A stretch of 64,000 nt of DNA from Pontibacterium granulatum (lineage in GTDB: Bacteria > Pseudomonadota > Gammaproteobacteria > Pseudomonadales > Balneatricaceae). Where the stretch lies: the NCBI RefSeq assembly GCF_029961155.1, contig NZ_JASBRH010000004.1:186001-250000 (forward strand), read 5' to 3'. The notes under the pieces were generated by a model that was not told where the DNA came from, made no database searches, and saw only the letters and a program-made list of their open reading frames with translations. Position numbers and translations under genes: made by a program. Below, one piece after another: positions 1 to 64,000 of the stretch (position 1 is the stretch's first letter; every line of letters starts with the position of its first letter).

Positions 1-136
1 TTGCACGATTCATCATAAGATCGCCCGTTTTCTTATCGCGCCGTTGATTAATCATCACCAACCCTAAACGCTCCAAGCGATCTTTAAAGCTTTCCTGAAA
101 GGCTTCCTTTATTTGGCGTTCGCTTTCAGGTTCCAT
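1..136 (-). CDS. partial ORF at left edge, unknown function
   Basis: An open frame on the minus strand begins at ATG 136 and runs off the left edge of the window. The 45 visible residues are charged and helix-like (start MEPESERQIKEAFQESFKDR). The frame stays open for about ten codons upstream of the ATG before a TAG, and that stretch (RFIQHPALY) also looks protein-like, so this may be the remains of a 5'-truncated gene rather than a true start. No convincing ribosome binding site precedes the ATG. I do not recognise the family. Its position at the outer side of a probable genomic island makes a mobile-element gene possible, but that is inference only. Confidence 0.3.
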   Translation of the reverse strand, partial: MEPESERQIKEAFQESFKDRLERLGLVMINQRRDKKTGDLMMNRA

Positions 137-360
137 ATACAATGCGGGATGTTGTATGAATCGCCCCTAGTTTAATAGACACCTCTCAGCCATAGAAAAT
201 GGCTTCAGCAATATCGACAATACGGCCCTTAGCCAAGCGGCAAGGCTAGACCAGACATTCTTAATGGATGTCATCTTTCTCTGTGTGGACACTGACAAAA
301 CCAACTACGTTCGTAGTCACCGCACTCTGCAGAGATGAGTAGCCTTCGGCAGCTACGCCG
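137..360. other. non-coding stretch beside nhaA, possible element debris
   Basis: No credible gene is seen here. A short inverted repeat (agccatagaaaatggct, about 188-205) is visible, and the sequence just left of it (around 165-185) resembles the end of an insertion sequence, but no matching second end or transposase is present, so an insertion sequence is not called. Confidence 0.25.
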
Positions 361-1722
361 TCACGAGGTTCTCCCGCGCTCTGGCAACCGCATCAACAAT
401 GCTAGACCCACCACTGCAGAAACAACGGATGCGAGGAAGATTCCCAGCTTAGCGCTGTCAATCAGGTTTTCGCTGAAAGCTATATTTGCAATAAACAACG
501 CCATGGTGAAGCCGATTCCGGCGAGAAAGCTGCCACCAACCAGCAGCCGCCAATTGAGTCCCGGAGGAAATATGGCGATGTGTGAGCACACTGCCAGCCA
601 GGTAAAAAACAGAATACCTAAGGGCTTACCCAACACGAAGCCTAAGAATATTGCCCCTGTAACCGAGCTATCAATGCCACTGAACGTGAGTGGCAAGCCT
701 GCGTTGGCAAATGCAAATAGTGGCATGATGGCAAAAGCCACCCACGGGTGTAGTGTTATCTCCAGACGTTCTACCGGAGACAGTGATTCACGCGCAGCTA
801 CTTCGGCAATCTGCAACGTTTTTCGGTCCTTCGTGTCTCGACCGGTTTCGTCACTGTCTGGATGGGAAATCACCTGACCCAATATCGCATAAAGCCGTTT
901 GTCACTCACCCAGCGCCGCGCGGGCGTCATTAAACCGAGTATGACACCTGTGATGGTGGAGTGGATACCGGATGCATCCACGGCAAGCCAGATGAATACA
1001 CCGACCAATAGGTAGAGTAGAAACCCGCGCACGCCAAGTACTGACATGGCGCGCGTAATCAGTAAACCCAGCGCAGCCAACACCAAAGGCCACCAGGCAA
1101 TATGACTGCTATAGCCAATCGCGACGACCAGTATGGCGCCGATATCGTCAACAATCGCCAACGACAGCATAAATACCCGCAAACATTGAGGGATGCGCGC
1201 GCCGAGCACCGCCAGACAGCCAATCACAAACGCCGTGTCAGTTGCCATGACAGTGCCCCACCCAGACTGACCGGCCTGCCCCGATTGCAGTGTCAGATAG
1301 ATGCCAGCTGGGAGGATCATACCGCCGAGGGCCGCGGCTAGGGAGAGTGCAGCCTGGCGCGGCTTATTCAACTCCCCAAGAATTAACTCCCGCTTGAGCT
1401 CCAACGCGACAAGAAAGAAAAACAACGTCATCAGACCATCATTGATCCACTCACGCAGCGAACGACCAAATTCAAAAGAGCCGAACTGAAGTCCCACCCG
1501 CATCTCCCAAGCATGTTCGAACGAAGTACCCCAGGGCGAGTTCGATAGAATCAGTGCAGCAATGGTAAACAATAAGAGAATCGATCCACTTGCGGACTCG
1601 ATGTGCAAAAAGCGTACAAAAGGGTTCTTCAGCCGATCAACAAGCTCCTTCGGTAACCCGGTGGATTCTGGATTTGTTGGCGGATCTGTCATCATAAAAA
1701 TCGTTCCGGCGCCAAGCGCCAT
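361..1722 (-). CDS. nhaA: Na+/H+ antiporter NhaA (first copy)
   Basis: This inner-membrane antiporter expels Na+ in exchange for H+ and supports sodium and alkaline-pH tolerance. The protein is 453 residues, slightly longer than the roughly 390 of E. coli NhaA, and is hydrophobic throughout. The family signatures are present: TDTAF with Asp162, and the ion-binding pair Asp192-Asp193 in LAIVDDIGA. A hydrophilic insert of about 50 residues (near 270-320, HPDSDETGRDTKD) lies in the second half and is longer than in the classical protein. ATG 1722 has no clear Shine-Dalgarno; ATG 1695 or 1692 (MMTDPP) after a GGAA is an alternative start. A second nhaA lies at 13606-15036, so this one is probably accessory, located on the putative island side of the tRNA fragment. 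Confidence 0.93.
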   Translation of the reverse strand: MALGAGTIFMMTDPPTNPESTGLPKELVDRLKNPFVRFLHIESASGSILLLFTIAALILSNSPWGTSFEHAWEMRVGLQFGSFEFGRSLREWINDGLMTLFFFLVALELKRELILGELNKPRQAALSLAAALGGMILPAGIYLTLQSGQAGQSGWGTVMATDTAFVIGCLAVLGARIPQCLRVFMLSLAIVDDIGAILVVAIGYSSHIAWWPLVLAALGLLITRAMSVLGVRGFLLYLLVGVFIWLAVDASGIHSTITGVILGLMTPARRWVSDKRLYAILGQVISHPDSDETGRDTKDRKTLQIAEVAARESLSPVERLEITLHPWVAFAIMPLFAFANAGLPLTFSGIDSSVTGAIFLGFVLGKPLGILFFTWLAVCSHIAIFPPGLNWRLLVGGSFLAGIGFTMALFIANIAFSENLIDSAKLGIFLASVVSAVVGLALLMRLPERGRTS

Positions 1723-1861
1723 TAGCTATCTGCTGTACCGAGTCTTTTCACACGCTCTTAGTGAGCGGCATCGGACGGGTTAATTGGTCCAACAACAACC
1801 CTGTTAAATTCTTATAATTATGGTCTACCGCGGTCATCGAGAGATAACCCTGTAACAACTT

Positions 1862-3442
1862 TCAATCGGGATGACATGAGCAATGTCGGATGGCCGCTTT
1901 GACGATCGGAACCAGAGGGGCCGCAACACTGAAGGTGCGGATCCCGCACGCTAACAGTTGGGCCACATGTTCAGGTCGTCCCGCCAGCTCACCGCATACG
2001 GAGAGCGGCATCAGGGGAACGTCATCGTGAACCAGGCGAAGTAAGCGGAATATAACGGCCGATGCATCGTCGAAATAGCGCTCCACCGCCGCGTTATCCC
2101 GGTCGGCGGCAAAGGTGTACTGGGTCAGGTCGTTGGTGCCGAAGCTCAGAAAATCGGCGTACTCGGCAATCGCCCGCGCCGATAGCGCTGCCGCGGGGGT
2201 TTCGATCATGGCGCCGATCTTGGGAGCGGTCGCCTTCGGCCAGAGCAGCTCCAGCATCTCTTTTACGGCGGCCATATCTTCGGGCAGTGACACCATCGGC
2301 ACCAAAATCCGCATATCGAAGTCGCGGGACAACGCCATCACCGCGCGCAGCTGGGTTTTGAGCAGCTCCGGGTACGCGCGCAGCAAGCGAATCCCCCTTC
2401 GCCCCAGTGCGGGATTGGATTCAGCAAAGAACGCCAAAAACGGCAAGGGCTTGTCGGCACCCACATCCAGCAGCCGCACGCAGACCGAGCGGCCCTTCGC
2501 CGCCGCCAGTACCTGAGTCATTTCACCAACCAGTTCAGCGGTATTGGGTGGGGTCGTGCGCCCCAAATAGGCCTGTTCCATTCGGTATAGGCCCACGCCT
2601 TCGGCACCGTTGCGCATCGCCAGTTCGGTATCATTGCTGCTCCCCACATTGGCGACCACCGAGATCATCACGCCATCTTGGGTGACGGCTGGTTGGCGGG
2701 CATTTTCTCGCGCTACGCGATAGGCCTGCGCTTTTTCTTTGGTGAGGCGCTGGAAAGCGATCAGCTGCGTGCTCTTTGGCCGAACCGTGACGGTTCCCGC
2801 ATCGGCATCCACCAGTGCATAGGTACCGCTCGGCACTGAATTCAACAGATCAGAAATACCCGAGATGCAGGGCAAGCCCATCTGACGAACAAGCAGGGCC
2901 GCGTGGGAGCCGCTACGGCCGTGTTCGAGTAGCACGGCGGCGATGGCACGATGGGCGAGAAAAACGGCATCAGAGTGTAGCAATCTCGAGGCGACCAGGA
3001 TGCCCCCTTGGGGAATCTCATCGAGAGGATGAACCGTAATGCCCGCCAGAGCATTGCGCAGCCGTATCGATAGGTCGCGCATATCATCGCCTTTTTCCCG
3101 GGCAATCTGTGACTCCAACGCCAGAAACCGGCTTTCCCAGCGCAGGAAAACCGCCTTTACGGCGCTGCTGGCGCAGAGCAGGTTGTCGACGACCTCTCTC
3201 CTCAACTCCTGCTGCAGCGACGGGTCATTGAGCATCAGTCGGTGCGACCCAAACACCTCAGAGAGACGCGAGTCGATCTCTTTTTCCACCCGTGTCGCCA
3301 GTACCACCAGATCCTCCGATATGCCCGCAGTGGCAAAATCCAGTCGGGCCAGCTCCTGTTCGACCTGACTGTGGGCTATGTCCACCGGTGTATCGATCGA
3401 CCCAAGCAGATCATGATGGACGTGGATAATCCCCTGCGCCAA
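1862..3442 (-). CDS. PTS enzyme I-like phosphoenolpyruvate phosphotransferase, 5' end disrupted
   Basis: Enzyme I moves phosphate from phosphoenolpyruvate to an HPr-type carrier in the cytoplasm. The 526 residues shown start at TTG 3442. The phospho-histidine segment reads GRSGSHAALLVRQMGLPCI with His180, the PEP-binding signature is FGTNDLTQYTFAADR, and the C-terminal Cys motif is CGELAGRP. There is no GAF domain, so it is of the plain EI type and not PtsP. The start is odd. The conserved EI N-terminus (GTPISPGLAQGI) extends upstream of the TTG in the same frame. A well-placed ATG at 3496, preceded by AGGT, is in frame, but its seventh codon is TAG (3476-3478). The gene is therefore either a recent pseudogene or uses an unusual start. 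No HPr or EII gene is in the window. Confidence 0.8.
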   Translation of the reverse strand: MAQGIIHVHHDLLGSIDTPVDIAHSQVEQELARLDFATAGISEDLVVLATRVEKEIDSRLSEVFGSHRLMLNDPSLQQELRREVVDNLLCASSAVKAVFLRWESRFLALESQIAREKGDDMRDLSIRLRNALAGITVHPLDEIPQGGILVASRLLHSDAVFLAHRAIAAVLLEHGRSGSHAALLVRQMGLPCISGISDLLNSVPSGTYALVDADAGTVTVRPKSTQLIAFQRLTKEKAQAYRVARENARQPAVTQDGVMISVVANVGSSNDTELAMRNGAEGVGLYRMEQAYLGRTTPPNTAELVGEMTQVLAAAKGRSVCVRLLDVGADKPLPFLAFFAESNPALGRRGIRLLRAYPELLKTQLRAVMALSRDFDMRILVPMVSLPEDMAAVKEMLELLWPKATAPKIGAMIETPAAALSARAIAEYADFLSFGTNDLTQYTFAADRDNAAVERYFDDASAVIFRLLRLVHDDVPLMPLSVCGELAGRPEHVAQLLACGIRTFSVAAPLVPIVKAAIRHCSCHPD

Positions 3443-3563
3443 TCCCGGCGATATCGGGGTGCCATGAAGGACGAACTACGGGCCATGATGTTGCATAAGT
3501 TACCTGTTTTATTCGATTGCGGTTGGGTGGTGCGCGTTGGCCTCAAGACACCGCCTTAAACCC

Positions 3564-6311
3564 TCACGCATCGCTCAACGGCTTGGCGATGGACGCTGCG
3601 ATCAGTTCACGTAACCGGCAGTGCAGAATGCCGCCGTGATGGAAGAATCTCAGCTCATCCTGGGTATCGATCCGGCAGCGGGTCTTGACTACCCTGGGAT
3701 TACCGCGCTCGGGCTGAATTTTAATGCTGACATCGCTCCCCGGCGTCATCTCCGCCAATCCTGCGATACTGATGCACTCGTCACCGGTCAGTTTCAGTAC
3801 GGCGAGACCAATTTCCGATTCCAGTTGCAGGGGCAATATCCCCATGCCGATTAAATTGGAGCGGTGAATCCGTTCAAAGCTCTCGGCGATCACCGCGCGC
3901 ACACCGAGCAAGCTCGGCCCCTTAGCAGCCCAGTCACGAGAGGAGCCGGTACCGTATTCCGCCCCGGCAAACACCACCAGCGGAACTCCCTGTTGCTGAA
4001 AATGCTGGGCAGCGGCGAAGATACTGACTATTTCTGGGGAGGGGGCTAACCGCGTCACCCCGCCGCGCTGTTGCGGCGTCATCAAATTCTGCAGCCGCGG
4101 ATTCGCGAAGGTGCCGCGCATCATCACCTCGTGGTTGCCGCGGCGACTGCCGTAGGAATTGAACGCTGCTGGCTCGACACCATGGCATTGCAGGTAGGCA
4201 CCCGCAGGACTGTCCTCGTCGATACTGCCGGCCGGTGATATATGGTCGGTAGTCACACTGTCACCGAGCAGTGCCAGGATACGCGCCTCAACAATATCTT
4301 CAACAACGGGTGGCGCCGGTTGCAGGCCGTCAAAATAGCTGGGATAGCGTACGTAAGTACTGTTGCTGTCCCAGGGATAGCGCTGGCTATCGCTGATCGC
4401 CAATGCCTGCCAGTGGCGGGTGCCGGTGAAGACGTCCGCGTAGCGTTGCCGAAACTGAACTTGGTTTACGTGAGCAGCAACGGTGGCGGCGATCTCCTCG
4501 GCGTCGGGCCACAGGTCGCTCAGGAACACCGGTTGGCCCTGAGGATCCAGACCCAGCGGATCGCGGGTCAGGTCCAGATCAACCCGACCCGCCAGGGCAT
4601 AGGCCACCACCAGCGGCGGTGAGCAGAGAAAACTGGCGGTTACCTGTGGGTGAATCCGCCCCTCAAAGTTACGGTTGCCGGACAGCACTGCGCAGACATT
4701 GATCTTTTGCTGGCTAATGGTACCGGCAATGGCGGGATCCAGAGGACCGGAATTACCGATACAGGTAGTGCAACCGTAACCCACCAGGTTGAAACCTAGC
4801 TGATCCAGCTCCGCTTGCAGGCCAGCCGCCTGTAGGTAATCGGTCACCACCTTGGACCCCGGTGCCAGGGAGGTCTTAACCCAGGGGGCGATCTGCAGAC
4901 CACGTCGACGCGCATTGCGCGCCAATAGACCGGCAGCCATCATTACCGTGGGATTGGAGGTGTTGGTGCAGCTGGTAATCGCCGCAATCACCACCGCCCC
5001 CTCTTGCAACCTGAAGGATTTGCCAAGTACAGCATGGGTGCGAGGTGGATTGTCAGCTGGGCGCTCCTGCGCCTGCCCCTGTGCTTTCCCTTGAGCCTGG
5101 GCAAACTGCCGGAAGGCCGCGGCCACATCCGACAGCGCCACCCGATCCTGGGGGCGTCGCGGTCCGGCAACGCAGGGTTTGATATCAGTAAGATCCAGCG
5201 TCAGCTCTACGCTGTAGGTGGCGCGTGGCGACGTATCATCGTGCCAGAACCCCTGGGCGCGGGCGTAGGCTTCTACCAGGGCGACCTGCTGCGGATCGCG
5301 CCCGGTCAGGATGAGATAGCGCAAGGTCTCAACATCGATGGGGAAAAGTCCGCAGGTGGCACCATATTCCGGTGCCATGTTGGCGATGGTGGCGCGATCA
5401 GGCAGACTCAGACTGCTCAGACCGCTGCCAAAAAATTCGACAAAGCAGCCGACTACACCTTGCTGACGCAGCATCTCGGTTACCCGTAGTACCAGGTCGG
5501 TGGCGGTGCTGCCCGGCGGCAGCCGACCACTAAGCTCGACGCCGACCACCCGCGGCAGTTGCAGGCTGATCGCTTGACCGAGCATCGCCGCCTCCGCCTC
5601 AATTCCGCCCACTCCCCAGCCCAGAATGCCAAGCCCGTTGATCATAGTGGTATGACTGTCCATCCCCACCAGAGTGTCGGGATAAGCCAGCTGCTCGCCA
5701 GTATCCAGCGCCTGCGTCCACACCACCTGCCCGAGGTACTCCAGATTGACCTGATGACAGATCCCGGTGCCCGGGGGCACCACGCGGACGTTTTCGAATG
5801 CAGCCTGCCCCCAGCGCAGAAAAGTGTAACGCTCGTGGTTGCGTAGCATCTCCTGGCGTACGTTCTCATCAAAGGCCCCCTCGTCGCCGGCACGATCCAC
5901 GGTGACTGAGTGATCGATCACCAGGTCCACTGGAATCTGCGGGCTGATCCGGCCCGGATCGCCTCCAGCCTCGGCCATGACATCGCGCATCGCTGCCAGG
6001 TCCACCAATGCCGGTACTCCGGTAAAGTCCTGCATCAGGATGCGTGCTGGCATAAAGCTGATTTCCTTGATCGACTTGCCTGTTTTAATCCAGTCGCCCA
6101 GTGCCTCGATTGAGGCACGCGTGGCCTGCTCATCCTGCCCGTGTCGCAACAGGTTTTCCAACACAATCTTCAAGGCAAAAGGCAGCCGCGACAGGTCGCC
6201 GCACTGGCCGTAGGCCGCGTAGGCGGCGGGCAGTGCATAGTAGAGGTAAGCTTCGCTACCCACCTGCAGGATGCGCTGAAACGGGGAGGGTTGATCCGTA
6301 GTATGAGTCAT
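3564..6311 (-). CDS. acnA: aconitate hydratase, AcnA type
   Basis: The enzyme interconverts citrate and isocitrate in the TCA cycle through a [4Fe-4S] cluster. The 915-residue protein has the AcnA/IRP layout, with the cluster cysteines in ITSCTNTSNPT and YGCTTCIGNSGPL (one Cys, then C-x2-C), a substrate-site DHISPAG segment and a C-terminal swivel domain with YGTGSSRDWAAKG. A glutamine-rich linker (AQGKAQGQAQE) interrupts the middle. ATG 6311 has GGAGA seven bases upstream. It lies 121 bp downstream of the EI-like gene's stop-to-start interval on the same strand, between that gene and hflCK. A housekeeping aconitase in this context is probably a second, accessory copy; AcnA enzymes are the more oxidation-resistant type, which would fit a stress cargo (inference). 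Confidence 0.93.
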   Translation of the reverse strand: MTHTTDQPSPFQRILQVGSEAYLYYALPAAYAAYGQCGDLSRLPFALKIVLENLLRHGQDEQATRASIEALGDWIKTGKSIKEISFMPARILMQDFTGVPALVDLAAMRDVMAEAGGDPGRISPQIPVDLVIDHSVTVDRAGDEGAFDENVRQEMLRNHERYTFLRWGQAAFENVRVVPPGTGICHQVNLEYLGQVVWTQALDTGEQLAYPDTLVGMDSHTTMINGLGILGWGVGGIEAEAAMLGQAISLQLPRVVGVELSGRLPPGSTATDLVLRVTEMLRQQGVVGCFVEFFGSGLSSLSLPDRATIANMAPEYGATCGLFPIDVETLRYLILTGRDPQQVALVEAYARAQGFWHDDTSPRATYSVELTLDLTDIKPCVAGPRRPQDRVALSDVAAAFRQFAQAQGKAQGQAQERPADNPPRTHAVLGKSFRLQEGAVVIAAITSCTNTSNPTVMMAAGLLARNARRRGLQIAPWVKTSLAPGSKVVTDYLQAAGLQAELDQLGFNLVGYGCTTCIGNSGPLDPAIAGTISQQKINVCAVLSGNRNFEGRIHPQVTASFLCSPPLVVAYALAGRVDLDLTRDPLGLDPQGQPVFLSDLWPDAEEIAATVAAHVNQVQFRQRYADVFTGTRHWQALAISDSQRYPWDSNSTYVRYPSYFDGLQPAPPVVEDIVEARILALLGDSVTTDHISPAGSIDEDSPAGAYLQCHGVEPAAFNSYGSRRGNHEVMMRGTFANPRLQNLMTPQQRGGVTRLAPSPEIVSIFAAAQHFQQQGVPLVVFAGAEYGTGSSRDWAAKGPSLLGVRAVIAESFERIHRSNLIGMGILPLQLESEIGLAVLKLTGDECISIAGLAEMTPGSDVSIKIQPERGNPRVVKTRCRIDTQDELRFFHHGGILHCRLRELIAASIAKPLSDA

Positions 6312-6381
6312 TGTTTACTCTCCGGTGAGGGTCTGGCTGTACAGGCGACTCTAGTTATAGCCAACCTTACATCGCCAGCGA

Positions 6382-7386
6382 TTACGGCAGCGTGACCTTC
6401 ACTTTCTCCGGTACCCTGGGGCCAACCGGTGCCATGCCCTGCAGATACTTGAACAGTTCGCTGTCAGTAGACAGCACCAGGGTGGTGTTTTGTCCGATTA
6501 CCGTTTTGTAGGCTTGCAGGCTGCGGGTGAACTGGTAAAAGTCCACCGCTGCGGGGCTCTGATTGTAGGCACGGGCGTAGATTTCCGTGGCCTTAGCATC
6601 GGCCAGGCCGCGTATCTCCTCCACTTGGCGGTAGGCTTCAGACTGGATCTTGTTCAGGTCACGCACCCGGTCGCCACGGATACGCGCCGCCTCCCCGTTA
6701 CCCTCGGATAGAAAGCGTTCGGCGATCTGGCGCCGTTCACTGATCATCCTGTCGTAGATTTTAGGACGTACGCTTTCGTTGTAATTGATCCGTTTGAAGC
6801 GGATATCAAGCAGCTCGATGCCAAACACCCGCACCTTTTCAGCCGCCGCCACGAATATCTCGGCTTCCACCTGCTTACGCCCCTTCTGGATCGCCACCCA
6901 AGCGCTGGTATCCAGGGAGCGTCCCCCGCCGCTCAATAACGCATCACGCAGCGGCACCCGATCCTTCGTTGTACGTATGATCTCAATCAATTCATGCTTA
7001 GCCACCGCATTGCGTGTCTCGCTGCCGAGAATATCGTCCAGCCGGGATTGAGCGCTACGCTCATCACGCAGGCGCAAGAAGTACTGCAACGGATCGGTGA
7101 TGCGCCAACGGGCGAACAGGTCGACAGAGATATAAAGCTTGTCCTTGGTGGGCATGTCCGAGGGTTTACCGTCCCATTCGAGTACCCGCTTGTCGATGGC
7201 GTTGACCTCTTGGATAAACGGTAGCTTGAGCTTCAGCCCCGCTTCGGTGATAGGCTCTCCCACCGGCTTGCCGAACTGGGTGATGATCACCTGCTCAACT
7301 TCGCTGACTGTGTAGACTGAGCTGTACAGCAGGTACCCGGTCATCAGGGGCAGCAGCAGGATGAGGGTTGAGTTTATTCTGTTCAT
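6382..7386 (-). CDS. hflC: HflC, SPFH/band-7 membrane protease modulator
   Basis: HflC pairs with HflK in a large membrane cage that surrounds and restrains the FtsH protease. The 334-residue protein has an N-terminal membrane anchor (residues about 8-24), the SPFH/band-7 domain (YTVSEVEQVIITQFGKP onward) and a C-terminal helical region rich in Ala and Glu (about 215-275). Its start ATG overlaps the hflK stop by 4 bp, so the two are translationally coupled. The usual core neighbours hfq and hflX are absent, so this is probably a paralogous pair carried as part of the stress-gene block; no ftsH is visible in the window. Confidence 0.92.
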   Translation of the reverse strand: MNRINSTLILLLPLMTGYLLYSSVYTVSEVEQVIITQFGKPVGEPITEAGLKLKLPFIQEVNAIDKRVLEWDGKPSDMPTKDKLYISVDLFARWRITDPLQYFLRLRDERSAQSRLDDILGSETRNAVAKHELIEIIRTTKDRVPLRDALLSGGGRSLDTSAWVAIQKGRKQVEAEIFVAAAEKVRVFGIELLDIRFKRINYNESVRPKIYDRMISERRQIAERFLSEGNGEAARIRGDRVRDLNKIQSEAYRQVEEIRGLADAKATEIYARAYNQSPAAVDFYQFTRSLQAYKTVIGQNTTLVLSTDSELFKYLQGMAPVGPRVPEKVKVTLP

Positions 7387-8462
7387 GGTCGACCTCCGCG
7401 GGGCGTTCCCAAGTTGGCAGGTCCCAGGTTAAGCAAAGGCAAAATACCGCCCGCCTGCTGGTCGACGATTACCTGAGTCTGGATGCTGGGCAGCACCTCC
7501 TGCAGCGTCTCAATATAGATGCGTCGACGGGTCACCTCCGGCGCCTTACTGTACTCTGCCAGCAGCGCGCTAAAGCGCGACGCATCACCCTCGGCTTCGT
7601 TTATCCGCTTGAGACGGTAGCCGTCGGCCTCGCGAATTCGCTGATCTTTTTCACCCTGAGCCAGGGGAATCACCTTGTTGTAGTCGCGCCGCGCCTCGTT
7701 GATCAGTTTCTCTTTTTCCTGCTGCGCCTGGTTGACCTCATTGAACGAGTCCTGCACCGGCTGCGGCGGGTTGATGTTTTTCAGTTGCACCTGGTCGATG
7801 CTGATTCCCATCACGTATTTGCTGGAGAGCCGCTGCATCTTGTCCAGGGCTTCGACCTCGATCTCCTGACGCCCCACGGTAATCACCTCGTCAACAGTGC
7901 GGTCGCCCACCACCTCGCGCATCACCGATTCAGACACATAGCGCAGGGTTTCAGCGGGTTCGCGTACCTCAAATAGAAACTTAACCGGATCGGCGATGCG
8001 GTACTGCACCACCCACTCCACCAGCGCAGCGTTGAGGTCGCCGGTGACCATCTGGGTTTCACGCTTCTTATCACGGGGGCGGGGGCTTTGGTAGGGATCG
8101 TTGGCGCCGGGGGTAGTAAAGCCAAACTCCTGCTTCAACTGCCGCTTGACCGGTACGATGGTAGCAATATCCATCCCCAGCGGCAGTTTAAAATGCAACC
8201 CCGGTGGCACCTCGTAGAGATACTTACCGAAGCGCTGCACCACTGCCACTGAATCACTCGGCACGGTGTAGTAAGCAGTCCAGAAACTCAGTCCGCTAAA
8301 CACCAACACCGCTAGAACGATGATCCTAGTACGACTACCACCTGGTAGGTGACAACCGCAGTGAACCCACCCGGTACGGAGCAGACGACCCAGGTCAAAT
8401 GCCGATTTATTACTCCCATTCCAGGGATCTTTCTGATCATTGTTGCTTTGGCTTGACATCAT
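7383..8462 (-). CDS. hflK: HflK, SPFH/band-7 partner of HflC
   Basis: HflK is the larger half of the HflKC complex on the periplasmic face of the inner membrane. ATG 8462 is chosen because it follows GAGGA with four bases between; the upstream TTG at 8483 has no such site. The protein is 359 residues: a hydrophilic N-terminus, one membrane segment (about 45-65, RIIVLAVLVFSGLSFWTAYY), a band-7 domain, and a long charged helix (VNQAQQEKEKLINEARRDY). The N-terminus lacks the long Gly/Pro-rich stretch typical of core HflK and instead has two close cysteines (VHCGCH). It overlaps hflC by 4 bp and heads the pair. The start faces the divergent Crp/Fnr-type gene across a 300-bp gap. Confidence 0.9.
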   Translation of the reverse strand: MMSSQSNNDQKDPWNGSNKSAFDLGRLLRTGWVHCGCHLPGGSRTRIIVLAVLVFSGLSFWTAYYTVPSDSVAVVQRFGKYLYEVPPGLHFKLPLGMDIATIVPVKRQLKQEFGFTTPGANDPYQSPRPRDKKRETQMVTGDLNAALVEWVVQYRIADPVKFLFEVREPAETLRYVSESVMREVVGDRTVDEVITVGRQEIEVEALDKMQRLSSKYVMGISIDQVQLKNINPPQPVQDSFNEVNQAQQEKEKLINEARRDYNKVIPLAQGEKDQRIREADGYRLKRINEAEGDASRFSALLAEYSKAPEVTRRRIYIETLQEVLPSIQTQVIVDQQAGGILPLLNLGPANLGTPRGGRP

Positions 8463-8764
8463 ATATTCCTCTGTTGGCGCCAAATCACTCGCAGAGCAAC
8501 AACGACAGGAATACCCTCTATTGCTCCCCAGTCTTGTTACTTAAAGGGAGAGCCAAAGCCTGTTGATAACTCGGAAGGATTTAGGCCATTACAGACTTAG
8601 GATATAAGCCCCCCTCGGGGGAGTCGGTGCGCTAACAAACATAAAGCGCCAATACGAAGAAGTGTTTAACCGACTTGCCAAATCACCGACAAGCAACTGT
8701 ACTTCATAGATACGCTGTCATTTCTCTGGGATGACGGCGTTGAAACAACACTCTGGTATGAAAA

Positions 8765-9478
8765 ATGTCTCCTTCTCCACAACAAAACCATTTATTGGCC
8801 GCCCTGCCCGATGAAGTCCAACAGCGTCTGTTTCCTTACCTTAAACCGGTTACGCTGCCACTCGGTAAAGTCTTGTACGAGTCAGGAGAGATTCAACATC
8901 AGGTTTTCTTTCCGACTGACGCCATCGTCTCGCTGCTTAACGTAACGGAAAATGGCGCGTCTGCCGAAATTTCGGTGGTGGGTAATGATGGCTTGATTGG
9001 AGTGAGCTTGTTTATGGGCGGTGAAAGCACCCCCAGTCGCGCCTTGGTGCAAAGTGCTGGCTCTGCCCTGCAACTCTCAGCGCGGCGCCTTAAGGAGGAG
9101 TTTGACCGTCACGGCGACCTGTTGTTATTGCTGCTTCGTTATACGCAGTCGCTGATCACCCAGATGGCCCAAACCGCCGTGTGCAATCGACACCATACCA
9201 TCGACCAGCAATTATGCCGCTGGCTGCTGCTATCACTGGACCGCCTGCCGGGTAATCAATTAATCATGACTCAGGAACTGATTGCCAATATGCTCGGCGT
9301 TCGGCGCGAAGGGGTAACCACTGCTGCGGGCAAGCTACAGAAACTCGGCGTGATCGAATATCATCGTGGACACATTAGCGTGCTAGACCGTCCGCGCCTT
9401 GAAACACTTTGCTGCGAGTGTTACGCCGTGGTTAAAAAAGAAACAGACCGATTGTTGCCCTGGCACCCTAACAAGTGA
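8765..9478 (+). CDS. Crp/Fnr-family transcriptional regulator
   Basis: A 237-residue regulator with an N-terminal cyclic-nucleotide-binding-like beta roll (about 20-130), a dimer helix (residues about 115-145) and a C-terminal winged helix-turn-helix with the recognition segment LGVRREGVTTAAGKLQKLG. It has none of the N-terminal cysteines that hold the Fnr iron-sulfur cluster and lacks a clear cAMP-binding RS motif, so its ligand is unknown. It is divergent from hflK-hflC and could control that block (inference from position). It is the last gene before the tRNA fragment that marks the putative island boundary. Confidence 0.85.
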   Translation: MSPSPQQNHLLAALPDEVQQRLFPYLKPVTLPLGKVLYESGEIQHQVFFPTDAIVSLLNVTENGASAEISVVGNDGLIGVSLFMGGESTPSRALVQSAGSALQLSARRLKEEFDRHGDLLLLLLRYTQSLITQMAQTAVCNRHHTIDQQLCRWLLLSLDRLPGNQLIMTQELIANMLGVRREGVTTAAGKLQKLGVIEYHRGHISVLDRPRLETLCCECYAVVKKETDRLLPWHPNK

Positions 9479-10041
9479 TTAACGTCTTGGCAGTGCAAAA
9501 GAGAGGGAACAAGGTAGCACTGTAGAGGTGGGCTGCCCGTGTAATTCTGCAACTCGCGATATTGCGTTCTGCAGAGATTTTTTCAATGCCAGCAATTCCC
9601 AGAGGTATCGATTCGCTATCGCACCTTAGGGCTACATGAGAGCTACATGCTGAACGCTATAGTCATAGCCGGTTTCAAGCAGAGGTTGAACAACTGCCCG
9701 TACCCGAAATTTTAGATTGAATCAAAAATCAGTGACTGGTGTTGGTTTGCATTTAACCGTTCTCTCCTTTCCTAAGCCCGCTTATGTTGTTGAGTCCCCT
9801 ATATTCCGTCCAATCGCACCTACACTTAGGACAAAGCCTATCACCCGTTGCTAGACTGAATCGTCCAGCCTATCGTAGACAGTTGCTGTTTTGTGCTACT
9901 AAGCAAATGAGGGCTGATGTGCAGATTCTGTACGCATTGATATCTATTGATCTCGTATAAAACCCAACAATATGCGATTCTGAAGCTTTAGAAAGCCAAC
10001 ACTATCCACGATAAGTCACTATCATCCATGACGCTTCAAGT
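9479..10041. other. gene-poor stretch next to the tRNA-derived att site
   Basis: More than 500 bases without a credible gene. The sequence is AT-richer than the flanking genes and I see no repeat, RNA or strong promoter in it. It lies between the Crp/Fnr-type gene and the tRNA-Leu 3' fragment, where the end of an integrated element would be expected. Confidence 0.4.
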
Positions 10042-10098
10042 GATTCAAAATCCCCCGCCTTAACGGGTGTGCCGGTTCGAGTCCGGCCGCTGGTACCA
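10042..10098 (+). pseudogene. 3' fragment of a tRNA-Leu(CAA) gene, probable attachment site
   Basis: The segment runs from the anticodon loop to the CCA end of a class II tRNA. It shows the anticodon loop ttcaaaa with CAA, the 3' anticodon-stem strand atccc, a long variable arm (cccg-ccttaa-cggg), a perfect T arm (gccgg-ttcgagt-ccggc, 10071-10087), the 3' acceptor strand cgctggt and acca. The bases before it do not form a D arm or a 5' acceptor strand. Integrases that use tRNA genes leave exactly this kind of 3' duplicate at the far end of an island, while the intact tRNA is rebuilt at the other end. The intact copy is not in the window and would lie beyond the left edge. Confidence 0.8.
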
Positions 10099-10099
10099 C

Positions 10100-10119
10100 C
10101 TCTTCAAGCTTTTGAAGAG
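10100..10119 (+). terminator. hairpin behind the tRNA-Leu fragment
   Basis: An 8-bp perfect stem (ctcttcaa / ttgaagag) with a 4-base loop begins directly after the CCA end. It is probably the transcript terminator of the original tRNA gene, although only a few T residues follow, about 30 bases further on (cttttttt). Confidence 0.45.
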
Positions 10120-10216
10120 TGTCTTGTCCTGATATAGGTAGCCGCTTTTTTTGTGCCTGAATCTAGCCCCCGGTTACGGCTAGCGTCGACGGCTAATTCC
10201 TACCCTGCAATCTGGT

Positions 10217-11521
10217 CTATGATTTTTCGCCTACGATGGTAACTTCTCGTTGCGGGAAAGGAATTTCCACATTGTGCTCTTTCAAGGCATACCAGATCAT
10301 CAGCAGCAGATCACCGCCAACCCGATTCTCTCCGTCATCGATCCCCTCCATCCAGAACTCAATCAGCAGATCTATGCCAGATTCCCCAAACTGCTTAATC
10401 TCAGCATCCGGACGCTCTTCGATGGGGATATCGTCACCGCTTAGTACTTTGGGATGTTCTGCTACGACTTCTCGCAGCAACGGGAATAGCATTTCCAGAT
10501 CGGTGCTGTAGGCAACCTGAAATTCGATAGAATATCTCTGTTTCTTGTTTTTATGGGTCCAGTTTACAAAGGTACTGCTCATAAAACGCTCATTGGGGAC
10601 CATGATGTCTTTACCGTCATAGGTCTCTAGCGTGGTAGAGCGCATATTCAGCTCTCGAATAGTTCCCGTTTTGCCGTCTTCAAGCTCAATGTAGTCACCG
10701 ACCGTAAGGGAGCGGTCCAGGAGCAAAATAATTCCCGATATGAAGTTAGATGCAATGGACTGCAAACCAAAGCCAAGCCCGACACCTAAGGCCCCACCAA
10801 ACACGGCCAATGCAGTAAGGTTGATCCCCATCAGCTGTAGCAACAGGACAAAAATAACGATTGCCAGGACAACTTCAAACAACTTGGCAAACAGTTCACG
10901 GGTGCCTATATCGAGTTCTTCTTGCTTGCGGATTATCCGATTGCCCGCAGTCCGGAATAGCCGCCCCAGCCAAAAGAGCAGCGAACCGAAAACTAGCATC
11001 CGAAGAATGCCATACGCAGAAATTTTTATGTTCCCCGCCGTTATAGCGATTTCGTCAAGATACGTGGTTACAACGTCAAGCCAGTTGAAAATATGCAAAA
11101 CCGAGGCGGGAATCAGTATCCAGACGATCAGGGTTTTGAACAACTTGTTATGCACAAAGTGGGTAATAACGGAGTAGAGCAGAAAGACAACTGCGGCGCT
11201 CTGGCTGACTTTGACCAGTTGGCTTTCTGCAAAAAGGTGCTCACTGGCGTCTACTGTTAGCGCCAGAACAACGATAAGCAATAATGGAAACAGCAACGGT
11301 CTGGCTGAAAAGAGCCAGCCACGCAGTCCAACTAGAGGCCCAGGTGCCGGCTCTGCGCTGAAAATAGCACTGCGTTTCCGGATAACAGACCCAAGGCCAT
11401 ACGCCACCACAATAGCCAGAACAACCAACGCGAGCTGAGAATAAAAACCTGGGCTGTTGAGCCAACTGAGTAAAACACGTGCCAACTGATCGAACTGGGT
11501 CATTACATTTTCAACGCTCAT
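10217..11521 (-). CDS. MscS-family mechanosensitive channel
   Basis: MscS-type channels open on membrane tension and release solutes after hypo-osmotic shock. The 434-residue protein has five or six membrane segments in its first half, then the pore-lining helix and MscS core (ALGVGLGFGLQSIASNFISG, about 240-260), followed by the cytoplasmic beta domain and mixed alpha/beta cage (DGKDIMVPNERFMSSTFVNW). ATG 11521 is taken as start; a GTG lies two codons upstream. It is divergent from a second MscS-type gene at 12023, and the two proteins are only distantly alike outside the pore core. Confidence 0.9.
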   Translation of the reverse strand: MSVENVMTQFDQLARVLLSWLNSPGFYSQLALVVLAIVVAYGLGSVIRKRSAIFSAEPAPGPLVGLRGWLFSARPLLFPLLLIVVLALTVDASEHLFAESQLVKVSQSAAVVFLLYSVITHFVHNKLFKTLIVWILIPASVLHIFNWLDVVTTYLDEIAITAGNIKISAYGILRMLVFGSLLFWLGRLFRTAGNRIIRKQEELDIGTRELFAKLFEVVLAIVIFVLLLQLMGINLTALAVFGGALGVGLGFGLQSIASNFISGIILLLDRSLTVGDYIELEDGKTGTIRELNMRSTTLETYDGKDIMVPNERFMSSTFVNWTHKNKKQRYSIEFQVAYSTDLEMLFPLLREVVAEHPKVLSGDDIPIEERPDAEIKQFGESGIDLLIEFWMEGIDDGENRVGGDLLLMIWYALKEHNVEIPFPQREVTIVGEKS

Positions 11522-12022
11522 AACCACATCCGTATTCTGCGAGAGCGGTCATTTTTGGACTTTCAAACAGACACTTCGATCTGAGATAAAAGCCCGCAAC
11601 AACCACGTCAATACAACGAGATATTGCTGCCAATCCTAACAGTGCTAAAAGACTGGAATCACGTACTACGTATACGTGGAGGCCACTTTTCCTTGGCCTC
11701 TTAAGCTTGAGTTTGAGTATGGCCCATAAGATCGCCCAGCGCGCTTCATACATAGCCCCATGAATTTGGGTTTGCCAGGACCCTAAGTGTAGTAAACAAC
11801 TATCCGGTTCACTAAACCAAGCTACTCTGGCGCCCTCGGAAACAGGTCACATACGACCTTGAGAACACTTTTTCTGCAACTTCCGTCTAGACTGCACCTA
11901 TTGGTAAACATTGGCTCATGCCATTTTTACGCACGCAGTACAGGGCTGTTTGGTGGCAAAACCGGTCAAAGAGGGTTCTACGAACCACCAGCAGGCCCGG
12001 CAAGGATGGAGGAGCACTGAGC
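11522..12022. other. intergenic region between two divergent mscS genes
   Basis: About 500 bases without a supported gene. Short open frames occur but have no codon bias or ribosome binding sites. A short inverted repeat (gaggccac / cttggcctc, about 11680-11700) is visible. Promoters for both channel genes should lie here; none is clear enough to place. Confidence 0.4.
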
Positions 12023-13345
12023 ATGACAAGCTTGCTCGACAGTATCGATCTGGCCCACTGGCTGGAATGGGCTGAACACTGGATAGAGAGCCGTGTGCTG
12101 GTAGCTGACATTCTGGCGCAACTCGTGCTGATCGCCCTGCTAGGGGGATTGTCGCTGGTACTTACCCCCCGCATCAGGAAGGCGGCAGAAGTCCAAAGAA
12201 CAAAACGTGCACCCGCATTCCAGGGACTGTTTGCCGCAGTTGAGTCGGTCGCATTTCCACTTAGCTGGTTGATACTGCTGTGGCTGGCAGTATTGATCGT
12301 CAGCAGCGCCAACTGGTCAAACAACCTCCTGGTGATCTCCGTCAGCCTGCTGAGCGCCTGGACCTTAATCAAAGCGCTGTCATTACAGATTCAAAACCAG
12401 GCGCTGGCCAGCTTGCTGGCTGTTTGTGCCTGGACCATCGCGGCGCTGAATATTCTGGACCTACTGGAACCAACCACTGCGCTACTCGACAGTGCCGCGA
12501 TCACGCTGGGCGAAACGCACTTCTCGCTGCTTTCGGTCATCAAGGCGATCATCGCACTGAGCCTGCTGCTCTGGATGGCCACAGCGGCATCCGCAGTATT
12601 CGAGCAACGGATCAGGCGCATTACCAGTATCACGCCGTCGGTACAGGTGCTGTTTGCCAAGTTGCTGAAGATTGCTTTAGTGACTGTCGCGGTACTGGCC
12701 GGCCTCAGCAGTGTGGGAATCGATCTAACCGCTTTTACGGTGGTAGGCGGGGCTATCGGCGTGGGACTGGGTTTCGGACTGCAGAAGATATTTGCCAACC
12801 TGGTCAGCGGTATCATCCTCTTGCTGGACAAATCGATCAAACCCGGTGATGTAATCACCGTCGGCACGACCTATGGTGCCGTCAACTCACTGGGCGCACG
12901 CTATGTCTCGGTATTGACCCGTGACGGTATCGAGCACCTGATACCCAACGAAGAGGTGATTACCCAGCGGGTTGAGAACTGGTCACACAGCGATAGTCTG
13001 ATACGGTTACGCAAGCTCATCGGCGTGCATTACAAGTCCGACGTACGCAAGGCGATGCAGCTTTGCCTCGATGCGGCAAACGACACACCACGCGTGCTGA
13101 GTGATCCACCACCCGTCTGTCTGGTGCGTGATTTCGGCGATAGTGCGGTGAATCTGGAATTACGCTTCTGGATTGGCGACCCCCATAATGGTCGCGCCAG
13201 TGTCATCAGCGATATCATGCTCAATATCTGGGATCAATTTCATGAACATGGCATAGAGATTCCTTATCCGCAGCGCGATGTACACCTTTATCCCCTGCAA
13301 CATAAAGACACCGGGACGGAAGCCGAAACATTGCCACCCACATGA
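12023..13345 (+). CDS. MscS-family mechanosensitive channel (second)
   Basis: A 440-residue small-conductance channel homologue. ATG 12023 is chosen because GGAGG lies ten bases upstream; the frame is open further upstream but without support. About five membrane segments are followed by the MscS pore core (GVGLGFGLQKIFANLVSGII) and the C-terminal cytoplasmic domain (TRDGIEHLIPNEEVITQRVENW). The C-terminus ends with the usual FHEHGIEIPYPQRDVHLY segment. Together with the divergent mscS and the two nhaA genes it gives this region an osmotic and sodium-stress theme. Confidence 0.9.
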   Translation: MTSLLDSIDLAHWLEWAEHWIESRVLVADILAQLVLIALLGGLSLVLTPRIRKAAEVQRTKRAPAFQGLFAAVESVAFPLSWLILLWLAVLIVSSANWSNNLLVISVSLLSAWTLIKALSLQIQNQALASLLAVCAWTIAALNILDLLEPTTALLDSAAITLGETHFSLLSVIKAIIALSLLLWMATAASAVFEQRIRRITSITPSVQVLFAKLLKIALVTVAVLAGLSSVGIDLTAFTVVGGAIGVGLGFGLQKIFANLVSGIILLLDKSIKPGDVITVGTTYGAVNSLGARYVSVLTRDGIEHLIPNEEVITQRVENWSHSDSLIRLRKLIGVHYKSDVRKAMQLCLDAANDTPRVLSDPPPVCLVRDFGDSAVNLELRFWIGDPHNGRASVISDIMLNIWDQFHEHGIEIPYPQRDVHLYPLQHKDTGTEAETLPPT

Positions 13346-13524
13346 GATCGGTCAGCACTGCTTCAGCATATGGTACAGCTTGCGAGCACCCTGGCGAGGC
13401 ATGCTCCGCCGCAAATCCAGGATTATTGCTTCACAAGCACCAACGCCAGGAGCCTCGCCAGCCGACGCAGGACCTGCTGATAGATAGCCTGTCAACGTTA
13501 TTCAGGACGGGACAGTGGACACCA

Positions 13525-13556
13525 CAAAAAAGCCCCGCTCATAGAGCAGGGCTTTC
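13525..13556 (-). terminator. rho-independent terminator of nhaA (second copy)
   Basis: Read on the minus strand, agccctgctc-tatg-agcggggct forms a stable stem and is followed by six T residues. It lies 50-80 bases after the nhaA stop. Confidence 0.8.
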
Positions 13557-13605
13557 GCATTCCAGGCCCAGGCACTCATTTAAGAGCCACCATACGCCTC
13601 ATCCC

Positions 13606-15036
13606 TTAGGTACGGGCAGGCTTAGGCGCGTCCTCTGTCGGCTTAGCGTCCTCCGCCTCAACTTCAGGTGTTTTCACCTGCTTTTTGGTCATCATGTACA
13701 ACCAGGTAAAGCCGATCAAGCCAGACACCAAGGACGCGAACAGGATACCTGTTTTCGCCATGAGCAGATCATGTGGTGAGCCTGCAAAGCCAAGCTCAGC
13801 AATGAAGATCGACATGGTAAAACCAATACCGCCCATGAACGCCACACCAACGATGTGGTTAAAATTCAGGTCCGCAGGCAGTTTACATATACCCATCTTC
13901 ACTGCGATCCAGCTCAACCCAGCAATACCAATCAGCTTACCGGCCACCAGGCCAAAAATAACACCCAAGGCAACCGAATTGGTCAGTACGTCACCAAAAC
14001 TTCCAAACTCAATCGGCACACCGGCATTAGCCAGCGCAAAAATCGGGATTACGATGTAAGCGGATGGTAGGTGCAGCGCATGCTCCAGCTGCTGTGCAGG
14101 CGCCTGAGCCAGGTTTACACCTTCCCCCAGGTGATGCACACGGGAGCGCAGCTCATCGTTCACCATGATGTTTTCGTTGCGCTTATACGCCTCCTTGATT
14201 TGCTCAAGGGTCATCTTCATCTGGCAGATGAAACGTTTTGGATCATACTTCGGCTTCATCGGCATGGTAAATGCCAGCATCACCCCCGCAAGCGTTGCGT
14301 GCACCCCACTCTTTAGCATCGCAATCCATAGGATGGCGCCGATAAACAGGTAAGGAGACTGGCGGCGAATCCCTCCCATGTTAAAGCTAACCAGGATCGC
14401 CACACACAATGCTGCAATAGCCATGGCGCCCATGTTCAGGCTTTCGGTATAGAACAGCGCAATGACAACAACGGCACCCAGGTCATCCACGATAGCCAGC
14501 GCCACAAGGAACAGCAGCAGGCTGGCAGGCACGCGACTTCCCAGCAGAGCCAGCGCCCCCAGGGCGAACGCGATATCGGTGGCCATTGGGATACCCCAAC
14601 CCACAACCGTAGGGCTGCCCGCGTTGATACCCATATAAATCAATGCAGGAACAAGCATCCCGCCTACAGCGGCAATGATCGGTAACAGCGCTTGCTTGAC
14701 GTCGGACAACTCGCCAACGAGCAGCTCGCGCTTAAGTTCCAGGCCTACAACCAGGAAGAAGATCGCCATCAGGCCATCATTAATCCAGTGATGCAGTGTT
14801 TTAGAAAGCTGGAAGCCTTCTACGCCAATTGTGAAATACAGTTGGAAGAAGTGATGGTATTGTTCGTAGAAACCAGTGTTGGCAATCACCAGCGCCGCTA
14901 CTGCACACATCATCAGCAACACACCACTGGTAGTCTGACGGTGTATGAACTCTTCAAGCGGTGAAAGAACGCTGCTAAACGCCTTTTCCCACGGCGCTAT
15001 ATACTCTTTGCCCTTAACTCTGCGTTTCGGTCTCAT
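13606..15036 (-). CDS. nhaA: Na+/H+ antiporter NhaA (second copy)
   Basis: A 476-residue Na+/H+ antiporter of the inner membrane. ATG 15036 is preferred since GGAG lies six bases upstream; a TTG four codons earlier is also in frame. Signatures are ATDIAFALGALALLG and the aspartate pair in ALAIVDDLGAVVV. A hydrophilic segment of about 40 residues (near 275-320, LEQIKEAYKRNENIMVNDE) sits between the transmembrane halves, and the C-terminus carries an acidic, proline-rich tail (VEAEDAKPTEDAPKP). The protein is well diverged from the copy at 361-1722, so the pair is not a recent duplication. It lies on the core side of the tRNA fragment and is probably the resident antiporter. Confidence 0.93.
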   Translation of the reverse strand: MRPKRRVKGKEYIAPWEKAFSSVLSPLEEFIHRQTTSGVLLMMCAVAALVIANTGFYEQYHHFFQLYFTIGVEGFQLSKTLHHWINDGLMAIFFLVVGLELKRELLVGELSDVKQALLPIIAAVGGMLVPALIYMGINAGSPTVVGWGIPMATDIAFALGALALLGSRVPASLLLFLVALAIVDDLGAVVVIALFYTESLNMGAMAIAALCVAILVSFNMGGIRRQSPYLFIGAILWIAMLKSGVHATLAGVMLAFTMPMKPKYDPKRFICQMKMTLEQIKEAYKRNENIMVNDELRSRVHHLGEGVNLAQAPAQQLEHALHLPSAYIVIPIFALANAGVPIEFGSFGDVLTNSVALGVIFGLVAGKLIGIAGLSWIAVKMGICKLPADLNFNHIVGVAFMGGIGFTMSIFIAELGFAGSPHDLLMAKTGILFASLVSGLIGFTWLYMMTKKQVKTPEVEAEDAKPTEDAPKPART

Positions 15037-15585
15037 CTTATGCTCCAATCACAATCTCTGATTCGCACGACTAAAAACATCGTTCGGACGAACCAACCAG
15101 CAAAATCCGCAACCACTATGGGGACCAATTTGGCTAACTGATTACCGCCGACTAAAGTCTTAGACGCGCCACTCTATCAGAATTCTCAATGGGGATTACA
15201 TACTCATAACGACAAAACATCTGTTACGCATTGTCTGAACTATAAGTAACTGTGGTAAATGATTTAATGCCTCTACAGCGACACGTGCGGGCACTTCATC
15301 AGAGAAGAATACCTGCAAAAAGTTCGCCAACAAGCGCGTTAAACACACTAAACAGAAACCCGAGCCTCATCCTTACTCGTCATCAAATCAACGGGCTTTC
15401 GCCATCTGTAACACGTACCCCAGCCTGAAAAGCTTCGGTAAAGCCTTTACAAGACATTGTCCTTGCACGTCAAAACGGGGCCAGAGGTGTTCTTGTGAAA
15501 CACCCCTGCAACACGAAAATGTGTACAGCCTGCGTCGCAAGCATGACTGTTTTCACATGCTGCAACGCAATGGCCGTAACTTATA
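15037..15585. other. intergenic region between nhaA and purK
   Basis: About 550 bases without a credible gene. An imperfect inverted repeat at about 15530-15568 (gcgtcgcaagcatg / catgctgcaacgc), just after purK on the minus strand, may act as the purEK transcript end. A shorter one (ggtgttcttgtgaaacacc, about 15486-15504) lies further on. Both are weak. Confidence 0.35.
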
Positions 15586-16695
15586 TCACACGGAATCAGG
15601 ACCGTACAAATCCTGCTTAATACTATTGAGTTGGTCCAGAAGTTGGGCGCGATCATCACTCCAAAGGTTTAGATGACCCACTTTTCGACCAGGGCGGAGG
15701 GACTTGTTGTACTGGTGAACCTGAACGTTGCTCAGGCTTTGCTGCTCTTTAGTTGGGCGGCACCCCAACAGGTTAACCATGCCCACACACTGGCTTGGCT
15801 GGGTGTTCCCCAGGCCCAGCGAGGTGATTGCACGCAGGTGGTTTTCAAACTGAGAGCTTACGTTCAGTGCTTGGGTCCAGTGTCCGCTGTTGTGCACGCG
15901 TGGCGCAAGCTCATTCACCACCAAACCGTCATCGGTAACAAACAGCTCAATCGCCAACACGCCCACGTAGTCCATTGCTTCCAGCACTTTACGGCCAATC
16001 TCTTCGGCCTGCTCCGCCAGCTCCGGTGAAGGCAGTTCAGCCGGGACGATGGAGGTCAGTAGAATGCCATTGCTGTGGTAGTTTTCGGTCAGTGGATAAA
16101 ACGCCACTTCGCCTTCGGTGTTGCGTGCAGCCACCAGAGACACTTCACGCTCGAACTTCACCAGCCCTTCAATCACCAGCTCAGGGCGGCTATCCAGTGC
16201 CATCAGCTCTGCAAAGTCTTCTTCTGTGCGGAGCATCCACTGGCCGTAGCCGTCGTACCCCTCTTCACAGGTCTTCACCAGCACCGGGAAGCCCATTTCT
16301 GCGACACCCTGGCGCAGTTCGTCATCGTTCGCAGCCAGCTTGAACGGTGCTGTCGGAATGCCAAGACCGTTGAGGAAACGCTTTTCGCGACCACGGTGCT
16401 GGCAAATTTTCACAGCGTCTGGACTTGGGCACACGGCGCAGAATGGCTGAAATGCTTTCAGCAGTTCTACGTCCAGGTGCTCGCGTTCCACGGTCACCAC
16501 GTCAGGTTTGCCCATTGCTTCGTAAATCTCTTCCATGCTCTGCTCAGGCTGGAATTCAACAATGGTTCCCAATCCTTCTACGCAGCCGCGGTTCTCGCCC
16601 GGCATCGCCAGGAACGAGAAGCGATATCCCATAGGCCAACCGGCAAGTGCAAGCATTCGAGCAAGTTGCCCGCACCCAACGACAGCTACGTTCAT
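15586..16695 (-). CDS. purK: N5-carboxyaminoimidazole ribonucleotide synthase PurK
   Basis: PurK is the ATP-dependent carboxylase that converts AIR and bicarbonate to N5-CAIR in de novo purine synthesis. The 369-residue protein has the ATP-grasp fold: a Rossmann-like start ([19 protein letters not shown]), the ATP-binding core with FPVLVKTCEEGYDGYGQ, and the metal-binding region NELAPRVHNSGHW. It overlaps the last base of purE, the usual purEK arrangement, so the two are translated together. Confidence 0.96.
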   Translation of the reverse strand: MNVAVVGCGQLARMLALAGWPMGYRFSFLAMPGENRGCVEGLGTIVEFQPEQSMEEIYEAMGKPDVVTVEREHLDVELLKAFQPFCAVCPSPDAVKICQHRGREKRFLNGLGIPTAPFKLAANDDELRQGVAEMGFPVLVKTCEEGYDGYGQWMLRTEEDFAELMALDSRPELVIEGLVKFEREVSLVAARNTEGEVAFYPLTENYHSNGILLTSIVPAELPSPELAEQAEEIGRKVLEAMDYVGVLAIELFVTDDGLVVNELAPRVHNSGHWTQALNVSSQFENHLRAITSLGLGNTQPSQCVGMVNLLGCRPTKEQQSLSNVQVHQYNKSLRPGRKVGHLNLWSDDRAQLLDQLNSIKQDLYGPDSV

Positions 16696-17177
16696 TATTC
16701 GACCTCCACAGGCACATTGTCGGTCTGGTTCTTACGCCATTCCTGCAGGCGCTGGCTCAGCGCTTCGTCTTTCAGCGCCAGCATCTGTGCGGCCATCAGA
16801 CCTGCGTTGTAGGCACCGGCTTCGCCGATCGCCTGACAGGCAACCGCAACGCCTTTTGGCATCTGCACCATAGACAGCAGGCTGTCCATACCTTTGAGGT
16901 TTTTGCTTGCTACAGGCACAGCGATCACAGGCAGGTGAGTCATAGACGCCGCCATACCCGCCAGGTGAGCAGCACCGCCCGCACCGGCGATGATCACTTC
17001 CACACCACGGGTGTGCGCTTCAGTCGCGAACTCAAACAGACGCTCTGGCGTACGGTGAGCGGATACAACCTGGGTGTCGAATTCTACACCCAGCTCGCTC
17101 AGTGGTTTGGTTGCGTTTTTCATGGTTTCCCAATCGGAGCGAGAACCCATAATGATGCTGACTTGTGCTGTGCCCAT
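16695..17177 (-). CDS. purE: N5-carboxyaminoimidazole ribonucleotide mutase PurE
   Basis: PurE moves the carboxyl group of N5-CAIR to give CAIR. The 160-residue class I enzyme begins with the phosphate-binding [12 protein letters not shown] and contains [27 protein letters not shown] and LPVIAVPV, all diagnostic for the family. It heads the purEK operon. A C-terminal tail of acidic residues (NVPVEVE) reaches the purK start. Confidence 0.96.
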
Positions 17178-17631
17178 CGAATATATACCTATTGCTTAGC
17201 AGCTGGCCGCGCCTGGCAGAAAGGGGCGGGGCCACGTTATTAAATCCTAAATGCGAATTATGCACGCAGACGAGATAGATAAAAATCGATATTAGCTGCA
17301 TTCGCCATAGATACACCGATAGTTAGCCATCTCATGCAGGCCTGAAGACGGCAAAGAAAGCCGTATTCAGAATGCTGTAGTTGCCGCTCCCCCAACTCGG
17401 TGAGATGCGGCCTGCCGAACATCATCACGACGCCAGATTTAAAGATCTAAAACACCGTTTCGCCCAGCGCGTATATAGTAACAAAATTCAGGATTAACTG
17501 CGCCTGCCTGCGACCACTCTGTTCGTAATGGCGCCAGATGTAACCTCACAAATTGTCATGAAGCGTCTATCCAGCTGAAATACAGGCAATTAATTGGGGC
17601 AGCACCCTACCTCGCAGCCCCAAAACAGGGC
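17178..17631. other. intergenic region upstream of purE
   Basis: About 450 bases between purE and the truncated cysteine-synthase remnant. No gene is supported. A sequence on the minus strand near 17450 (gggcgaaacggtgtttt) has faint similarity to a PurR box but too many mismatches to call. Confidence 0.35.
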
Positions 17632-17972
17632 TCAGAACAGCGCATCCAACTGGTCAATATAGGGCTGAACATCCCCAATCTGTTTCTCAACCCAAGCCGG
17701 ATTGAAGTAGGTATCCAGATAGCGCTCGCCACTGTCACACATCAGGGTAACAATTGATCCGCTTTCGCCCCTCGACTGCATCCCTCTGGCGACCTGCAAT
17801 ACACCCCATAGGTTGGTGCCAGTGGACGCCCCCGCCTTACGGCCGGTTTTCTGCTCCAACCAGAGAATCGTGGCTATACTGGCGGCATCAGCCACCTTCA
17901 TCATTGTATCGATCACATCCGGCTGGAAGGATGCCTCCACCTGCGAACGTCCAATGCCTTCAATCCGGCTGC
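17632..17972 (-). pseudogene. 3' remnant of a PLP-dependent cysteine synthase-like gene
   Basis: The last roughly 112 residues of a cysteine synthase/cystathionine beta-synthase-type enzyme are intact, from SRIEGIGRSQVEASFQPDVI through KAGASTGTNLWGVLQVA and IVTLMCDSGERYLDTYF to the stop. In this family the N-terminal part carries the PLP lysine and about 240 residues should precede this point. Instead the sequence breaks at about 17972 and continues as antisense of an Lrp-type gene. The open frame runs on to about 18105 only because that antisense strand lacks stops. The remnant cannot bind PLP and is non-functional. Confidence 0.85.
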
Positions 17973-18339
17973 CAGCACTGCCTGCTGGAAACGGATCAAG
18001 CGCCTGGAAGACGAAGGCATTATCAAGGCCCGGGTGGCATTGCTGGACGGCACCAAGATCCAGCGGGGCATTTCGGTGTTTGTGCATATCAAAACCCAGC
18101 ACCACGACTCCGCCTGGCTGAAAACCTTTGCCGCACGGGTGATCTGTTTTGACGAGGTGGTGGAGTGCTACCGCATGTCCGGCGAGTGGGACTACCTTTT
18201 GCGGGTGGTGGTAAAGGATATCGAAACCTTCGACGTGTTCTATAAGAAACTGATTAACGACATCGACGGCCTCTCAAACGTGACCTCCAGCTTTGCCATG
18301 GAAGAGATCAAGTACACGACCAAGCTGCCGGTGATGTAA
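17973..18339 (+). pseudogene. 3' remnant of an Lrp/AsnC-family regulator
   Basis: Reading from about 17974, the plus strand encodes the end of the Lrp helix-turn-helix (STACWKRIKRLEDEGIIKA) followed by a complete RAM effector domain (HIKTQHHDSAWLKTFAARV to KYTTKLPVM). The first 30 or so residues, including the start codon and the first part of the HTH, are missing. An internal ATG at 18034 could only give the effector domain. Lrp genes are commonly divergent from the cysteine-synthase-like gene they control, so a single deletion that removed both 5' ends and their shared promoter explains the junction. Confidence 0.85.
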
Positions 18340-18351
18340 AAGATACAATCA

Positions 18352-18373
18352 GGGCCGTCGTTAGCAACGGCCC
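18352..18373. terminator. hairpin between convergent lrp remnant and sulfatase operon
   Basis: A 7-bp GC-rich stem (gggccgt / acggccc) with an 8-base loop lies between the two convergent ends. No strong T run follows on either strand, so termination efficiency is uncertain. Confidence 0.45.
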
Positions 18374-18383
18374 CAAAAGCGCC

Positions 18384-19928
18384 TCAGTCAAATCGCCTTT
18401 TACCCTCTGCAATGCCGTTCGCCGTCGCTTTCATATGGTCTAGCCGGCCTTTGTCATGGCTTACGCGCCAGGAAAGCAGCTTCTGGCTGTAACGCAACAG
18501 CACATCCTGATACGCAGGATCAGCCGCTACGTTATTCAGTTCATTCGGGTCCTTGCTCAGGTCATATAAGGCGTTAGGCAGGCCTGCAAAGTGCACATAT
18601 TTGAAGTATTCATCACGTACAGACAGAAAATTGCACTGCTGATGATGGAGGCCAAAATAACGTTCGGCACATTGGGACTCAACATCCCGAAAATCTAACA
18701 AGGCGTAGACCGCATCACGCCAGTTTGCGGGCACCTGCCCTTGCAGTAACGGACGCAACGAACGACCGTCGCATTGGGCCGGTACAGGATATCCACAGAG
18801 GTCGAGGATCGTTGGCATCAGGTCGATGCTTTCGGTAAAGGCGTCCACCGCCGCACCTGGCGACCACCCACTCCCTTCCGATCCCGCAGGTTTGATAATC
18901 AACGGGATGTGGTAACAGGATTCGAAGTAGTTTTCCTTGCTGAACATATGATGGTCGCCGAGCAGTTCACCGTGATCAGAGCTCAGGATGATCAGGGTGT
19001 CATCGTACAGCCCCTCCGCTTTGAGGCATTGAATCAGACGACCGACATGGGCATCGATCTCACTGATCAGGCCGTAATACACTGCACGGATACGCTGGAC
19101 CTCCTCCGGTGCCAGAGAGCTGACCGGTTGCTCACCCTCCCCAATCACAAAACGGCCGTACGGCAACTGCTGCACGATATAGTCGTGATAGGGATGCTGC
19201 TCGCCCTCTTCCTCCCAGTTGTCGGCCCGCGTGGGCAACGGCATCCGTGCCGGATCATAAAGCCGGTTGTAAGGTTCCGGCGCCACAAAGGGGGGATGCG
19301 GGCGCAGGTAACTCACATGGTAGAAAAACGGCTCGTTCTCGGTGAAGCGCAGTTGATCAATCACCCGGTCGGTCATCCAGGCGGTGTCACTGTGCTCCGC
19401 GCTATAGAGGGCTGGACGACTGACGGCAGCCCCCTCCCCGCCAACCGCGCGGTAGATCACATCGTAGCCGGAGCGGCTGACCTCATATCCTTGGCGACGC
19501 AACCAGGCAAGCCAGCGCTTGCTGTCCTCAACAAAGCGCTCCGCCGCACTGAACCCGGGTAATACACCTTCAAAGCTGCGCAGTTCAGGGTCTGCCGCCG
19601 CCAGATGTCGGGGGTCGGGTGTAACATCGGTATAACCAAACAGCTGCGGATCATAGCCCTGCTTGCGCATCTCCAGAGCGATATTGGTCAGACTCCCGTC
19701 CAGCGGCGTGCCGTTGGTCACCATTCGGTGATTGTGCGGGTACATTCCGGTCAGCATGGTTGCCCGTGACGGACCACAAGGGGAAGACGGCGAATAATGG
19801 CGCGCAAACCTCACACCATCCGCAGCCAAGGCATCAATATGCGGCGTTTTGATCACCGAATTACCAGCGCAGCCCAGGCTGTCGCCGCGCCATTGATCGG
19901 CCGTTATCCAGAGAATGTTCTTGGTCAT
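18384..19928 (-). CDS. CxPSR-type sulfatase / phosphonate monoester hydrolase-like enzyme
   Basis: Alkaline-phosphatase-superfamily hydrolase of 514 residues. The formylglycine signature is C51-G-P-S-R55 (SPCGPSRATMLTG), so a formylglycine-generating enzyme encoded elsewhere is needed. Metal ligands are likely Asp11 in ITADQWRGD and the pair in SSDHGELLGDHHMFSKENYF. The stretch GYTDVTPDPR and the CGP before the Ser-Arg resemble phosphonate monoester hydrolases/phosphodiesterases more than arylsulfatases, but substrate cannot be fixed from sequence. No signal peptide is seen, so it acts in the cytoplasm on an imported substrate. It is the last gene of the minus-strand GntR-TIM-IMPase operon that faces an ABC importer. 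Confidence 0.85.
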   Translation of the reverse strand: MTKNILWITADQWRGDSLGCAGNSVIKTPHIDALAADGVRFARHYSPSSPCGPSRATMLTGMYPHNHRMVTNGTPLDGSLTNIALEMRKQGYDPQLFGYTDVTPDPRHLAAADPELRSFEGVLPGFSAAERFVEDSKRWLAWLRRQGYEVSRSGYDVIYRAVGGEGAAVSRPALYSAEHSDTAWMTDRVIDQLRFTENEPFFYHVSYLRPHPPFVAPEPYNRLYDPARMPLPTRADNWEEEGEQHPYHDYIVQQLPYGRFVIGEGEQPVSSLAPEEVQRIRAVYYGLISEIDAHVGRLIQCLKAEGLYDDTLIILSSDHGELLGDHHMFSKENYFESCYHIPLIIKPAGSEGSGWSPGAAVDAFTESIDLMPTILDLCGYPVPAQCDGRSLRPLLQGQVPANWRDAVYALLDFRDVESQCAERYFGLHHQQCNFLSVRDEYFKYVHFAGLPNALYDLSKDPNELNNVAADPAYQDVLLRYSQKLLSWRVSHDKGRLDHMKATANGIAEGKRRFD

Positions 19929-19976
19929 GCTTGCTCCACGGCCGCCTCTATTGGCACGACCGATTCTGTTTACGGC

Positions 19977-20774
19977 TTACAGCTTGGCCTGCAGCAGGGC
20001 CAGCGCCTTCGCGTGCAGGTCAACATTAGCGGCCGCCACAATATGCCCCTGTCCTTCCAGTGACGGCGGGTTGCCTTGCCAGTCGGTGACAATGCCACCC
20101 GCGCCTTCGATCACCGGAATCTGCGCAGCGATGTCGTATGGGAAGATATTGGCTTCTACCAGCAGGTCGATCTGCCCCATCGCCAGCAATCCGGCGGCAT
20201 AACAGTCGTGGGAGTAACGTGTGAGCGCGACCGCCTCCCGCAGTTTGGTAAAGCGTGGCACCTGTTCCGGATCAAAGCAGGCCGGATCGGAGGTATACAG
20301 TACCGCCTGGGTCAAGTCGCTGCAGGATGAGGTTTGAATCGCCTGATCTCCCAAACGGGCCGGCTCCGGACTACCCGCTAGCCAACGCTCGGCGGTGATC
20401 GGTTGATCGATCACTCCCAGCAGGGGCGTCCCCCGGTAGCTCAGGGCGATCTGGGTACCAAAGCAGAGCGAACCGGAGAGGAAGGATTTGGTACCGTCGA
20501 TAGGGTCCAGGTGCCAGCACCAGTCTGCTTCGGGATTACGCTCGCCAAACTCCTCACCACGAATACCGTGCTCGGGAAAAGTCTGTTCGATATGTTTACG
20601 CATCAGAGCTTCCACCTCACGGTCGGCGATAGTTACCGGGCTATGGTCGGCCTTGGCATCCACCGCAGGTCGGGTACGGAAGTAACGCTTGATGATGCTG
20701 CGAGCCTCATCGGCCATCAATTCGGCCAGCGGCAGCGCCTGTGCGGGCAGCATCGGTAGTGGGGTCGTGTTCAT
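19977..20774 (-). CDS. inositol monophosphatase-family phosphatase (histidinol-phosphatase-like)
   Basis: A 265-residue Mg2+/Li+-sensitive-type phosphatase. The metal motifs are GIRGEEFGERN (Glu), HLDPIDGTKSFLSG (DPxDGT) and the late FPYDIAAQIPVIEGAGG. This family removes phosphate from small alcohols such as inositol phosphate, histidinol phosphate or nucleotide derivatives. Here it stands between a CxPSR hydrolase and a TIM-barrel isomerase, which suggests that it dephosphorylates the alcohol released from the imported ester (inference). It starts 9 bp after the TIM-barrel gene's stop. Confidence 0.85.
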   Translation of the reverse strand: MNTTPLPMLPAQALPLAELMADEARSIIKRYFRTRPAVDAKADHSPVTIADREVEALMRKHIEQTFPEHGIRGEEFGERNPEADWCWHLDPIDGTKSFLSGSLCFGTQIALSYRGTPLLGVIDQPITAERWLAGSPEPARLGDQAIQTSSCSDLTQAVLYTSDPACFDPEQVPRFTKLREAVALTRYSHDCYAAGLLAMGQIDLLVEANIFPYDIAAQIPVIEGAGGIVTDWQGNPPSLEGQGHIVAAANVDLHAKALALLQAKL

Positions 20775-20783
20775 GGATTCAGT

Positions 20784-21782
20784 TCACAGATAAAGTTTGG
20801 CATGCTGGCGGATCTCATCCAGCAGGCTGTGGATAGTTTTGACCTGATCGTGGGCATCACGGCGTTCTTTGCTGAGCACACTGTCGGGGTCGACACCCTT
20901 CGGCAGAGGGGTTTCGCTGGCCTCACGATGGGGGATAAACGGATCGTCCTCGTCGCCCGGAAAGCGCAACGCGGGGGCGTAATAATCCACCTCCTCTTCC
21001 AGACCATAGGCGACCACCAGGGCTTCGTTTTCACCCAGCAACAGCAGTTCCTGTAGCAAGCGTGATTGCGGGATCTCCCCCTCACCGCTTCGCGTGCCAC
21101 GCTGTCCCCAACCGCCATTTTCGTTGATGATCACCGCATCCTTGATATGCACATCGCTGATGTAGTGCGCCATTGCCTGCAAGGCCGCCAGCGGCTGCTC
21201 GTAGGCGTTAAGCATGTTGGTGAAATCAAACAACAGCTTGAGGTTGGGATTGTCGACGGCATCAAGGATCTGCACCAGCTCCGGGCCACGCAGATCTTCG
21301 TGCTGTTCGAGAGTGAAGCGGAACTGCCCTTCCGGGTCGAGATCGGCCAGATGCCGCAGGTCGCGGACAGTCCACCAGATAATCTCGGACACCCGACCGG
21401 CATAACGGGGGTAGCATCGGATCGACGTGGCCGCCAGCGTATGCCCGATCCGCACCGCCTCACTCAGCTCCGGCAGGTCGGTTGAGCTGACCTCCAGATG
21501 GATATCCAGCCCCAGTTCGTGGGCTTTGTCTCGCAAGCGCAACAATCGCTCATCGCTGGCATGACGCAGGCTCAGCGCTTCGCCGTCATCCAGGTGGATC
21601 TTGATCCCCTGCAGTTGGTATACCTTGGCAAACTGCAGAAGCTCCTCCGCCCCCATGCGGTTGTAACGGAAGTTGAAGTGGAAGCTGTATGCGTGGGCGT
21701 AAAGCGCCGCCCGGTCCACCCGCTTGATCAGCCGCAGCGCTTCGTCCGGATTGAGTTCACGCAAGGCGTGGTCGCTGTTCAT
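20784..21782 (-). CDS. sugar-phosphate isomerase/epimerase-type TIM-barrel protein
   Basis: A 332-residue protein of the xylose-isomerase-like/AP-endonuclease-2 fold. Metal-binding candidates are Glu in RFTLEQHEDLRGPE, Asp in KLLFDFTNMLNAYEQP, His in YISDVHIKDAV and a late Glu. The family isomerises or epimerises sugars, inosose and hydroxy-acids. The C-terminal 70 residues are acidic and less conserved in appearance. It overlaps the upstream GntR gene by 4 bp and is therefore coupled to its own regulator. I cannot name the substrate. Confidence 0.8.
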   Translation of the reverse strand: MNSDHALRELNPDEALRLIKRVDRAALYAHAYSFHFNFRYNRMGAEELLQFAKVYQLQGIKIHLDDGEALSLRHASDERLLRLRDKAHELGLDIHLEVSSTDLPELSEAVRIGHTLAATSIRCYPRYAGRVSEIIWWTVRDLRHLADLDPEGQFRFTLEQHEDLRGPELVQILDAVDNPNLKLLFDFTNMLNAYEQPLAALQAMAHYISDVHIKDAVIINENGGWGQRGTRSGEGEIPQSRLLQELLLLGENEALVVAYGLEEEVDYYAPALRFPGDEDDPFIPHREASETPLPKGVDPDSVLSKERRDAHDQVKTIHSLLDEIRQHAKLYL

Positions 21783-22501
21783 TTGACCTGCCCCGGCGAG
21801 AAGTGCAGCTCCAGCGCCTCAAAACGCCAGAACTCGCGATCAATCTGGATCACCCGTCCTTGGCCATCAGTTTTGGTGCGTTTGATATACAAGCCGGGTG
21901 CCCCGTTGGTACACCCCAATATCTGCTGAGGCTGGCCTTCCAGACGCACTGGACGCACCATCAGATCCGACACCACCGGTTTGATATCAAATTCCTGCTC
22001 CCAGACTTCGGTGAAGGAGCGCCCCTCCAGCCGCTCGGGATAGTCCGGCGCCACCGCACAGTTGATCTGCACATCGTGTACGAAGATACGGTGTCCGTTG
22101 AATGCCCCCCAGCCGTAAACCCGCAGCAACGGATCACCGGTATTGATCACAAACGCCTGCGCCTGATCGGCATCGGCTTCGACCACCTCCTGCTCCAGGT
22201 CACACCAGCTGGCTTCACCTTGCTCCTGCGCCGCTCGCTGGAAGCTGACATACCCCATCGGGTCATACACAAAACGCTGTTGGGCCACAAACCACCCCTT
22301 GCGGTCGATGCGGAAAATCGCGCCCTCGTGTTCCAGGGTCAGCAGTGCCTGACGCAGGGACATGCGCTTCACCCCAAGGGTTTTACACAACTCCCGTTCT
22401 GCGGGCAGTTTCTCCCCGGCAAGCCAGCGTTTTTCCTGCAATGCTTGTTGAAGAGCCTGTCGCGCGATGTTGGCCGAAGTCATGTTGGACTCGCTCGCCA
22501 T
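21779..22501 (-). CDS. GntR-family (HutC/UTRA) transcriptional regulator
   Basis: A 240-residue regulator with an N-terminal winged HTH (residues about 8-75, LPAERELCKTLGVKRMSLRQALLTLEHEGAIFR) and a C-terminal UTRA effector domain (about 95-235). UTRA domains bind small phosphorylated or amino sugars, phosphonate and similar ligands. HutC-type proteins bind palindromes of the form TGGTnTAnACCA, and two copies of TGGTTTAAACCA lie 42-78 bases upstream of its start, between it and the divergent importer. It is thus very likely the local, self-regulating repressor of both arms. Confidence 0.9.
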   Translation of the reverse strand: MASESNMTSANIARQALQQALQEKRWLAGEKLPAERELCKTLGVKRMSLRQALLTLEHEGAIFRIDRKGWFVAQQRFVYDPMGYVSFQRAAQEQGEASWCDLEQEVVEADADQAQAFVINTGDPLLRVYGWGAFNGHRIFVHDVQINCAVAPDYPERLEGRSFTEVWEQEFDIKPVVSDLMVRPVRLEGQPQQILGCTNGAPGLYIKRTKTDGQGRVIQIDREFWRFEALELHFSPGQVK

Positions 22502-22542
22502 ATTGATGAATTCCTCAATTTTTCATGAAAGCGTAACAATAT

Positions 22543-22554
22543 TGGTTTAAACCA
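22543..22554. promoter_or_regulatory. GntR operator, copy 1
   Basis: Perfect 12-bp palindrome TGGTTTAAACCA, matching the general HutC/GntR half-site pattern TGGT-n4-ACCA. It is closer to the GntR gene. Confidence 0.8.
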
Positions 22555-22567
22555 TAAAAAGGCAATC

Positions 22568-22579
22568 TGGTTTAAACCA
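22568..22579. promoter_or_regulatory. GntR operator, copy 2
   Basis: Second identical TGGTTTAAACCA, centre 25 bp from the first. The sequence actggttttgaaaa just downstream (22589-22602) carries a degenerate half-site. The arrangement suits a dimer pair that covers both divergent promoters. Confidence 0.8.
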
Positions 22580-22655
22580 ATTTATCGCACTGGTTTTGAA
22601 AAATACAGTGTTTATTTCGTGACTGATTCCAACCAAAAATTTGAGGTATCTTAAG

Positions 22656-24194
22656 ATGAATCGCACCTCCCGCAGCCTTTGCTCCCTGCTTGGCGGCGTA
22701 CTGTTCAGCACTGCTGTACTGGCCGATAACCGCCCGGACCTGACCGTTGCGGTAACCAAGAATCCATCCCGTCTGGATCCGATGGCAGAGAACAGCAACG
22801 TGAACAAGCGCGTGATGAAAAACGTGCTGGAAACACTGATCTACACTGACAGTCAGGACAACGGCACCCTGAAACCGGGTCTGGCGGAAAGCTGGAAACG
22901 GATCGACGGTAAAACCCTGGAATTCAGCCTGCGTCAGGGCGTGACCTGCCACAACGGTGAAACCTTCGATGCAAACGATGTGGCCTTTAGCTTGGGTGCA
23001 CAGCGCTTCCAGGGCGAGCAGGCACCTGGATGGGGCATCGGCCGCCAGTATCTGGGCGGTCTGGACAGCGTTGAGATCATCGACAGCCACCACGTACAAG
23101 TGCACTTCAAGCAGGATGATCCGCTGATGGAGCTGCGCTTTGCCAACTGGATGAGCGAAATGGTTTGCCAGGATGCCTTCCAGGCCGCGGGCAGCTGGGA
23201 GAACTGGGTAAAACAGCCTGTGGGCACCGGCCCGTATCGGGTAACCAAGGTGAAACACGGTGACCACATTCAACTGACCGCTTTTGATGATTACTGGGGC
23301 GGCGTTGCACCGGCCAAGAGCGTGACGTTCAAGGTGATCCCGGAGATCGCAGCACGTATTGCAGGTCTCAAAACCGGCGAATACCAGATCGCAACCGAGC
23401 TGACGCCGGATCAGTTCGAGCTGCTGCAGAACGATAAGAACACCGACGTCGCCGGCGGCCCGATCCGCAACATCCGCGTGATCATCTTTGATGAGAACCA
23501 CCCGCAGCTGAAGAATCCGAAGATGCGCCAGGCACTGAGCTACGCAATCGACCGCCAGTTGATCGTAGACGCCCTCTACGGCGGCCACGCCAGCGTACCC
23601 AACGGCCTGCAGATGAAGGTGTTTGGTGATCTCTATATCGCTGACCACGAAAGTATCAAATACGACCCGACGAAGGCACGCCAACTGCTGAAGGAAGCGG
23701 GTTACAACGGTGAAGAGATCTCCTACCGCTACCTGCAGGATTATTACACCGGCGAAGTCAGCACCGCGCAGATTCTGGCGGAGATGTGGCGTCAGGTGGG
23801 GATCAACGTGAAGCTCGAACTGAAAGAGAACTGGGGCCAGATCGAAGACGATGCAAAAGGCCGCGGTATCTTCAACTGGTCCAACAGCGCCTCCTATCCT
23901 GATCCACTGGGTCAGATCTACCGTCTGTATGGTCCGGAAGGCTGGTTCCAGCGCAACAACACCTACCAGAGTGCCGAGTTCAACACCTGGGGGGAACAGC
24001 TCAAGGGGACCGACAAGGCTAAACGTATCGAAGCGATGCGTGCCATGCTGGAGATTTACGAACGCCAGGATCCACCGGGCACCTTCCTGCACACCCTGCC
24101 GATGTTCTACGGCGTCAGCACAACCTTGGACTGGACACCGGGTGATACCGGATTTATGGACCTTAGCCACCGCAACCTTCGCATCAAGGGCTGA
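22656..24194 (+). CDS. family 5 (DppA/OppA-type) periplasmic solute-binding protein
   Basis: Binding protein of a peptide/opine/nickel-type ABC importer, 512 residues. ATG 22656 is chosen because GAGG lies nine bases upstream; an in-frame TTG at 22641 is less likely. A signal peptide (residues 1-23, ending in AVLA) precedes the mature start DNRPDLTVAV. Family 5 features are LETLIY, LKPGLAESWKRIDGKTLEFSLRQGVTCHNGE (in two parts), and the late IDRQLIVDALYGGHA. The ligand is unknown, but the linked hydrolases suggest an ester of phosphate, phosphonate or sulfate and not a peptide. It is the first gene of the plus-strand arm. Confidence 0.92.
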   Translation: MNRTSRSLCSLLGGVLFSTAVLADNRPDLTVAVTKNPSRLDPMAENSNVNKRVMKNVLETLIYTDSQDNGTLKPGLAESWKRIDGKTLEFSLRQGVTCHNGETFDANDVAFSLGAQRFQGEQAPGWGIGRQYLGGLDSVEIIDSHHVQVHFKQDDPLMELRFANWMSEMVCQDAFQAAGSWENWVKQPVGTGPYRVTKVKHGDHIQLTAFDDYWGGVAPAKSVTFKVIPEIAARIAGLKTGEYQIATELTPDQFELLQNDKNTDVAGGPIRNIRVIIFDENHPQLKNPKMRQALSYAIDRQLIVDALYGGHASVPNGLQMKVFGDLYIADHESIKYDPTKARQLLKEAGYNGEEISYRYLQDYYTGEVSTAQILAEMWRQVGINVKLELKENWGQIEDDAKGRGIFNWSNSASYPDPLGQIYRLYGPEGWFQRNNTYQSAEFNTWGEQLKGTDKAKRIEAMRAMLEIYERQDPPGTFLHTLPMFYGVSTTLDWTPGDTGFMDLSHRNLRIKG

Positions 24195-24249
24195 TGCCAC
24201 CGGGAGGCGGGGTAACCCGCCTCTATTGCTCTAAAAATCAGGAGATTAA

Positions 24250-25251
24250 ATGCAACCTCTGTTAGAAATGCGCAACCTTCAGGTGGGTTTTGCCACCGAA
24301 CTGGGCCCGGTACCGGTGGTGCGCGGCGTTGACCTGCAAATCGGTCGCGGCGAGATCGTTGGCCTGGTGGGCGAAAGCGGCAGTGGCAAGAGCGTCACCT
24401 GCATGGCAGCCATGGGCCTGCTGGATGACAACGCCCGCCTGCAAGGAGAGATCCGCTGGCAGGGTAAGCGCCTCGCAACCCAGAACGACAAAGCCATGAG
24501 TGTACTGCGCGGCAGCGAGCTGGCGATGATCTTTCAGGATCCGATGAGCACCCTGAATCCTGTGCAAACCATCGGCAAGCAGCTGTATGAAGCAATCTGC
24601 ATTAACCACCCCGAGCGTATGAGCCGTCGTAAGCTGCAAACCCGTGCCCTGGACCTGCTGCGCGATGTGGGTGTACCGGCGCCGGAACAGCGCCTGAAAG
24701 CCTACCCGCACCAACTGTCAGGTGGACTCAACCAGCGCGTGGTGATCGCCATGATGCTGGCGGGCAACCCTAGCCTGCTGATCGCGGACGAACCAACCAC
24801 CGCACTGGATGTAACCGTACAAGCCCAAATCATCGAACTGCTGCAGGAGCTGCGCAGCAAACGCGGCATGTCGATCATTCTGGTCACCCACGATCTGGGC
24901 GTTGTCGCCGAAACCTGTGATCGGGTGGTGGTGATGTACTGCGGCGAGATCGTGGAACACGGCCCGGTGAGCAAGGTATTCAGCAACCCGCGTCATCCCT
25001 ATACCCACGGACTGCTGGCTTCACTGCCCCGCATCGACAGCAGCGACACCAACCTGGAACCGATTCCGGGTGTGGTACCACATCCCGACCAGTTGAGCGA
25101 AGGCTGTGCCTTTGCGCCGCGCTGCCCGCATGCGGCCGCCTGCTGTTACAGCGGCAGCCCGATGATGCAATGCAGTGACAGCGAGCATCTGTTCGCCTGC
25201 TTTTCTCCCTTTCCCGTCAACGCAGAATCCCGACAGGCACACGCATCATGA
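24250..25251 (+). CDS. ABC importer ATPase, DppD/OppD type
   Basis: A 333-residue ATPase with Walker [10 protein letters not shown], signature [15 protein letters not shown], Walker [13 protein letters not shown] and H-loop VTHDL. The signature has LSGGLNQR in place of LSGGMRQR. The C-terminal oligopeptide-transporter extension with a cysteine cluster ([14 protein letters not shown]), which binds an iron-sulfur cluster in relatives, is present. It starts after GGAG and overlaps the next ATPase gene by 4 bp. Confidence 0.93.
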
Positions 25252-26267
25252 TTCCGAAGAGTAATTCCCCGACCGCGCAGGCACCGCTGCTGCAGGTCAG
25301 CGACCTGCGTTGCGCCTTCAAAAGTAGCAAGCGCAAAGGATTTTTTGGTCCGCACCACCTGATCCATGCGGTGAACGGTGTCAGCTTTGAAGTAAACGCC
25401 GGAGAAGCCTTTGGCCTGGTTGGCGAAAGTGGCTGTGGTAAATCCACCACCGCCAAGTTGATTCTTAACATGGCCCATGCCAGCGGCGGCTCCGTGCTTT
25501 ATCGCGGGCAGGAACTGGTCGGCCTAAGCCACCAGGCTTGGAAGCCGCTGCGCCGCAGGTTGCAGTACGTCTTTCAGGACCCGCTGGGCGCACTTGATCC
25601 CCGTATGACAGTGCTTGATCAGGTGATAGAACCGCTGACCATCCACCAGCTCCACGACCGGAACCAACAAAGGCAACTGGCAACTCAGCTGCTGCACAGC
25701 GTGGGCCTGCAGGATCACCAGCTGCGCAAGTACCCCCACGAGTTGAGTGGCGGTCAGCGCCAGCGGGTAGTGCTGGCCCGTGCCTTGATTCTGGAGCCGG
25801 AGTTGCTCATCTGCGATGAACCGATATCGGCGCTGGACGTGTCGATACAGGCCCAGATCATCAACCTGCTGCAGGAGCTGCGCCGCGCCATGGGACTCAC
25901 CCTGCTGTTTATCAGCCATGACCTGTCGGTCGTGCGGCACCTGTGTGAGCGGGTTGCGGTGATGTATCTCGGCCAGATTGTGGAGATGGGCCCGGCCAAG
26001 CAGTTGTTTAACGAGCCACGCCACCCCTACACCCAAGCGCTGATCTCGGCGATTCCTAAGGCCGATCCAGGGCAACGTAGTGAGCGGATCCCCCTCATGG
26101 GTGAGCCCCCCAGTCCGGCCGCCCCACCGGCAGGTTGTCGCTTTAATCCACGTTGCGCCCTGGCCACCGAGCGGTGCCGCAACGAAGTACCAACCCTGGT
26201 TCAGAGCGGTGACAACCACGCCGTGGCCTGCTTTGAAGCCAAAATTCCTGTGACGGAGGTTGCCTGA
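25248..26267 (+). CDS. ABC importer ATPase, DppF/OppF type
   Basis: The partner ATPase, 339 residues. Walker A is GESGCGKSTTAK, signature LSGGQRQRVVLARAL, Walker B LLICDEPISALDVS. The C-terminal extension with CRFNPRCALATERC is present. The first 35 residues are poorly conserved. It overlaps its neighbours by 4 and 1 bp, which indicates tight coupling. Confidence 0.93.
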   Translation: MIPKSNSPTAQAPLLQVSDLRCAFKSSKRKGFFGPHHLIHAVNGVSFEVNAGEAFGLVGESGCGKSTTAKLILNMAHASGGSVLYRGQELVGLSHQAWKPLRRRLQYVFQDPLGALDPRMTVLDQVIEPLTIHQLHDRNQQRQLATQLLHSVGLQDHQLRKYPHELSGGQRQRVVLARALILEPELLICDEPISALDVSIQAQIINLLQELRRAMGLTLLFISHDLSVVRHLCERVAVMYLGQIVEMGPAKQLFNEPRHPYTQALISAIPKADPGQRSERIPLMGEPPSPAAPPAGCRFNPRCALATERCRNEVPTLVQSGDNHAVACFEAKIPVTEVA

Positions 26268-27199
26268 TGACGCCGCTGTATGCCTTACAGAAGATCACCC
26301 GGGCACTGCTGACCGTACTGTTGATTGTCAGCACGGTTTTTATCGTACTGCGCCTTTCCGGCGACCCGGCTATCTACGTATTAGGATTAGATGCCGATCC
26401 ACAGGCACTGGACGCATTCCGTACCCGTTGGGGGCTGGACCAGCCTATCTTTGTGCAATATCTGCAGTTCCTCAGCAACTGCCTTCAGGGCGACTTTGGT
26501 TACTCCTATTTTGAGGAACGTGACGCCATGGAGGCAGTGCTGGAACGCCTGCCGCAAACATTGCTGCTGATGGGGGTAACCGGCCTCTTTACCGTGCTGA
26601 TCGGTATCCCGGCCGGGGTCTATGCGGCTCTGCATCACAACAGCTGGATAGACCGCATGACTATGCTGGTATCCGTAGCGGGCTTCAGCCTGCCCAACTT
26701 TGTGCTGGGCATCTTCCTGATCCTGCTGTTCTCCGTGACCTGGCAACTGCTGCCTACCGGAGGCAGCGGCACTTGGCAGCACTTGGTGATGCCGGTGCTG
26801 ACCATGACGGTAGCGGAAGCGGCGGTGTTTGCCCGCTTTACCCGCTCTGCAATGCTAGAGGTGTTGCATCAACCTTATATGCGCACAGCCCGGGCCAAAG
26901 GCCTGCGCTGGCATCAGGCGGTTCGCCGCCATGCCCTGCCCAACGCCGCAATTCCGCTGGTTACCGTCGTGGGCTTTTTTGTTGGCACCCTGATTGCCGG
27001 TGGCGTGGTCACCGAAAGTGTCTTTGCCTGGCCTGGCCTCGGCCGCTTGCTGGTCACCTCCGTGGCCAACCGCGACCTGGCGGTAGTACAGATCATCGTG
27101 ATGCTGATTGCCTGCTCCATGGTGCTCACCAACCTGATTGTAGATCTGCTCTACGGCTGGCTTGATCCGAGGGTCGGCAGCCTGAGAACGGGAAACTGA
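26267..27199 (+). CDS. ABC importer permease, DppB type
   Basis: A 310-residue inner-membrane permease with six predicted transmembrane helices. The EAA-type cytoplasmic loop reads MRTARAKGLRWHQAVRRHAL and the N-terminal segment GLDQPIFVQYLQFL is typical of the DppB class. It pairs with the DppC-type permease that starts 2 bp after its stop. Confidence 0.92.
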   Translation: MTPLYALQKITRALLTVLLIVSTVFIVLRLSGDPAIYVLGLDADPQALDAFRTRWGLDQPIFVQYLQFLSNCLQGDFGYSYFEERDAMEAVLERLPQTLLLMGVTGLFTVLIGIPAGVYAALHHNSWIDRMTMLVSVAGFSLPNFVLGIFLILLFSVTWQLLPTGGSGTWQHLVMPVLTMTVAEAAVFARFTRSAMLEVLHQPYMRTARAKGLRWHQAVRRHALPNAAIPLVTVVGFFVGTLIAGGVVTESVFAWPGLGRLLVTSVANRDLAVVQIIVMLIACSMVLTNLIVDLLYGWLDPRVGSLRTGN

Positions 27200-27200
27200 G

Positions 27201-28073
27201 ATGACAACACACACTGAGATCGCGGCGCCACGCCGCGCAAAATGGCAGCTGAAACTGCCGCTGCTAATCTGGTTCTCCATCGCTTGGCTGGCACTGATGC
27301 TGCTGATCGCTGTCACCGGCGACCTGTGGCAGCCCTACGAATACCAGGCAATCGACCTGCACGCTCGTCTGCAACCGCCGGTGTGGCTGGAAGGCGGTAG
27401 CTGGAGTCATATCTTCGGCACCGACCACCTGGGGCGCGACGTACTCAGCCGTCTGGTGACCTCCATCCAGGTAAGCCTGCTGGTAGCGCTGGTCGGCACC
27501 CTGATCGGCGCGGTGATGGGCACCCTGATTGGCCTTATCGCCGCCCACTTCCGTGGCTGGGTGGATGACCTAGTGATGATCGCCATCGACTACCAGGCAG
27601 CGATCCCGTTTATGATCCTGGCCCTGGCGGTGGTAGCGTTCTTCAGCAACAGCCTACTGCTGTTTATCCTGTTGATGGGGATTTACGGCTGGGAACGTTA
27701 CGCCCGTATCACTCGCGGTCTGGCACTTTCCTCGATCCAACACGGCTATGCGGTGGCGGTACGTACTTTGGGTGCCTCGCCCTGGCGCATCTACGGGCGC
27801 CATATCTTACCCAACATCGCCAACGCGTTGATCGTTAACATGACGCTGAACTTCCCGCAGACCATTATGCTGGAAACCTCATTGAGTTTCCTGGGGCTGG
27901 GGATTCAGCCACCGATGACCAGTTTGGGTAACATGGTGGGCTTTGGCCGCGACTACCTGCTCACCGCCTGGTGGCTGGCCTCCTTGCCAGCACTGGTTAT
28001 TTTCTTCACCACTCTGGCCTTTGCCCTGCTGGGTGACTGGGTGCGTGACAGGCTGGACCCGACCAGCCGTTAA
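27201..28073 (+). CDS. ABC importer permease, DppC type
   Basis: A 290-residue permease with the DppC hallmarks: an N-terminal helix, the periplasmic FGTDHLGRDVLSRLVT segment, and the EAA loop AVAVRTLGASPWRIYGRHIL. It closes the five-gene importer operon and is followed after 10 bp by a strong terminator. Confidence 0.93.
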   Translation: MTTHTEIAAPRRAKWQLKLPLLIWFSIAWLALMLLIAVTGDLWQPYEYQAIDLHARLQPPVWLEGGSWSHIFGTDHLGRDVLSRLVTSIQVSLLVALVGTLIGAVMGTLIGLIAAHFRGWVDDLVMIAIDYQAAIPFMILALAVVAFFSNSLLLFILLMGIYGWERYARITRGLALSSIQHGYAVAVRTLGASPWRIYGRHILPNIANALIVNMTLNFPQTIMLETSLSFLGLGIQPPMTSLGNMVGFGRDYLLTAWWLASLPALVIFFTTLAFALLGDWVRDRLDPTSR

Positions 28074-28082
28074 CCTCAACCA

Positions 28083-28110
28083 CCGGGGAAGCACCGCTCC
28101 CCGGTTTTTT
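28083..28110 (+). terminator. rho-independent terminator of the ABC importer operon
   Basis: Perfect 7-bp stem ccgggga / tccccgg with an 8-base loop and six T residues. Confidence 0.9.
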
Positions 28111-28134
28111 ATCCACAGTCTGTAAGGAGCCCCC

Positions 28135-28449
28135 ATGGGCTGGATCTATCTGTTATTGGCCGGTCTCGCCGAGATGGGCTTTGTCTCCCTGCTGAAGCAA
28201 ACCCAGGGCTTTAGCAACCCCTTCGCCACCGTCGGCTTCCTCGGTTGTGCCGGTTTAAGTTTTTGGTTGCTGACCAAAGCCGCTGACAGCATCCCGGTGA
28301 CCATCGCCTACCCTGTTTGGGTGGGGATTGGTGCTGTGGGCGCCTTGCTGATTGGCGCACTCTTGTACGGCGAGTCGATGACGCTTACTAAACTGCTGTT
28401 TAGCGTGCTGCTGATCGGTTCGATCGTGGGGCTGAAATTCAGCAGTTAA
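28135..28449 (+). CDS. small multidrug resistance (SMR) family transporter
   Basis: A 104-residue protein with four transmembrane helices. The essential membrane glutamate is Glu13 (LLAGLAEMGF) and the third helix has the PVTIAYPVWVGIGAVGA signature. The sequence is nearer to the SugE/Gdx guanidinium-exporter branch (start MGWIYLLLAG) than to EmrE, but I cannot separate them with certainty. AAGGAG precedes the ATG by five bases. It has its own terminator upstream, so it is a separate unit. SMR proteins act as dimers, and a single gene implies a dual-topology homodimer. Confidence 0.88.
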   Translation: MGWIYLLLAGLAEMGFVSLLKQTQGFSNPFATVGFLGCAGLSFWLLTKAADSIPVTIAYPVWVGIGAVGALLIGALLYGESMTLTKLLFSVLLIGSIVGLKFSS

Positions 28450-28545
28450 GCGGATCTCAAAAAGGCTAATAATCCTATTACCAATTGCCAAAGCGCCTGC
28501 TGATCACTAAGGTCGCCTGATCGAATTCAGTAACGGACAGGTACC

Positions 28546-29862
28546 ATGACCGACGGGGACCAACGACCACAACTTTCACCCAACTATTTCAAGAAAGGCA
28601 GCCTGATCCTGTTTCTGGGGGTATTTGTGGGGTTTCTGGCGGATTACCTGTTTAACCTCACCCTCAGCAACACGCTTTCTAGTCACGAGTACGGTGATTA
28701 TAAAGTCGCCTACGCCTTCGCTGCGCTGGCCAGCGTGCTGATCCTGCTTGGTGGCGATCGGGTGGCGCCACGTATCCTGTCGGTCCCATTGTCCCGTGGG
28801 GACAACCGCTGCGTGTGGGAGTTTCTGCGGTTTTACCTGCTGATCGTCGCGGGCCTGTCATTGGCGGTGATTATCTGTACGGCCATCGGCGGCTACCTGC
28901 ATCTGGGCAGTACCGATCTGGCAGATCACCATCCGCTGTTGATGATGTCCTTTGTACTGCCGCTGATTGCCGTTGGTGCCTTGCTCAGCCGGATCCTGCA
29001 ATCGGCCCGACTGCTGGCGCTGTCCAACCTACCCTGGCGTATCGCCCTCCCCCTGCTGAAAATCGCGTTTATCGGTCTGATCTGGGGACTGTATGCCAAG
29101 GTGGAGCTGTGGCAAGTGATCGCCTCCGGGGCAACCGCAGCTTGTGTGATTATAGGGTGGCAATGGTACAAGCTGCGCCAGCTGGATCTGGTAGAGATAC
29201 AGCGTGCACCTGAAGCACGCGGCGGCCAGCGCTGGCTCCAACTGTCGATTCCGATGATGCTGGCGATGCTTATCACCCTGGGGTTGAACCAGATTGATCT
29301 GTTTATGCTGGAGCTTCTGGCGCTGGAACATGATGTGGGACACTTTGCAGCGGCTGCAACCACCGCCCATATGCTGCCGGTGGCACAGGTGACGGTCGCG
29401 GGATTATTCCTGCCGTTGATCGCTCCGGCAATGGAACAAGGCGAACACACCGCACGCGCGCTGTTTTGGCGCGGCCAGAAGCTGATCACCCTGGTGATTG
29501 TCACACTTACCCTATTCCTGATCGTCGCCGGACAGTGGTTACTGTCGTTCTTTGGCGAAGATTTCCTGCAGGCGCAACAGGCACTGATCTACCTGATCTC
29601 CGGTTATGCCGTGTGGGCGCTGGCGGCGTTTTCCTCCACCTGGCTGCAGTACAGTCACCGCGGTACCTATGTGGTGGTGATCGGTTGTCTCACGCTTTCG
29701 ATTGACGCCCTCTGCAACCTTTGGCTGATCCCCCGTTACAGCATCAACGGCGCCGCCATCGCCACCCTGATCGCTATGAGCCTGGCGGCACTGATGACCT
29801 GGGCAGCGTATTACTGGCATCAGGTGCAGACCCGGCTTCACTCCCAGAGACCATCGATCTAA
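28546..29862 (+). CDS. Wzx-like polysaccharide flippase (MOP superfamily)
   Basis: A 438-residue integral membrane protein with about twelve hydrophobic helices and the MOP-exporter pattern: a short N-terminal cytoplasmic tail, FLGVFVGFLADYLFNLTLSN, and in the second half IPRYSINGAAIATLIA, which is common in O-antigen and exopolysaccharide flippases. Such proteins move lipid-linked sugars across the inner membrane. No glycosyltransferase genes are adjacent, so it stands alone and its cargo is unknown. Confidence 0.8.
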   Translation: MTDGDQRPQLSPNYFKKGSLILFLGVFVGFLADYLFNLTLSNTLSSHEYGDYKVAYAFAALASVLILLGGDRVAPRILSVPLSRGDNRCVWEFLRFYLLIVAGLSLAVIICTAIGGYLHLGSTDLADHHPLLMMSFVLPLIAVGALLSRILQSARLLALSNLPWRIALPLLKIAFIGLIWGLYAKVELWQVIASGATAACVIIGWQWYKLRQLDLVEIQRAPEARGGQRWLQLSIPMMLAMLITLGLNQIDLFMLELLALEHDVGHFAAAATTAHMLPVAQVTVAGLFLPLIAPAMEQGEHTARALFWRGQKLITLVIVTLTLFLIVAGQWLLSFFGEDFLQAQQALIYLISGYAVWALAAFSSTWLQYSHRGTYVVVIGCLTLSIDALCNLWLIPRYSINGAAIATLIAMSLAALMTWAAYYWHQVQTRLHSQRPSI

Positions 29863-29866
29863 CGGT

Positions 29867-30649
29867 TTACTGCGCCGTCCAGCCGCCGTCCATGGTCAGC
29901 GAGGTCCCGGTCATGGAAGCAGCTGCGTCACTGCACAGGAACCGGGATGCGTCACCCAACTGTTCGACGGTGACAAACTTCTTGGTGGGCTGCGCTTTCA
30001 GCAGCACATCGCGTTTCACGTCCTCTTCACTGATACCCCGGGCCTTGGCCGTGTCCGGGATCTGTTTCTCCACCAGCGGGGTGAGCACGTAACCCGGGCA
30101 GATCGCATTTACCGTCACGCCCTGTTCTGCCACTTCCAAGGCAACCGTTTTGGTGAAACCGATCAGGCCATGTTTGGCCGCCACATAGGCCGACTTGTAC
30201 GGAGAGGCCACCAGCCCGTGGGCGGATGCCAGGTTGATGATGCGCCCCCAACCACGTGCTTTCATCCCCGGCAATACCAGGCGGGTGGTATGGAATGCAC
30301 TGGTGAGGTTGATCGCCATGATCGCGTCCCACTTCTCAGTCGGAAACTCATCCACCGGCGCCACATACTGGATGCCGGCGTTGTTAACCAGTACATCGAT
30401 CTGGCCAAAGGCGGTCTCCGCCTGCGCCACCATCGCTTCGATCTCTGTTGACAGGGTCATATCGGCATCGGAATAGAGCACTTGCACGCCATAGCTGTTT
30501 TCAAGATCCTGGCGAATCTGTTCAATCTGCCCGGCATCACCAAAACCGTTCAGCATGATATTCATGCCGCTTTTGGCAAGTGCGGTGGCAATACCTAAAC
30601 CGATGCCGCTGGTCGAACCGGTCACAATGGCGTTTTTTGGCTGGGTCAT
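29867..30649 (-). CDS. bdhA: D-3-hydroxybutyrate dehydrogenase
   Basis: Short-chain dehydrogenase that oxidises D-3-hydroxybutyrate to acetoacetate with NAD+, used in the mobilisation of PHB or uptake of ketone bodies. The 260 residues contain the glycine-rich TGSTSGIGLGIA, NNAG at 89-92, catalytic Ser142, Tyr155 and Lys159 (SAYVAAKH), and the terminal GTSLTMDGGWTAQ found in HBDH. The substrate-contacting segment AICPGYVLTPLVEKQIPD matches HBDH more than generic SDR enzymes. It is convergent with the flippase gene (4-bp gap) and has a candidate sigma-54 promoter upstream. Confidence 0.9.
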   Translation of the reverse strand: MTQPKNAIVTGSTSGIGLGIATALAKSGMNIMLNGFGDAGQIEQIRQDLENSYGVQVLYSDADMTLSTEIEAMVAQAETAFGQIDVLVNNAGIQYVAPVDEFPTEKWDAIMAINLTSAFHTTRLVLPGMKARGWGRIINLASAHGLVASPYKSAYVAAKHGLIGFTKTVALEVAEQGVTVNAICPGYVLTPLVEKQIPDTAKARGISEEDVKRDVLLKAQPTKKFVTVEQLGDASRFLCSDAAASMTGTSLTMDGGWTAQ

Positions 30650-30693
30650 CCGAGAGTCTCCGTTAGCTCTTGTTATTGGTCAGAGTGATCCAC

Positions 30694-30720
30694 GCTCCTG
30701 TGCGCATCAGGCGCAGGAGC
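30694..30720. repeat. inverted repeat in the leader of bdhA
   Basis: gctcctgtgc / gcgcaggagc forms a 9- to 10-bp dyad (one wobble) with a 7-base centre. It lies 45-71 bases upstream of the bdhA start, between the start and the sigma-54-like promoter. It could be a regulator site or a leader hairpin. Confidence 0.45.
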
Positions 30721-30736
30721 TGGAAACAACCACTAG

Positions 30737-30753
30737 AGCAAGACAGAGGCCAA
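30737..30753 (-). promoter_or_regulatory. candidate sigma-54 promoter of bdhA
   Basis: On the minus strand ttggcctctgtcttgct has the invariant GG and GC separated by ten bases and a TTGC at -12; the -24 element has TTGGC. Control of hydroxybutyrate dehydrogenase by sigma-54 and an enhancer-binding protein is known in Pseudomonas. The match is good but not perfect (CCTC in place of CACG). Confidence 0.4.
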
Positions 30754-30883
30754 TCAAAAAAATACTTATATAAAACAGACAGTTGTAAGCAACACACCGA
30801 AAAAGGACGGATGATCGTTCACTGATTCTGGATAAATATCCATACACTCAAATTACACGCTGTCCGATATTCCAGACAGACAC

Positions 30884-30914
30884 AAAAAAACCGGCACAAA
30901 GGGCCGGTTTTTTT
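30884..30914 (-). terminator. terminator of the di-iron oxygenase operon
   Basis: Stem ccggc / gccgg extended by A-T pairs, flanked by seven A on one side and seven T on the other, so it works in both directions. It follows the reductase stop by about 20 bases. Confidence 0.85.
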
Positions 30915-30932
30915 ATGCAAGGTTCGTGTTAA

Positions 30933-31976
30933 TCAGACCAGTCGATCTTCCGCCGGTGTTTCAGGCAGTGCCTGATCAAAGAAACCTTCGGTGTGGATCA
31001 TATCGTCCTGTGCACCCAGCGCTTTGGCTGCCGCAATACAGTCATCCACAAATTCCGGGCTGCCCGCGATGTAGATCGCGTACTTGGACAGATCCGGATA
31101 GTGATCCTTCAGAATGCCCGGGATACGGCCGAACAACATGCCCGCTTTCTCTTCACGGGTCAGGGTCGGCAGGAACTTGAAGCGGCGGTGACGCACGTTC
31201 CACAGCTCCAGCTGACCTTTACAGTAGATATCTTCTTCGCGTTGGGCGGAGAACATCAGGTGTACCGGCTTGTTGAAGCCGCGGCGCAGGGCCGCATCCG
31301 CCAGCCCCATGATCGGCGCAAGACCGGTACCGGCAGCCAGACAGAGTACCGGCGCATCGGTACTTGGGTCACCGATAAAGGTGCCGTACGGACCGGAGAT
31401 GTTCACCATAGTGCCGGCGTGTACTTCGTCGTGCACCCAGTTACTGGTCTTGCCCTCAGGTACGCGGGTGATCTGCAATACGATCTCGCCATCCGGACGT
31501 GGCGCGTTGGCGATGGAGTAGGAACGTGGCGTAATGGTGCGATTGGTATCGGTCAGGCTGACATACTGACCCGGCCAGAAGCGCAACGCTTCACCCACAG
31601 GACGCAGACGGATCTCGGCGATACGTGGTGTGCGTTCGATACGGTCTACCACCATGCAACGTACGTTCTCTTTTGGCGGGAACAGTTTTGGCATCGCATC
31701 GTCGGTACCCCAGTCGATCTCCAGGGAGTCACCCAACGGCTTACACATACACATCAGGCCGTAGCCTTCAGCACGCTCTTCCTGGGACAGAGCCATGTCC
31801 ATTACCAGGCCCTGGTCGAACTCACCTTCCAGAACCTTAACCTTACACTCACCACAGGCACCGGCACGGCAGTTGTTAGGCAGGGCGTAACCCGCGTTTT
31901 CCAGGGTTTCCAGTACGGTTTCACCGGACTTGGCTTCCACCTCTTTACCGGACGGGGATAAACGGATCGTAGTCAT
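30933..31976 (-). CDS. [2Fe-2S]/FAD oxidoreductase, electron-transfer component of the adjacent oxygenase
   Basis: A 347-residue reductase. ATG 31976 is chosen because GGAGG lies five bases upstream. The N-terminal plant-type ferredoxin domain has Cys36, Cys41, Cys44 (CRAGACGEC) and Cys76. The FAD domain has RSYSIANAP, and the NAD(P)H domain has CLAAGTGLAPIMGLA and the late YIAGSPEFVDDC. The order ferredoxin-FAD-NAD is that of reductases for bacterial multicomponent monooxygenases and dihydroxylases. It follows the di-iron gene by about 100 bp on the same strand and shares its terminator, so it is the likely NAD(P)H-to-oxygenase electron carrier. Confidence 0.88.
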   Translation of the reverse strand: MTTIRLSPSGKEVEAKSGETVLETLENAGYALPNNCRAGACGECKVKVLEGEFDQGLVMDMALSQEERAEGYGLMCMCKPLGDSLEIDWGTDDAMPKLFPPKENVRCMVVDRIERTPRIAEIRLRPVGEALRFWPGQYVSLTDTNRTITPRSYSIANAPRPDGEIVLQITRVPEGKTSNWVHDEVHAGTMVNISGPYGTFIGDPSTDAPVLCLAAGTGLAPIMGLADAALRRGFNKPVHLMFSAQREEDIYCKGQLELWNVRHRRFKFLPTLTREEKAGMLFGRIPGILKDHYPDLSKYAIYIAGSPEFVDDCIAAAKALGAQDDMIHTEGFFDQALPETPAEDRLV

Positions 31977-32082
31977 ACTCACCTCCGGGCTCTGAACCTA
32001 ATCAATCAGCCCTAAAACATAAAACAAAGCAGCCAACCCGGGAAACCCGAGCGGCTGCGCAGTGACTAGCAAAGGGACGGGA

Positions 32083-33108
32083 TCAGAAGATTGGGATGAT
32101 GTCTGCTGCGTCCAGGTCTGCCTGAGTCACTTCTTCACCGGTGATGTCCACTTCAGGGATCGCCGGGAATGGAGTGTCGTACTTATCCAGAACCGCTTTC
32201 AGGTTCAGCATCGCTTCACGCCAGTTGTCTTTCTTCGCATCGAAGCTTGGGATACCAAAGCCCGCTTCACGAGCGATCTCTTCCGCTTCACGCTGAGTGG
32301 AGATGAAGTCTTCCGGCAGATCCCAGAACTCTGCTGGCGGCTCGAACAGTACCGCAGACAGGAACAGGTAACCTGCGCGGATCTGCTTGGTGATGATCTT
32401 CTTCTCTTCGTCGGACAGCTTCGGATAGTCGCGTTCCATCAGGGACAGACAGATCGCCATGTGGCGGCCTTCGTCGCGACCGATGTTTTTAAACGCTTCC
32501 TGGAATACCAGCTCTTCACAGCTCAGGGACATCTGTTTGAAGATGGTCGCCGCCGCGATCTCACCCATCAGGAAGGAACTGAACAGTACCGCCAGGCTGT
32601 ACTTAGGTACGGCCTGTTTGTAACCGTTCCAGTAACGACCGCCGTTGTAGTACAACCACGCAGCGTTGCGCTTCAGGCGCTTACCCAGGTCGGTTTTTGG
32701 CTCGTATTCCAGCGGGCTGTTGGATTCCAGCAGCTTGGTGATTGCCAGACCACACATCTGTTCGTGGTTCTGTTCGTCACGGGTAACGGAGAAGAAGCAA
32801 CGACGGATCGCGTCTTCTTCGTGGTCTTCATAGGTCTTGATAAATGCTTCGGCAAATACCGGTGGTGCAGATGCATCGAATACGGACAGCAGGGTCCACC
32901 AGTAAGCAATCGCTTCACGCTCTTCCCAAGAGTAGCTTTCTACATTGAAAGTATCCCAAGGCAGATCTTTCGGGTTCCAGGCTTCACGCAGAGAAGCATC
33001 CCAGATCTCTTCGGCCTTGGAGGTCTTGGTTTCCCAGCTCAACGGGTAGATGTTTGGCTGAGGCGTTTCTGGTGGCATTTCCATGGTGTGAGCGATCTTA
33101 TCGTGCAT
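32083..33108 (-). CDS. ferritin-like di-iron oxygenase, uncharacterised
   Basis: A 341-residue soluble, mainly helical protein. ATG 33108 is taken as start as it has AGAGG nine bases upstream; ATG 33114 has only two bases of spacing. Two E-x-x-H iron motifs are clear: RDEQNHEQM (Glu112, His115) and RDEGRHMAI (Glu213, His216). A bridging Glu is likely at 183 (FLMGEIAAA) and the first-helix Glu is probably one of those in the 87-98 region. This is the ligand pattern of the R2/soluble-monooxygenase superfamily, but the protein is shorter than bacterial multicomponent monooxygenase alpha subunits (about 500) and lacks the BoxB length. With the reductase downstream it should be an O2-dependent oxygenase or desaturase. 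I cannot name the substrate. Confidence 0.78.
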   Translation of the reverse strand: MHDKIAHTMEMPPETPQPNIYPLSWETKTSKAEEIWDASLREAWNPKDLPWDTFNVESYSWEEREAIAYWWTLLSVFDASAPPVFAEAFIKTYEDHEEDAIRRCFFSVTRDEQNHEQMCGLAITKLLESNSPLEYEPKTDLGKRLKRNAAWLYYNGGRYWNGYKQAVPKYSLAVLFSSFLMGEIAAATIFKQMSLSCEELVFQEAFKNIGRDEGRHMAICLSLMERDYPKLSDEEKKIITKQIRAGYLFLSAVLFEPPAEFWDLPEDFISTQREAEEIAREAGFGIPSFDAKKDNWREAMLNLKAVLDKYDTPFPAIPEVDITGEEVTQADLDAADIIPIF

Positions 33109-33166
33109 GAGCATAACCTCTGATTGGGGTGTTGTTATTTTTAAGTCCGCTCAAATTTAGCACTTA

Positions 33167-33329
33167 TGATACAAAACACAACATTACAAATACTCGTTGC
33201 GTATCACTTTAACAAAACACACAAACACATCACAAAAAACATTATATATTTGTTTTTAAAACACTTTTAAATAAAAACGAGAACCAATTTCAAGTATCAA
33301 GCATCATTTTTACGCTATTTTAATGATAC
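33167..33329. promoter_or_regulatory. four TGATAC/GTATCA motifs upstream of the di-iron gene
   Basis: TGATAC occurs at 33167-33172 and 33324-33329, and its complement GTATCA at 33201-33206 and 33294-33299, in an AT-rich region. Each extends to TGATAC followed by an A-rich trio. Such density within 163 bases is far above chance and suggests a regulator bound at several sites. Confidence 0.45.
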
Positions 33330-33355
33330 GAAATACCAAGATTAGATACAGTCTT

Positions 33356-33369
33356 TTGACTCAGATCAA
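33356..33369. promoter_or_regulatory. Fnr/Anr-type box
   Basis: TTGACTCAGATCAA matches the Fnr/Anr consensus TTGAT-n4-ATCAA with one mismatch. It lies about 130 bases upstream of the SBP-GGDEF gene and about 250 bases upstream of the divergent di-iron gene, so oxygen could affect either. Confidence 0.55.
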
Positions 33370-33501
33370 TTTTTACCCGTACCAACACTCTTCGTAGTCA
33401 GGACTCTCCCTTTTCTAAACAACATACAAGATTCGATTTAGCCCGATCCCCACTCTATTGCTACGCTTTAAGCACCGAAGATCTGTAAGGACTTATTGTT
33501 T

Positions 33502-34947
33502 ATGGGATTAAGGGAAACGTGCCTGCGATTGACTGCACTTTTATTGTTAGGCGGCGCTTCATGTGTGTGCTCAGCCGAGCTTGAGCTTAGTGCGGAGGAG
33601 ACACAGTATCTCCGTGAGCGAGGCCCGGTAAAGGTATGTGTAGATCCCAACTGGATGCCATTCGAAGCGATCAACAGACAGGGCCAACACACCGGTGTCA
33701 GTGCGGACTTTATGAAAGAGTACGCCAAAATGCTCGGCGTAAAGCTCCAATTGGTCCCCACTGAGAATTGGTCAGAATCAATGCACAACGCTCGTGAGCG
33801 ACTCTGTGATGTGTTGCCGATGATCAACCAAAGCCCCGAGCGTGCACAGTTTCTCAACTTCACGGTGCCTTATGTGTCCATGCCGGTGGTGCTGATCACC
33901 GATCTGAAAGCCACTTACCTCGACGGTCTGAAAAGCCTTGAAGGCGAAAAGCTGGCAATCCCCGACGGTTATATCTTTGCCGAATACGTACGCAATAACT
34001 TCCCCCAACTGGATGTGATCTATCCTCCCTCCCTGCTGGAGTCACTGCGTGCGGTCATGAAGGGAGAGGTCACGGCTGCCATGGCGACCCTGCCTATTGC
34101 CCTCTACCAAATTGAGCGGCATGGCATGAATTCACTGAAAATTGGCGGCCATACGGATTTCACCATCGAGCTGGGCATCGGCATCCGTAACGACGACCTG
34201 CTGCTGACCACGGCCTTTCAGAAAGCGGTACTGGCAATCACAGAACAGCAGCGGGATGAGATTCTGTCCCGCTGGTACAACATTGAGGTGGAGCAGGCCC
34301 GAGACTACACCTTGCTGCTTGTACTGGTCGGGATTCTGTCGGTGTTTGCCGTATTTCTGGCCTACCGCAACTACAATAGCCGCCAGTTCAACGCCCAGCT
34401 TTCCAAGGTCAACGCCCGCCTGAACGACCGTAACCAGCGCCTGGAGCAGCTCGCCAAACGCGATTACCTCACCGGGGTCTATCACCGGGTGAACATGGAT
34501 GCGGAACTGGAACGGGATATCGAACACTGTAGCAACAACGGCCAGCCCCTCAACATCATCCTGTTCGACCTGGATGACTTCAGCAAACTGAACGTGGACT
34601 ACGGCCACGCTGTCGGTGATCTGGTGCTGGTAGAGATGAGCCGTCTGGTTGAAGAACGCCTGCCAGACAACGTCCAATTTGGACGCTGGGGCGGTGACAG
34701 TTTTCTGATCCTCTGCCCTCACACGCCCGTCGACATTGCCCAGAAAACCGCCGAGGCACTGGCCTCGTCCATCCACAGCCACCGCTTCACTGAAAACATC
34801 CAGCTAAGCGCTACCTTTGTGGTAGCCACCTGTCATCCGCATCAAAAACAGGCCTGTGTGATGAAAGATGTGGAGCGCCGCATCCGGCAATTGAAACAGG
34901 AGTCACCAGGCAGAGTGGTGTTTATGGATAGTGCGAACGAAAACTGA
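33502..34947 (+). CDS. periplasmic SBP_bac_3 sensor fused to a degenerate GGDEF domain
   Basis: A 481-residue membrane protein. Residues 1-25 form a signal or anchor; about 35-255 is an amino-acid-binding-type SBP_bac_3 domain (VKVCVDPNWMPFEAIN); about 265-290 is a transmembrane helix (YTLLLVLVGILSVFAVFLAY); about 310-475 is a GGDEF domain. The active-site loop reads GGDSF (397-401) in place of GGDEF, so the general glutamate is lost and diguanylate cyclase activity is doubtful; it may act as a c-di-GMP or GTP-binding sensor. ATG 33502 is used; a TTG at 33496 with AAGGA four bases upstream is a real alternative. An Fnr-type box lies upstream. Confidence 0.85.
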   Translation: MGLRETCLRLTALLLLGGASCVCSAELELSAEETQYLRERGPVKVCVDPNWMPFEAINRQGQHTGVSADFMKEYAKMLGVKLQLVPTENWSESMHNARERLCDVLPMINQSPERAQFLNFTVPYVSMPVVLITDLKATYLDGLKSLEGEKLAIPDGYIFAEYVRNNFPQLDVIYPPSLLESLRAVMKGEVTAAMATLPIALYQIERHGMNSLKIGGHTDFTIELGIGIRNDDLLLTTAFQKAVLAITEQQRDEILSRWYNIEVEQARDYTLLLVLVGILSVFAVFLAYRNYNSRQFNAQLSKVNARLNDRNQRLEQLAKRDYLTGVYHRVNMDAELERDIEHCSNNGQPLNIILFDLDDFSKLNVDYGHAVGDLVLVEMSRLVEERLPDNVQFGRWGGDSFLILCPHTPVDIAQKTAEALASSIHSHRFTENIQLSATFVVATCHPHQKQACVMKDVERRIRQLKQESPGRVVFMDSANEN

Positions 34948-35089
34948 GGCGTAAACGACCTCGTCATGTTGAATGAAATGCCGGCAACGCCAAGCGGTGT
35001 TTACACCACTTTATCGCCTCCTGCAGCTATAGAGACCGTGCACAAATATGCACTTTGGAGCATAAACCTAGTTGATCACCCCTCAATAC

Positions 35090-35103
35090 TTGATCCAGAT
35101 CAA
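35090..35103. promoter_or_regulatory. Fnr/Anr box, perfect consensus
   Basis: TTGATCCAGATCAA matches TTGAT-n4-ATCAA exactly. Its centre lies about 113 bases upstream of the start of the MASE1-GGDEF-EAL gene, within reach of an activator site, which suggests that this gene is controlled by oxygen. Confidence 0.65.
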
Positions 35104-35209
35104 AAGCTTTACCCTTTCTGCATATCAATCTCATTACTAGTACTTTTTTCGTAATATCCTTGCCGCTCTATTTTTCACAGTACAAATTTATGCAGTTTCA
35201 ACTTACTCC

Positions 35210-38200
35210 ATGGACTCTGGTAATCAGTATTTGCTGGCGACGCTTAACAACGCCACCCATCGTTCGTTCGCTTCGCTAAGGCATACCCTTCGCGATAAGA
35301 GCGCGCTGTTCAAAATCAGCCTCTTTACTCTGTTATACGGGCTCTGCGGTACCCTCACACTCTCTGTACTTTCGGTTGACCTGCAAATACTGAACACTTG
35401 GCTTGCCAATGGCGTTGCTTTGGCAGTCTTGCTCATTGGGGGCATCCAACTCTGGCCCGGCATTCTGTTAGGTTCCATTCTTAGCGGACTTTCCACAGAG
35501 AGCGCACCTACGTTGATCGGAAGCGTGGCGTTCGCCAACACTCTTGGTGTGCTATCAGCCGTAATCTATCTCAAACATTGGTATCACCGCGGCCTCAGCA
35601 TGCGCACCCGGCAGGACTATCTGCAGATTACAATCGCCGGTCTGATCTGCGCAGCAACCACCGCAACCCTCGGTACGCTCTCCCACGGACTGCTGGGTGA
35701 GGCACCGGGGAGCAGCCATCCGTACAACTTTGTGCACTGGTTCCAGGGAGACCTGTTAGGTGTTGTGGTGATCACCGTCTCCATTCTGGCGTGGAAGTGC
35801 CCGCCCCGGTACACCTACTCCTACACCCTGTTCAGTGAGGTTTTGTTTTTTGGCGCCATGACCTTGGTGGTCGCTTTTGCAATTTTTGCCGACGGCGCCG
35901 GTGGTTGGCTGGAATCCTATCTGATGTTCGCGTTCGTGGCTTGGGGCGGTGTGCGTTTCAAGATGCACGGCGCCCTGTTTGTAATCAGTATCTGCACCTT
36001 GTTAGGCATGGCTTACCTTGTCGAAGATATCGCCATCAACACGGAGCAGCAGCCCATCCAAGGCGTCACCAACCTGTGGATGTTCCTGATGGCGCTGAGT
36101 GTGATCGGCACAATTCTGGCTTTGGCTATCCAGGAGAAAGAGCAACTGGAAAATTCCGCCATCACTCGCAGCGAAGCATTACAAAAGCTTTACCAAGGCG
36201 CTCAACTCGACGAAGTTATCCATTTTGCTCTGCGCCAGATAGAGAAGGACAATCCGGAATTCCGCTGCTGCGCTGTGATCAGCAATAGCGGCGGAGATAT
36301 CGACATTCTGAGCGCCCCCCATATCAGTAAACGCTGGGATAAAGACACGACCGAAGCGTTGGCAGCCCTGACCCTGGCAAGTGCAACGCGTAAACGCTTC
36401 ACCGTCCCCGATGTGCAATGCGACCCGCAGTGGAAGAGCCGTGCGGAAATAGCCGAACGCCTGCGCATCCGCTCCTGTTACCTGCAGCCCATTCGCGGCG
36501 GCAACGGCAAGCAGTTGGGCATTTTTGCCCTATACAAAAAGTACGCTGGTACACCGTCGGGTAACGAGCGGCGTCTGGTCAATCGCATCAGCACCTTACT
36601 GGCCCTGGTGGTTGAGCAGTACCGCCAATCGGAAGAGTTGCAATTGGCATCGCTGATCTTTGGTAACAGCAGCGAAGCGATGACCGTCACCGACGCCAAC
36701 GGCCTCATTCTGGCCGTCAATCCGGCGTTTACTAAAGTGACCGGATACGAGTTTTCCGAAGTCAAAGGGCAGAAAACCAGCGTCCTGAGTTCCGATCTGC
36801 ACGATAAATCCTTCTACCGCACTATGTGGCAGTCACTGTCGGAAACCGGAGCCTGGCAGGGGGAGATCTGGAACAAGAAAAAAACCGGCGAGCTCTATCC
36901 CGAGTGGCTGACGATCAACACGGTCTACAACAAGGACGGTAATCCCCACCGCCGCGTCGCATTGTTTTCCGACCTATCCGCCCAGAAGGAATCGGAAAAA
37001 CTGATCTGGCAGCAGGCCAACCTGGACCCGCTAACCTCCCTGCCCAACCGCAATATGTTCCTGGACCTGATGAGCAGCGCCATGTGCGAAGCCGACTTTT
37101 CCGGCCTGCCGGTGGCCCTGCTGTTTATCGACCTCGATCGCTTTAAGGATGTGAACGACACCCTGGGACACCACCAGGGTGATGACCTGCTGAAACAGGT
37201 CGCCAAACGCATCAGCAACTGCGTACGTCAGTCCGATGTGGTTGCCCGCCTGGGGGGCGATGAGTTTACAGTGATCCTGAAGCAGGTCTCCAACGCTCAG
37301 AGCCCGGAACGCGTCGCCTCGGATATTATCAACGCACTCTCATCCAGCTATACACTGGATGACAACGAGGTGAACTACATCTCCGCCAGTGTCGGCATCA
37401 GCTTGTACCCGAACGATGCCCAGGATGTGCAGTCACTGCTGAAAAACGCCGACCAGGCGATGTACACCGCCAAGCGCCAGGGACGTAACCGCTATCAGTT
37501 CTTTACGCCACAGATGGAGGAGGAAACGCGAGAGCGCATCCAGCTCACCTCCGACCTGAAAACCGCCATCTGCAAGCAGGAGCTGGTCGCCTATTACCAA
37601 CCCATCGTTGATCTGCAGAACAACTCAGTCTATAAGGCCGAACTGCTGCTGCGCTGGATTCACCCGGTGCGCGGATTTGTCAGCCCGGCAGACTTTATTC
37701 CGCTGGCCGAGGAGACCGGCATCATCCTGGAGATCGGTGACTGGGTGTTCGGCCAGGCGTTGCAGCAGGTGAAGACCTGGCGCCACGCAATCGATCCCCG
37801 CTTCCAGATCAGCGTCAACGCCTCGCCAATCCAATTTCAGGATGCCCAGGGGAAACTCTCTCAGTGGACCGATCTGCTCGGCAAACGCGACCTCAATGGC
37901 AATGCGATCACCATTGAGATCACCGAGAACCTGCTGATGCAGTCCGGCGATCAGGTCACCGCCACGCTGAAAGGTTTCCGTGATGCGGGTATGCAGATCT
38001 CCCTGGACGACTTTGGCACCGGCTACTCATCGCTCTCCTACCTGCGCCAGTTGGATATCGATTTCCTGAAGATCGATCAATCCTTCGTGCGCAATTTGAG
38101 CAAGAATTCCAGTGAACTGTCACTGTGTGAAGCGATCATCGTGATGGCCCATAAACTGGGCATCAAAGTGGTGGCCGAAGGGATTGAAACCGAAGAGCAG

Positions 38201-38338
38201 CAGATGCTGCTGACCCAGGCAGGATGCGACTACGGACAGGGCTATCTGTTCTCAAAACCATTACCTGCAGCGCAGTTCGATGACTGGTACCGCTCCTTTC
38301 AGCCGGTCACGATCAGCGCTCAATCAGTAGAAAAATAA
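35210..38338 (+). CDS. MASE1-GAF-PAS-GGDEF-EAL cyclic-di-GMP enzyme
   Basis: A 1042-residue dual-domain c-di-GMP protein. Residues about 35-310 form a MASE1-type integral membrane sensor with eight or more helices (WLANGVALAVLLIGGIQLWP). A GAF-like domain (about 325-465), a PAS domain (about 480-595; SSEAMTVTDANGLILAVN), a GGDEF domain with intact GGDEF near residue 682, and an EAL domain follow. The EAL signature is ELL (residue about 811, KAELLLRW) with later catalytic motifs NLLMQ, DDFGTGYSSLSYL and KIDQSFV present. Both activities look possible. A perfect Fnr/Anr box is upstream. The stop codon overlaps the start of the next gene by 1 bp, so it may be co-transcribed with the PAS-chemoreceptor pair. 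Confidence 0.9.
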   Translation: MDSGNQYLLATLNNATHRSFASLRHTLRDKSALFKISLFTLLYGLCGTLTLSVLSVDLQILNTWLANGVALAVLLIGGIQLWPGILLGSILSGLSTESAPTLIGSVAFANTLGVLSAVIYLKHWYHRGLSMRTRQDYLQITIAGLICAATTATLGTLSHGLLGEAPGSSHPYNFVHWFQGDLLGVVVITVSILAWKCPPRYTYSYTLFSEVLFFGAMTLVVAFAIFADGAGGWLESYLMFAFVAWGGVRFKMHGALFVISICTLLGMAYLVEDIAINTEQQPIQGVTNLWMFLMALSVIGTILALAIQEKEQLENSAITRSEALQKLYQGAQLDEVIHFALRQIEKDNPEFRCCAVISNSGGDIDILSAPHISKRWDKDTTEALAALTLASATRKRFTVPDVQCDPQWKSRAEIAERLRIRSCYLQPIRGGNGKQLGIFALYKKYAGTPSGNERRLVNRISTLLALVVEQYRQSEELQLASLIFGNSSEAMTVTDANGLILAVNPAFTKVTGYEFSEVKGQKTSVLSSDLHDKSFYRTMWQSLSETGAWQGEIWNKKKTGELYPEWLTINTVYNKDGNPHRRVALFSDLSAQKESEKLIWQQANLDPLTSLPNRNMFLDLMSSAMCEADFSGLPVALLFIDLDRFKDVNDTLGHHQGDDLLKQVAKRISNCVRQSDVVARLGGDEFTVILKQVSNAQSPERVASDIINALSSSYTLDDNEVNYISASVGISLYPNDAQDVQSLLKNADQAMYTAKRQGRNRYQFFTPQMEEETRERIQLTSDLKTAICKQELVAYYQPIVDLQNNSVYKAELLLRWIHPVRGFVSPADFIPLAEETGIILEIGDWVFGQALQQVKTWRHAIDPRFQISVNASPIQFQDAQGKLSQWTDLLGKRDLNGNAITIEITENLLMQSGDQVTATLKGFRDAGMQISLDDFGTGYSSLSYLRQLDIDFLKIDQSFVRNLSKNSSELSLCEAIIVMAHKLGIKVVAEGIETEEQQMLLTQAGCDYGQGYLFSKPLPAAQFDDWYRSFQPVTISAQSVEK

Positions 38339-38856
38339 TGAAAAACAAAATCACCCCAACCCAGCACGAACGCGTGATGACGGAGGGCGACTTCATCGTG
38401 TCCAAAACGGATGCCAGCGGTCGCATCACCTACTGCAACGAGATCTTTATCCAGTTCTCCGGTTACTCCGAAGAGGAGCTGCTGGGCACCCAGCACAACA
38501 TCGTGCGCCATCCGGATATGCCCCGCGGTGTATTCCACTTTCTCTGGACCACCATCAAGGAAGGCAAGGAGTGCTTCGCCTACGTCAAAAACATGGCCAA
38601 AGATGGCAGTTTTTACTGGGTCTTTGCCAACGTCACACCCGATAACGGACCGGATGGACGCCCGCTGGGCTATTTCTCCGTGCGCCGCAAACCGCGCCCG
38701 GAAGCGGTCGCCCTCGTGTCAGAACTCTACGCTGAACTGCTGGCAGAAGAGCAAAGGGCAGGACCACGTGATGCCATTGATGCATCCCTTAGCCTACTGA
38801 CCTCCAAACTCAACCAACTGAATCTCAGCTATGACGAATTTATCCTTTCTATCTAA
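38338..38856 (+). CDS. Aer-like PAS-domain protein
   Basis: A 172-residue soluble protein with a single PAS domain (residues about 18-125; [20 protein letters not shown], then [19 protein letters not shown]). The NIVRHPDMP motif is diagnostic of the FAD-binding PAS of aerotaxis receptor Aer. The remaining 50 residues are helical. The frame overlaps the start of the chemoreceptor gene by 26 bp. In classical Aer, this PAS is joined to the HAMP and signalling domains in one chain; here the sensor and receptor are separate genes. Confidence 0.88.
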
Positions 38857-40363
38857 AGCGGTATACGCGGTTGTTTTCCTGAACCTGCTGCTGTTTATTG
38901 CCGGGATTATCGGCGTGGCGTCCCACGGCTGGCTACCGATGGACTGGCTCTGGTTTAGCGGATTGATGGTGTTTGGTATAGGCAGTGCCCTGCTCTATCT
39001 GCACAACCTGCGCATCGCCCTGTCACCGCTGACCGAGATCACTCGCGTGGCACGGGAGATTAGCGATGGCCAATTGGGCTCGCGTATCACCCATATCCGC
39101 CACCGCAATAGCCTGGGCGAGGTGTGCTGGCACTTTAACAACATGCTTGACCAGCTGGAGACCTGTTTCCGCGAACAGTCCACCGCGCTGAAGTTTGCCA
39201 GCGAAGGCAAATTCTACCGCAAGATGCAGACCTCAGGCCTGCACGGCGCCTACCGTGAGGCTCTGGAACAAGGCAACCAGTCGCTGGAGATTTTGCAGGA
39301 AAACCACCAGAAGGAGCGTCGCAACAAGCTGCTCTCCAACCTGGGACACCTGAACGCCGAAAACCTGCTGAAAAACATGACCACCAGCCAAACCGACATC
39401 CGCGGCATCGTCTCCGCCACCGAAGAGCTGGAAGCCCTGTCGGCGAAAAACGCCGCAGCAGCTGAAGACAGCCTCCAGTCGATGCAGGATATGAGCAACA
39501 TCTTCAGCCAACTGGTGCAGAAGATCGATCAGACAGCCAAAGCTGTCGAAGAGTTTAACGCCCACCAGGAAGCAGTCACCCATTCGGTGAACCTGATCAC
39601 CACGATTGCCGACCAGACCAACCTGCTGGCACTGAATGCGGCGATTGAAGCGGCCCGTGCCGGTGAACACGGACGTGGTTTCTCCGTGGTCGCCGATGAG
39701 GTGCGCAGCCTCGCCGAACACTCCAAACGGGCGTCATCGGAGATCTCTGACGTAATGCAAACCCTGCGACAGGGCTCATCGAAAATGCTGACCGATACCG
39801 AAGCAATGCGCGAGATGTCGATCGCTTCCAGCAATACGCTGGGTCAGTTCGAGAGTCACTTCAATCAAGTCGCCCAGTCGTCCAACACTGCGCTGTCCCG
39901 TATCAGCTATATCCACGACGTGAGCTTTGCCTCCCTCGCCAAGCTGGAGCATTTTATCCACAAGCAGAACGGTTATACGGCGGTGAATCTGGGACGGGAT
40001 TCAAGCAACGCCCGCGCAGCGGATATCGATACGCACCAGTGCTACCTTGGTCAGTGGATGAGTGCTGACGATACGCAGGAGCAGTTTGGCCAACTGCGTG
40101 CCTTCAACGCGATTACAGCACCGCATGCAGACCTGCACCTGAATATGCAGTTGGCGCTGGAACTGATCGGCCAGGATTGGGAACAGGATCTGGATATACA
40201 GACACAGCTGTACGCCACCTTCGAACAGATCGAAAGCGCCTGTGACACCGTGATCGATGCACTGGATGAAATGGTCGACGCCAAACACCAACGCTACAAC
40301 AGTGATGCATTTGCAGGGATCGAGCCGTATGAACCGCCGCCGCAGCGATACAGTGCGGCCTGA
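38831..40363 (+). CDS. methyl-accepting chemotaxis protein with C-terminal CZB domain
   Basis: A 510-residue chemoreceptor. Two membrane segments lie close together (about 10-30 and 38-58) with almost no periplasmic loop, as in Aer. A HAMP domain (about 60-115), then the signalling hairpin with the tip [20 protein letters not shown], follow. The C-terminus carries a CZB zinc-binding domain (about 375-475): [12 protein letters not shown]402-Q-C404-YLGQW, and APHADLH. CZB domains bind zinc through one Cys and three His and respond to oxidants in other bacteria. It lacks its own sensory PAS and should receive redox input from the PAS protein encoded in the overlapping gene. Confidence 0.9.
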
Positions 40364-40463
40364 AGCAAGGACGGCTTAACCAGGCCTGCCGCAGTTATTT
40401 GCTCGGACATGGATGTTCGTTGAGGCTTCAACTGATAGGCTAGTCTCAGGCCTCGCCAACCTG

Positions 40464-41381
40464 TTACAGGTTGTCCCCCGCTTCCTGTTCTGCCTCTGAT
40501 AGCAGCCACTGACGAAAGACTTCCGCGTGCGGATGATGGTAACTGGTATCAGGGTTGACCAGATAAAAGGCTTCCTCGGTGGGCACCGATTCAGCCATCG
40601 GCGCAATCAACTCTCCAGACGCTAGCTTACGCGCCACCAGCGAGGTCCGTCCCAAGGCAATCCCCTGCCCCAGTGACGCCATCTCCAGAGCGGTAATCAG
40701 AGTATCCAGCTGGAAGCTCTGCGGTGAATCGATTTCCGGATGACCGGTTTTGTTGAGCCAATGGCCCCAGCCTTCCTTGTAACCGATCACATGCAACAGG
40801 GTGTGGTTTTCCAGCTCTTCAGGGGTACCTGGGGGCGATAATCCGTTATCCAGCTGTGGACTGCAGACTGGGATCAACTCATCCCAGGTAAGGCGGCTTG
40901 CGGTGAATCCACGCCAAACACCCGTTCCATAGCGGATCTCCATATCGGCCTCTTTTTCCCGCTCATCCACCCAGATGTTGCTGCTGATGCGTAACCCAAT
41001 CTCGGGGTGCAACGCACGGAATCGTCCTAAACGGGGCGCAAGCCAAGTGGTGAAGAAGACCAGATTAACCCGAACGTTCAGTAATCGGTTACGTCCTTGA
41101 CCAAACAACTCATCGGTGGCAACGGCCAGACGTTCAATTGATTCCTGCACCACCGGCATAAAACCCTGTCCGGCCTCGGTCAACTCGAGGCCACGCGGCA
41201 GTCGCTTAAACAGAGCCATACCCAGCTGATTCTCCAGCCCTTTGATCTGCTGACTGATCGCCGCCTGCGTCATATTCAGCTCAGCAGCCGCCTGGGTGAA
41301 ATTGAGGTGACGGGCAGACGCTTCAAACGCACGTAGCCAGTTTAGCGGGGGCAGTTTCTTTTTAACGTTTTTTGCTTTCAT
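40464..41381 (-). CDS. LysR-family regulator, probable DddR
   Basis: A 305-residue LysR-type regulator: HTH at about 10-65 (LNWLRAFEASARHLNFTQ and MTQAAISQQIKGLE), then an effector-binding domain. It resembles the GcvA-type LysR branch. ATG 41381 is used; a TTG 24 bases upstream is in frame. It lies downstream of dddC at 191 bp on the same strand. LysR regulators named DddR control dddD clusters in response to DMSP or its products in Marinomonas and Halomonas, so the role is inferred from context. Confidence 0.75.
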   Translation of the reverse strand: MKAKNVKKKLPPLNWLRAFEASARHLNFTQAAAELNMTQAAISQQIKGLENQLGMALFKRLPRGLELTEAGQGFMPVVQESIERLAVATDELFGQGRNRLLNVRVNLVFFTTWLAPRLGRFRALHPEIGLRISSNIWVDEREKEADMEIRYGTGVWRGFTASRLTWDELIPVCSPQLDNGLSPPGTPEELENHTLLHVIGYKEGWGHWLNKTGHPEIDSPQSFQLDTLITALEMASLGQGIALGRTSLVARKLASGELIAPMAESVPTEEAFYLVNPDTSYHHPHAEVFRQWLLSEAEQEAGDNL

Positions 41382-41529
41382 CGTGGGCAACCGACACTCG
41401 AACAACCTGACGGTAATTTATTCTTATTTGATGATTCCAGAATAAGCTAAGACAGCGCAGTCGCAAGAAAAAAGTGTAAGAAATTCTTCAACTTACTCTT
41501 GCCCCCTATAAGGCTTGTCACGGCAGGAA

Positions 41530-41556
41530 CACCACGCCCGCAAATGGGACGTGGTG
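41530..41556 (-). terminator. hairpin downstream of dddC
   Basis: On the minus strand caccacg-t-ccc / ggg-cgtggtg makes a ten-pair stem with one bulge and a 6-base loop, starting about 16 bases after the dddC stop. It lacks a T tail. It may separate the ddd transcript from the LysR gene. Confidence 0.5.
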
Positions 41557-41571
41557 CCGACGAACATTCGC

Positions 41572-43068
41572 CTATTTCATGGTTGGCATCGAGAAGTTCA
41601 CACCTTCACGCACACCGGCAGACGGCCAGCGCTGGGTGATCGTTTTGCGCTTAGTGTAGAAACGCACGCCATCCGGTCCGTAGGCATGGAGGTCACCAAA
41701 CAGGGAACGTTTCCAACCACCAAAGCTGTGATATGCCACAGGCACCGGCAACGGTACGTTGATACCCACCATGCCCACCTGGATGTGGTCGGAGAAGTAA
41801 CGCGCAGCCTCACCGTCACGGGTAAAGATGCAGGTACCGTTACCGTATTCGTGGTCATCGATCAGCTGCATCGCCTCTTCCATGCTGTTCACACGCACCA
41901 CCTGCAGCACCGGACCAAAGATCTCTTCCTGATAGCTCTGCATCTGCGGTGTAACACCGTCGATCAACGTAGCGCCTACAAAGAAACCTTCCTCGTAGCC
42001 ACTCACCTCCGGGCATCGGCCATCCACCACCACGGAGGCCCCATCCTGTTCGGCACTGTCGATGTACCCCACCACCTTCTGCTGGTGTTGGGCGGTAATT
42101 ACCGGACCGAAGTCATTGCTGCTGTCGGTGTAAGCCCCCACTTTCAGGGACTGCATCGCGTCGCGCATTTTGCCTACCAGCGCATCCGCCGCGGCATCAC
42201 CTACAGCCACCGCTACGGACAGCGCCATGCAGCGCTCACCAGAGGACCCAAATGCTGCCCCCAGCAGCTGGTTCACCGCGTTATCCATATCCGCATCCGG
42301 CATCACGATGGCGTGGTTTTTCGCACCACCCAGTGCCTGACAGCGTTTACCGTTGGCATTGGCTGTGCTGTAGATGTACTCCGCAATCGGGGTGGAACCC
42401 ACAAAGCTCACTGCCTTGATACGCTCGTCGGTCAGCAGCACATCCACCGCTTCCTTGTCACCGTTCACTACGTTGAGCACACCGTCCGGCAAACCCGCTT
42501 CCTGCAGCAACTGGGCGATAAACAGCGTGGAGCTTGGATCGCGCTCGGATGGCTTGAGTACGAAGGTGTTACCGCAAGCGATGGCCAGCGGAAACATCCA
42601 CATCGGCACCATGGTTGGGAAGTTAAACGGGGTAATGCCAGCCACTACACCCAGTGGCTGGAGTTCACTCCAGGAGTCGATACCCGGCCCTACATTCTTG
42701 GTGTAATCACCTTTCAGTAATTCCGGGATACCACAGGCAAACTCAACATTCTCGATACCACGCTGCAACTCACCCGCCGCGTCGTGGCTGATTTTGCCGT
42801 GCTCTTCACCGATCATGGCGCAGATCTTGTCGGCATTCTGTTCCAGCAACTCCTTGTAACGGAACATGATGCGCGCACGCTTGATCGGCGGTGTATTGCG
42901 CCACGCTGGATACGCCGCCTGTGCGGCAGCGATCGCTTCCTCAACCGTTGCTTTTGACGCCAGCGCAACCTGCTTGGAGACGCTGCCAGTGGCCGGGTTG
43001 TATACGTCCTGCACGCGGTCTGTTTCAGAGACCATAGTGCCGTTAATCAGATGACCTACGATGTTCAT
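41572..43068 (-). CDS. dddC: methylmalonate/malonate-semialdehyde dehydrogenase (DddC)
   Basis: CoA-acylating aldehyde dehydrogenase of 498 residues. The ALDH fold has Asn149 in TPFNFP and catalytic Cys280 in FGSSGERCMALS; the SGERCMA motif and length identify the MMSDH/DddC group. In DMSP catabolism it converts malonate semialdehyde to acetyl-CoA and CO2. On sequence alone it could also be MmsA (valine or inositol degradation). Neighbourhood to dddB, dddT and dddD decides for DddC. Confidence 0.88.
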   Translation of the reverse strand: MNIVGHLINGTMVSETDRVQDVYNPATGSVSKQVALASKATVEEAIAAAQAAYPAWRNTPPIKRARIMFRYKELLEQNADKICAMIGEEHGKISHDAAGELQRGIENVEFACGIPELLKGDYTKNVGPGIDSWSELQPLGVVAGITPFNFPTMVPMWMFPLAIACGNTFVLKPSERDPSSTLFIAQLLQEAGLPDGVLNVVNGDKEAVDVLLTDERIKAVSFVGSTPIAEYIYSTANANGKRCQALGGAKNHAIVMPDADMDNAVNQLLGAAFGSSGERCMALSVAVAVGDAAADALVGKMRDAMQSLKVGAYTDSSNDFGPVITAQHQQKVVGYIDSAEQDGASVVVDGRCPEVSGYEEGFFVGATLIDGVTPQMQSYQEEIFGPVLQVVRVNSMEEAMQLIDDHEYGNGTCIFTRDGEAARYFSDHIQVGMVGINVPLPVPVAYHSFGGWKRSLFGDLHAYGPDGVRFYTKRKTITQRWPSAGVREGVNFSMPTMK

Positions 43069-43148
43069 TCTTTTTCTTTCCTCAATTCATAACGGATAAG
43101 CAGTTGCCTGCAGAATTCGATTCAAAAACCGCACAAACGCCTGAGCGC

Positions 43149-44306
43149 TCACCACAGTGTTTTGTAGATTTCGACTATTTCCTGTGCGCTCGGGATACGG
43201 GGGTTGTTGTTGGGCGAACCGGATGCCAGCGCCTGCTCCGCCATGGTTGGCATCAGCTCCATAAAAGTGGCACGGTCGATGCCGAATTGTTCCGGTGTTG
43301 GTACCTGCAGCTCATCGTTCAGCGCCCGTAACTCATCCAGCAACTTGGCATTTGCAAGCTCGTCACTGTCGGCCTCGCTGGCAACACCGATGGCACGGGC
43401 ACAGGTGGCGTAGCGCTCTGGTGCACCGGGGATCGAGAATTCGGTTACACTCGGCAGCAACATGGCGTTGGATAAACCATGTGGCACGTGGAATGCTGCG
43501 CCGATCGGACGACTCATACCGTGTACCAGAGCCACAGAGGCGTTGGAGAACGCCACACCGGCCAGGGTGGAGCCTAGCATCATCGCTTCGCGGGCCGCAG
43601 CGTCGGATCCGTCGTGATACACCTTGCGCAGATTCGGACCGATCAACTTCATCGCCGCCAGCGCCTGGCTGTCACTGTAGTGGTTCGCCTTCTGGCTCAC
43701 ATACGCCTCCATGGCGTGAGTCAGCGCATCTATGCCGGTATCGGCGGAGATACGGGCAGGCAACGACAGCGTCAGCGTGTAGTCCACCAACGCCGCCACT
43801 GGCATAAAACCAACACCTACACAGAGCATTTTTTCATCGGTGGTTTCGTCAGTGATGATTGTGAAACGGGTCACTTCAGAACCGGTGCCTGCAGTGGTTG
43901 GCACAGCGATAATCGGCAGGCCCTCTTCGTTGACGATGCGTGGGAATTTGTAGTCTCGCATCTCACCGCCGAACTTGCCGAGAATCCCCATGGCTTTGGC
44001 ACTGTCGATCGGGCTACCGCCCCCCAGCGCGATAATGCTGTCGTAGTTACCGTCCTGGATGGCGGCAACACCGGCCTGAATCGAGTCCACGGTTGGCTCG
44101 GGCACGGTGTCATCAAACACGTCGGCATTCACACCGTGATTGCCCAATACCTCCTGGATACGGCCGGCATAACCCAGCTGGACCATCATCTTGTCAGTGA
44201 TGATCAACGGGCGGTCACAGCCCAGGCTCATCAGTACTTCATGTACGTGTTCACTGGCACCCGCACCAACCTGCATGATGCGGGGAAGAATTACTTGAGA
44301 GGACAT
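43149..44306 (-). CDS. dddB: iron-containing alcohol dehydrogenase (DddB)
   Basis: A group III alcohol dehydrogenase that, in this pathway, oxidises 3-hydroxypropionate to malonate semialdehyde. ATG 44306 is chosen since GGAG lies five bases upstream; the frame is open 29 codons further but without support. The 385 residues contain the NAD-binding GGGSPIDSAKAMG and the metal site region DALTHAMEAYVS plus HGLSNAMLLP. It lies between dddT and dddC, the standard order. Confidence 0.88.
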   Translation of the reverse strand: MSSQVILPRIMQVGAGASEHVHEVLMSLGCDRPLIITDKMMVQLGYAGRIQEVLGNHGVNADVFDDTVPEPTVDSIQAGVAAIQDGNYDSIIALGGGSPIDSAKAMGILGKFGGEMRDYKFPRIVNEEGLPIIAVPTTAGTGSEVTRFTIITDETTDEKMLCVGVGFMPVAALVDYTLTLSLPARISADTGIDALTHAMEAYVSQKANHYSDSQALAAMKLIGPNLRKVYHDGSDAAAREAMMLGSTLAGVAFSNASVALVHGMSRPIGAAFHVPHGLSNAMLLPSVTEFSIPGAPERYATCARAIGVASEADSDELANAKLLDELRALNDELQVPTPEQFGIDRATFMELMPTMAEQALASGSPNNNPRIPSAQEIVEIYKTLW

Positions 44307-44418
44307 ATCAACTCCACGAGTAAGTTCAGATGACGGCTTCACGCTCAGTTCACACGCAGTTAAGCCGTCGGGTTGATTTGAGAGGAAACACACCTGTGCT
44401 CCCTGCTTTGCGGGAAAA

Positions 44419-46047
44419 TCAGTTGGAACTGGTCGCTACGCTGACCTGAGGCTCAAGCGCATCATCGTCAGACTGACCGACCGGTGCATATTTCTTCATC
44501 GGCTTGCCCGGTAACGGCTCAGCCCGCAGCGATTTATACAAACCGTAGGTGGCCAGCAGGGCAATGACGGAGAATGGCAACGCAGCCACAATCGATGCGG
44601 TCTGCAGCGCCTTCAAGCCACCGGCAAACAACAGCACCGCGGCCACCGCACCAATCGCCATGCCCCAAAACACGCGGTAACGTGCCGGTGGGTGTTCATC
44701 GCCCATGGACACCAAGGTGCAGATCACCAGCGTTGCGGAGTCAGCCGAGGTCACGAAGTAGGTCACCAGCATAAAGGTGCAGATACCCGCCATCGCGGTC
44801 GCCAGCAGCTCACTGGAGACCATCAGCTCGATGGTTTTGAACAGAGCCATGGTGATATCGCTGTTCACCGCATCCACCACACCGCCTCCGCTGTACAATT
44901 CCAGGAAGATCGCACTGTTGCCGAACACGGTGATCCAGAAGGTGGACAGGACGGTTGGAGCAATCAGCACGCCCAGTACAAACTCGCGGATCGTACGGCC
45001 CTTGGAGATACGGGCAATGAACATCGCCACAAACGGCGCCCAGGCGATCCACCAGCCCCAGTAGAAGATGGTCCACCAGCCCTGCCATGGGCTTTCCGGA
45101 TCAGGATTCACCCACAGGCCCAGCTCCACCACGTGGAACAGGTAGTCACCGGTGTTGGTGAAGAAGGAGCCCAGCACATACGCGGTCGGACCAAACAGCA
45201 CAAACAGAACCAGGATCAAACCTGTCAGCTGCATATTCAGCTCACTGAGGATACGAATGCCTTTGTTCACCCCGGTCAGCACCGATACGGTGGCAACAAT
45301 CGAGATCAATACGATCAGGATCACCTGATTGGTGGACGACACTTCGATGCCAAACAGGTGGCTCAAACCCGCATTCATCTGCTGTGCGCCGAGCCCCAGG
45401 GAGGTGGCGATACCAAACACGGTGCCAAATACCGCCAGCAGGTCCGCCACGTGACCGATCGGCCCGTAGATACGCTCACCGAAGATCGGATAGAGGCTGG
45501 AGCGGATACTCAGCGGCAGCCCTTTGCGGTAAGAGAAATAGGCCAGCACCAGACCGATCACGGCAAACAGTGCCCAGCCGTGCAAACCCCAGTGGAAGAT
45601 GGAGATACGCATCGCCGCCTGTGCCGCTTCTGCGGTCAGCTTCTGCTCTTCACCGATAAACGGATTGCTTTGGAAGTGGTAGATCGGCTCCGCGATACTC
45701 CAGAACAGGATGCCGATACCGATCCCGGCACCGAATAACATGGAGAACCAGGAGAAGTTACTGAACTCCGGTCGCGCGTCGTCCGGTCCCAGGCGGATGT
45801 TGCCGTAGCGACTGAACGCCAACCAAACGGCAAAAAACAGGAAGGCACTGACAATGCCCACGTAGTACCAGGCCAGATCAGAGGCGATATAGGCCTTGGC
45901 AGCCCCATAGACGGAGCTTGCGTATTCCGGATCAACCAGCGTGAACAACACAAATGCCAGCACCAGCAAACCGGAACCCACCGCCATGATCGGATGTACC
46001 CCGGCAAACAGGCCACTCTCCGGCATTGAGATCTTCATCGTTTTCAT
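44419..46047 (-). CDS. dddT: BCCT-family transporter (DddT)
   Basis: A 542-residue betaine/choline/carnitine carrier with twelve predicted helices. The BCCT signature in helices 8-9 (YWGWWIAWAPFVAMFIARIS) and the conserved GxGxGILFW region (FGAGIGIGILFWSIAEP) are present. BCCT proteins named DddT import DMSP in ddd clusters, and can also take glycine betaine. The C-terminal tail is short and acidic. The start overlaps the last base of the upstream usp gene. Confidence 0.9.
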   Translation of the reverse strand: MKTMKISMPESGLFAGVHPIMAVGSGLLVLAFVLFTLVDPEYASSVYGAAKAYIASDLAWYYVGIVSAFLFFAVWLAFSRYGNIRLGPDDARPEFSNFSWFSMLFGAGIGIGILFWSIAEPIYHFQSNPFIGEEQKLTAEAAQAAMRISIFHWGLHGWALFAVIGLVLAYFSYRKGLPLSIRSSLYPIFGERIYGPIGHVADLLAVFGTVFGIATSLGLGAQQMNAGLSHLFGIEVSSTNQVILIVLISIVATVSVLTGVNKGIRILSELNMQLTGLILVLFVLFGPTAYVLGSFFTNTGDYLFHVVELGLWVNPDPESPWQGWWTIFYWGWWIAWAPFVAMFIARISKGRTIREFVLGVLIAPTVLSTFWITVFGNSAIFLELYSGGGVVDAVNSDITMALFKTIELMVSSELLATAMAGICTFMLVTYFVTSADSATLVICTLVSMGDEHPPARYRVFWGMAIGAVAAVLLFAGGLKALQTASIVAALPFSVIALLATYGLYKSLRAEPLPGKPMKKYAPVGQSDDDALEPQVSVATSSN

Positions 46048-46502
46048 TATGCAGCCCTCCGGTCTTGTTCACGCACGACCATTACCGAGCACGGAGCATG
46101 GCGCATCACATTGGCGGCATTTGCACCAATCAGGTAATCCGTGATTTCCGGACGGTGGGATGCCATCACAATCAGATCCGCATCAGCATTCGCGGCCAAA
46201 CGCAACACCTCCTTATAGATGCGTCCCTGACCCACCGCCGTCAGCGTCTCGATATCCGACGGCACTTCCTGCTGTACCAGGCGCTTCAGGCGTTCAGCCG
46301 TCGCAGAAATGATCTGATCATCGATATCTTTAGGCAGGTGAATGGCAACCGCCGGAATATCGGCTTGGGCAGCCACGGTAATAACATGCAACGCTGCTTC
46401 ATTATTACGCGCAAATTCGACAGCCATGGGCAGAGCGTTATACCAGGAGCTTGGATGTTCCAAATCTACCGGAATGACGACATTCTTGTATTTATTATTC
46501 AT
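46047..46502 (-). CDS. universal stress protein (UspA family) coupled to dddT
   Basis: A 151-residue UspA-type protein with the N-terminal strand KNVVIPVDLEHPSSWYNAL and the late ATP-site region MASHRPEITDYLIGANAANVMRHAPCSVMVV, giving the G-x2-G-x9-G(S/T)-like ATP-binding pattern. Its stop shares a base with the dddT start, so the two are translationally coupled. In Halomonas, the Usp protein TeaD controls the ectoine importer TeaABC by an ATP-dependent contact; a comparable control of the DMSP carrier is plausible here (inference). Confidence 0.88.
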   Translation of the reverse strand: MNNKYKNVVIPVDLEHPSSWYNALPMAVEFARNNEAALHVITVAAQADIPAVAIHLPKDIDDQIISATAERLKRLVQQEVPSDIETLTAVGQGRIYKEVLRLAANADADLIVMASHRPEITDYLIGANAANVMRHAPCSVMVVREQDRRAA

Positions 46503-46975
46503 AACTCGTCTCTTGGTTTTATTTAATCAATTCAGCCAAACAAATGACTAAACTCCGAAAATACCAACGAGAAGTCATTGTTATGAAATTCAAGAAAACT
46601 TAGAAGCAATAAAAAAAATCCCTAAGACCCAATTTTTTTTATACCTAGGTACATAAACGGACCGCAGAACGCCAAACCATGCCGCACACAGGTACAAAAC
46701 CACTCTCAAGCACATGAGTCATAAGATTTTTAGGTCTCAGACATCGTTTTGATTAATGCTGTACACCCATAAAAAAAAACGCCCCTCAGACTCATTTTTT
46801 ATTGCTGGTCGAAAAACACAAAAAACCTACCATTGAGCCACTGCAAAAACCTTTTAATCGAAATAAAAGCCAAACGCAGAAAAAACAAACCTCACACTCT
46901 TAATTAATCCGATACACATGTTTTCTTGAAAACCAAAAACATGAAAACAGCTTTATTTTTCGAGGATAAATAGCG
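46503..46975. promoter_or_regulatory. divergent dddD / usp-dddT control region with repeated A/T tracts
   Basis: This 470-base AT-rich gap must hold both divergent promoters of the ddd cluster. Two related segments of about 32 bases, 46609-46640 and 46769-46800, share the form ATA8, a CCCT-AGAC-CA core (ccctaagaccca / cccctcagactca) and T6-8. A third similar core, aggtctcagac, lies at 46730-46740. They may be regulator sites with intrinsic bends. No convincing -10/-35 could be fixed. Confidence 0.5.
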
Positions 46976-49489
46976 ATGAAAAATAATAAATATTTACCTT
47001 TGGCAGGGCTGCGTGTTGTAGATTTTGGCCAACAGATCGCTGGTCCGGCTGTAGCCATGACACTGGCAGATATGGGGGCCACGGTTGTACACATCGATCC
47101 GCCAACCGGCCCACTCTGGAATCACCCGGCAAACGCTATCCTCAACCGGAATAAAAGCTGCCTTTCAATCGACCTGAAAACCGACTCCGGCCTGCAGCAG
47201 GCGCTGGCCCTGATCGCCAAGGCCGATGTGGTGATAGAGAGTTTCCGCCCGGGTGTGATGAAACGTCTGGGGATCGATTTCGAACAACTCCGCCAGGAAC
47301 GCCCGGAGCTGGTTACCCTGTCGGTACCGGGCTTTGCCAGCAATGACGAACTGCGTCGCGACTGGAAAGCCACCGAGGCGATCGTCGCTGCCACCTCTGG
47401 TGCCTTCACCGATATGGGCTTTAACCGAGTATTGATGGGCATCGAACCAAGTTTCTCCCCACTGCCGCTGGGCTCTTCCTACGCCACCTCTCTGGCAGCC
47501 AGCTCCGTTGTACTGGCGCTGCTGGAGCGCGAAAAAACCGGTCGTGGTGACAACATAGAGGTACCGATCACCGCCGCACTGATGGAAGGCCTGTCTTACA
47601 ACTCCTACGTGATCGACGGCTTGCCTGAGCGTTACAAAACCATGCGAGAGCATGAGATCGAGTACCGTCGTAATAACGACATTCCGATGGATCTGTCCTA
47701 CGACGATCTGCAGGAGTACCTGGATCCGTTCTACCGCACCTACGAGTGCGCCGATGGCCGTAAGTTCTACTGCGTCTGCCCGTCTCACCGCAACCATGCA
47801 AAGCGCGCACTCAAGCTACTCGGAATCTACGACGAACTGGTGGCCGAGGGCCTGCCGGATGTAAAAGATCTGCACCAACCGATCGCCGAGTGGGATGGCG
47901 AAACCTCCATCGGTGTGTACCCGCTGCCGAAGAAGTGGGCGGACATCATCTCCGCCAAGATGAAGAAAGCATTCCTGACCAAAACCTCTGAGGAGTGGGG
48001 TGTTTTGTTTGGTGAAGGCCAGATCCCGGGCGCCCCGCACCGCACCACCGAGGAGTGGGTTAACAGTGAACACACCAATGCTTCAGGTCTGATCATCGAG
48101 GTTGATGATCCGGAATACGGTCTGATGAAGCAGCCGGGACCAATCTGCTGGCTGGAGGGTATGGCCGAGCCGATGCTTACCCCACGACCTCGCAAGCAGG
48201 TCAGCTACGAAGAAGCCCTGGCGCTGCTGACCGAAGTCGCCGAGAGTGAAACCGTCACCCGCCCGGTAGGCAATGCGATTCAACCGGCATCCGGCAAAGG
48301 CTGGCTCGACGGTGTGCGTGTACTCGACCTGACCAACGTAATCGCCGGTCCACACTCCGGTGCGTTCCTCAGCCGCTTTGGCGCCGAGGTGATCAAACTG
48401 GATCCGGTGACCCCGTTGTACGATCCGCTGATCGGTACACTATTCACCTTCCAGACCGACATGGGCAAGAAGAAAGCCCTGGTGGATATCACCACTGACG
48501 AAGGTCGTGAAGCGTTCAACCGCTTGGTGAAATCAGTGGACTTGGTGCTGATCAACGCCCCGGACCGTCAGATGAAACCGCTGGGTCTGGATGACGAAAG
48601 CCTGCAGGCAATCAACCCGGGTGTACTGTTCTGCCGTCTGGACTGTCTGGGCGGGCCACGTGTGGGACCCAAAACCAACTACATCGGTTACGACGACATC
48701 ATCCAGGCCAACAGTGGCATCATGAGCCGCTTTGGTGGCCCGGATACCCCGGAAGAGCATGCGCATCTGGGTACGCTGGACGTAAACTGTGGTTTCTCCG
48801 CCGGTCTAGGTATGGCAATTGCCATCTATCACAAGCTGAAAACCGGCCTGCCAAGCCGTGCCCGTACCTCCCTGTCGGCGGTTACCAACCTGGCGCAGAT
48901 CCCGTTCGCCTTTGATTACGAAGGTCGTGCACCGTTTGATGAGCCTTCCGGCCGCGAAGCGCTGGGTAACCATGTGCTGTCCCACTTCTACGCCACGGAA
49001 GATGGCTGGGTGTTTATGGATTCCAATGCGTCAGAGCTGGATAAACTGGCGTCCGTGGAAAGCCTGGCAGGCATCACGCAGGCGGAAGACAAAGCAGCCT
49101 TCCTAACCGCTGCATTCAAGGGGGCACCAAACGCCTACTGGATCGAGGTGCTACACGAAGCAGATATCGCCGCAGCGGAACCGCTGGCAATCGAAACCCT
49201 GCGCGAGCAGTACAGCCGTATCGCCGATGGTACCGTGGGTATCGACCGTGGCAGCTACGCCTTCTCCATCTACCCGGATCACCCGAGTGGTCACTGCATT
49301 ACACAGATCGACCACTACTCTATCCGTCCGCTGGAAGCGCAGATCAAAGCGGTCTCTCCGACTGAAGCCTTTGGTCACTCCACCCGCGAGATTCTGGCCA
49401 GCGTGGGTTACAGCGATAACGAGATCGAGTCGATGATCGAACGCAAGATCGCCGGTACCGGCTGGGGCAAGGAGTTCCTGCCAAGCTAA
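46976..49489 (+). CDS. dddD: DMSP acyl-CoA transferase/lyase DddD
   Basis: DddD transfers CoA to dimethylsulfoniopropionate and then eliminates dimethyl sulfide, giving 3-hydroxypropionyl-CoA. The 837-residue protein is two fused class III (CaiB/BaiF) CoA-transferase domains (about 5-420 and 440-830), with the first opening at LAGLRVVDFGQQIAGPAVAM and the second at LDGVRVLDLTNVIAGPHSG. The aspartate in GTLDVNCG falls at residue 602, the residue known to be the covalent CoA-carrying catalytic Asp in the Marinomonas enzyme. Length, domain order, Asp602 and the dddT, dddB and dddC genes opposite make the assignment firm. Ribosome site is GAGG ten bases upstream. Confidence 0.95.
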   Translation: MKNNKYLPLAGLRVVDFGQQIAGPAVAMTLADMGATVVHIDPPTGPLWNHPANAILNRNKSCLSIDLKTDSGLQQALALIAKADVVIESFRPGVMKRLGIDFEQLRQERPELVTLSVPGFASNDELRRDWKATEAIVAATSGAFTDMGFNRVLMGIEPSFSPLPLGSSYATSLAASSVVLALLEREKTGRGDNIEVPITAALMEGLSYNSYVIDGLPERYKTMREHEIEYRRNNDIPMDLSYDDLQEYLDPFYRTYECADGRKFYCVCPSHRNHAKRALKLLGIYDELVAEGLPDVKDLHQPIAEWDGETSIGVYPLPKKWADIISAKMKKAFLTKTSEEWGVLFGEGQIPGAPHRTTEEWVNSEHTNASGLIIEVDDPEYGLMKQPGPICWLEGMAEPMLTPRPRKQVSYEEALALLTEVAESETVTRPVGNAIQPASGKGWLDGVRVLDLTNVIAGPHSGAFLSRFGAEVIKLDPVTPLYDPLIGTLFTFQTDMGKKKALVDITTDEGREAFNRLVKSVDLVLINAPDRQMKPLGLDDESLQAINPGVLFCRLDCLGGPRVGPKTNYIGYDDIIQANSGIMSRFGGPDTPEEHAHLGTLDVNCGFSAGLGMAIAIYHKLKTGLPSRARTSLSAVTNLAQIPFAFDYEGRAPFDEPSGREALGNHVLSHFYATEDGWVFMDSNASELDKLASVESLAGITQAEDKAAFLTAAFKGAPNAYWIEVLHEADIAAAEPLAIETLREQYSRIADGTVGIDRGSYAFSIYPDHPSGHCITQIDHYSIRPLEAQIKAVSPTEAFGHSTREILASVGYSDNEIESMIERKIAGTGWGKEFLPS

Positions 49490-49615
49490 TTGGCCGGGCG
49501 CAGGTAGCCTGGACTGCCCGCGCCCTATCTTCCAGGTCCGTTAGCCAACGGGCCTCCATCCCCGCCCAACTGATATCCCGGTGCTAGACTTATAGCCTGA
49601 ACCGGAGGGATATCT

Positions 49616-50410
49616 ATGGATTTCACCCCGCAGTCCGCAATAGTCATCAATCGCCATAGGCCACGCCGTCTCCGTAACTGGCTGGCGCTGTTGCTGACTC
49701 TGATCTCTACCTCGGCTTCAGCCACCGATATCAACGCCCTGATAGACCACATCGACACGCTCTGGCGCGGTGAAACCTCCCGTGCCGTGATGGAGATGCA
49801 GGTTAAAACCCAGCGCTATCAACGCACCATGACCATGGAAGCCTGGAGCTACGGCAAGGAGCATTCACTGGTCCTGATCCGCAACCCGGTGAAGGACCGG
49901 GGGATCGCCACCCTCAAGGTGGAAGCCAACATCTGGAACTACCTGCCCAAGATCAACCGGGTCACCAAGATCCCCTCCAGTATGATGTCCGGCTCCTGGA
50001 TGGGCAGCCACTTCACCAACGACGACCTGATCCGCGAGAGCACGTTCGCCGATGACTACGATTCGCACATCAGCTTCGAGGGTCAACGCGACGGCTTAAT
50101 GATCTACGAGATCACCTCCATCCCCCGAGAGAACGCACCGGTGGTCTGGGGCAAAGTGGTGATGCGGGTAGAGCAGTCCAGCCTCACCCCCATGGAAGCG
50201 CTGTATTTCGATGAAGAAGGGCTGCTCGTGCGCACCCTGACCTTCGACCAGTTTATGACCCTGGATGAGCGGGTCATCCCGATGCGCCTCACCCTGCAGC
50301 CCGAAGACAAACCCAACGAATCCACCGTGATCACCTACAACAGCATCACGTTTGGTGTGCCGCTGGAACCGGCATTCTTCTCCCTGCAGAATCTGCAGCG
50401 CCTCAGGTAA
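49616..50410 (+). CDS. LolA-like outer-membrane lipoprotein-sorting protein
   Basis: A 264-residue exported protein. A signal-like segment (about 20-38, NWLALLLTLISTSASA) precedes the mature domain beginning near TDINALIDHID. The fold is of the LolA/LolB-like unclosed beta-barrel type (WSYGKEHSLVLIRNPVKDRG, IWNYLPKINRVTKIPSSMM), matching the group annotated as outer membrane lipoprotein-sorting protein linked to LolCDE-like exporters. It heads a five-gene set with two permeases, one ATPase and an outer-membrane barrel candidate. Confidence 0.82.
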   Translation: MDFTPQSAIVINRHRPRRLRNWLALLLTLISTSASATDINALIDHIDTLWRGETSRAVMEMQVKTQRYQRTMTMEAWSYGKEHSLVLIRNPVKDRGIATLKVEANIWNYLPKINRVTKIPSSMMSGSWMGSHFTNDDLIRESTFADDYDSHISFEGQRDGLMIYEITSIPRENAPVVWGKVVMRVEQSSLTPMEALYFDEEGLLVRTLTFDQFMTLDERVIPMRLTLQPEDKPNESTVITYNSITFGVPLEPAFFSLQNLQRLR

Positions 50411-50414
50411 CGCC

Positions 50415-51722
50415 ATGGTGCAGCAAGCCCATCATACCCACCTACCCATGCTGTTCTTTATGGCCTGGCGCAATCTGTGGCGTAATCCGATCCGCAGCCT
50501 ACTGACGATCTCAGCCCTGGCCGGTGGTCTGGTGATGATCATTCTCTATGCCGGTTTTCTGGAGGGGATGAACCGGCAGATGCAACGCCACGCCACCGAA
50601 AACTCCACCGGCCACCTTCAACTGCAACGCCAGGCCTTTATCGACGATCGGGACCTGTACGCCACCCTACCCTGGCCCTATCTGAATGCGCTGGAACACC
50701 GCTTTCCTACTCTCCACTTCGCCCCACGCCTCTATGCGGCGGGACTCGCCAGCTCAGACGCCAGCGCCACCGGGGTGATGATCCAGGCGGTTGATCCACA
50801 ACGGGAGGCACGGGTCACCCGTATTCTCGACCATATCCGACAGGGCACATTAAACCTGGCGCCTGCCACGCCCACCAGCGCCGGTCTAACCCGCTTTAAC
50901 GTTATCGTTGGTCACCAGTTGGCCCGAAACATGAACCTGACCATCGGCAGCGAATTGATTCTGGTAACCCAAGCCGCCGACGGCAGTATCGGTAATGCCC
51001 TGTTTCGGGTGGCGGCCATCCTCAAACCGCTGGAACCCAACTTTGACCGCAGCGGCGTCCTGATGTCGATCGAGGCCTTTCAGTCACTCATGTACCTCGA
51101 CAACGGCTTTCACGAGCTGGCGATCCGGCTGGACAATCCCGATCAGCTGGCGCAGATACAGACCACGCTGCGCAGCCACCTACTGCAGATCGGCACGATC
51201 CAGCCGCTGGACGCACTGGGCGGCAAACCGGTAATCCGCAATTGGCGAGAGCTGAATCCTGCGGTCGCCGATATGCTGGAGCTGAGCCGTTCCATGATGC
51301 TGTTTGTGGGCCTGATTGTGGTCAGCCTCGCCTCCATGGGGATGCTCAACACCATGTTGATGGCCGTGCATGAACGCACCCACGAATTTGGCATCCTGCT
51401 GGCGATTGGTATGCAACGCCGTATCCTACTGCTGATGGTGTTGCTGGAGTCTTTCTTTCTGGCGCTGGTGTCCGCCCTGCTCGGTTCCCTGCTGGGCAGC
51501 CTGCTCACCGGATATTTGGAAGATCGGGGTATCGATCTGAGCAACTACATGCCCGACGGCTACGACTGGGCGGGCATGGTGTTCGAGCCGGTGATGGAGG
51601 TATATCTGTTACCCCATCATATCCTGCAGGCCTGCCTGCTGATGCTTGTGATCACCCTGCTGACGGCATTGATACCCGCCTGGCGCATGGTACGTCTGAA
51701 ACCGGCCGAGGTGATGCGATGA
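50415..51722 (+). CDS. FtsX/LolE-type ABC permease (1)
   Basis: A 435-residue permease. ATG 50415, five bases after the previous stop, is preferred over an upstream overlap. One N-terminal helix (about 20-45), a large periplasmic MacB_PCD-like domain (about 50-290) and three C-terminal helices with the FtsX core (MGMLNTMLMAVHERTHEFG) give the MacB/LolCE topology. Its stop overlaps the next permease gene by 4 bp. Confidence 0.88.
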   Translation: MVQQAHHTHLPMLFFMAWRNLWRNPIRSLLTISALAGGLVMIILYAGFLEGMNRQMQRHATENSTGHLQLQRQAFIDDRDLYATLPWPYLNALEHRFPTLHFAPRLYAAGLASSDASATGVMIQAVDPQREARVTRILDHIRQGTLNLAPATPTSAGLTRFNVIVGHQLARNMNLTIGSELILVTQAADGSIGNALFRVAAILKPLEPNFDRSGVLMSIEAFQSLMYLDNGFHELAIRLDNPDQLAQIQTTLRSHLLQIGTIQPLDALGGKPVIRNWRELNPAVADMLELSRSMMLFVGLIVVSLASMGMLNTMLMAVHERTHEFGILLAIGMQRRILLLMVLLESFFLALVSALLGSLLGSLLTGYLEDRGIDLSNYMPDGYDWAGMVFEPVMEVYLLPHHILQACLLMLVITLLTALIPAWRMVRLKPAEVMR

Positions 51723-53020
51723 ATCGGACGGCCGCAGCTCAGCCCCTTCCACATCGGGGACGTATCGCCCTTTCACTGTTGCTGCAACTGGCGTGGCGCA
51801 ACCTCTGGCGTCATCGCCGCCGTACCCTGATTACCCTCTGCTCCATCGCCGTGGGTTTTGGCCTGGCAGTGATCTCTATCGGTCTGGGCGACGGCAGTCA
51901 TAACTCAATGATCCGCAACGCCATCCGTATGGGTGAGGGCCACCTGACGGTGCAACCTTCCGATTACCTGGCCGCCCCCGCCAACCACAAATTCCTTGGC
52001 GACGGTAACGCGCTTACACAGCAGCTCGCCGAACTGAAGATTACGGGCAACGTCGATCCACGGATCGCCCTGCAGGTATTGGCCAGCACCGCCCACAACG
52101 CGGTGGGCGCCAGCCTGCAGGGGATGGACATGCGAACAGACCAACGTCTCCCGATCCTGCAACCCAGGTTGGCACAAGGCGCATGGCTCAAGCCCGAGGA
52201 TGAGCGTGGTATCCTGATTGGCGCCGGCATGGCCAGCAAACTCAAGGCTCGGGTGGGCAGCAAAATAGTGCTGATGGCGGGGAAACAGGGTGGCGATTCC
52301 CAGGCCCAATTGGGGCGGGTACGGGGCATCTTCAATTCCGGTATGGCCGAACTGGATGACTTTCTCGTACTGAGCAACCTCGGCTTCGCCCGCCACTTCC
52401 TGACCGGCGAAGGGGCCGATCCAACTCGGGCGCCGCTCACCCGCTTTGCGATTTTTCTGGACGATCCCGACCAACTGCCCCGCTGGAAAACCACCTTATC
52501 CACAGCTGTCACCGGCGAAGGCACCGCCGTGCTGGATTGGCAGGAGATGATGCCGCAGCTGGTGCAGTTCATTGTTGTGGACGATGCGGGTAATTACATC
52601 TTTCTGACGCTGATCCTGATCATGGTGGGATTTGGCATCATCAACACCGTGCTGATGAGTGTACTGGAGCGCACCCGCGAGTTTGGCTTGCTGCGGGCGC
52701 TAGGGCTCAGCCGCGTTCACCTGTTGCTGCTGGTGTTTTGCGAATCCCTGTTGCTGAGCATCCTGGCGGTGGCAGCGGGTTGGCTGATCGGTGGCCTGGC
52801 CCATCTCTGGTTTGCCCACAATGGCATCGATCTCAGTGCCGTCATGAGCGAGGGCACCCAGATCATGGGCACCTTTATCGATCCGGTGGTGTACACCGAG
52901 CTCTCCTGGGCTCGCATCGGGCAACTCACCGTCATCATTTTTCTCACCACTCTGGCCAGCGGCATCTATCCTGCTATCAAGGCCGCACGGGTCACGCCGG
53001 TGGAGGCGCTGCGTACATGA
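51719..53020 (+). CDS. FtsX/LolC-type ABC permease (2)
   Basis: The second permease, 433 residues, with the same plan: helix near 25-50 (WRNLWRHRRRTLITL), periplasmic domain, and C-terminal helices with IINTVLMSVLERTREFGLLRALGL. Two non-identical permeases imply a heterodimeric exporter similar to LolCE rather than a MacB homodimer. Confidence 0.88.
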   Translation: MNRTAAAQPLPHRGRIALSLLLQLAWRNLWRHRRRTLITLCSIAVGFGLAVISIGLGDGSHNSMIRNAIRMGEGHLTVQPSDYLAAPANHKFLGDGNALTQQLAELKITGNVDPRIALQVLASTAHNAVGASLQGMDMRTDQRLPILQPRLAQGAWLKPEDERGILIGAGMASKLKARVGSKIVLMAGKQGGDSQAQLGRVRGIFNSGMAELDDFLVLSNLGFARHFLTGEGADPTRAPLTRFAIFLDDPDQLPRWKTTLSTAVTGEGTAVLDWQEMMPQLVQFIVVDDAGNYIFLTLILIMVGFGIINTVLMSVLERTREFGLLRALGLSRVHLLLLVFCESLLLSILAVAAGWLIGGLAHLWFAHNGIDLSAVMSEGTQIMGTFIDPVVYTELSWARIGQLTVIIFLTTLASGIYPAIKAARVTPVEALRT

Positions 53021-53053
53021 TGGCTTTCAAAATGTTCAGGAAGGGATATTGAG

Positions 53054-53761
53054 ATGGCATTGTTGGCACTGGATGGGATCGGCAAGTGTTATCGCCAGGG
53101 CGAGATTGAGGTGCAGGCGCTACAGGATATCAACCTGCAGGTTGAAGCGGGTGAATTTGCGGCTCTGGTCGGCCCCTCCGGTTCGGGCAAAACCACTCTG
53201 CTGAATATCATTGGCGGCCTGGACAGCCCCACTGCGGGTTGTGCCCGGCTTAACGACACCGATATCACCCAGCTGAATGATCGCGCCCTGGCTAACTTCC
53301 GTCTGTTCCAGCTGGGTTTTATCTTCCAGGCTTACAATTTGGTGCCTGTACTCAGCGCACTGGAAAACGTGGAACTGATCATGGTGCTGCAAGGCCGCTC
53401 CGCCGACGAGCGCCGGGAGCGGGCGCGGCATTACCTGTCTCTGGTCGGGCTGGAAGATATAATGCACCGCCGTCCTTCCGCCCTGAGTGGTGGCCAGCAA
53501 CAGCGAGTGGCCGTGGCACGGGCGCTCGCCGCCGGTCCCCGTCTGGTGCTGGCCGACGAACCCACCGCTAACCTGGATTCGGAGAACGCCACCGCCCTGC
53601 TGGATATCATGCACCGCCTAAGCCACGAGGAGCAGACCACCTTTATCTTCTCCACCCACGATCCGCGGGTAATGGAACGGGCCGAACGGATCATCACCCT
53701 GCGTGACGGCCGCATCGTCAGTGACCAGGAACGAGAGCTGCCCCATGAAGCGGAGCTGTAA
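53054..53761 (+). CDS. LolD/MacB-type ABC ATPase
   Basis: A 235-residue ATPase with Walker A GPSGSGKTTLLN, signature LSGGQQQRVAVARALA, Walker B LVLADEPTANLDSE and H-loop FSTHDPRVM. The length and LolD-like sequence suit a LolCDE or MacB mechanotransmission exporter. It ends inside the next gene (17-bp overlap). Confidence 0.9.
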   Translation: MALLALDGIGKCYRQGEIEVQALQDINLQVEAGEFAALVGPSGSGKTTLLNIIGGLDSPTAGCARLNDTDITQLNDRALANFRLFQLGFIFQAYNLVPVLSALENVELIMVLQGRSADERRERARHYLSLVGLEDIMHRRPSALSGGQQQRVAVARALAAGPRLVLADEPTANLDSENATALLDIMHRLSHEEQTTFIFSTHDPRVMERAERIITLRDGRIVSDQERELPHEAEL

Positions 53762-54950
53762 TTTTGCCGTGCTTGCCCTGCTGCTCTGCCCGCTTAACCT
53801 GCTGGCGGCAGAGCTGACCGGCCGCGTTTCCCTGCTGGGGCTGATCAGCGACACGCCCGATGACTTGCAAGTAAACCGCGACAGCCTCAGCGCCAACCAA
53901 CAGAGCCTGCGCCTGATGCTGCAGGACGTTACCCCCAACAACGAGTGGTCGATCCACCTGCGCAGTAACCGCCTGCAAACCAAAGGCTTTGCGCTTGAAA
54001 ACAACAGCCCCAGCGACCTGTTTCGCTACCGGGAACTGGCAGGCGACGCCTTCGCCCATGACGGTGACCACCACCAGGCACGGGTACGCTTTGAGATCGA
54101 CCGCCTGCACTACCAGCACCGTTTCGCCAACGGTAGCCTCAGCATCGGCCGCCAGCCGGTAGACTGGGGCAGCGGCCGTTTCTGGCAACCGCTCAATGTA
54201 TTTGGTGCATTTGCCCCCGCTGATCTGGACACCGACTTCAAAGCCGGTATCGACAGCCTGATCTATGACTGGTATCCCACCACCTTCTCCTCGCTCAGCG
54301 CTGTCTATGCCGTGGCACCGCGGGGTGAAATCCGCTTCGGCAACAGCGCCGCCCTCTACTACCGCCTACCGGCAGGAGAGCGCTCGGAGCTGGCCTTGCT
54401 GGCGGGTGAGGTTGTGGATAACCGGGTCGTTGGTGCGTCGTTTGAAAGTGAATGGTCGGGTATCGGCTGGCGTGTGGAAGCTATTCATTACGACCAACCC
54501 GATAGGCGCACAGACGGCCTGTTCTGGATCGCCGGGCTGGACTACCAGTTCGACAACGGCACCCTGCTGAATCTGGAGTGGCACCAAAACGCGCTGGGCA
54601 GCCCTGACGAAACGGGCTTAGAAGCGATCGCCGATTCATTCCTGGTACAGTCTGGCCTGCAACAGCAACTCGGTCGGCAAGCTCTCGGTCTGGGGCTGAG
54701 CGACGACCTGACGCCGCTGCTGCGCGGCAGTTATACCCTGCTGCTCAGTCCGCTCAGGGATGCAGACAACCAGCGTCATCTCTCCAGCCTGCACCAGTTT
54801 ACGCTGCTCTACTCCCTGAGTGACGAATCGGACCTGCTGCTGTCGGCGCTGCTCACCGCTGGCCGCGGCCTGGATTCATCGGGACACCCCCACTCCGAGT
54901 TCGGCCATATTCCCAACAGCCTGACCCTGCGCTGGCGGCTTTATTTCTGA
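53745..54950 (+). CDS. exported protein, probable outer-membrane beta-barrel
   Basis: A 401-residue protein of unknown family. ATG 53745 (MKRSCNF) is preferred because it opens a clean signal peptide (ALLLCPLNLLAA). The mature part has many alternating polar/hydrophobic strands and aromatic girdle-like residues, and ends in RWRLYF with a terminal Phe, as in outer-membrane barrels. It is the last gene of the ABC set and its coupling suggests an outer-membrane partner for the exporter (inference). Confidence 0.7.
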   Translation: MKRSCNFAVLALLLCPLNLLAAELTGRVSLLGLISDTPDDLQVNRDSLSANQQSLRLMLQDVTPNNEWSIHLRSNRLQTKGFALENNSPSDLFRYRELAGDAFAHDGDHHQARVRFEIDRLHYQHRFANGSLSIGRQPVDWGSGRFWQPLNVFGAFAPADLDTDFKAGIDSLIYDWYPTTFSSLSAVYAVAPRGEIRFGNSAALYYRLPAGERSELALLAGEVVDNRVVGASFESEWSGIGWRVEAIHYDQPDRRTDGLFWIAGLDYQFDNGTLLNLEWHQNALGSPDETGLEAIADSFLVQSGLQQQLGRQALGLGLSDDLTPLLRGSYTLLLSPLRDADNQRHLSSLHQFTLLYSLSDESDLLLSALLTAGRGLDSSGHPHSEFGHIPNSLTLRWRLYF

Positions 54951-55056
54951 GCGGCTCACAAAGCTGACCTCGTATATATACCCCTATTATTTGCAGGTAT
55001 AAGCCAGTGAACTATGCTCGAAAGTGACGTTTTGGTTTTTAGAGCAGGTTCCTGTT

Positions 55057-56806
<1,750 letters not shown>

Positions 56807-56829
<23 letters not shown>

Positions 56830-57829
56830 CAAACCCCACCTTAAACCACACGTAAGACGCAGCCACCTGCTGCAGCTGCTGCACGGCATGATCCGCATCC
56901 GGCGTTTTGAGGAGAAATGCGCCGAGCTTTACACCCTGGAGAAAATCCGGGGTTTCCTCCACCTCTACATCGGCGAGGAGGCGATCGCCGTCGGCTGCAA
57001 CGAAGCGCTGGCAAAGGATGACGCCCTGATCTGCACATACCGCGAACACGGCCATGCCCTGGCCCGTGGCGTATCCATGACCGCGGTGATGGCCGAGATG
57101 TATGGCAAACTCAACGGCTGCAGTCGGGGGCGCGGAGGTTCCATGCACCTGTTCGACGCGGAGACCCGCTTCTACGGTGGTAACGCCATCGTCGCGGGAG
57201 GCCTGCCACTGGCAGTGGGACTGGCGCTGGCCGACAAGCTACAAAACCGCAAGCGGGTCACTGCCTGCTTTTTTGGTGAAGGCGCCGTGGCTGAGGGGGA
57301 GTTTCACGAAAGCCTCAATCTGGCTGCGCTCTGGCAGTTACCGGTGCTGTTTGTCTGCGAAAACAACCTCTACGCCATGGGCACGGCCCTGAAGATTTCC
57401 GAATCCGAGCAGGATATCCACCAGAAGGCTGCCGGATACAACATTAAGTCTGAGGCGGTCGACGGCATGAACGTGGTAGAGGTGGTACAGGCCGCCCAAC
57501 GCGCCTGTGACAGTATCCGGGCCGACGGTTTGCCGCGCTTCCTGGAGTGCCGTACCTACCGTTTCCGCGCCCACTCCATGTTCGACAGCCAGCTCTATCG
57601 TGACAAGGCAGAGGTAGAAAGCTGGCAGCAAAAAGGCCCCATCGTGCAGTTGGTACAGTGGCTGCGCGACTACCACCAGCTGAGCGACGACGAGCTGCGC
57701 AGCCTCGAACGTCAGGTGGAGCTGGAACTCAGCGAAGCGGTGGCGGCCGCGGAACGGGGCGAGTTCGAACCCGTGGATAACCTGACCGCAGACGTGTACA
57801 CCCCCAGCGCATCGGGAGGTGCGGCATGA
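56807..57829 (+). CDS. 2-oxoacid dehydrogenase E1 alpha subunit (PDH/acetoin-type)
   Basis: A 340-residue thiamine-diphosphate enzyme subunit. ATG 56807 follows GGAG; GTG 56804 and ATG 56813 are close alternatives. The TPP-Mg motif reads [14 protein letters not shown] to ENN (GEG instead of GDG, as in branched-chain E1), and the phosphorylation-loop region [16 protein letters not shown] matches PDH/AcoA. It should decarboxylate a 2-oxoacid, probably pyruvate or acetoin, and pass the acyl to the E2 lipoyl arm. Confidence 0.9.
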
Positions 57830-58815
57830 CTGACGGCACCACCATGAGTTACCGCGAGGCGATCCGGCAGGCCCTGCGCGAAGCGATGAACGAGGATCCC
57901 CGGGTCTTCCTGATGGGGGAAGACGTTGGTCACTACGGCGGCTGTTACGGCGTGTCCAAGGGGCTGCTCAGTGAATTTGGCGACGAACGTATCCGCGATA
58001 CGCCCCTGTCAGAATCCGGCTTTGTGGGCGCAGGTGTGGGTGCAGCCCTGGGTGGTATGCGTCCGATCGTCGAGGTGATGACCGTTAACTTCAGCCTGCT
58101 CGCCCTCGACCAGATCGTGAACAACGCCGCCACCATTCGCCACATGTCCGGCGGACAGTTCAACGTCCCGCTGGTCATCCGCATGGCCAGCGGTGCCGGT
58201 CGTCAGTTGGCGGCACAGCACTCCCACAGTCTGGAGTGCTGGTACGCCCATGTACCCGGCCTCAAGGTCCTGGCACCCGCCACTGTCGCCGATGCCCGCT
58301 TTATGCTGAAAATGGCGCTGGACGATCCCGATCCGGTGGTGATTTTCGAGCACGTGATGCTCTATAACAACGAGGAGCCGATCCCCACCCCGGATCGATG
58401 TCCACCGATGGAGCAGGCGTTTGTTCGCCGCGAAGGCAGCGACCTTACTCTGATCACCTACGGCGGTTCACTCCCTAAGGTATTGGCCGCGGCTGAAGAA
58501 CTCTCCCATGCAGGTATCAGTGCCGAGGTACTGGACCTACGCAGCCTTCGCCCTTTAGACACCGATGCTATTGTGCGCAGCGTCAGCAAAACCCACCGCG
58601 CCCTGACCGTCGATGAAGGCTGGCGCACCGGCTCACTGGCCGGCGAGATCAGCGCCATCATCATGGAACAGGCGTTCTGGGAACTGGATGCCCCCGTGGG
58701 CCGGGTCTGCAGCCAAGAGGTCCCGATCCCCTACCCGAAACACCTGGAAGATGCCGCACTGCCCCAGCGTGGCGAGATCGTACAAAGCGCCAAACAGATC
58801 ATGGGGGCCGTATGA
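57826..58815 (+). CDS. 2-oxoacid dehydrogenase E1 beta subunit
   Basis: A 329-residue transketolase-like beta subunit. It has the [20 protein letters not shown] and [20 protein letters not shown] segments of PDH E1beta, with the TPP-contacting Glu in MGEDV and a C-terminal swivel domain ([17 protein letters not shown]). It overlaps E1alpha and E2 by 4 bp each. Confidence 0.92.
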
Positions 58816-59915
58816 GCGAACTGACCATGCCCTCCTTTGGCGCGGATATGGAGAGCGGCGTTGTCAGCGAGTGGCGCATCAAACCCGGTGATCGGATTCA
58901 GAAAGGCGACATCATTGCGGTGATCGAGACCAATAAGGGCGCCATCGATATGGAGGCCTTCCAAACCGGGACCGTCCATAAACTGCTGGTCGAACCCGGT
59001 AGCCAGGTCTTGGTGGGCACGCCAATTGCCATCCTTAGCGAGAATAAAGCAGAAGCGCCCGTGACTGATTCCGTAGTCAGTACGCGCCCCAAAGCGTCAC
59101 CACTGGCCCGGAAACGGGCACAGGTAAGGGGTATCGACCTGAGGGGGCTCAGTGGCAGCGGCCCCGATGGCGCGATTTTGGCCGCCGACCTGCCGACACC
59201 GATCCCACAGCCACCTGAAGTAGATGCCACGGAACCGGGTGACGAAAAAGAGATGATGCGCCGGGCCATCGCCACTGCCATGGCCCGCTCCAAGCGGGAG
59301 ATTCCCCACTACTACCTCTCTACCACCATCGACCTGCAAACCGCGCTGGAGTGGATGACCCAGTACAACCACAACAAACCCGCTGACGAACAACTGCTGA
59401 TGACAGCCCTGCTTCACAAGGCGGTGGCACTGGCGCTGGTCGACAGCCCTGAGTTGAACGGTTTTTACCAGAACGGCCAGTTTCACCCCGCCGACGAAAT
59501 TCACCTGGGGATGGCGATCTCGATCCGCAACTGGGGCCTGATCACCCCTGCTTTGCATCGGGTCGATAAAGCACCGCTTGCAGAGCTGATGCAACGCATG
59601 CGGGATCTCACATTACGCGCGCGCCGTGGCGGCTTGCGCAGTTCCGAGATGACCGATGCCACCATCACCGTCAGCAGCATGGGCGAACGGGGTGTGGAAA
59701 CCCTGTTTGGCGTGATCTATCCACCCCAAGTGGCATTGATCGGAATCGGTTGTCCTCAAACCCTGCCTTGGGTGGTAAACGGTGAGGTCTGCCCCCGATT
59801 GGGGGTCAACGTTTCACTGGCGGCAGATCACCGGGTCAGTGATGGCCACCAGGGCGGTAAATGCCTGCGCCGGATAAACACGCTGCTACAGCACCCGGAA
59901 CGCTTACTGGACTAG
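58812..59915 (+). CDS. 2-oxoacid dehydrogenase E2, short dihydrolipoamide acyltransferase
   Basis: A 367-residue E2 with one lipoyl domain (residues 1-80; lipoyl lysine Lys42 in [13 protein letters not shown] in place of the usual ETDKA), a peripheral-subunit-binding domain (about 93-128; [18 protein letters not shown]) and a catalytic domain ending in [13 protein letters not shown] with His340 and Asp344. It is shorter than typical E2 proteins. No E3 (lipoamide dehydrogenase) gene follows; an ACP gene starts 10 bp after its stop, which is unusual. Confidence 0.9.
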
Positions 59916-59925
59916 AGGAGATACG

Positions 59926-60177
59926 ATGGAGATCGCACAGATTGAGGCGATTGTCTTTGAAGAGCTGAAGAACATCGCCCCTGAAATGGAGCCCATTGAA
60001 CTGGATCGGGATGAAGACCTGCGCGAGGAGATGGATATCGATTCGATGGATTTTATGATCCTGATGGTGGCATTGGGTAAACGCCTGGGCATCACGATTC
60101 CCGACCAGGATCACCACCTGCTTACCAGTCTGAATAACGTGCTGGGCTACCTACAGGAAAAAGTCGCTCAAAACTAA
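59926..60177 (+). CDS. acyl carrier protein
   Basis: An 83-residue acidic four-helix carrier protein. The phosphopantetheine serine is Ser40 in MDIDSMDFMILM, with DSM in place of DSL. It has AGAGGAG just upstream and is the last gene of the ligase-E1alpha-E1beta-E2 operon. A dedicated ACP in such an operon suggests that the acyl group generated or activated by these enzymes is loaded on a protein carrier and not only on CoA (inference). No ketosynthase is adjacent. Confidence 0.88.
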   Translation: MEIAQIEAIVFEELKNIAPEMEPIELDRDEDLREEMDIDSMDFMILMVALGKRLGITIPDQDHHLLTSLNNVLGYLQEKVAQN

Positions 60178-60207
60178 ACAGGGAGAGCACGCCCATGCTC
60201 CCCCTGT
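60178..60207. terminator. bidirectional hairpin between ACP and protease genes
   Basis: A 12-bp stem acagggagagca / tgctccccctgt with one G-T pair and a 6-base loop lies between two convergent genes. It has no long T tail, but the stem is strong. Confidence 0.65.
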
Positions 60208-60218
60208 CCTTCCGTTGA

Positions 60219-61574
60219 CTAACGTAACAACACAAAGAAGCTGCCCCGACCGCGGTTTACACGCAGCAACACTTCACTGGCCTCACGGCCCAGAGCTTTC
60301 TCCATATCGTCCAGATCACGCACACGCTGGCGATTCACGCTCACAATCAGGTCGCCCGGTCGTAACCCGGCAAACGCTGCGGCGGAGTTTCGATCCAGGG
60401 ACGTAACCACCACCCCTTCACGGTCCGCCTGATTCTCGAATCTTACACCGGCCAGCAGCTCGTGCCCTACTTCACCGGTTGCGGCAATGCGGCGCGGATC
60501 GCCCACTTTAACACCCAGCGTGATGCGCTCACCGTCCCGGAACAGCGCGACCTTCACCTCCTCACCAATCCTCTTCACACCTACCAGGCTGCGCAGCTGG
60601 CTGCTGTTTTTGGTCGGCACGCCGTCTATGGACAAAATGATGTCCCCCGCCTCGATCCCTGCCTCTTCAGCCGGCGAGTCTTCTGCGACACCGGTCACCA
60701 ATACACCAAATTCACCACGCTTGAGGCCAAAGGCATCACGCAGATCGGAGGTGATATCCTGGATACCCACACCCAGCTGGCCACGACGGACCTCGCCATC
60801 CGCGAGGATCTGCTCCATGCTGGCTTTGGCCATGTTGGTTGGAATCGCAAAACCGATGCCGATATTACCGCCGCCGCGGGAGATGATGGCCGTGTTGATG
60901 CCGATCAGCTCACCCCGCAGGTTTACCAGTGCGCCACCAGAGTTACCCGGGTTGATGGAGGCATCGGTCTGGATAAAGTTCTCGTAGCCCTCGATGCCCA
61001 GACCACTGCGCCCCAGCGCACTGACAATCCCGGTAGTCACGGTTTGACCCAGACCAAACGGGTTGCCGATCGCCACCACAAAATCACCCACTTTCAGGTT
61101 CTCCGAGTTGCTCATCTTCACCTCGGACAGGTTTTTAGCATCGATCTTCAATACGGCGATATCCAGCTCTGGATCTACACCCTGCAGCTCGGCTTTGAAG
61201 GAACGGCCATCGATCAGTGACACCTGAATCTCATCGGCGTCCTTGATCACATGGAAGTTGGTCAGCACCACCCCATCTCCGGCATCAACGATGACACCGG
61301 AGCCTGCGCTCTGTTCGCGACGCTCGGTCTGCTGGCGGTATTGCTCGTCAGGGATATTGAAGAAACGACGGAAGAAGGGGTCATTCAACAACGGGTTATA
61401 GAGCTGACGGTTCGAGTAGGTGGATATGTTCACCACGGCAGAATTCACCGACTCCAACATCGGTGCCAACGAAGGGAGCGGTTGGCCCTGGCTATCATGG
61501 GTGGGTAAGCCCGCAAACACGCAGCTGCTGAAAAGGATCAGCAGACTGGCACTTACTCGCTTCATCAAGTTCAT
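60219..61574 (-). CDS. degQ: DegQ/MucD-type periplasmic serine protease
   Basis: HtrA-family protease and chaperone of the periplasm, 451 residues. ATG 61574 follows GGAG with eight bases between and starts a signal peptide (ending CVFAG); upstream codons are not supported. The catalytic triad is His108 (LTNFHVIKDADE), Asp138 (DPELDIAVLK) and Ser212 (NPGNSGGALVN). Two PDZ domains follow (about 265-350 and 365-450). It degrades or refolds damaged envelope proteins. A possible sigma-E-type promoter lies about 115 bases upstream. Confidence 0.93.
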   Translation of the reverse strand: MNLMKRVSASLLILFSSCVFAGLPTHDSQGQPLPSLAPMLESVNSAVVNISTYSNRQLYNPLLNDPFFRRFFNIPDEQYRQQTERREQSAGSGVIVDAGDGVVLTNFHVIKDADEIQVSLIDGRSFKAELQGVDPELDIAVLKIDAKNLSEVKMSNSENLKVGDFVVAIGNPFGLGQTVTTGIVSALGRSGLGIEGYENFIQTDASINPGNSGGALVNLRGELIGINTAIISRGGGNIGIGFAIPTNMAKASMEQILADGEVRRGQLGVGIQDITSDLRDAFGLKRGEFGVLVTGVAEDSPAEEAGIEAGDIILSIDGVPTKNSSQLRSLVGVKRIGEEVKVALFRDGERITLGVKVGDPRRIAATGEVGHELLAGVRFENQADREGVVVTSLDRNSAAAFAGLRPGDLIVSVNRQRVRDLDDMEKALGREASEVLLRVNRGRGSFFVLLR

Positions 61575-61675
61575 CGTGTCATCTCCTGTCACTGGAAATT
61601 GATAGTCAGTCCCACAAAGCCTGCCGCTAAGGTGCACCATTAATCCGCGCAGCATTGCTGAAAGGACGACCGGTT

Positions 61676-61717
61676 CAGAGTACGCAATATTGAGTGGGTA
61701 CTCTACGCAAAAGTTTC
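61676..61717 (-). promoter_or_regulatory. inverted repeat and possible sigma-E promoter of degQ
   Basis: On the minus strand gaaactt, a 17-base spacer and tcaat resemble a sigma-E (AlgU) promoter. Overlapping it, agagtac and gtactct form a 7-bp inverted repeat with a 14-base centre, and tacgcaa is repeated directly. The promoter match is partial, and coordinates may be off by one or two bases. Confidence 0.3.
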
Positions 61718-61813
61718 AAGTGGCGGAAAAAAATATTGTGCAGTCCTAAAACCCGTCCACGCCCCTGCTCTCCTTGCACGGATGACACCATGAAAATTTT
61801 TTTATTGGTAGTG

Positions 61814-61842
61814 CTTGAAATCGTTTTTGACCGACCCTAATT
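61814..61842 (+). promoter_or_regulatory. sigma-32 heat-shock promoter of groESL
   Basis: CTTGAAA (61814-61820), 14 bases, then CCCTAATT (61835-61842). This matches the RpoH consensus CTTGAAA-n13/14-CCCCATnT closely. It lies about 70 bases upstream of groES. No CIRCE element is seen. Confidence 0.8.
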
Positions 61843-61911
61843 ATTTTTTCACCGGGCGATACTGCCCGAAATAACGATGTGAATGTGTTTTATTGTATGG
61901 AGTGAAATGAA

Positions 61912-62205
61912 ATGAATCTTCGCCCTCTACATGATCGCGTACTCATTGAGCGCCTGTCTGAGGAAAGCAAAAGCGAAGGAGGCATTATCCTCACCGGAAA
62001 TGCCGCCAAGAAATCCAATCGAGGAGTAGTGAAGGCCGTAGGCGCCGGTAAGTTACTCGAAAATGGCCAGCATCGCCCACCCGCAGTCCAGGTAGGCGAC
62101 ACCGTTTTGTTCAAAGAGGGCTTCAGTGCCCACACCGAAAAGCAGGACGAAAAGGAGTACCTGATCGTCCAGGAAAGCGACATTTTGGCAGTTATCGACG
62201 CGTAA
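61912..62205 (+). CDS. groES: co-chaperonin GroES
   Basis: The heptameric lid of the GroEL chamber, 97 residues. It begins MNLRPLHDRVLIERL, has a mobile loop SKSEGGIILTGNAAKKSN with the IILTG contact motif, and ends EYLIVQESDILAVIDA. It precedes groEL by 26 bp with the usual operon order. Confidence 0.96.
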   Translation: MNLRPLHDRVLIERLSEESKSEGGIILTGNAAKKSNRGVVKAVGAGKLLENGQHRPPAVQVGDTVLFKEGFSAHTEKQDEKEYLIVQESDILAVIDA

Positions 62206-62225
62206 ATTTGTATTCAGGAGGTTAA

Positions 62226-63824
<1,599 letters not shown>

Positions 63825-63837
63825 ATACAAACCTACC

Positions 63838-63863
63838 AACGGCGGTCAGATGACCGCCGTTTT
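63838..63863 (+). terminator. terminator of groESL
   Basis: Perfect 11-bp stem aacggcggtca / tgaccgccgtt with a 2-base centre (small loop in practice) and a short T run. It overlaps the end of the convergent partial gene. Confidence 0.8.
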
Positions 63864-64000
63864 CATATATGCCCCTCTTTTTCCTGCAGCGCTTCTACCA
63901 GCGCCAATGCCTTCTGCTCCTGAGTATCGATCGATTGCGTCGAACCCACCTGATCCAACTCTGCAATCAGCTTATCGTTGGATGAGCAGACAAACACCGG
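63863..64000 (-). CDS. C-terminal end of an unidentified gene
   Basis: On the minus strand a frame is open from the right edge to TGA at 63863-63865. The 45 visible residues (start PVFVCSSNDKLIAELDQVGS) end LVEALQEKEGHI. The N-terminal part lies beyond the window. No family can be named from this tail. It is convergent with groEL and shares the hairpin region. Confidence 0.5.
   Translation of the reverse strand, partial: PVFVCSSNDKLIAELDQVGSTQSIDTQEQKALALVEALQEKEGHI

Follow-up and report, generated by a model that had tools for sequence, protein, structure and literature searches.

The window analyzed here, a 64,000-nucleotide stretch of the Pontibacterium granulatum genome, carries two neighboring minus-strand genes, hereafter OX and RED. 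OX (pos. 32,083–33,114) is a 343-aa ORF for a di-iron ferritin-like oxygenase, which its ORF, fold and gene context lead us to propose as a phenylacetyl-CoA 1,2-epoxidase of single-subunit type; the alternative ATG at 33,108 gives 341 aa and is the start best kept among relatives. RED (pos. 30,933–31,982) encodes 349 aa from a GTG, with an ATG two codons in, and consists of an N-terminal [2Fe-2S] ferredoxin domain followed by FAD and NAD domains. That an oxygenase gene is paired with a ferredoxin-FAD-NAD reductase gene on this strand, as the original prediction stated, was confirmed by the ORFs, by Pfam and by the loci of relatives: the tandem was kept in 85 of 86 loci (including the best 80 of at least 447 relatives), which rules out chance pairing. 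The sole exception was Nonomuraea, where no RED lay nearby and no paa context was found in the ORFs examined around OX. Identity to the window in 80 loci, the best 80 of at least 447, ranged over 74–94% for OX and 54–94% for RED, OX being far better conserved. Just after RED, a terminator-like GC stem with A and T runs on its flanks could be read by eye (pos. 30,880–30,914, minus strand). The "clear terminator" predicted earlier is upheld by this stem but not by the pattern scan, which did not list it and instead listed another minus-strand site at 30,879–30,860; with 6 terminator-like sites against 2.9 expected, the scan provides weak evidence. The gene downstream of RED, behind the terminator-like site, is a 3-hydroxybutyrate dehydrogenase (TIGR01963, 387.6 bits). 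Comparison of twelve loci (L009–L020) revealed that the c-di-GMP neighbors of the pair are shared at high identity only by the locus from the same genus (L015), and are thus a local feature.

The two ExxH motifs noticed earlier in the 341-residue protein were found in the ORF at E114-x-x-H117 (pos. 32,764–32,775) and E215-x-x-H218 (pos. 32,461–32,472; both on the minus strand, in 343-aa numbering, with coordinates computed from the ORF), and both were invariant in 59/59 relatives. Residues D80, E114, H117, E185, E215 and H218 were likewise unchanged in all 59 aligned relatives and are the likely six di-iron ligands, with D80 proposed as the first ligand from its spacing. Two ExxH motifs, two further carboxylates and a helical bundle place OX in the ferritin-like di-iron carboxylate superfamily. 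The invariant Cys121 presumably corresponds to Cys151 of methane monooxygenase, where R2 has its radical tyrosine.

Profile searches left OX below every Pfam and NCBIfam cut-off, and the databases searched hold no name for its family. The scores were 20.9 bits for R2 (PF00268; gathering cut-off 33.6), 20.3 bits for AurF (PF11583; gathering cut-off 29.6) and 18.1 bits for the Pfam rubrerythrin family (cut-off 22.8); a weak AurF signal with E up to 0.01 recurred in 59/59 aligned relatives, below family assignment in all of them. Sequence relatives were not found in the PDB, where phmmer matches were at chance level (best E 0.42) and profile matches likewise. A close match to a characterized oxygenase family, which would have contradicted the original prediction, was found neither over the cut-offs of Pfam and NCBIfam nor among PDB sequences.

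The AlphaFold2 model of OX, built from 55 sequences, is a helical protein (pLDDT 82.8, pTM 0.85) that is weak at residues 81–110 (pLDDT about 62). Foldseek matched it to R2 with E 4.7e-4, and the VIA-align Z scores among the matches listed were 17.4 for R2lox (6f6f, the top match), 16.8 for VlmB (8wvr), 15.6 for methane monooxygenase and 15.5 for the PaaC-like Sulfolobus protein SSO1313 (4mud). In the fold comparison that had been proposed, the R2-like and AurF-VlmB folds were the nearest among the matches listed. BoxB entries, like PaaA (3PW1), were absent from the 50 fold matches listed, though a family outside these 50 may still be similar. Although the R2, R2lox and AurF-VlmB proteins are nearest to OX by fold among those matches and by sub-threshold sequence signal, OX differs from them in lying under the family cut-offs, in sharing only about 10% identity in structural alignments and in its gene context.

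RED exceeded the Pfam cut-offs for Fer2, FAD_binding_6 and NAD_binding_1, in a BenC/MmoC-like domain order with the ferredoxin domain at residues 8–82. It scored 153.5 bits against NCBIfam BenC (cut-off 430), and its best PDB match was 5ogx (E 8.9e-43). Bacterial multicomponent monooxygenases of the sMMO and T4MO type have an alpha subunit of ~500 aa together with beta, gamma and regulatory subunits; OX-RED differs from them in comprising two genes only and in matching no such Pfam family, as the original prediction had argued. Nor is RED a PaaE-type reductase, since it reached only 131.1 bits against the PaaE model TIGR02160 (cut-off 420.8), and PaaE is described as having its FAD/NAD part first (PMC4498308), whereas the ferredoxin domain comes first in RED.

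The host genome contains one OX, and 8 of 57 related genomes (host included) contain the gene at 88–94% identity across genera. Across the phylum the gene is patchy: of 398 evenly sampled genomes, only the host genome and one from the same family contain OX. When 84,980 species genomes were scanned, at least 447 relatives of OX came up, the best 80 of which were kept; carriers among these best 80 include Oceanospirillaceae, Azospirillum, Azoarcus and relatives, Tepidiphilus, Denitromonas, Magnetospirillum, Sedimenticola, Arcobacter and others. OX also occurs in five plasmid records, from Vitreoscilla (77% identity), Variovorax (51–52%) and Nonomuraea (49%).

Neighbors of the pair were clustered and the cluster representatives named by NCBIfam, which revealed PaaX, PaaG, PaaH, PaaI, PaaJ, PaaK, PaaN, PaaY and PaaZ, in some loci PaaA, C, D and E, and also branched-chain-type ABC transporters. 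Of 85 loci (including the best 80 of at least 447), 37 had at least one canonical paa gene in the fetched stretch, a count whose score thresholds were set after seeing the neighbor map; the remaining 48, among them nearly all Oceanospirillaceae, had none in the fetched stretch. The commonest mapped neighbor was paaX (26/85 loci), box genes being outside the map. Only RED regularly accompanies OX, and paaC of the PaaABCDE operon lay near OX in just 5/85 loci. In five Sedimenticola loci, paaK-(paaI)-paaJ-paaH-paaG, mostly with paaF, lie on one strand, paaZ-OX-RED face the opposite way, and paaX follows; these paa clusters are without PaaABCDE, and no other oxygenase gene was recognized among their mapped genes. 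Four Marinospirillum-type loci have the order paaK-OX-RED-paaA...C-D-E, and on the Vitreoscilla plasmid OX-RED comes after paaE, pcaF and paaZ. The Variovorax pairs (~51% identity) lie in a cluster that resembles paa less strongly and holds a different CoA ligase as well as an indolepyruvate ferredoxin oxidoreductase, and the substrate may vary across the wider family.

Gene linkage in relatives suggests that OX-RED belongs to the phenylacetate (paa) regulon, the window locus itself being without such linkage. The substrate had been called unknown, a statement that the relatives supersede by placing the pair in this regulon, and the sulfur or lipid oxidation suggested at the time was rejected because the relatives show no such linkage. 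No canonical paa gene was found in the fetched stretch around the window pair; the host genome carries paaK and paaA, C, D and E on one contig and paaN, G, H and I on another. With no paa gene beside the pair and paaA, C, D and E present elsewhere in the host, the role proposed here rests on relatives, and in this host OX-RED would be a second, FNR-controlled oxygenase beside PaaABCDE.

About 240 bases upstream of OX lies an FNR/Anr-type box, TTGACTCAGATCAA (pos. 33,356–33,369), with one mismatch to TTGATN4ATCAA. Allowing up to one mismatch, a search of the 350 bases preceding OX detected this box in 45 of 84 loci (including the best 80 of at least 447), 21 of them perfect, whereas 1680 shuffled and 682 random stretches each had it in 1.6%; in the other 39 loci the box was poor or absent. 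The Fnr box in the original prediction is thus real in position and its conservation before OX extends to other genera; because it recurs where the divergent neighbor differs, we attribute it to OX rather than to the c-di-GMP gene. The box was commoner ahead of OX than of paaA, where 6 of 20 genomes had a one-mismatch box, none perfect and four of the six representing one Azospirillum site; this comparison is biased in favor of OX, since the 20 genomes were hand-picked and 17 of them have a box ahead of OX, and one paaA control stretch (L138) had only 394 upstream bases. Among carriers, a box ahead of OX occurred in 22/32 genomes with PaaA versus 4/17 without (nominal p 0.006); we nevertheless do not claim a link between PaaA loss and box loss, as it failed on independent pairs (at most 4 pairs, on starred branches of the tree). 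PaaA-type subunits are reported to rise under microoxic conditions in Bradyrhizobium (PMC6515984), which means that running the pathway at low oxygen does not of itself call for OX-RED.

To survey PaaABCDE in carriers, the PaaA model TIGR02156 was run on 49 pair-carrying genomes chosen from the best 80 of at least 447, and then on the remaining 30, the genome of L024 being left aside. PaaA exceeded the cut-off in 32 of the first 49 and was missing from 17, and every one of the 49 holds a paa marker, either PaaA itself or, in those 17, a PaaG match. The further 30 comprised 24 genomes with PaaA over the cut-off and 6 without, all 6 being MAGs, which brings the genomes with PaaA to 56/79. In one of the 6 (G527), PaaC is complete and PaaA truncated; with this genome excluded, canonical PaaA is absent in 22/79 carrier genomes, several of the PaaA-lacking genomes being drafts or MAGs. 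The broader PaaA_PaaC model found nothing in 13 of these 22, only a 22–29-bit match in a ~500-aa protein in 6, and a distant PaaA-like protein in 3 (G478, G482 and G490). Three of the six weak matches were examined and are BoxB (884–904 bits; 483–501 aa), and 19/79 carriers are without PaaA or PaaC when the ~500-aa matches in all six are set aside. Within the 17 PaaA-lacking genomes of the first set, PaaG was present in 17 (15 over cut-off) and PaaK in 16 (12 over cut-off); 6 of the 17 have a fused PaaZ, and among the remaining eleven stretches or genomes seven contain PaaN.

The base sample of 299 genomes contained PaaA in 62 and a PaaG match in 52; PaaA was present in 38 of the 40 genomes with PaaG over the cut-off, and in 47/52 at E 1e-90. 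Absence of PaaA was commoner in carriers (17/49 versus 2/40, Fisher p 6e-4; 17/49 versus 5/52, p 0.003; and, in the least favorable comparison, 22/79 versus 5/52, p 0.015), in groups that were drawn differently and among species that are not independent. Two sampled genomes (G367 and G192) have PaaG over the cut-off and neither PaaA nor OX-RED, and neither shows a full paa cluster there. The OX tree revealed at least 6 changes of PaaA status, so the pattern of PaaA loss does not reflect one clade. Among the carriers without PaaA is Sedimenticola selenatireducens AK4OH1 (L096), reported to be microaerophilic and to have phenylethylamine, p-hydroxyphenylacetic acid and tyramine among its substrates (PMC5052931); phenylethylamine is described as being degraded via phenylacetate (PMC4498308). 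An anaerobic route for phenylethylamine and p-hydroxyphenylacetic acid in this strain is conceivable.

From gene context and fold, we consider it quite probable that OX-RED is a two-component, second phenylacetyl-CoA oxygenase that acts under FNR control beside PaaABCDE in many genomes and replaces it in others; its most likely activity is 1,2-epoxidation. RED would pass electrons from NAD(P)H through FAD and [2Fe-2S] to the di-iron site of OX, and the reduced site would activate O2 and put one oxygen atom into the ring of the presumed substrate, phenylacetyl-CoA. The product would most likely be the 1,2-epoxide, which PaaG turns into oxepin-CoA, to be opened by PaaZ or by PaaN with a hydratase. 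Under FNR/Anr control, the pair would run when oxygen is scarce, if the presumed sense of regulation and low-oxygen advantage hold, and it would stand in for PaaABCDE in Sedimenticola, Tepidiphilus, Arcobacter, Magnetospirillum and more.

PaaABCDE, the 1,2-phenylacetyl-CoA epoxidase of the E. coli paa pathway, resembles OX-RED in gene neighborhood, in combining a di-iron catalytic subunit with an NAD(P)H reductase and, by our reading, in the reaction. It differs in having four essential subunits where OX-RED has two genes, and sequence similarity was undetectable: OX gave no Pfam/NCBIfam match to PaaA (TIGR02156 / PF05138) at E up to 1, and hhalign against the PaaA and PaaC profiles returned a probability of 0.2%. 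The layout resembles that of BoxAB, the benzoyl-CoA 2,3-epoxidase, described as one di-iron protein without a structural subunit that acts with a separate reductase on an aryl-CoA (PMC4498308), which indicates that a minimal two-part arrangement works for this class of substrate. However, OX has 341 aa against the 483–501 aa of BoxB, which was found separately in three PaaA-lacking carriers; OX gave no match to the BoxB model TIGR03225 at E up to 1; and BoxA is reported to have two [4Fe-4S] clusters (PMC4498308), whereas RED has a [2Fe-2S] ferredoxin.

Three other readings were weighed. The pair might belong to the paa regulon and yet act on another arylacetyl-CoA, such as 4-hydroxyphenylacetyl-CoA, widening the substrate range of the pathway with no replacement of PaaABCDE. 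The many carriers that also have PaaA, the divergent cluster of the Variovorax pairs and the use of p-hydroxyphenylacetic acid and tyramine by AK4OH1 (PMC5052931) agree with this reading. We nevertheless regard it as unlikely, given the 19 carriers without PaaA or PaaC, the retention of PaaG in all 17 tested of the 22 and of PaaK in most, the lack of another recognized oxygenase among the mapped genes of the Sedimenticola clusters, and the use of phenylethylamine by the same strain (PMC5052931). It is decidedly improbable that OX-RED guards or branches the pathway, either by converting phenylacetyl-CoA into another product such as a ring-hydroxylated ester or by clearing the toxic epoxide when oxygen is low. 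FNR control, the presence of two oxygenases within one Marinospirillum cluster and the reportedly reversible oxygenation by PaaABCE (PMC4498308) would fit, but a guard would be useless in the 19 genomes without PaaABCDE, and the epoxide isomerase PaaG was kept in 17/17 tested. Very improbable is a partly incidental paa link with OX-RED as a BoxAB-like benzoyl-CoA or other oxygenase of aromatic-degrading facultative anaerobes: carriers are by name rich in denitrifiers and microaerophiles (Azoarcus, Denitromonas, Magnetospirillum, Sedimenticola and Arcobacter) and BoxB is also described as a single-subunit di-iron epoxidase (PMC4498308), but OX has no NCBIfam BoxB match, the commonest mapped neighbor is paaX (box genes being outside the map), and a true BoxB is already present in each of the three PaaA-lacking carriers examined for it, by which a role of OX as BoxB substitute was rejected. 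BoxB itself is reported not to oxygenate phenylacetyl-CoA (PMC4498308).

On balance, we also favor the broader proposal that OX-RED represents an unnamed two-component phenylacetyl-CoA epoxidase family, tied to PaaABCDE and BoxAB at most by the di-iron fold, that serves as a low-oxygen FNR/Anr isoenzyme and, given the at least 6 changes of PaaA status on the OX tree, has repeatedly replaced PaaABCDE, so that PaaA and PaaC would not be universal markers. No description of OX-RED was found in open PubMed Central papers, subscription papers and preprints being outside that scope; enzyme fold and reaction are already known, and it is the pairing of an unnamed two-gene family with the phenylacetate pathway that was not found in open papers. 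Published work on Paraburkholderia reports a novel oxepin-CoA hydrolase and names paaABCDE as the oxygenase (PMC9007349). A survey of May 2026 is reported to have found PaaA and PaaC to be robust genomic markers, present in all 825 ligase-bearing proteomes; its filter, as described, required co-localized PaaABCDE, so genomes such as Sedimenticola would be missed (PMC13186573).

Phenylalanine, styrene, phenylethylamine and other aromatics are broken down by way of phenylacetyl-CoA, a hub compound whose ring step has so far been credited to PaaABCDE. If our reading is true, pathway prediction must include a two-gene route, as current markers would miss OX-RED, and the question of why such "hybrid" pathways suit fluctuating oxygen would become directly testable through a comparison of oxygen affinity between two enzymes of the same cell. 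The pair would also offer a two-gene biotechnology tool for aromatic epoxidation and for oxepin or tropone chemistry.

Elsewhere in the window, the c-di-GMP and chemotaxis genes at 33496–40363 encode a GGDEF protein with a solute-binding domain, a MASE1-GAF-PAS-GGDEF-EAL protein, a PAS protein and an MCP with a CZB zinc-binding domain, and are common to the same-genus locus L015. A CoA-acylating methylmalonate-semialdehyde dehydrogenase (TIGR01722, 690.8 bits) lies on the minus strand at 41572–43068.

Two Azospirillum loci without canonical PaaA carry a divergent PaaA-like protein close to the OX-RED pair (L074, 7579–8397, minus strand, PF05138 83.6 bits; L069, near 7660). The Bacteriovoracaceae MAG G490 encodes a PaaA-like protein (135 bits; locus L119, about 7466) that adjoins divergent paaG, paaH and paaJ, and it contains the pair too, at a separate place.

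The OX homologue of Nonomuraea (49% identity; L013, 7959–8981) was found without RED, and no paa genes were present among the ORFs examined. An OX-RED-type pair with 51–52% identity on Variovorax plasmids (L010, L011 and L012, about 8000–10020) belonged to an aryl-acid cluster of a different kind, comprising genes for a PaaN-like protein, a thiolase, an enoyl-CoA hydratase, MaoC, a CoA ligase, a branched-chain-type ABC transporter, an FAD-linked oxidase and an indolepyruvate ferredoxin oxidoreductase. The Variovorax pair is probably a sister enzyme acting on another substrate.
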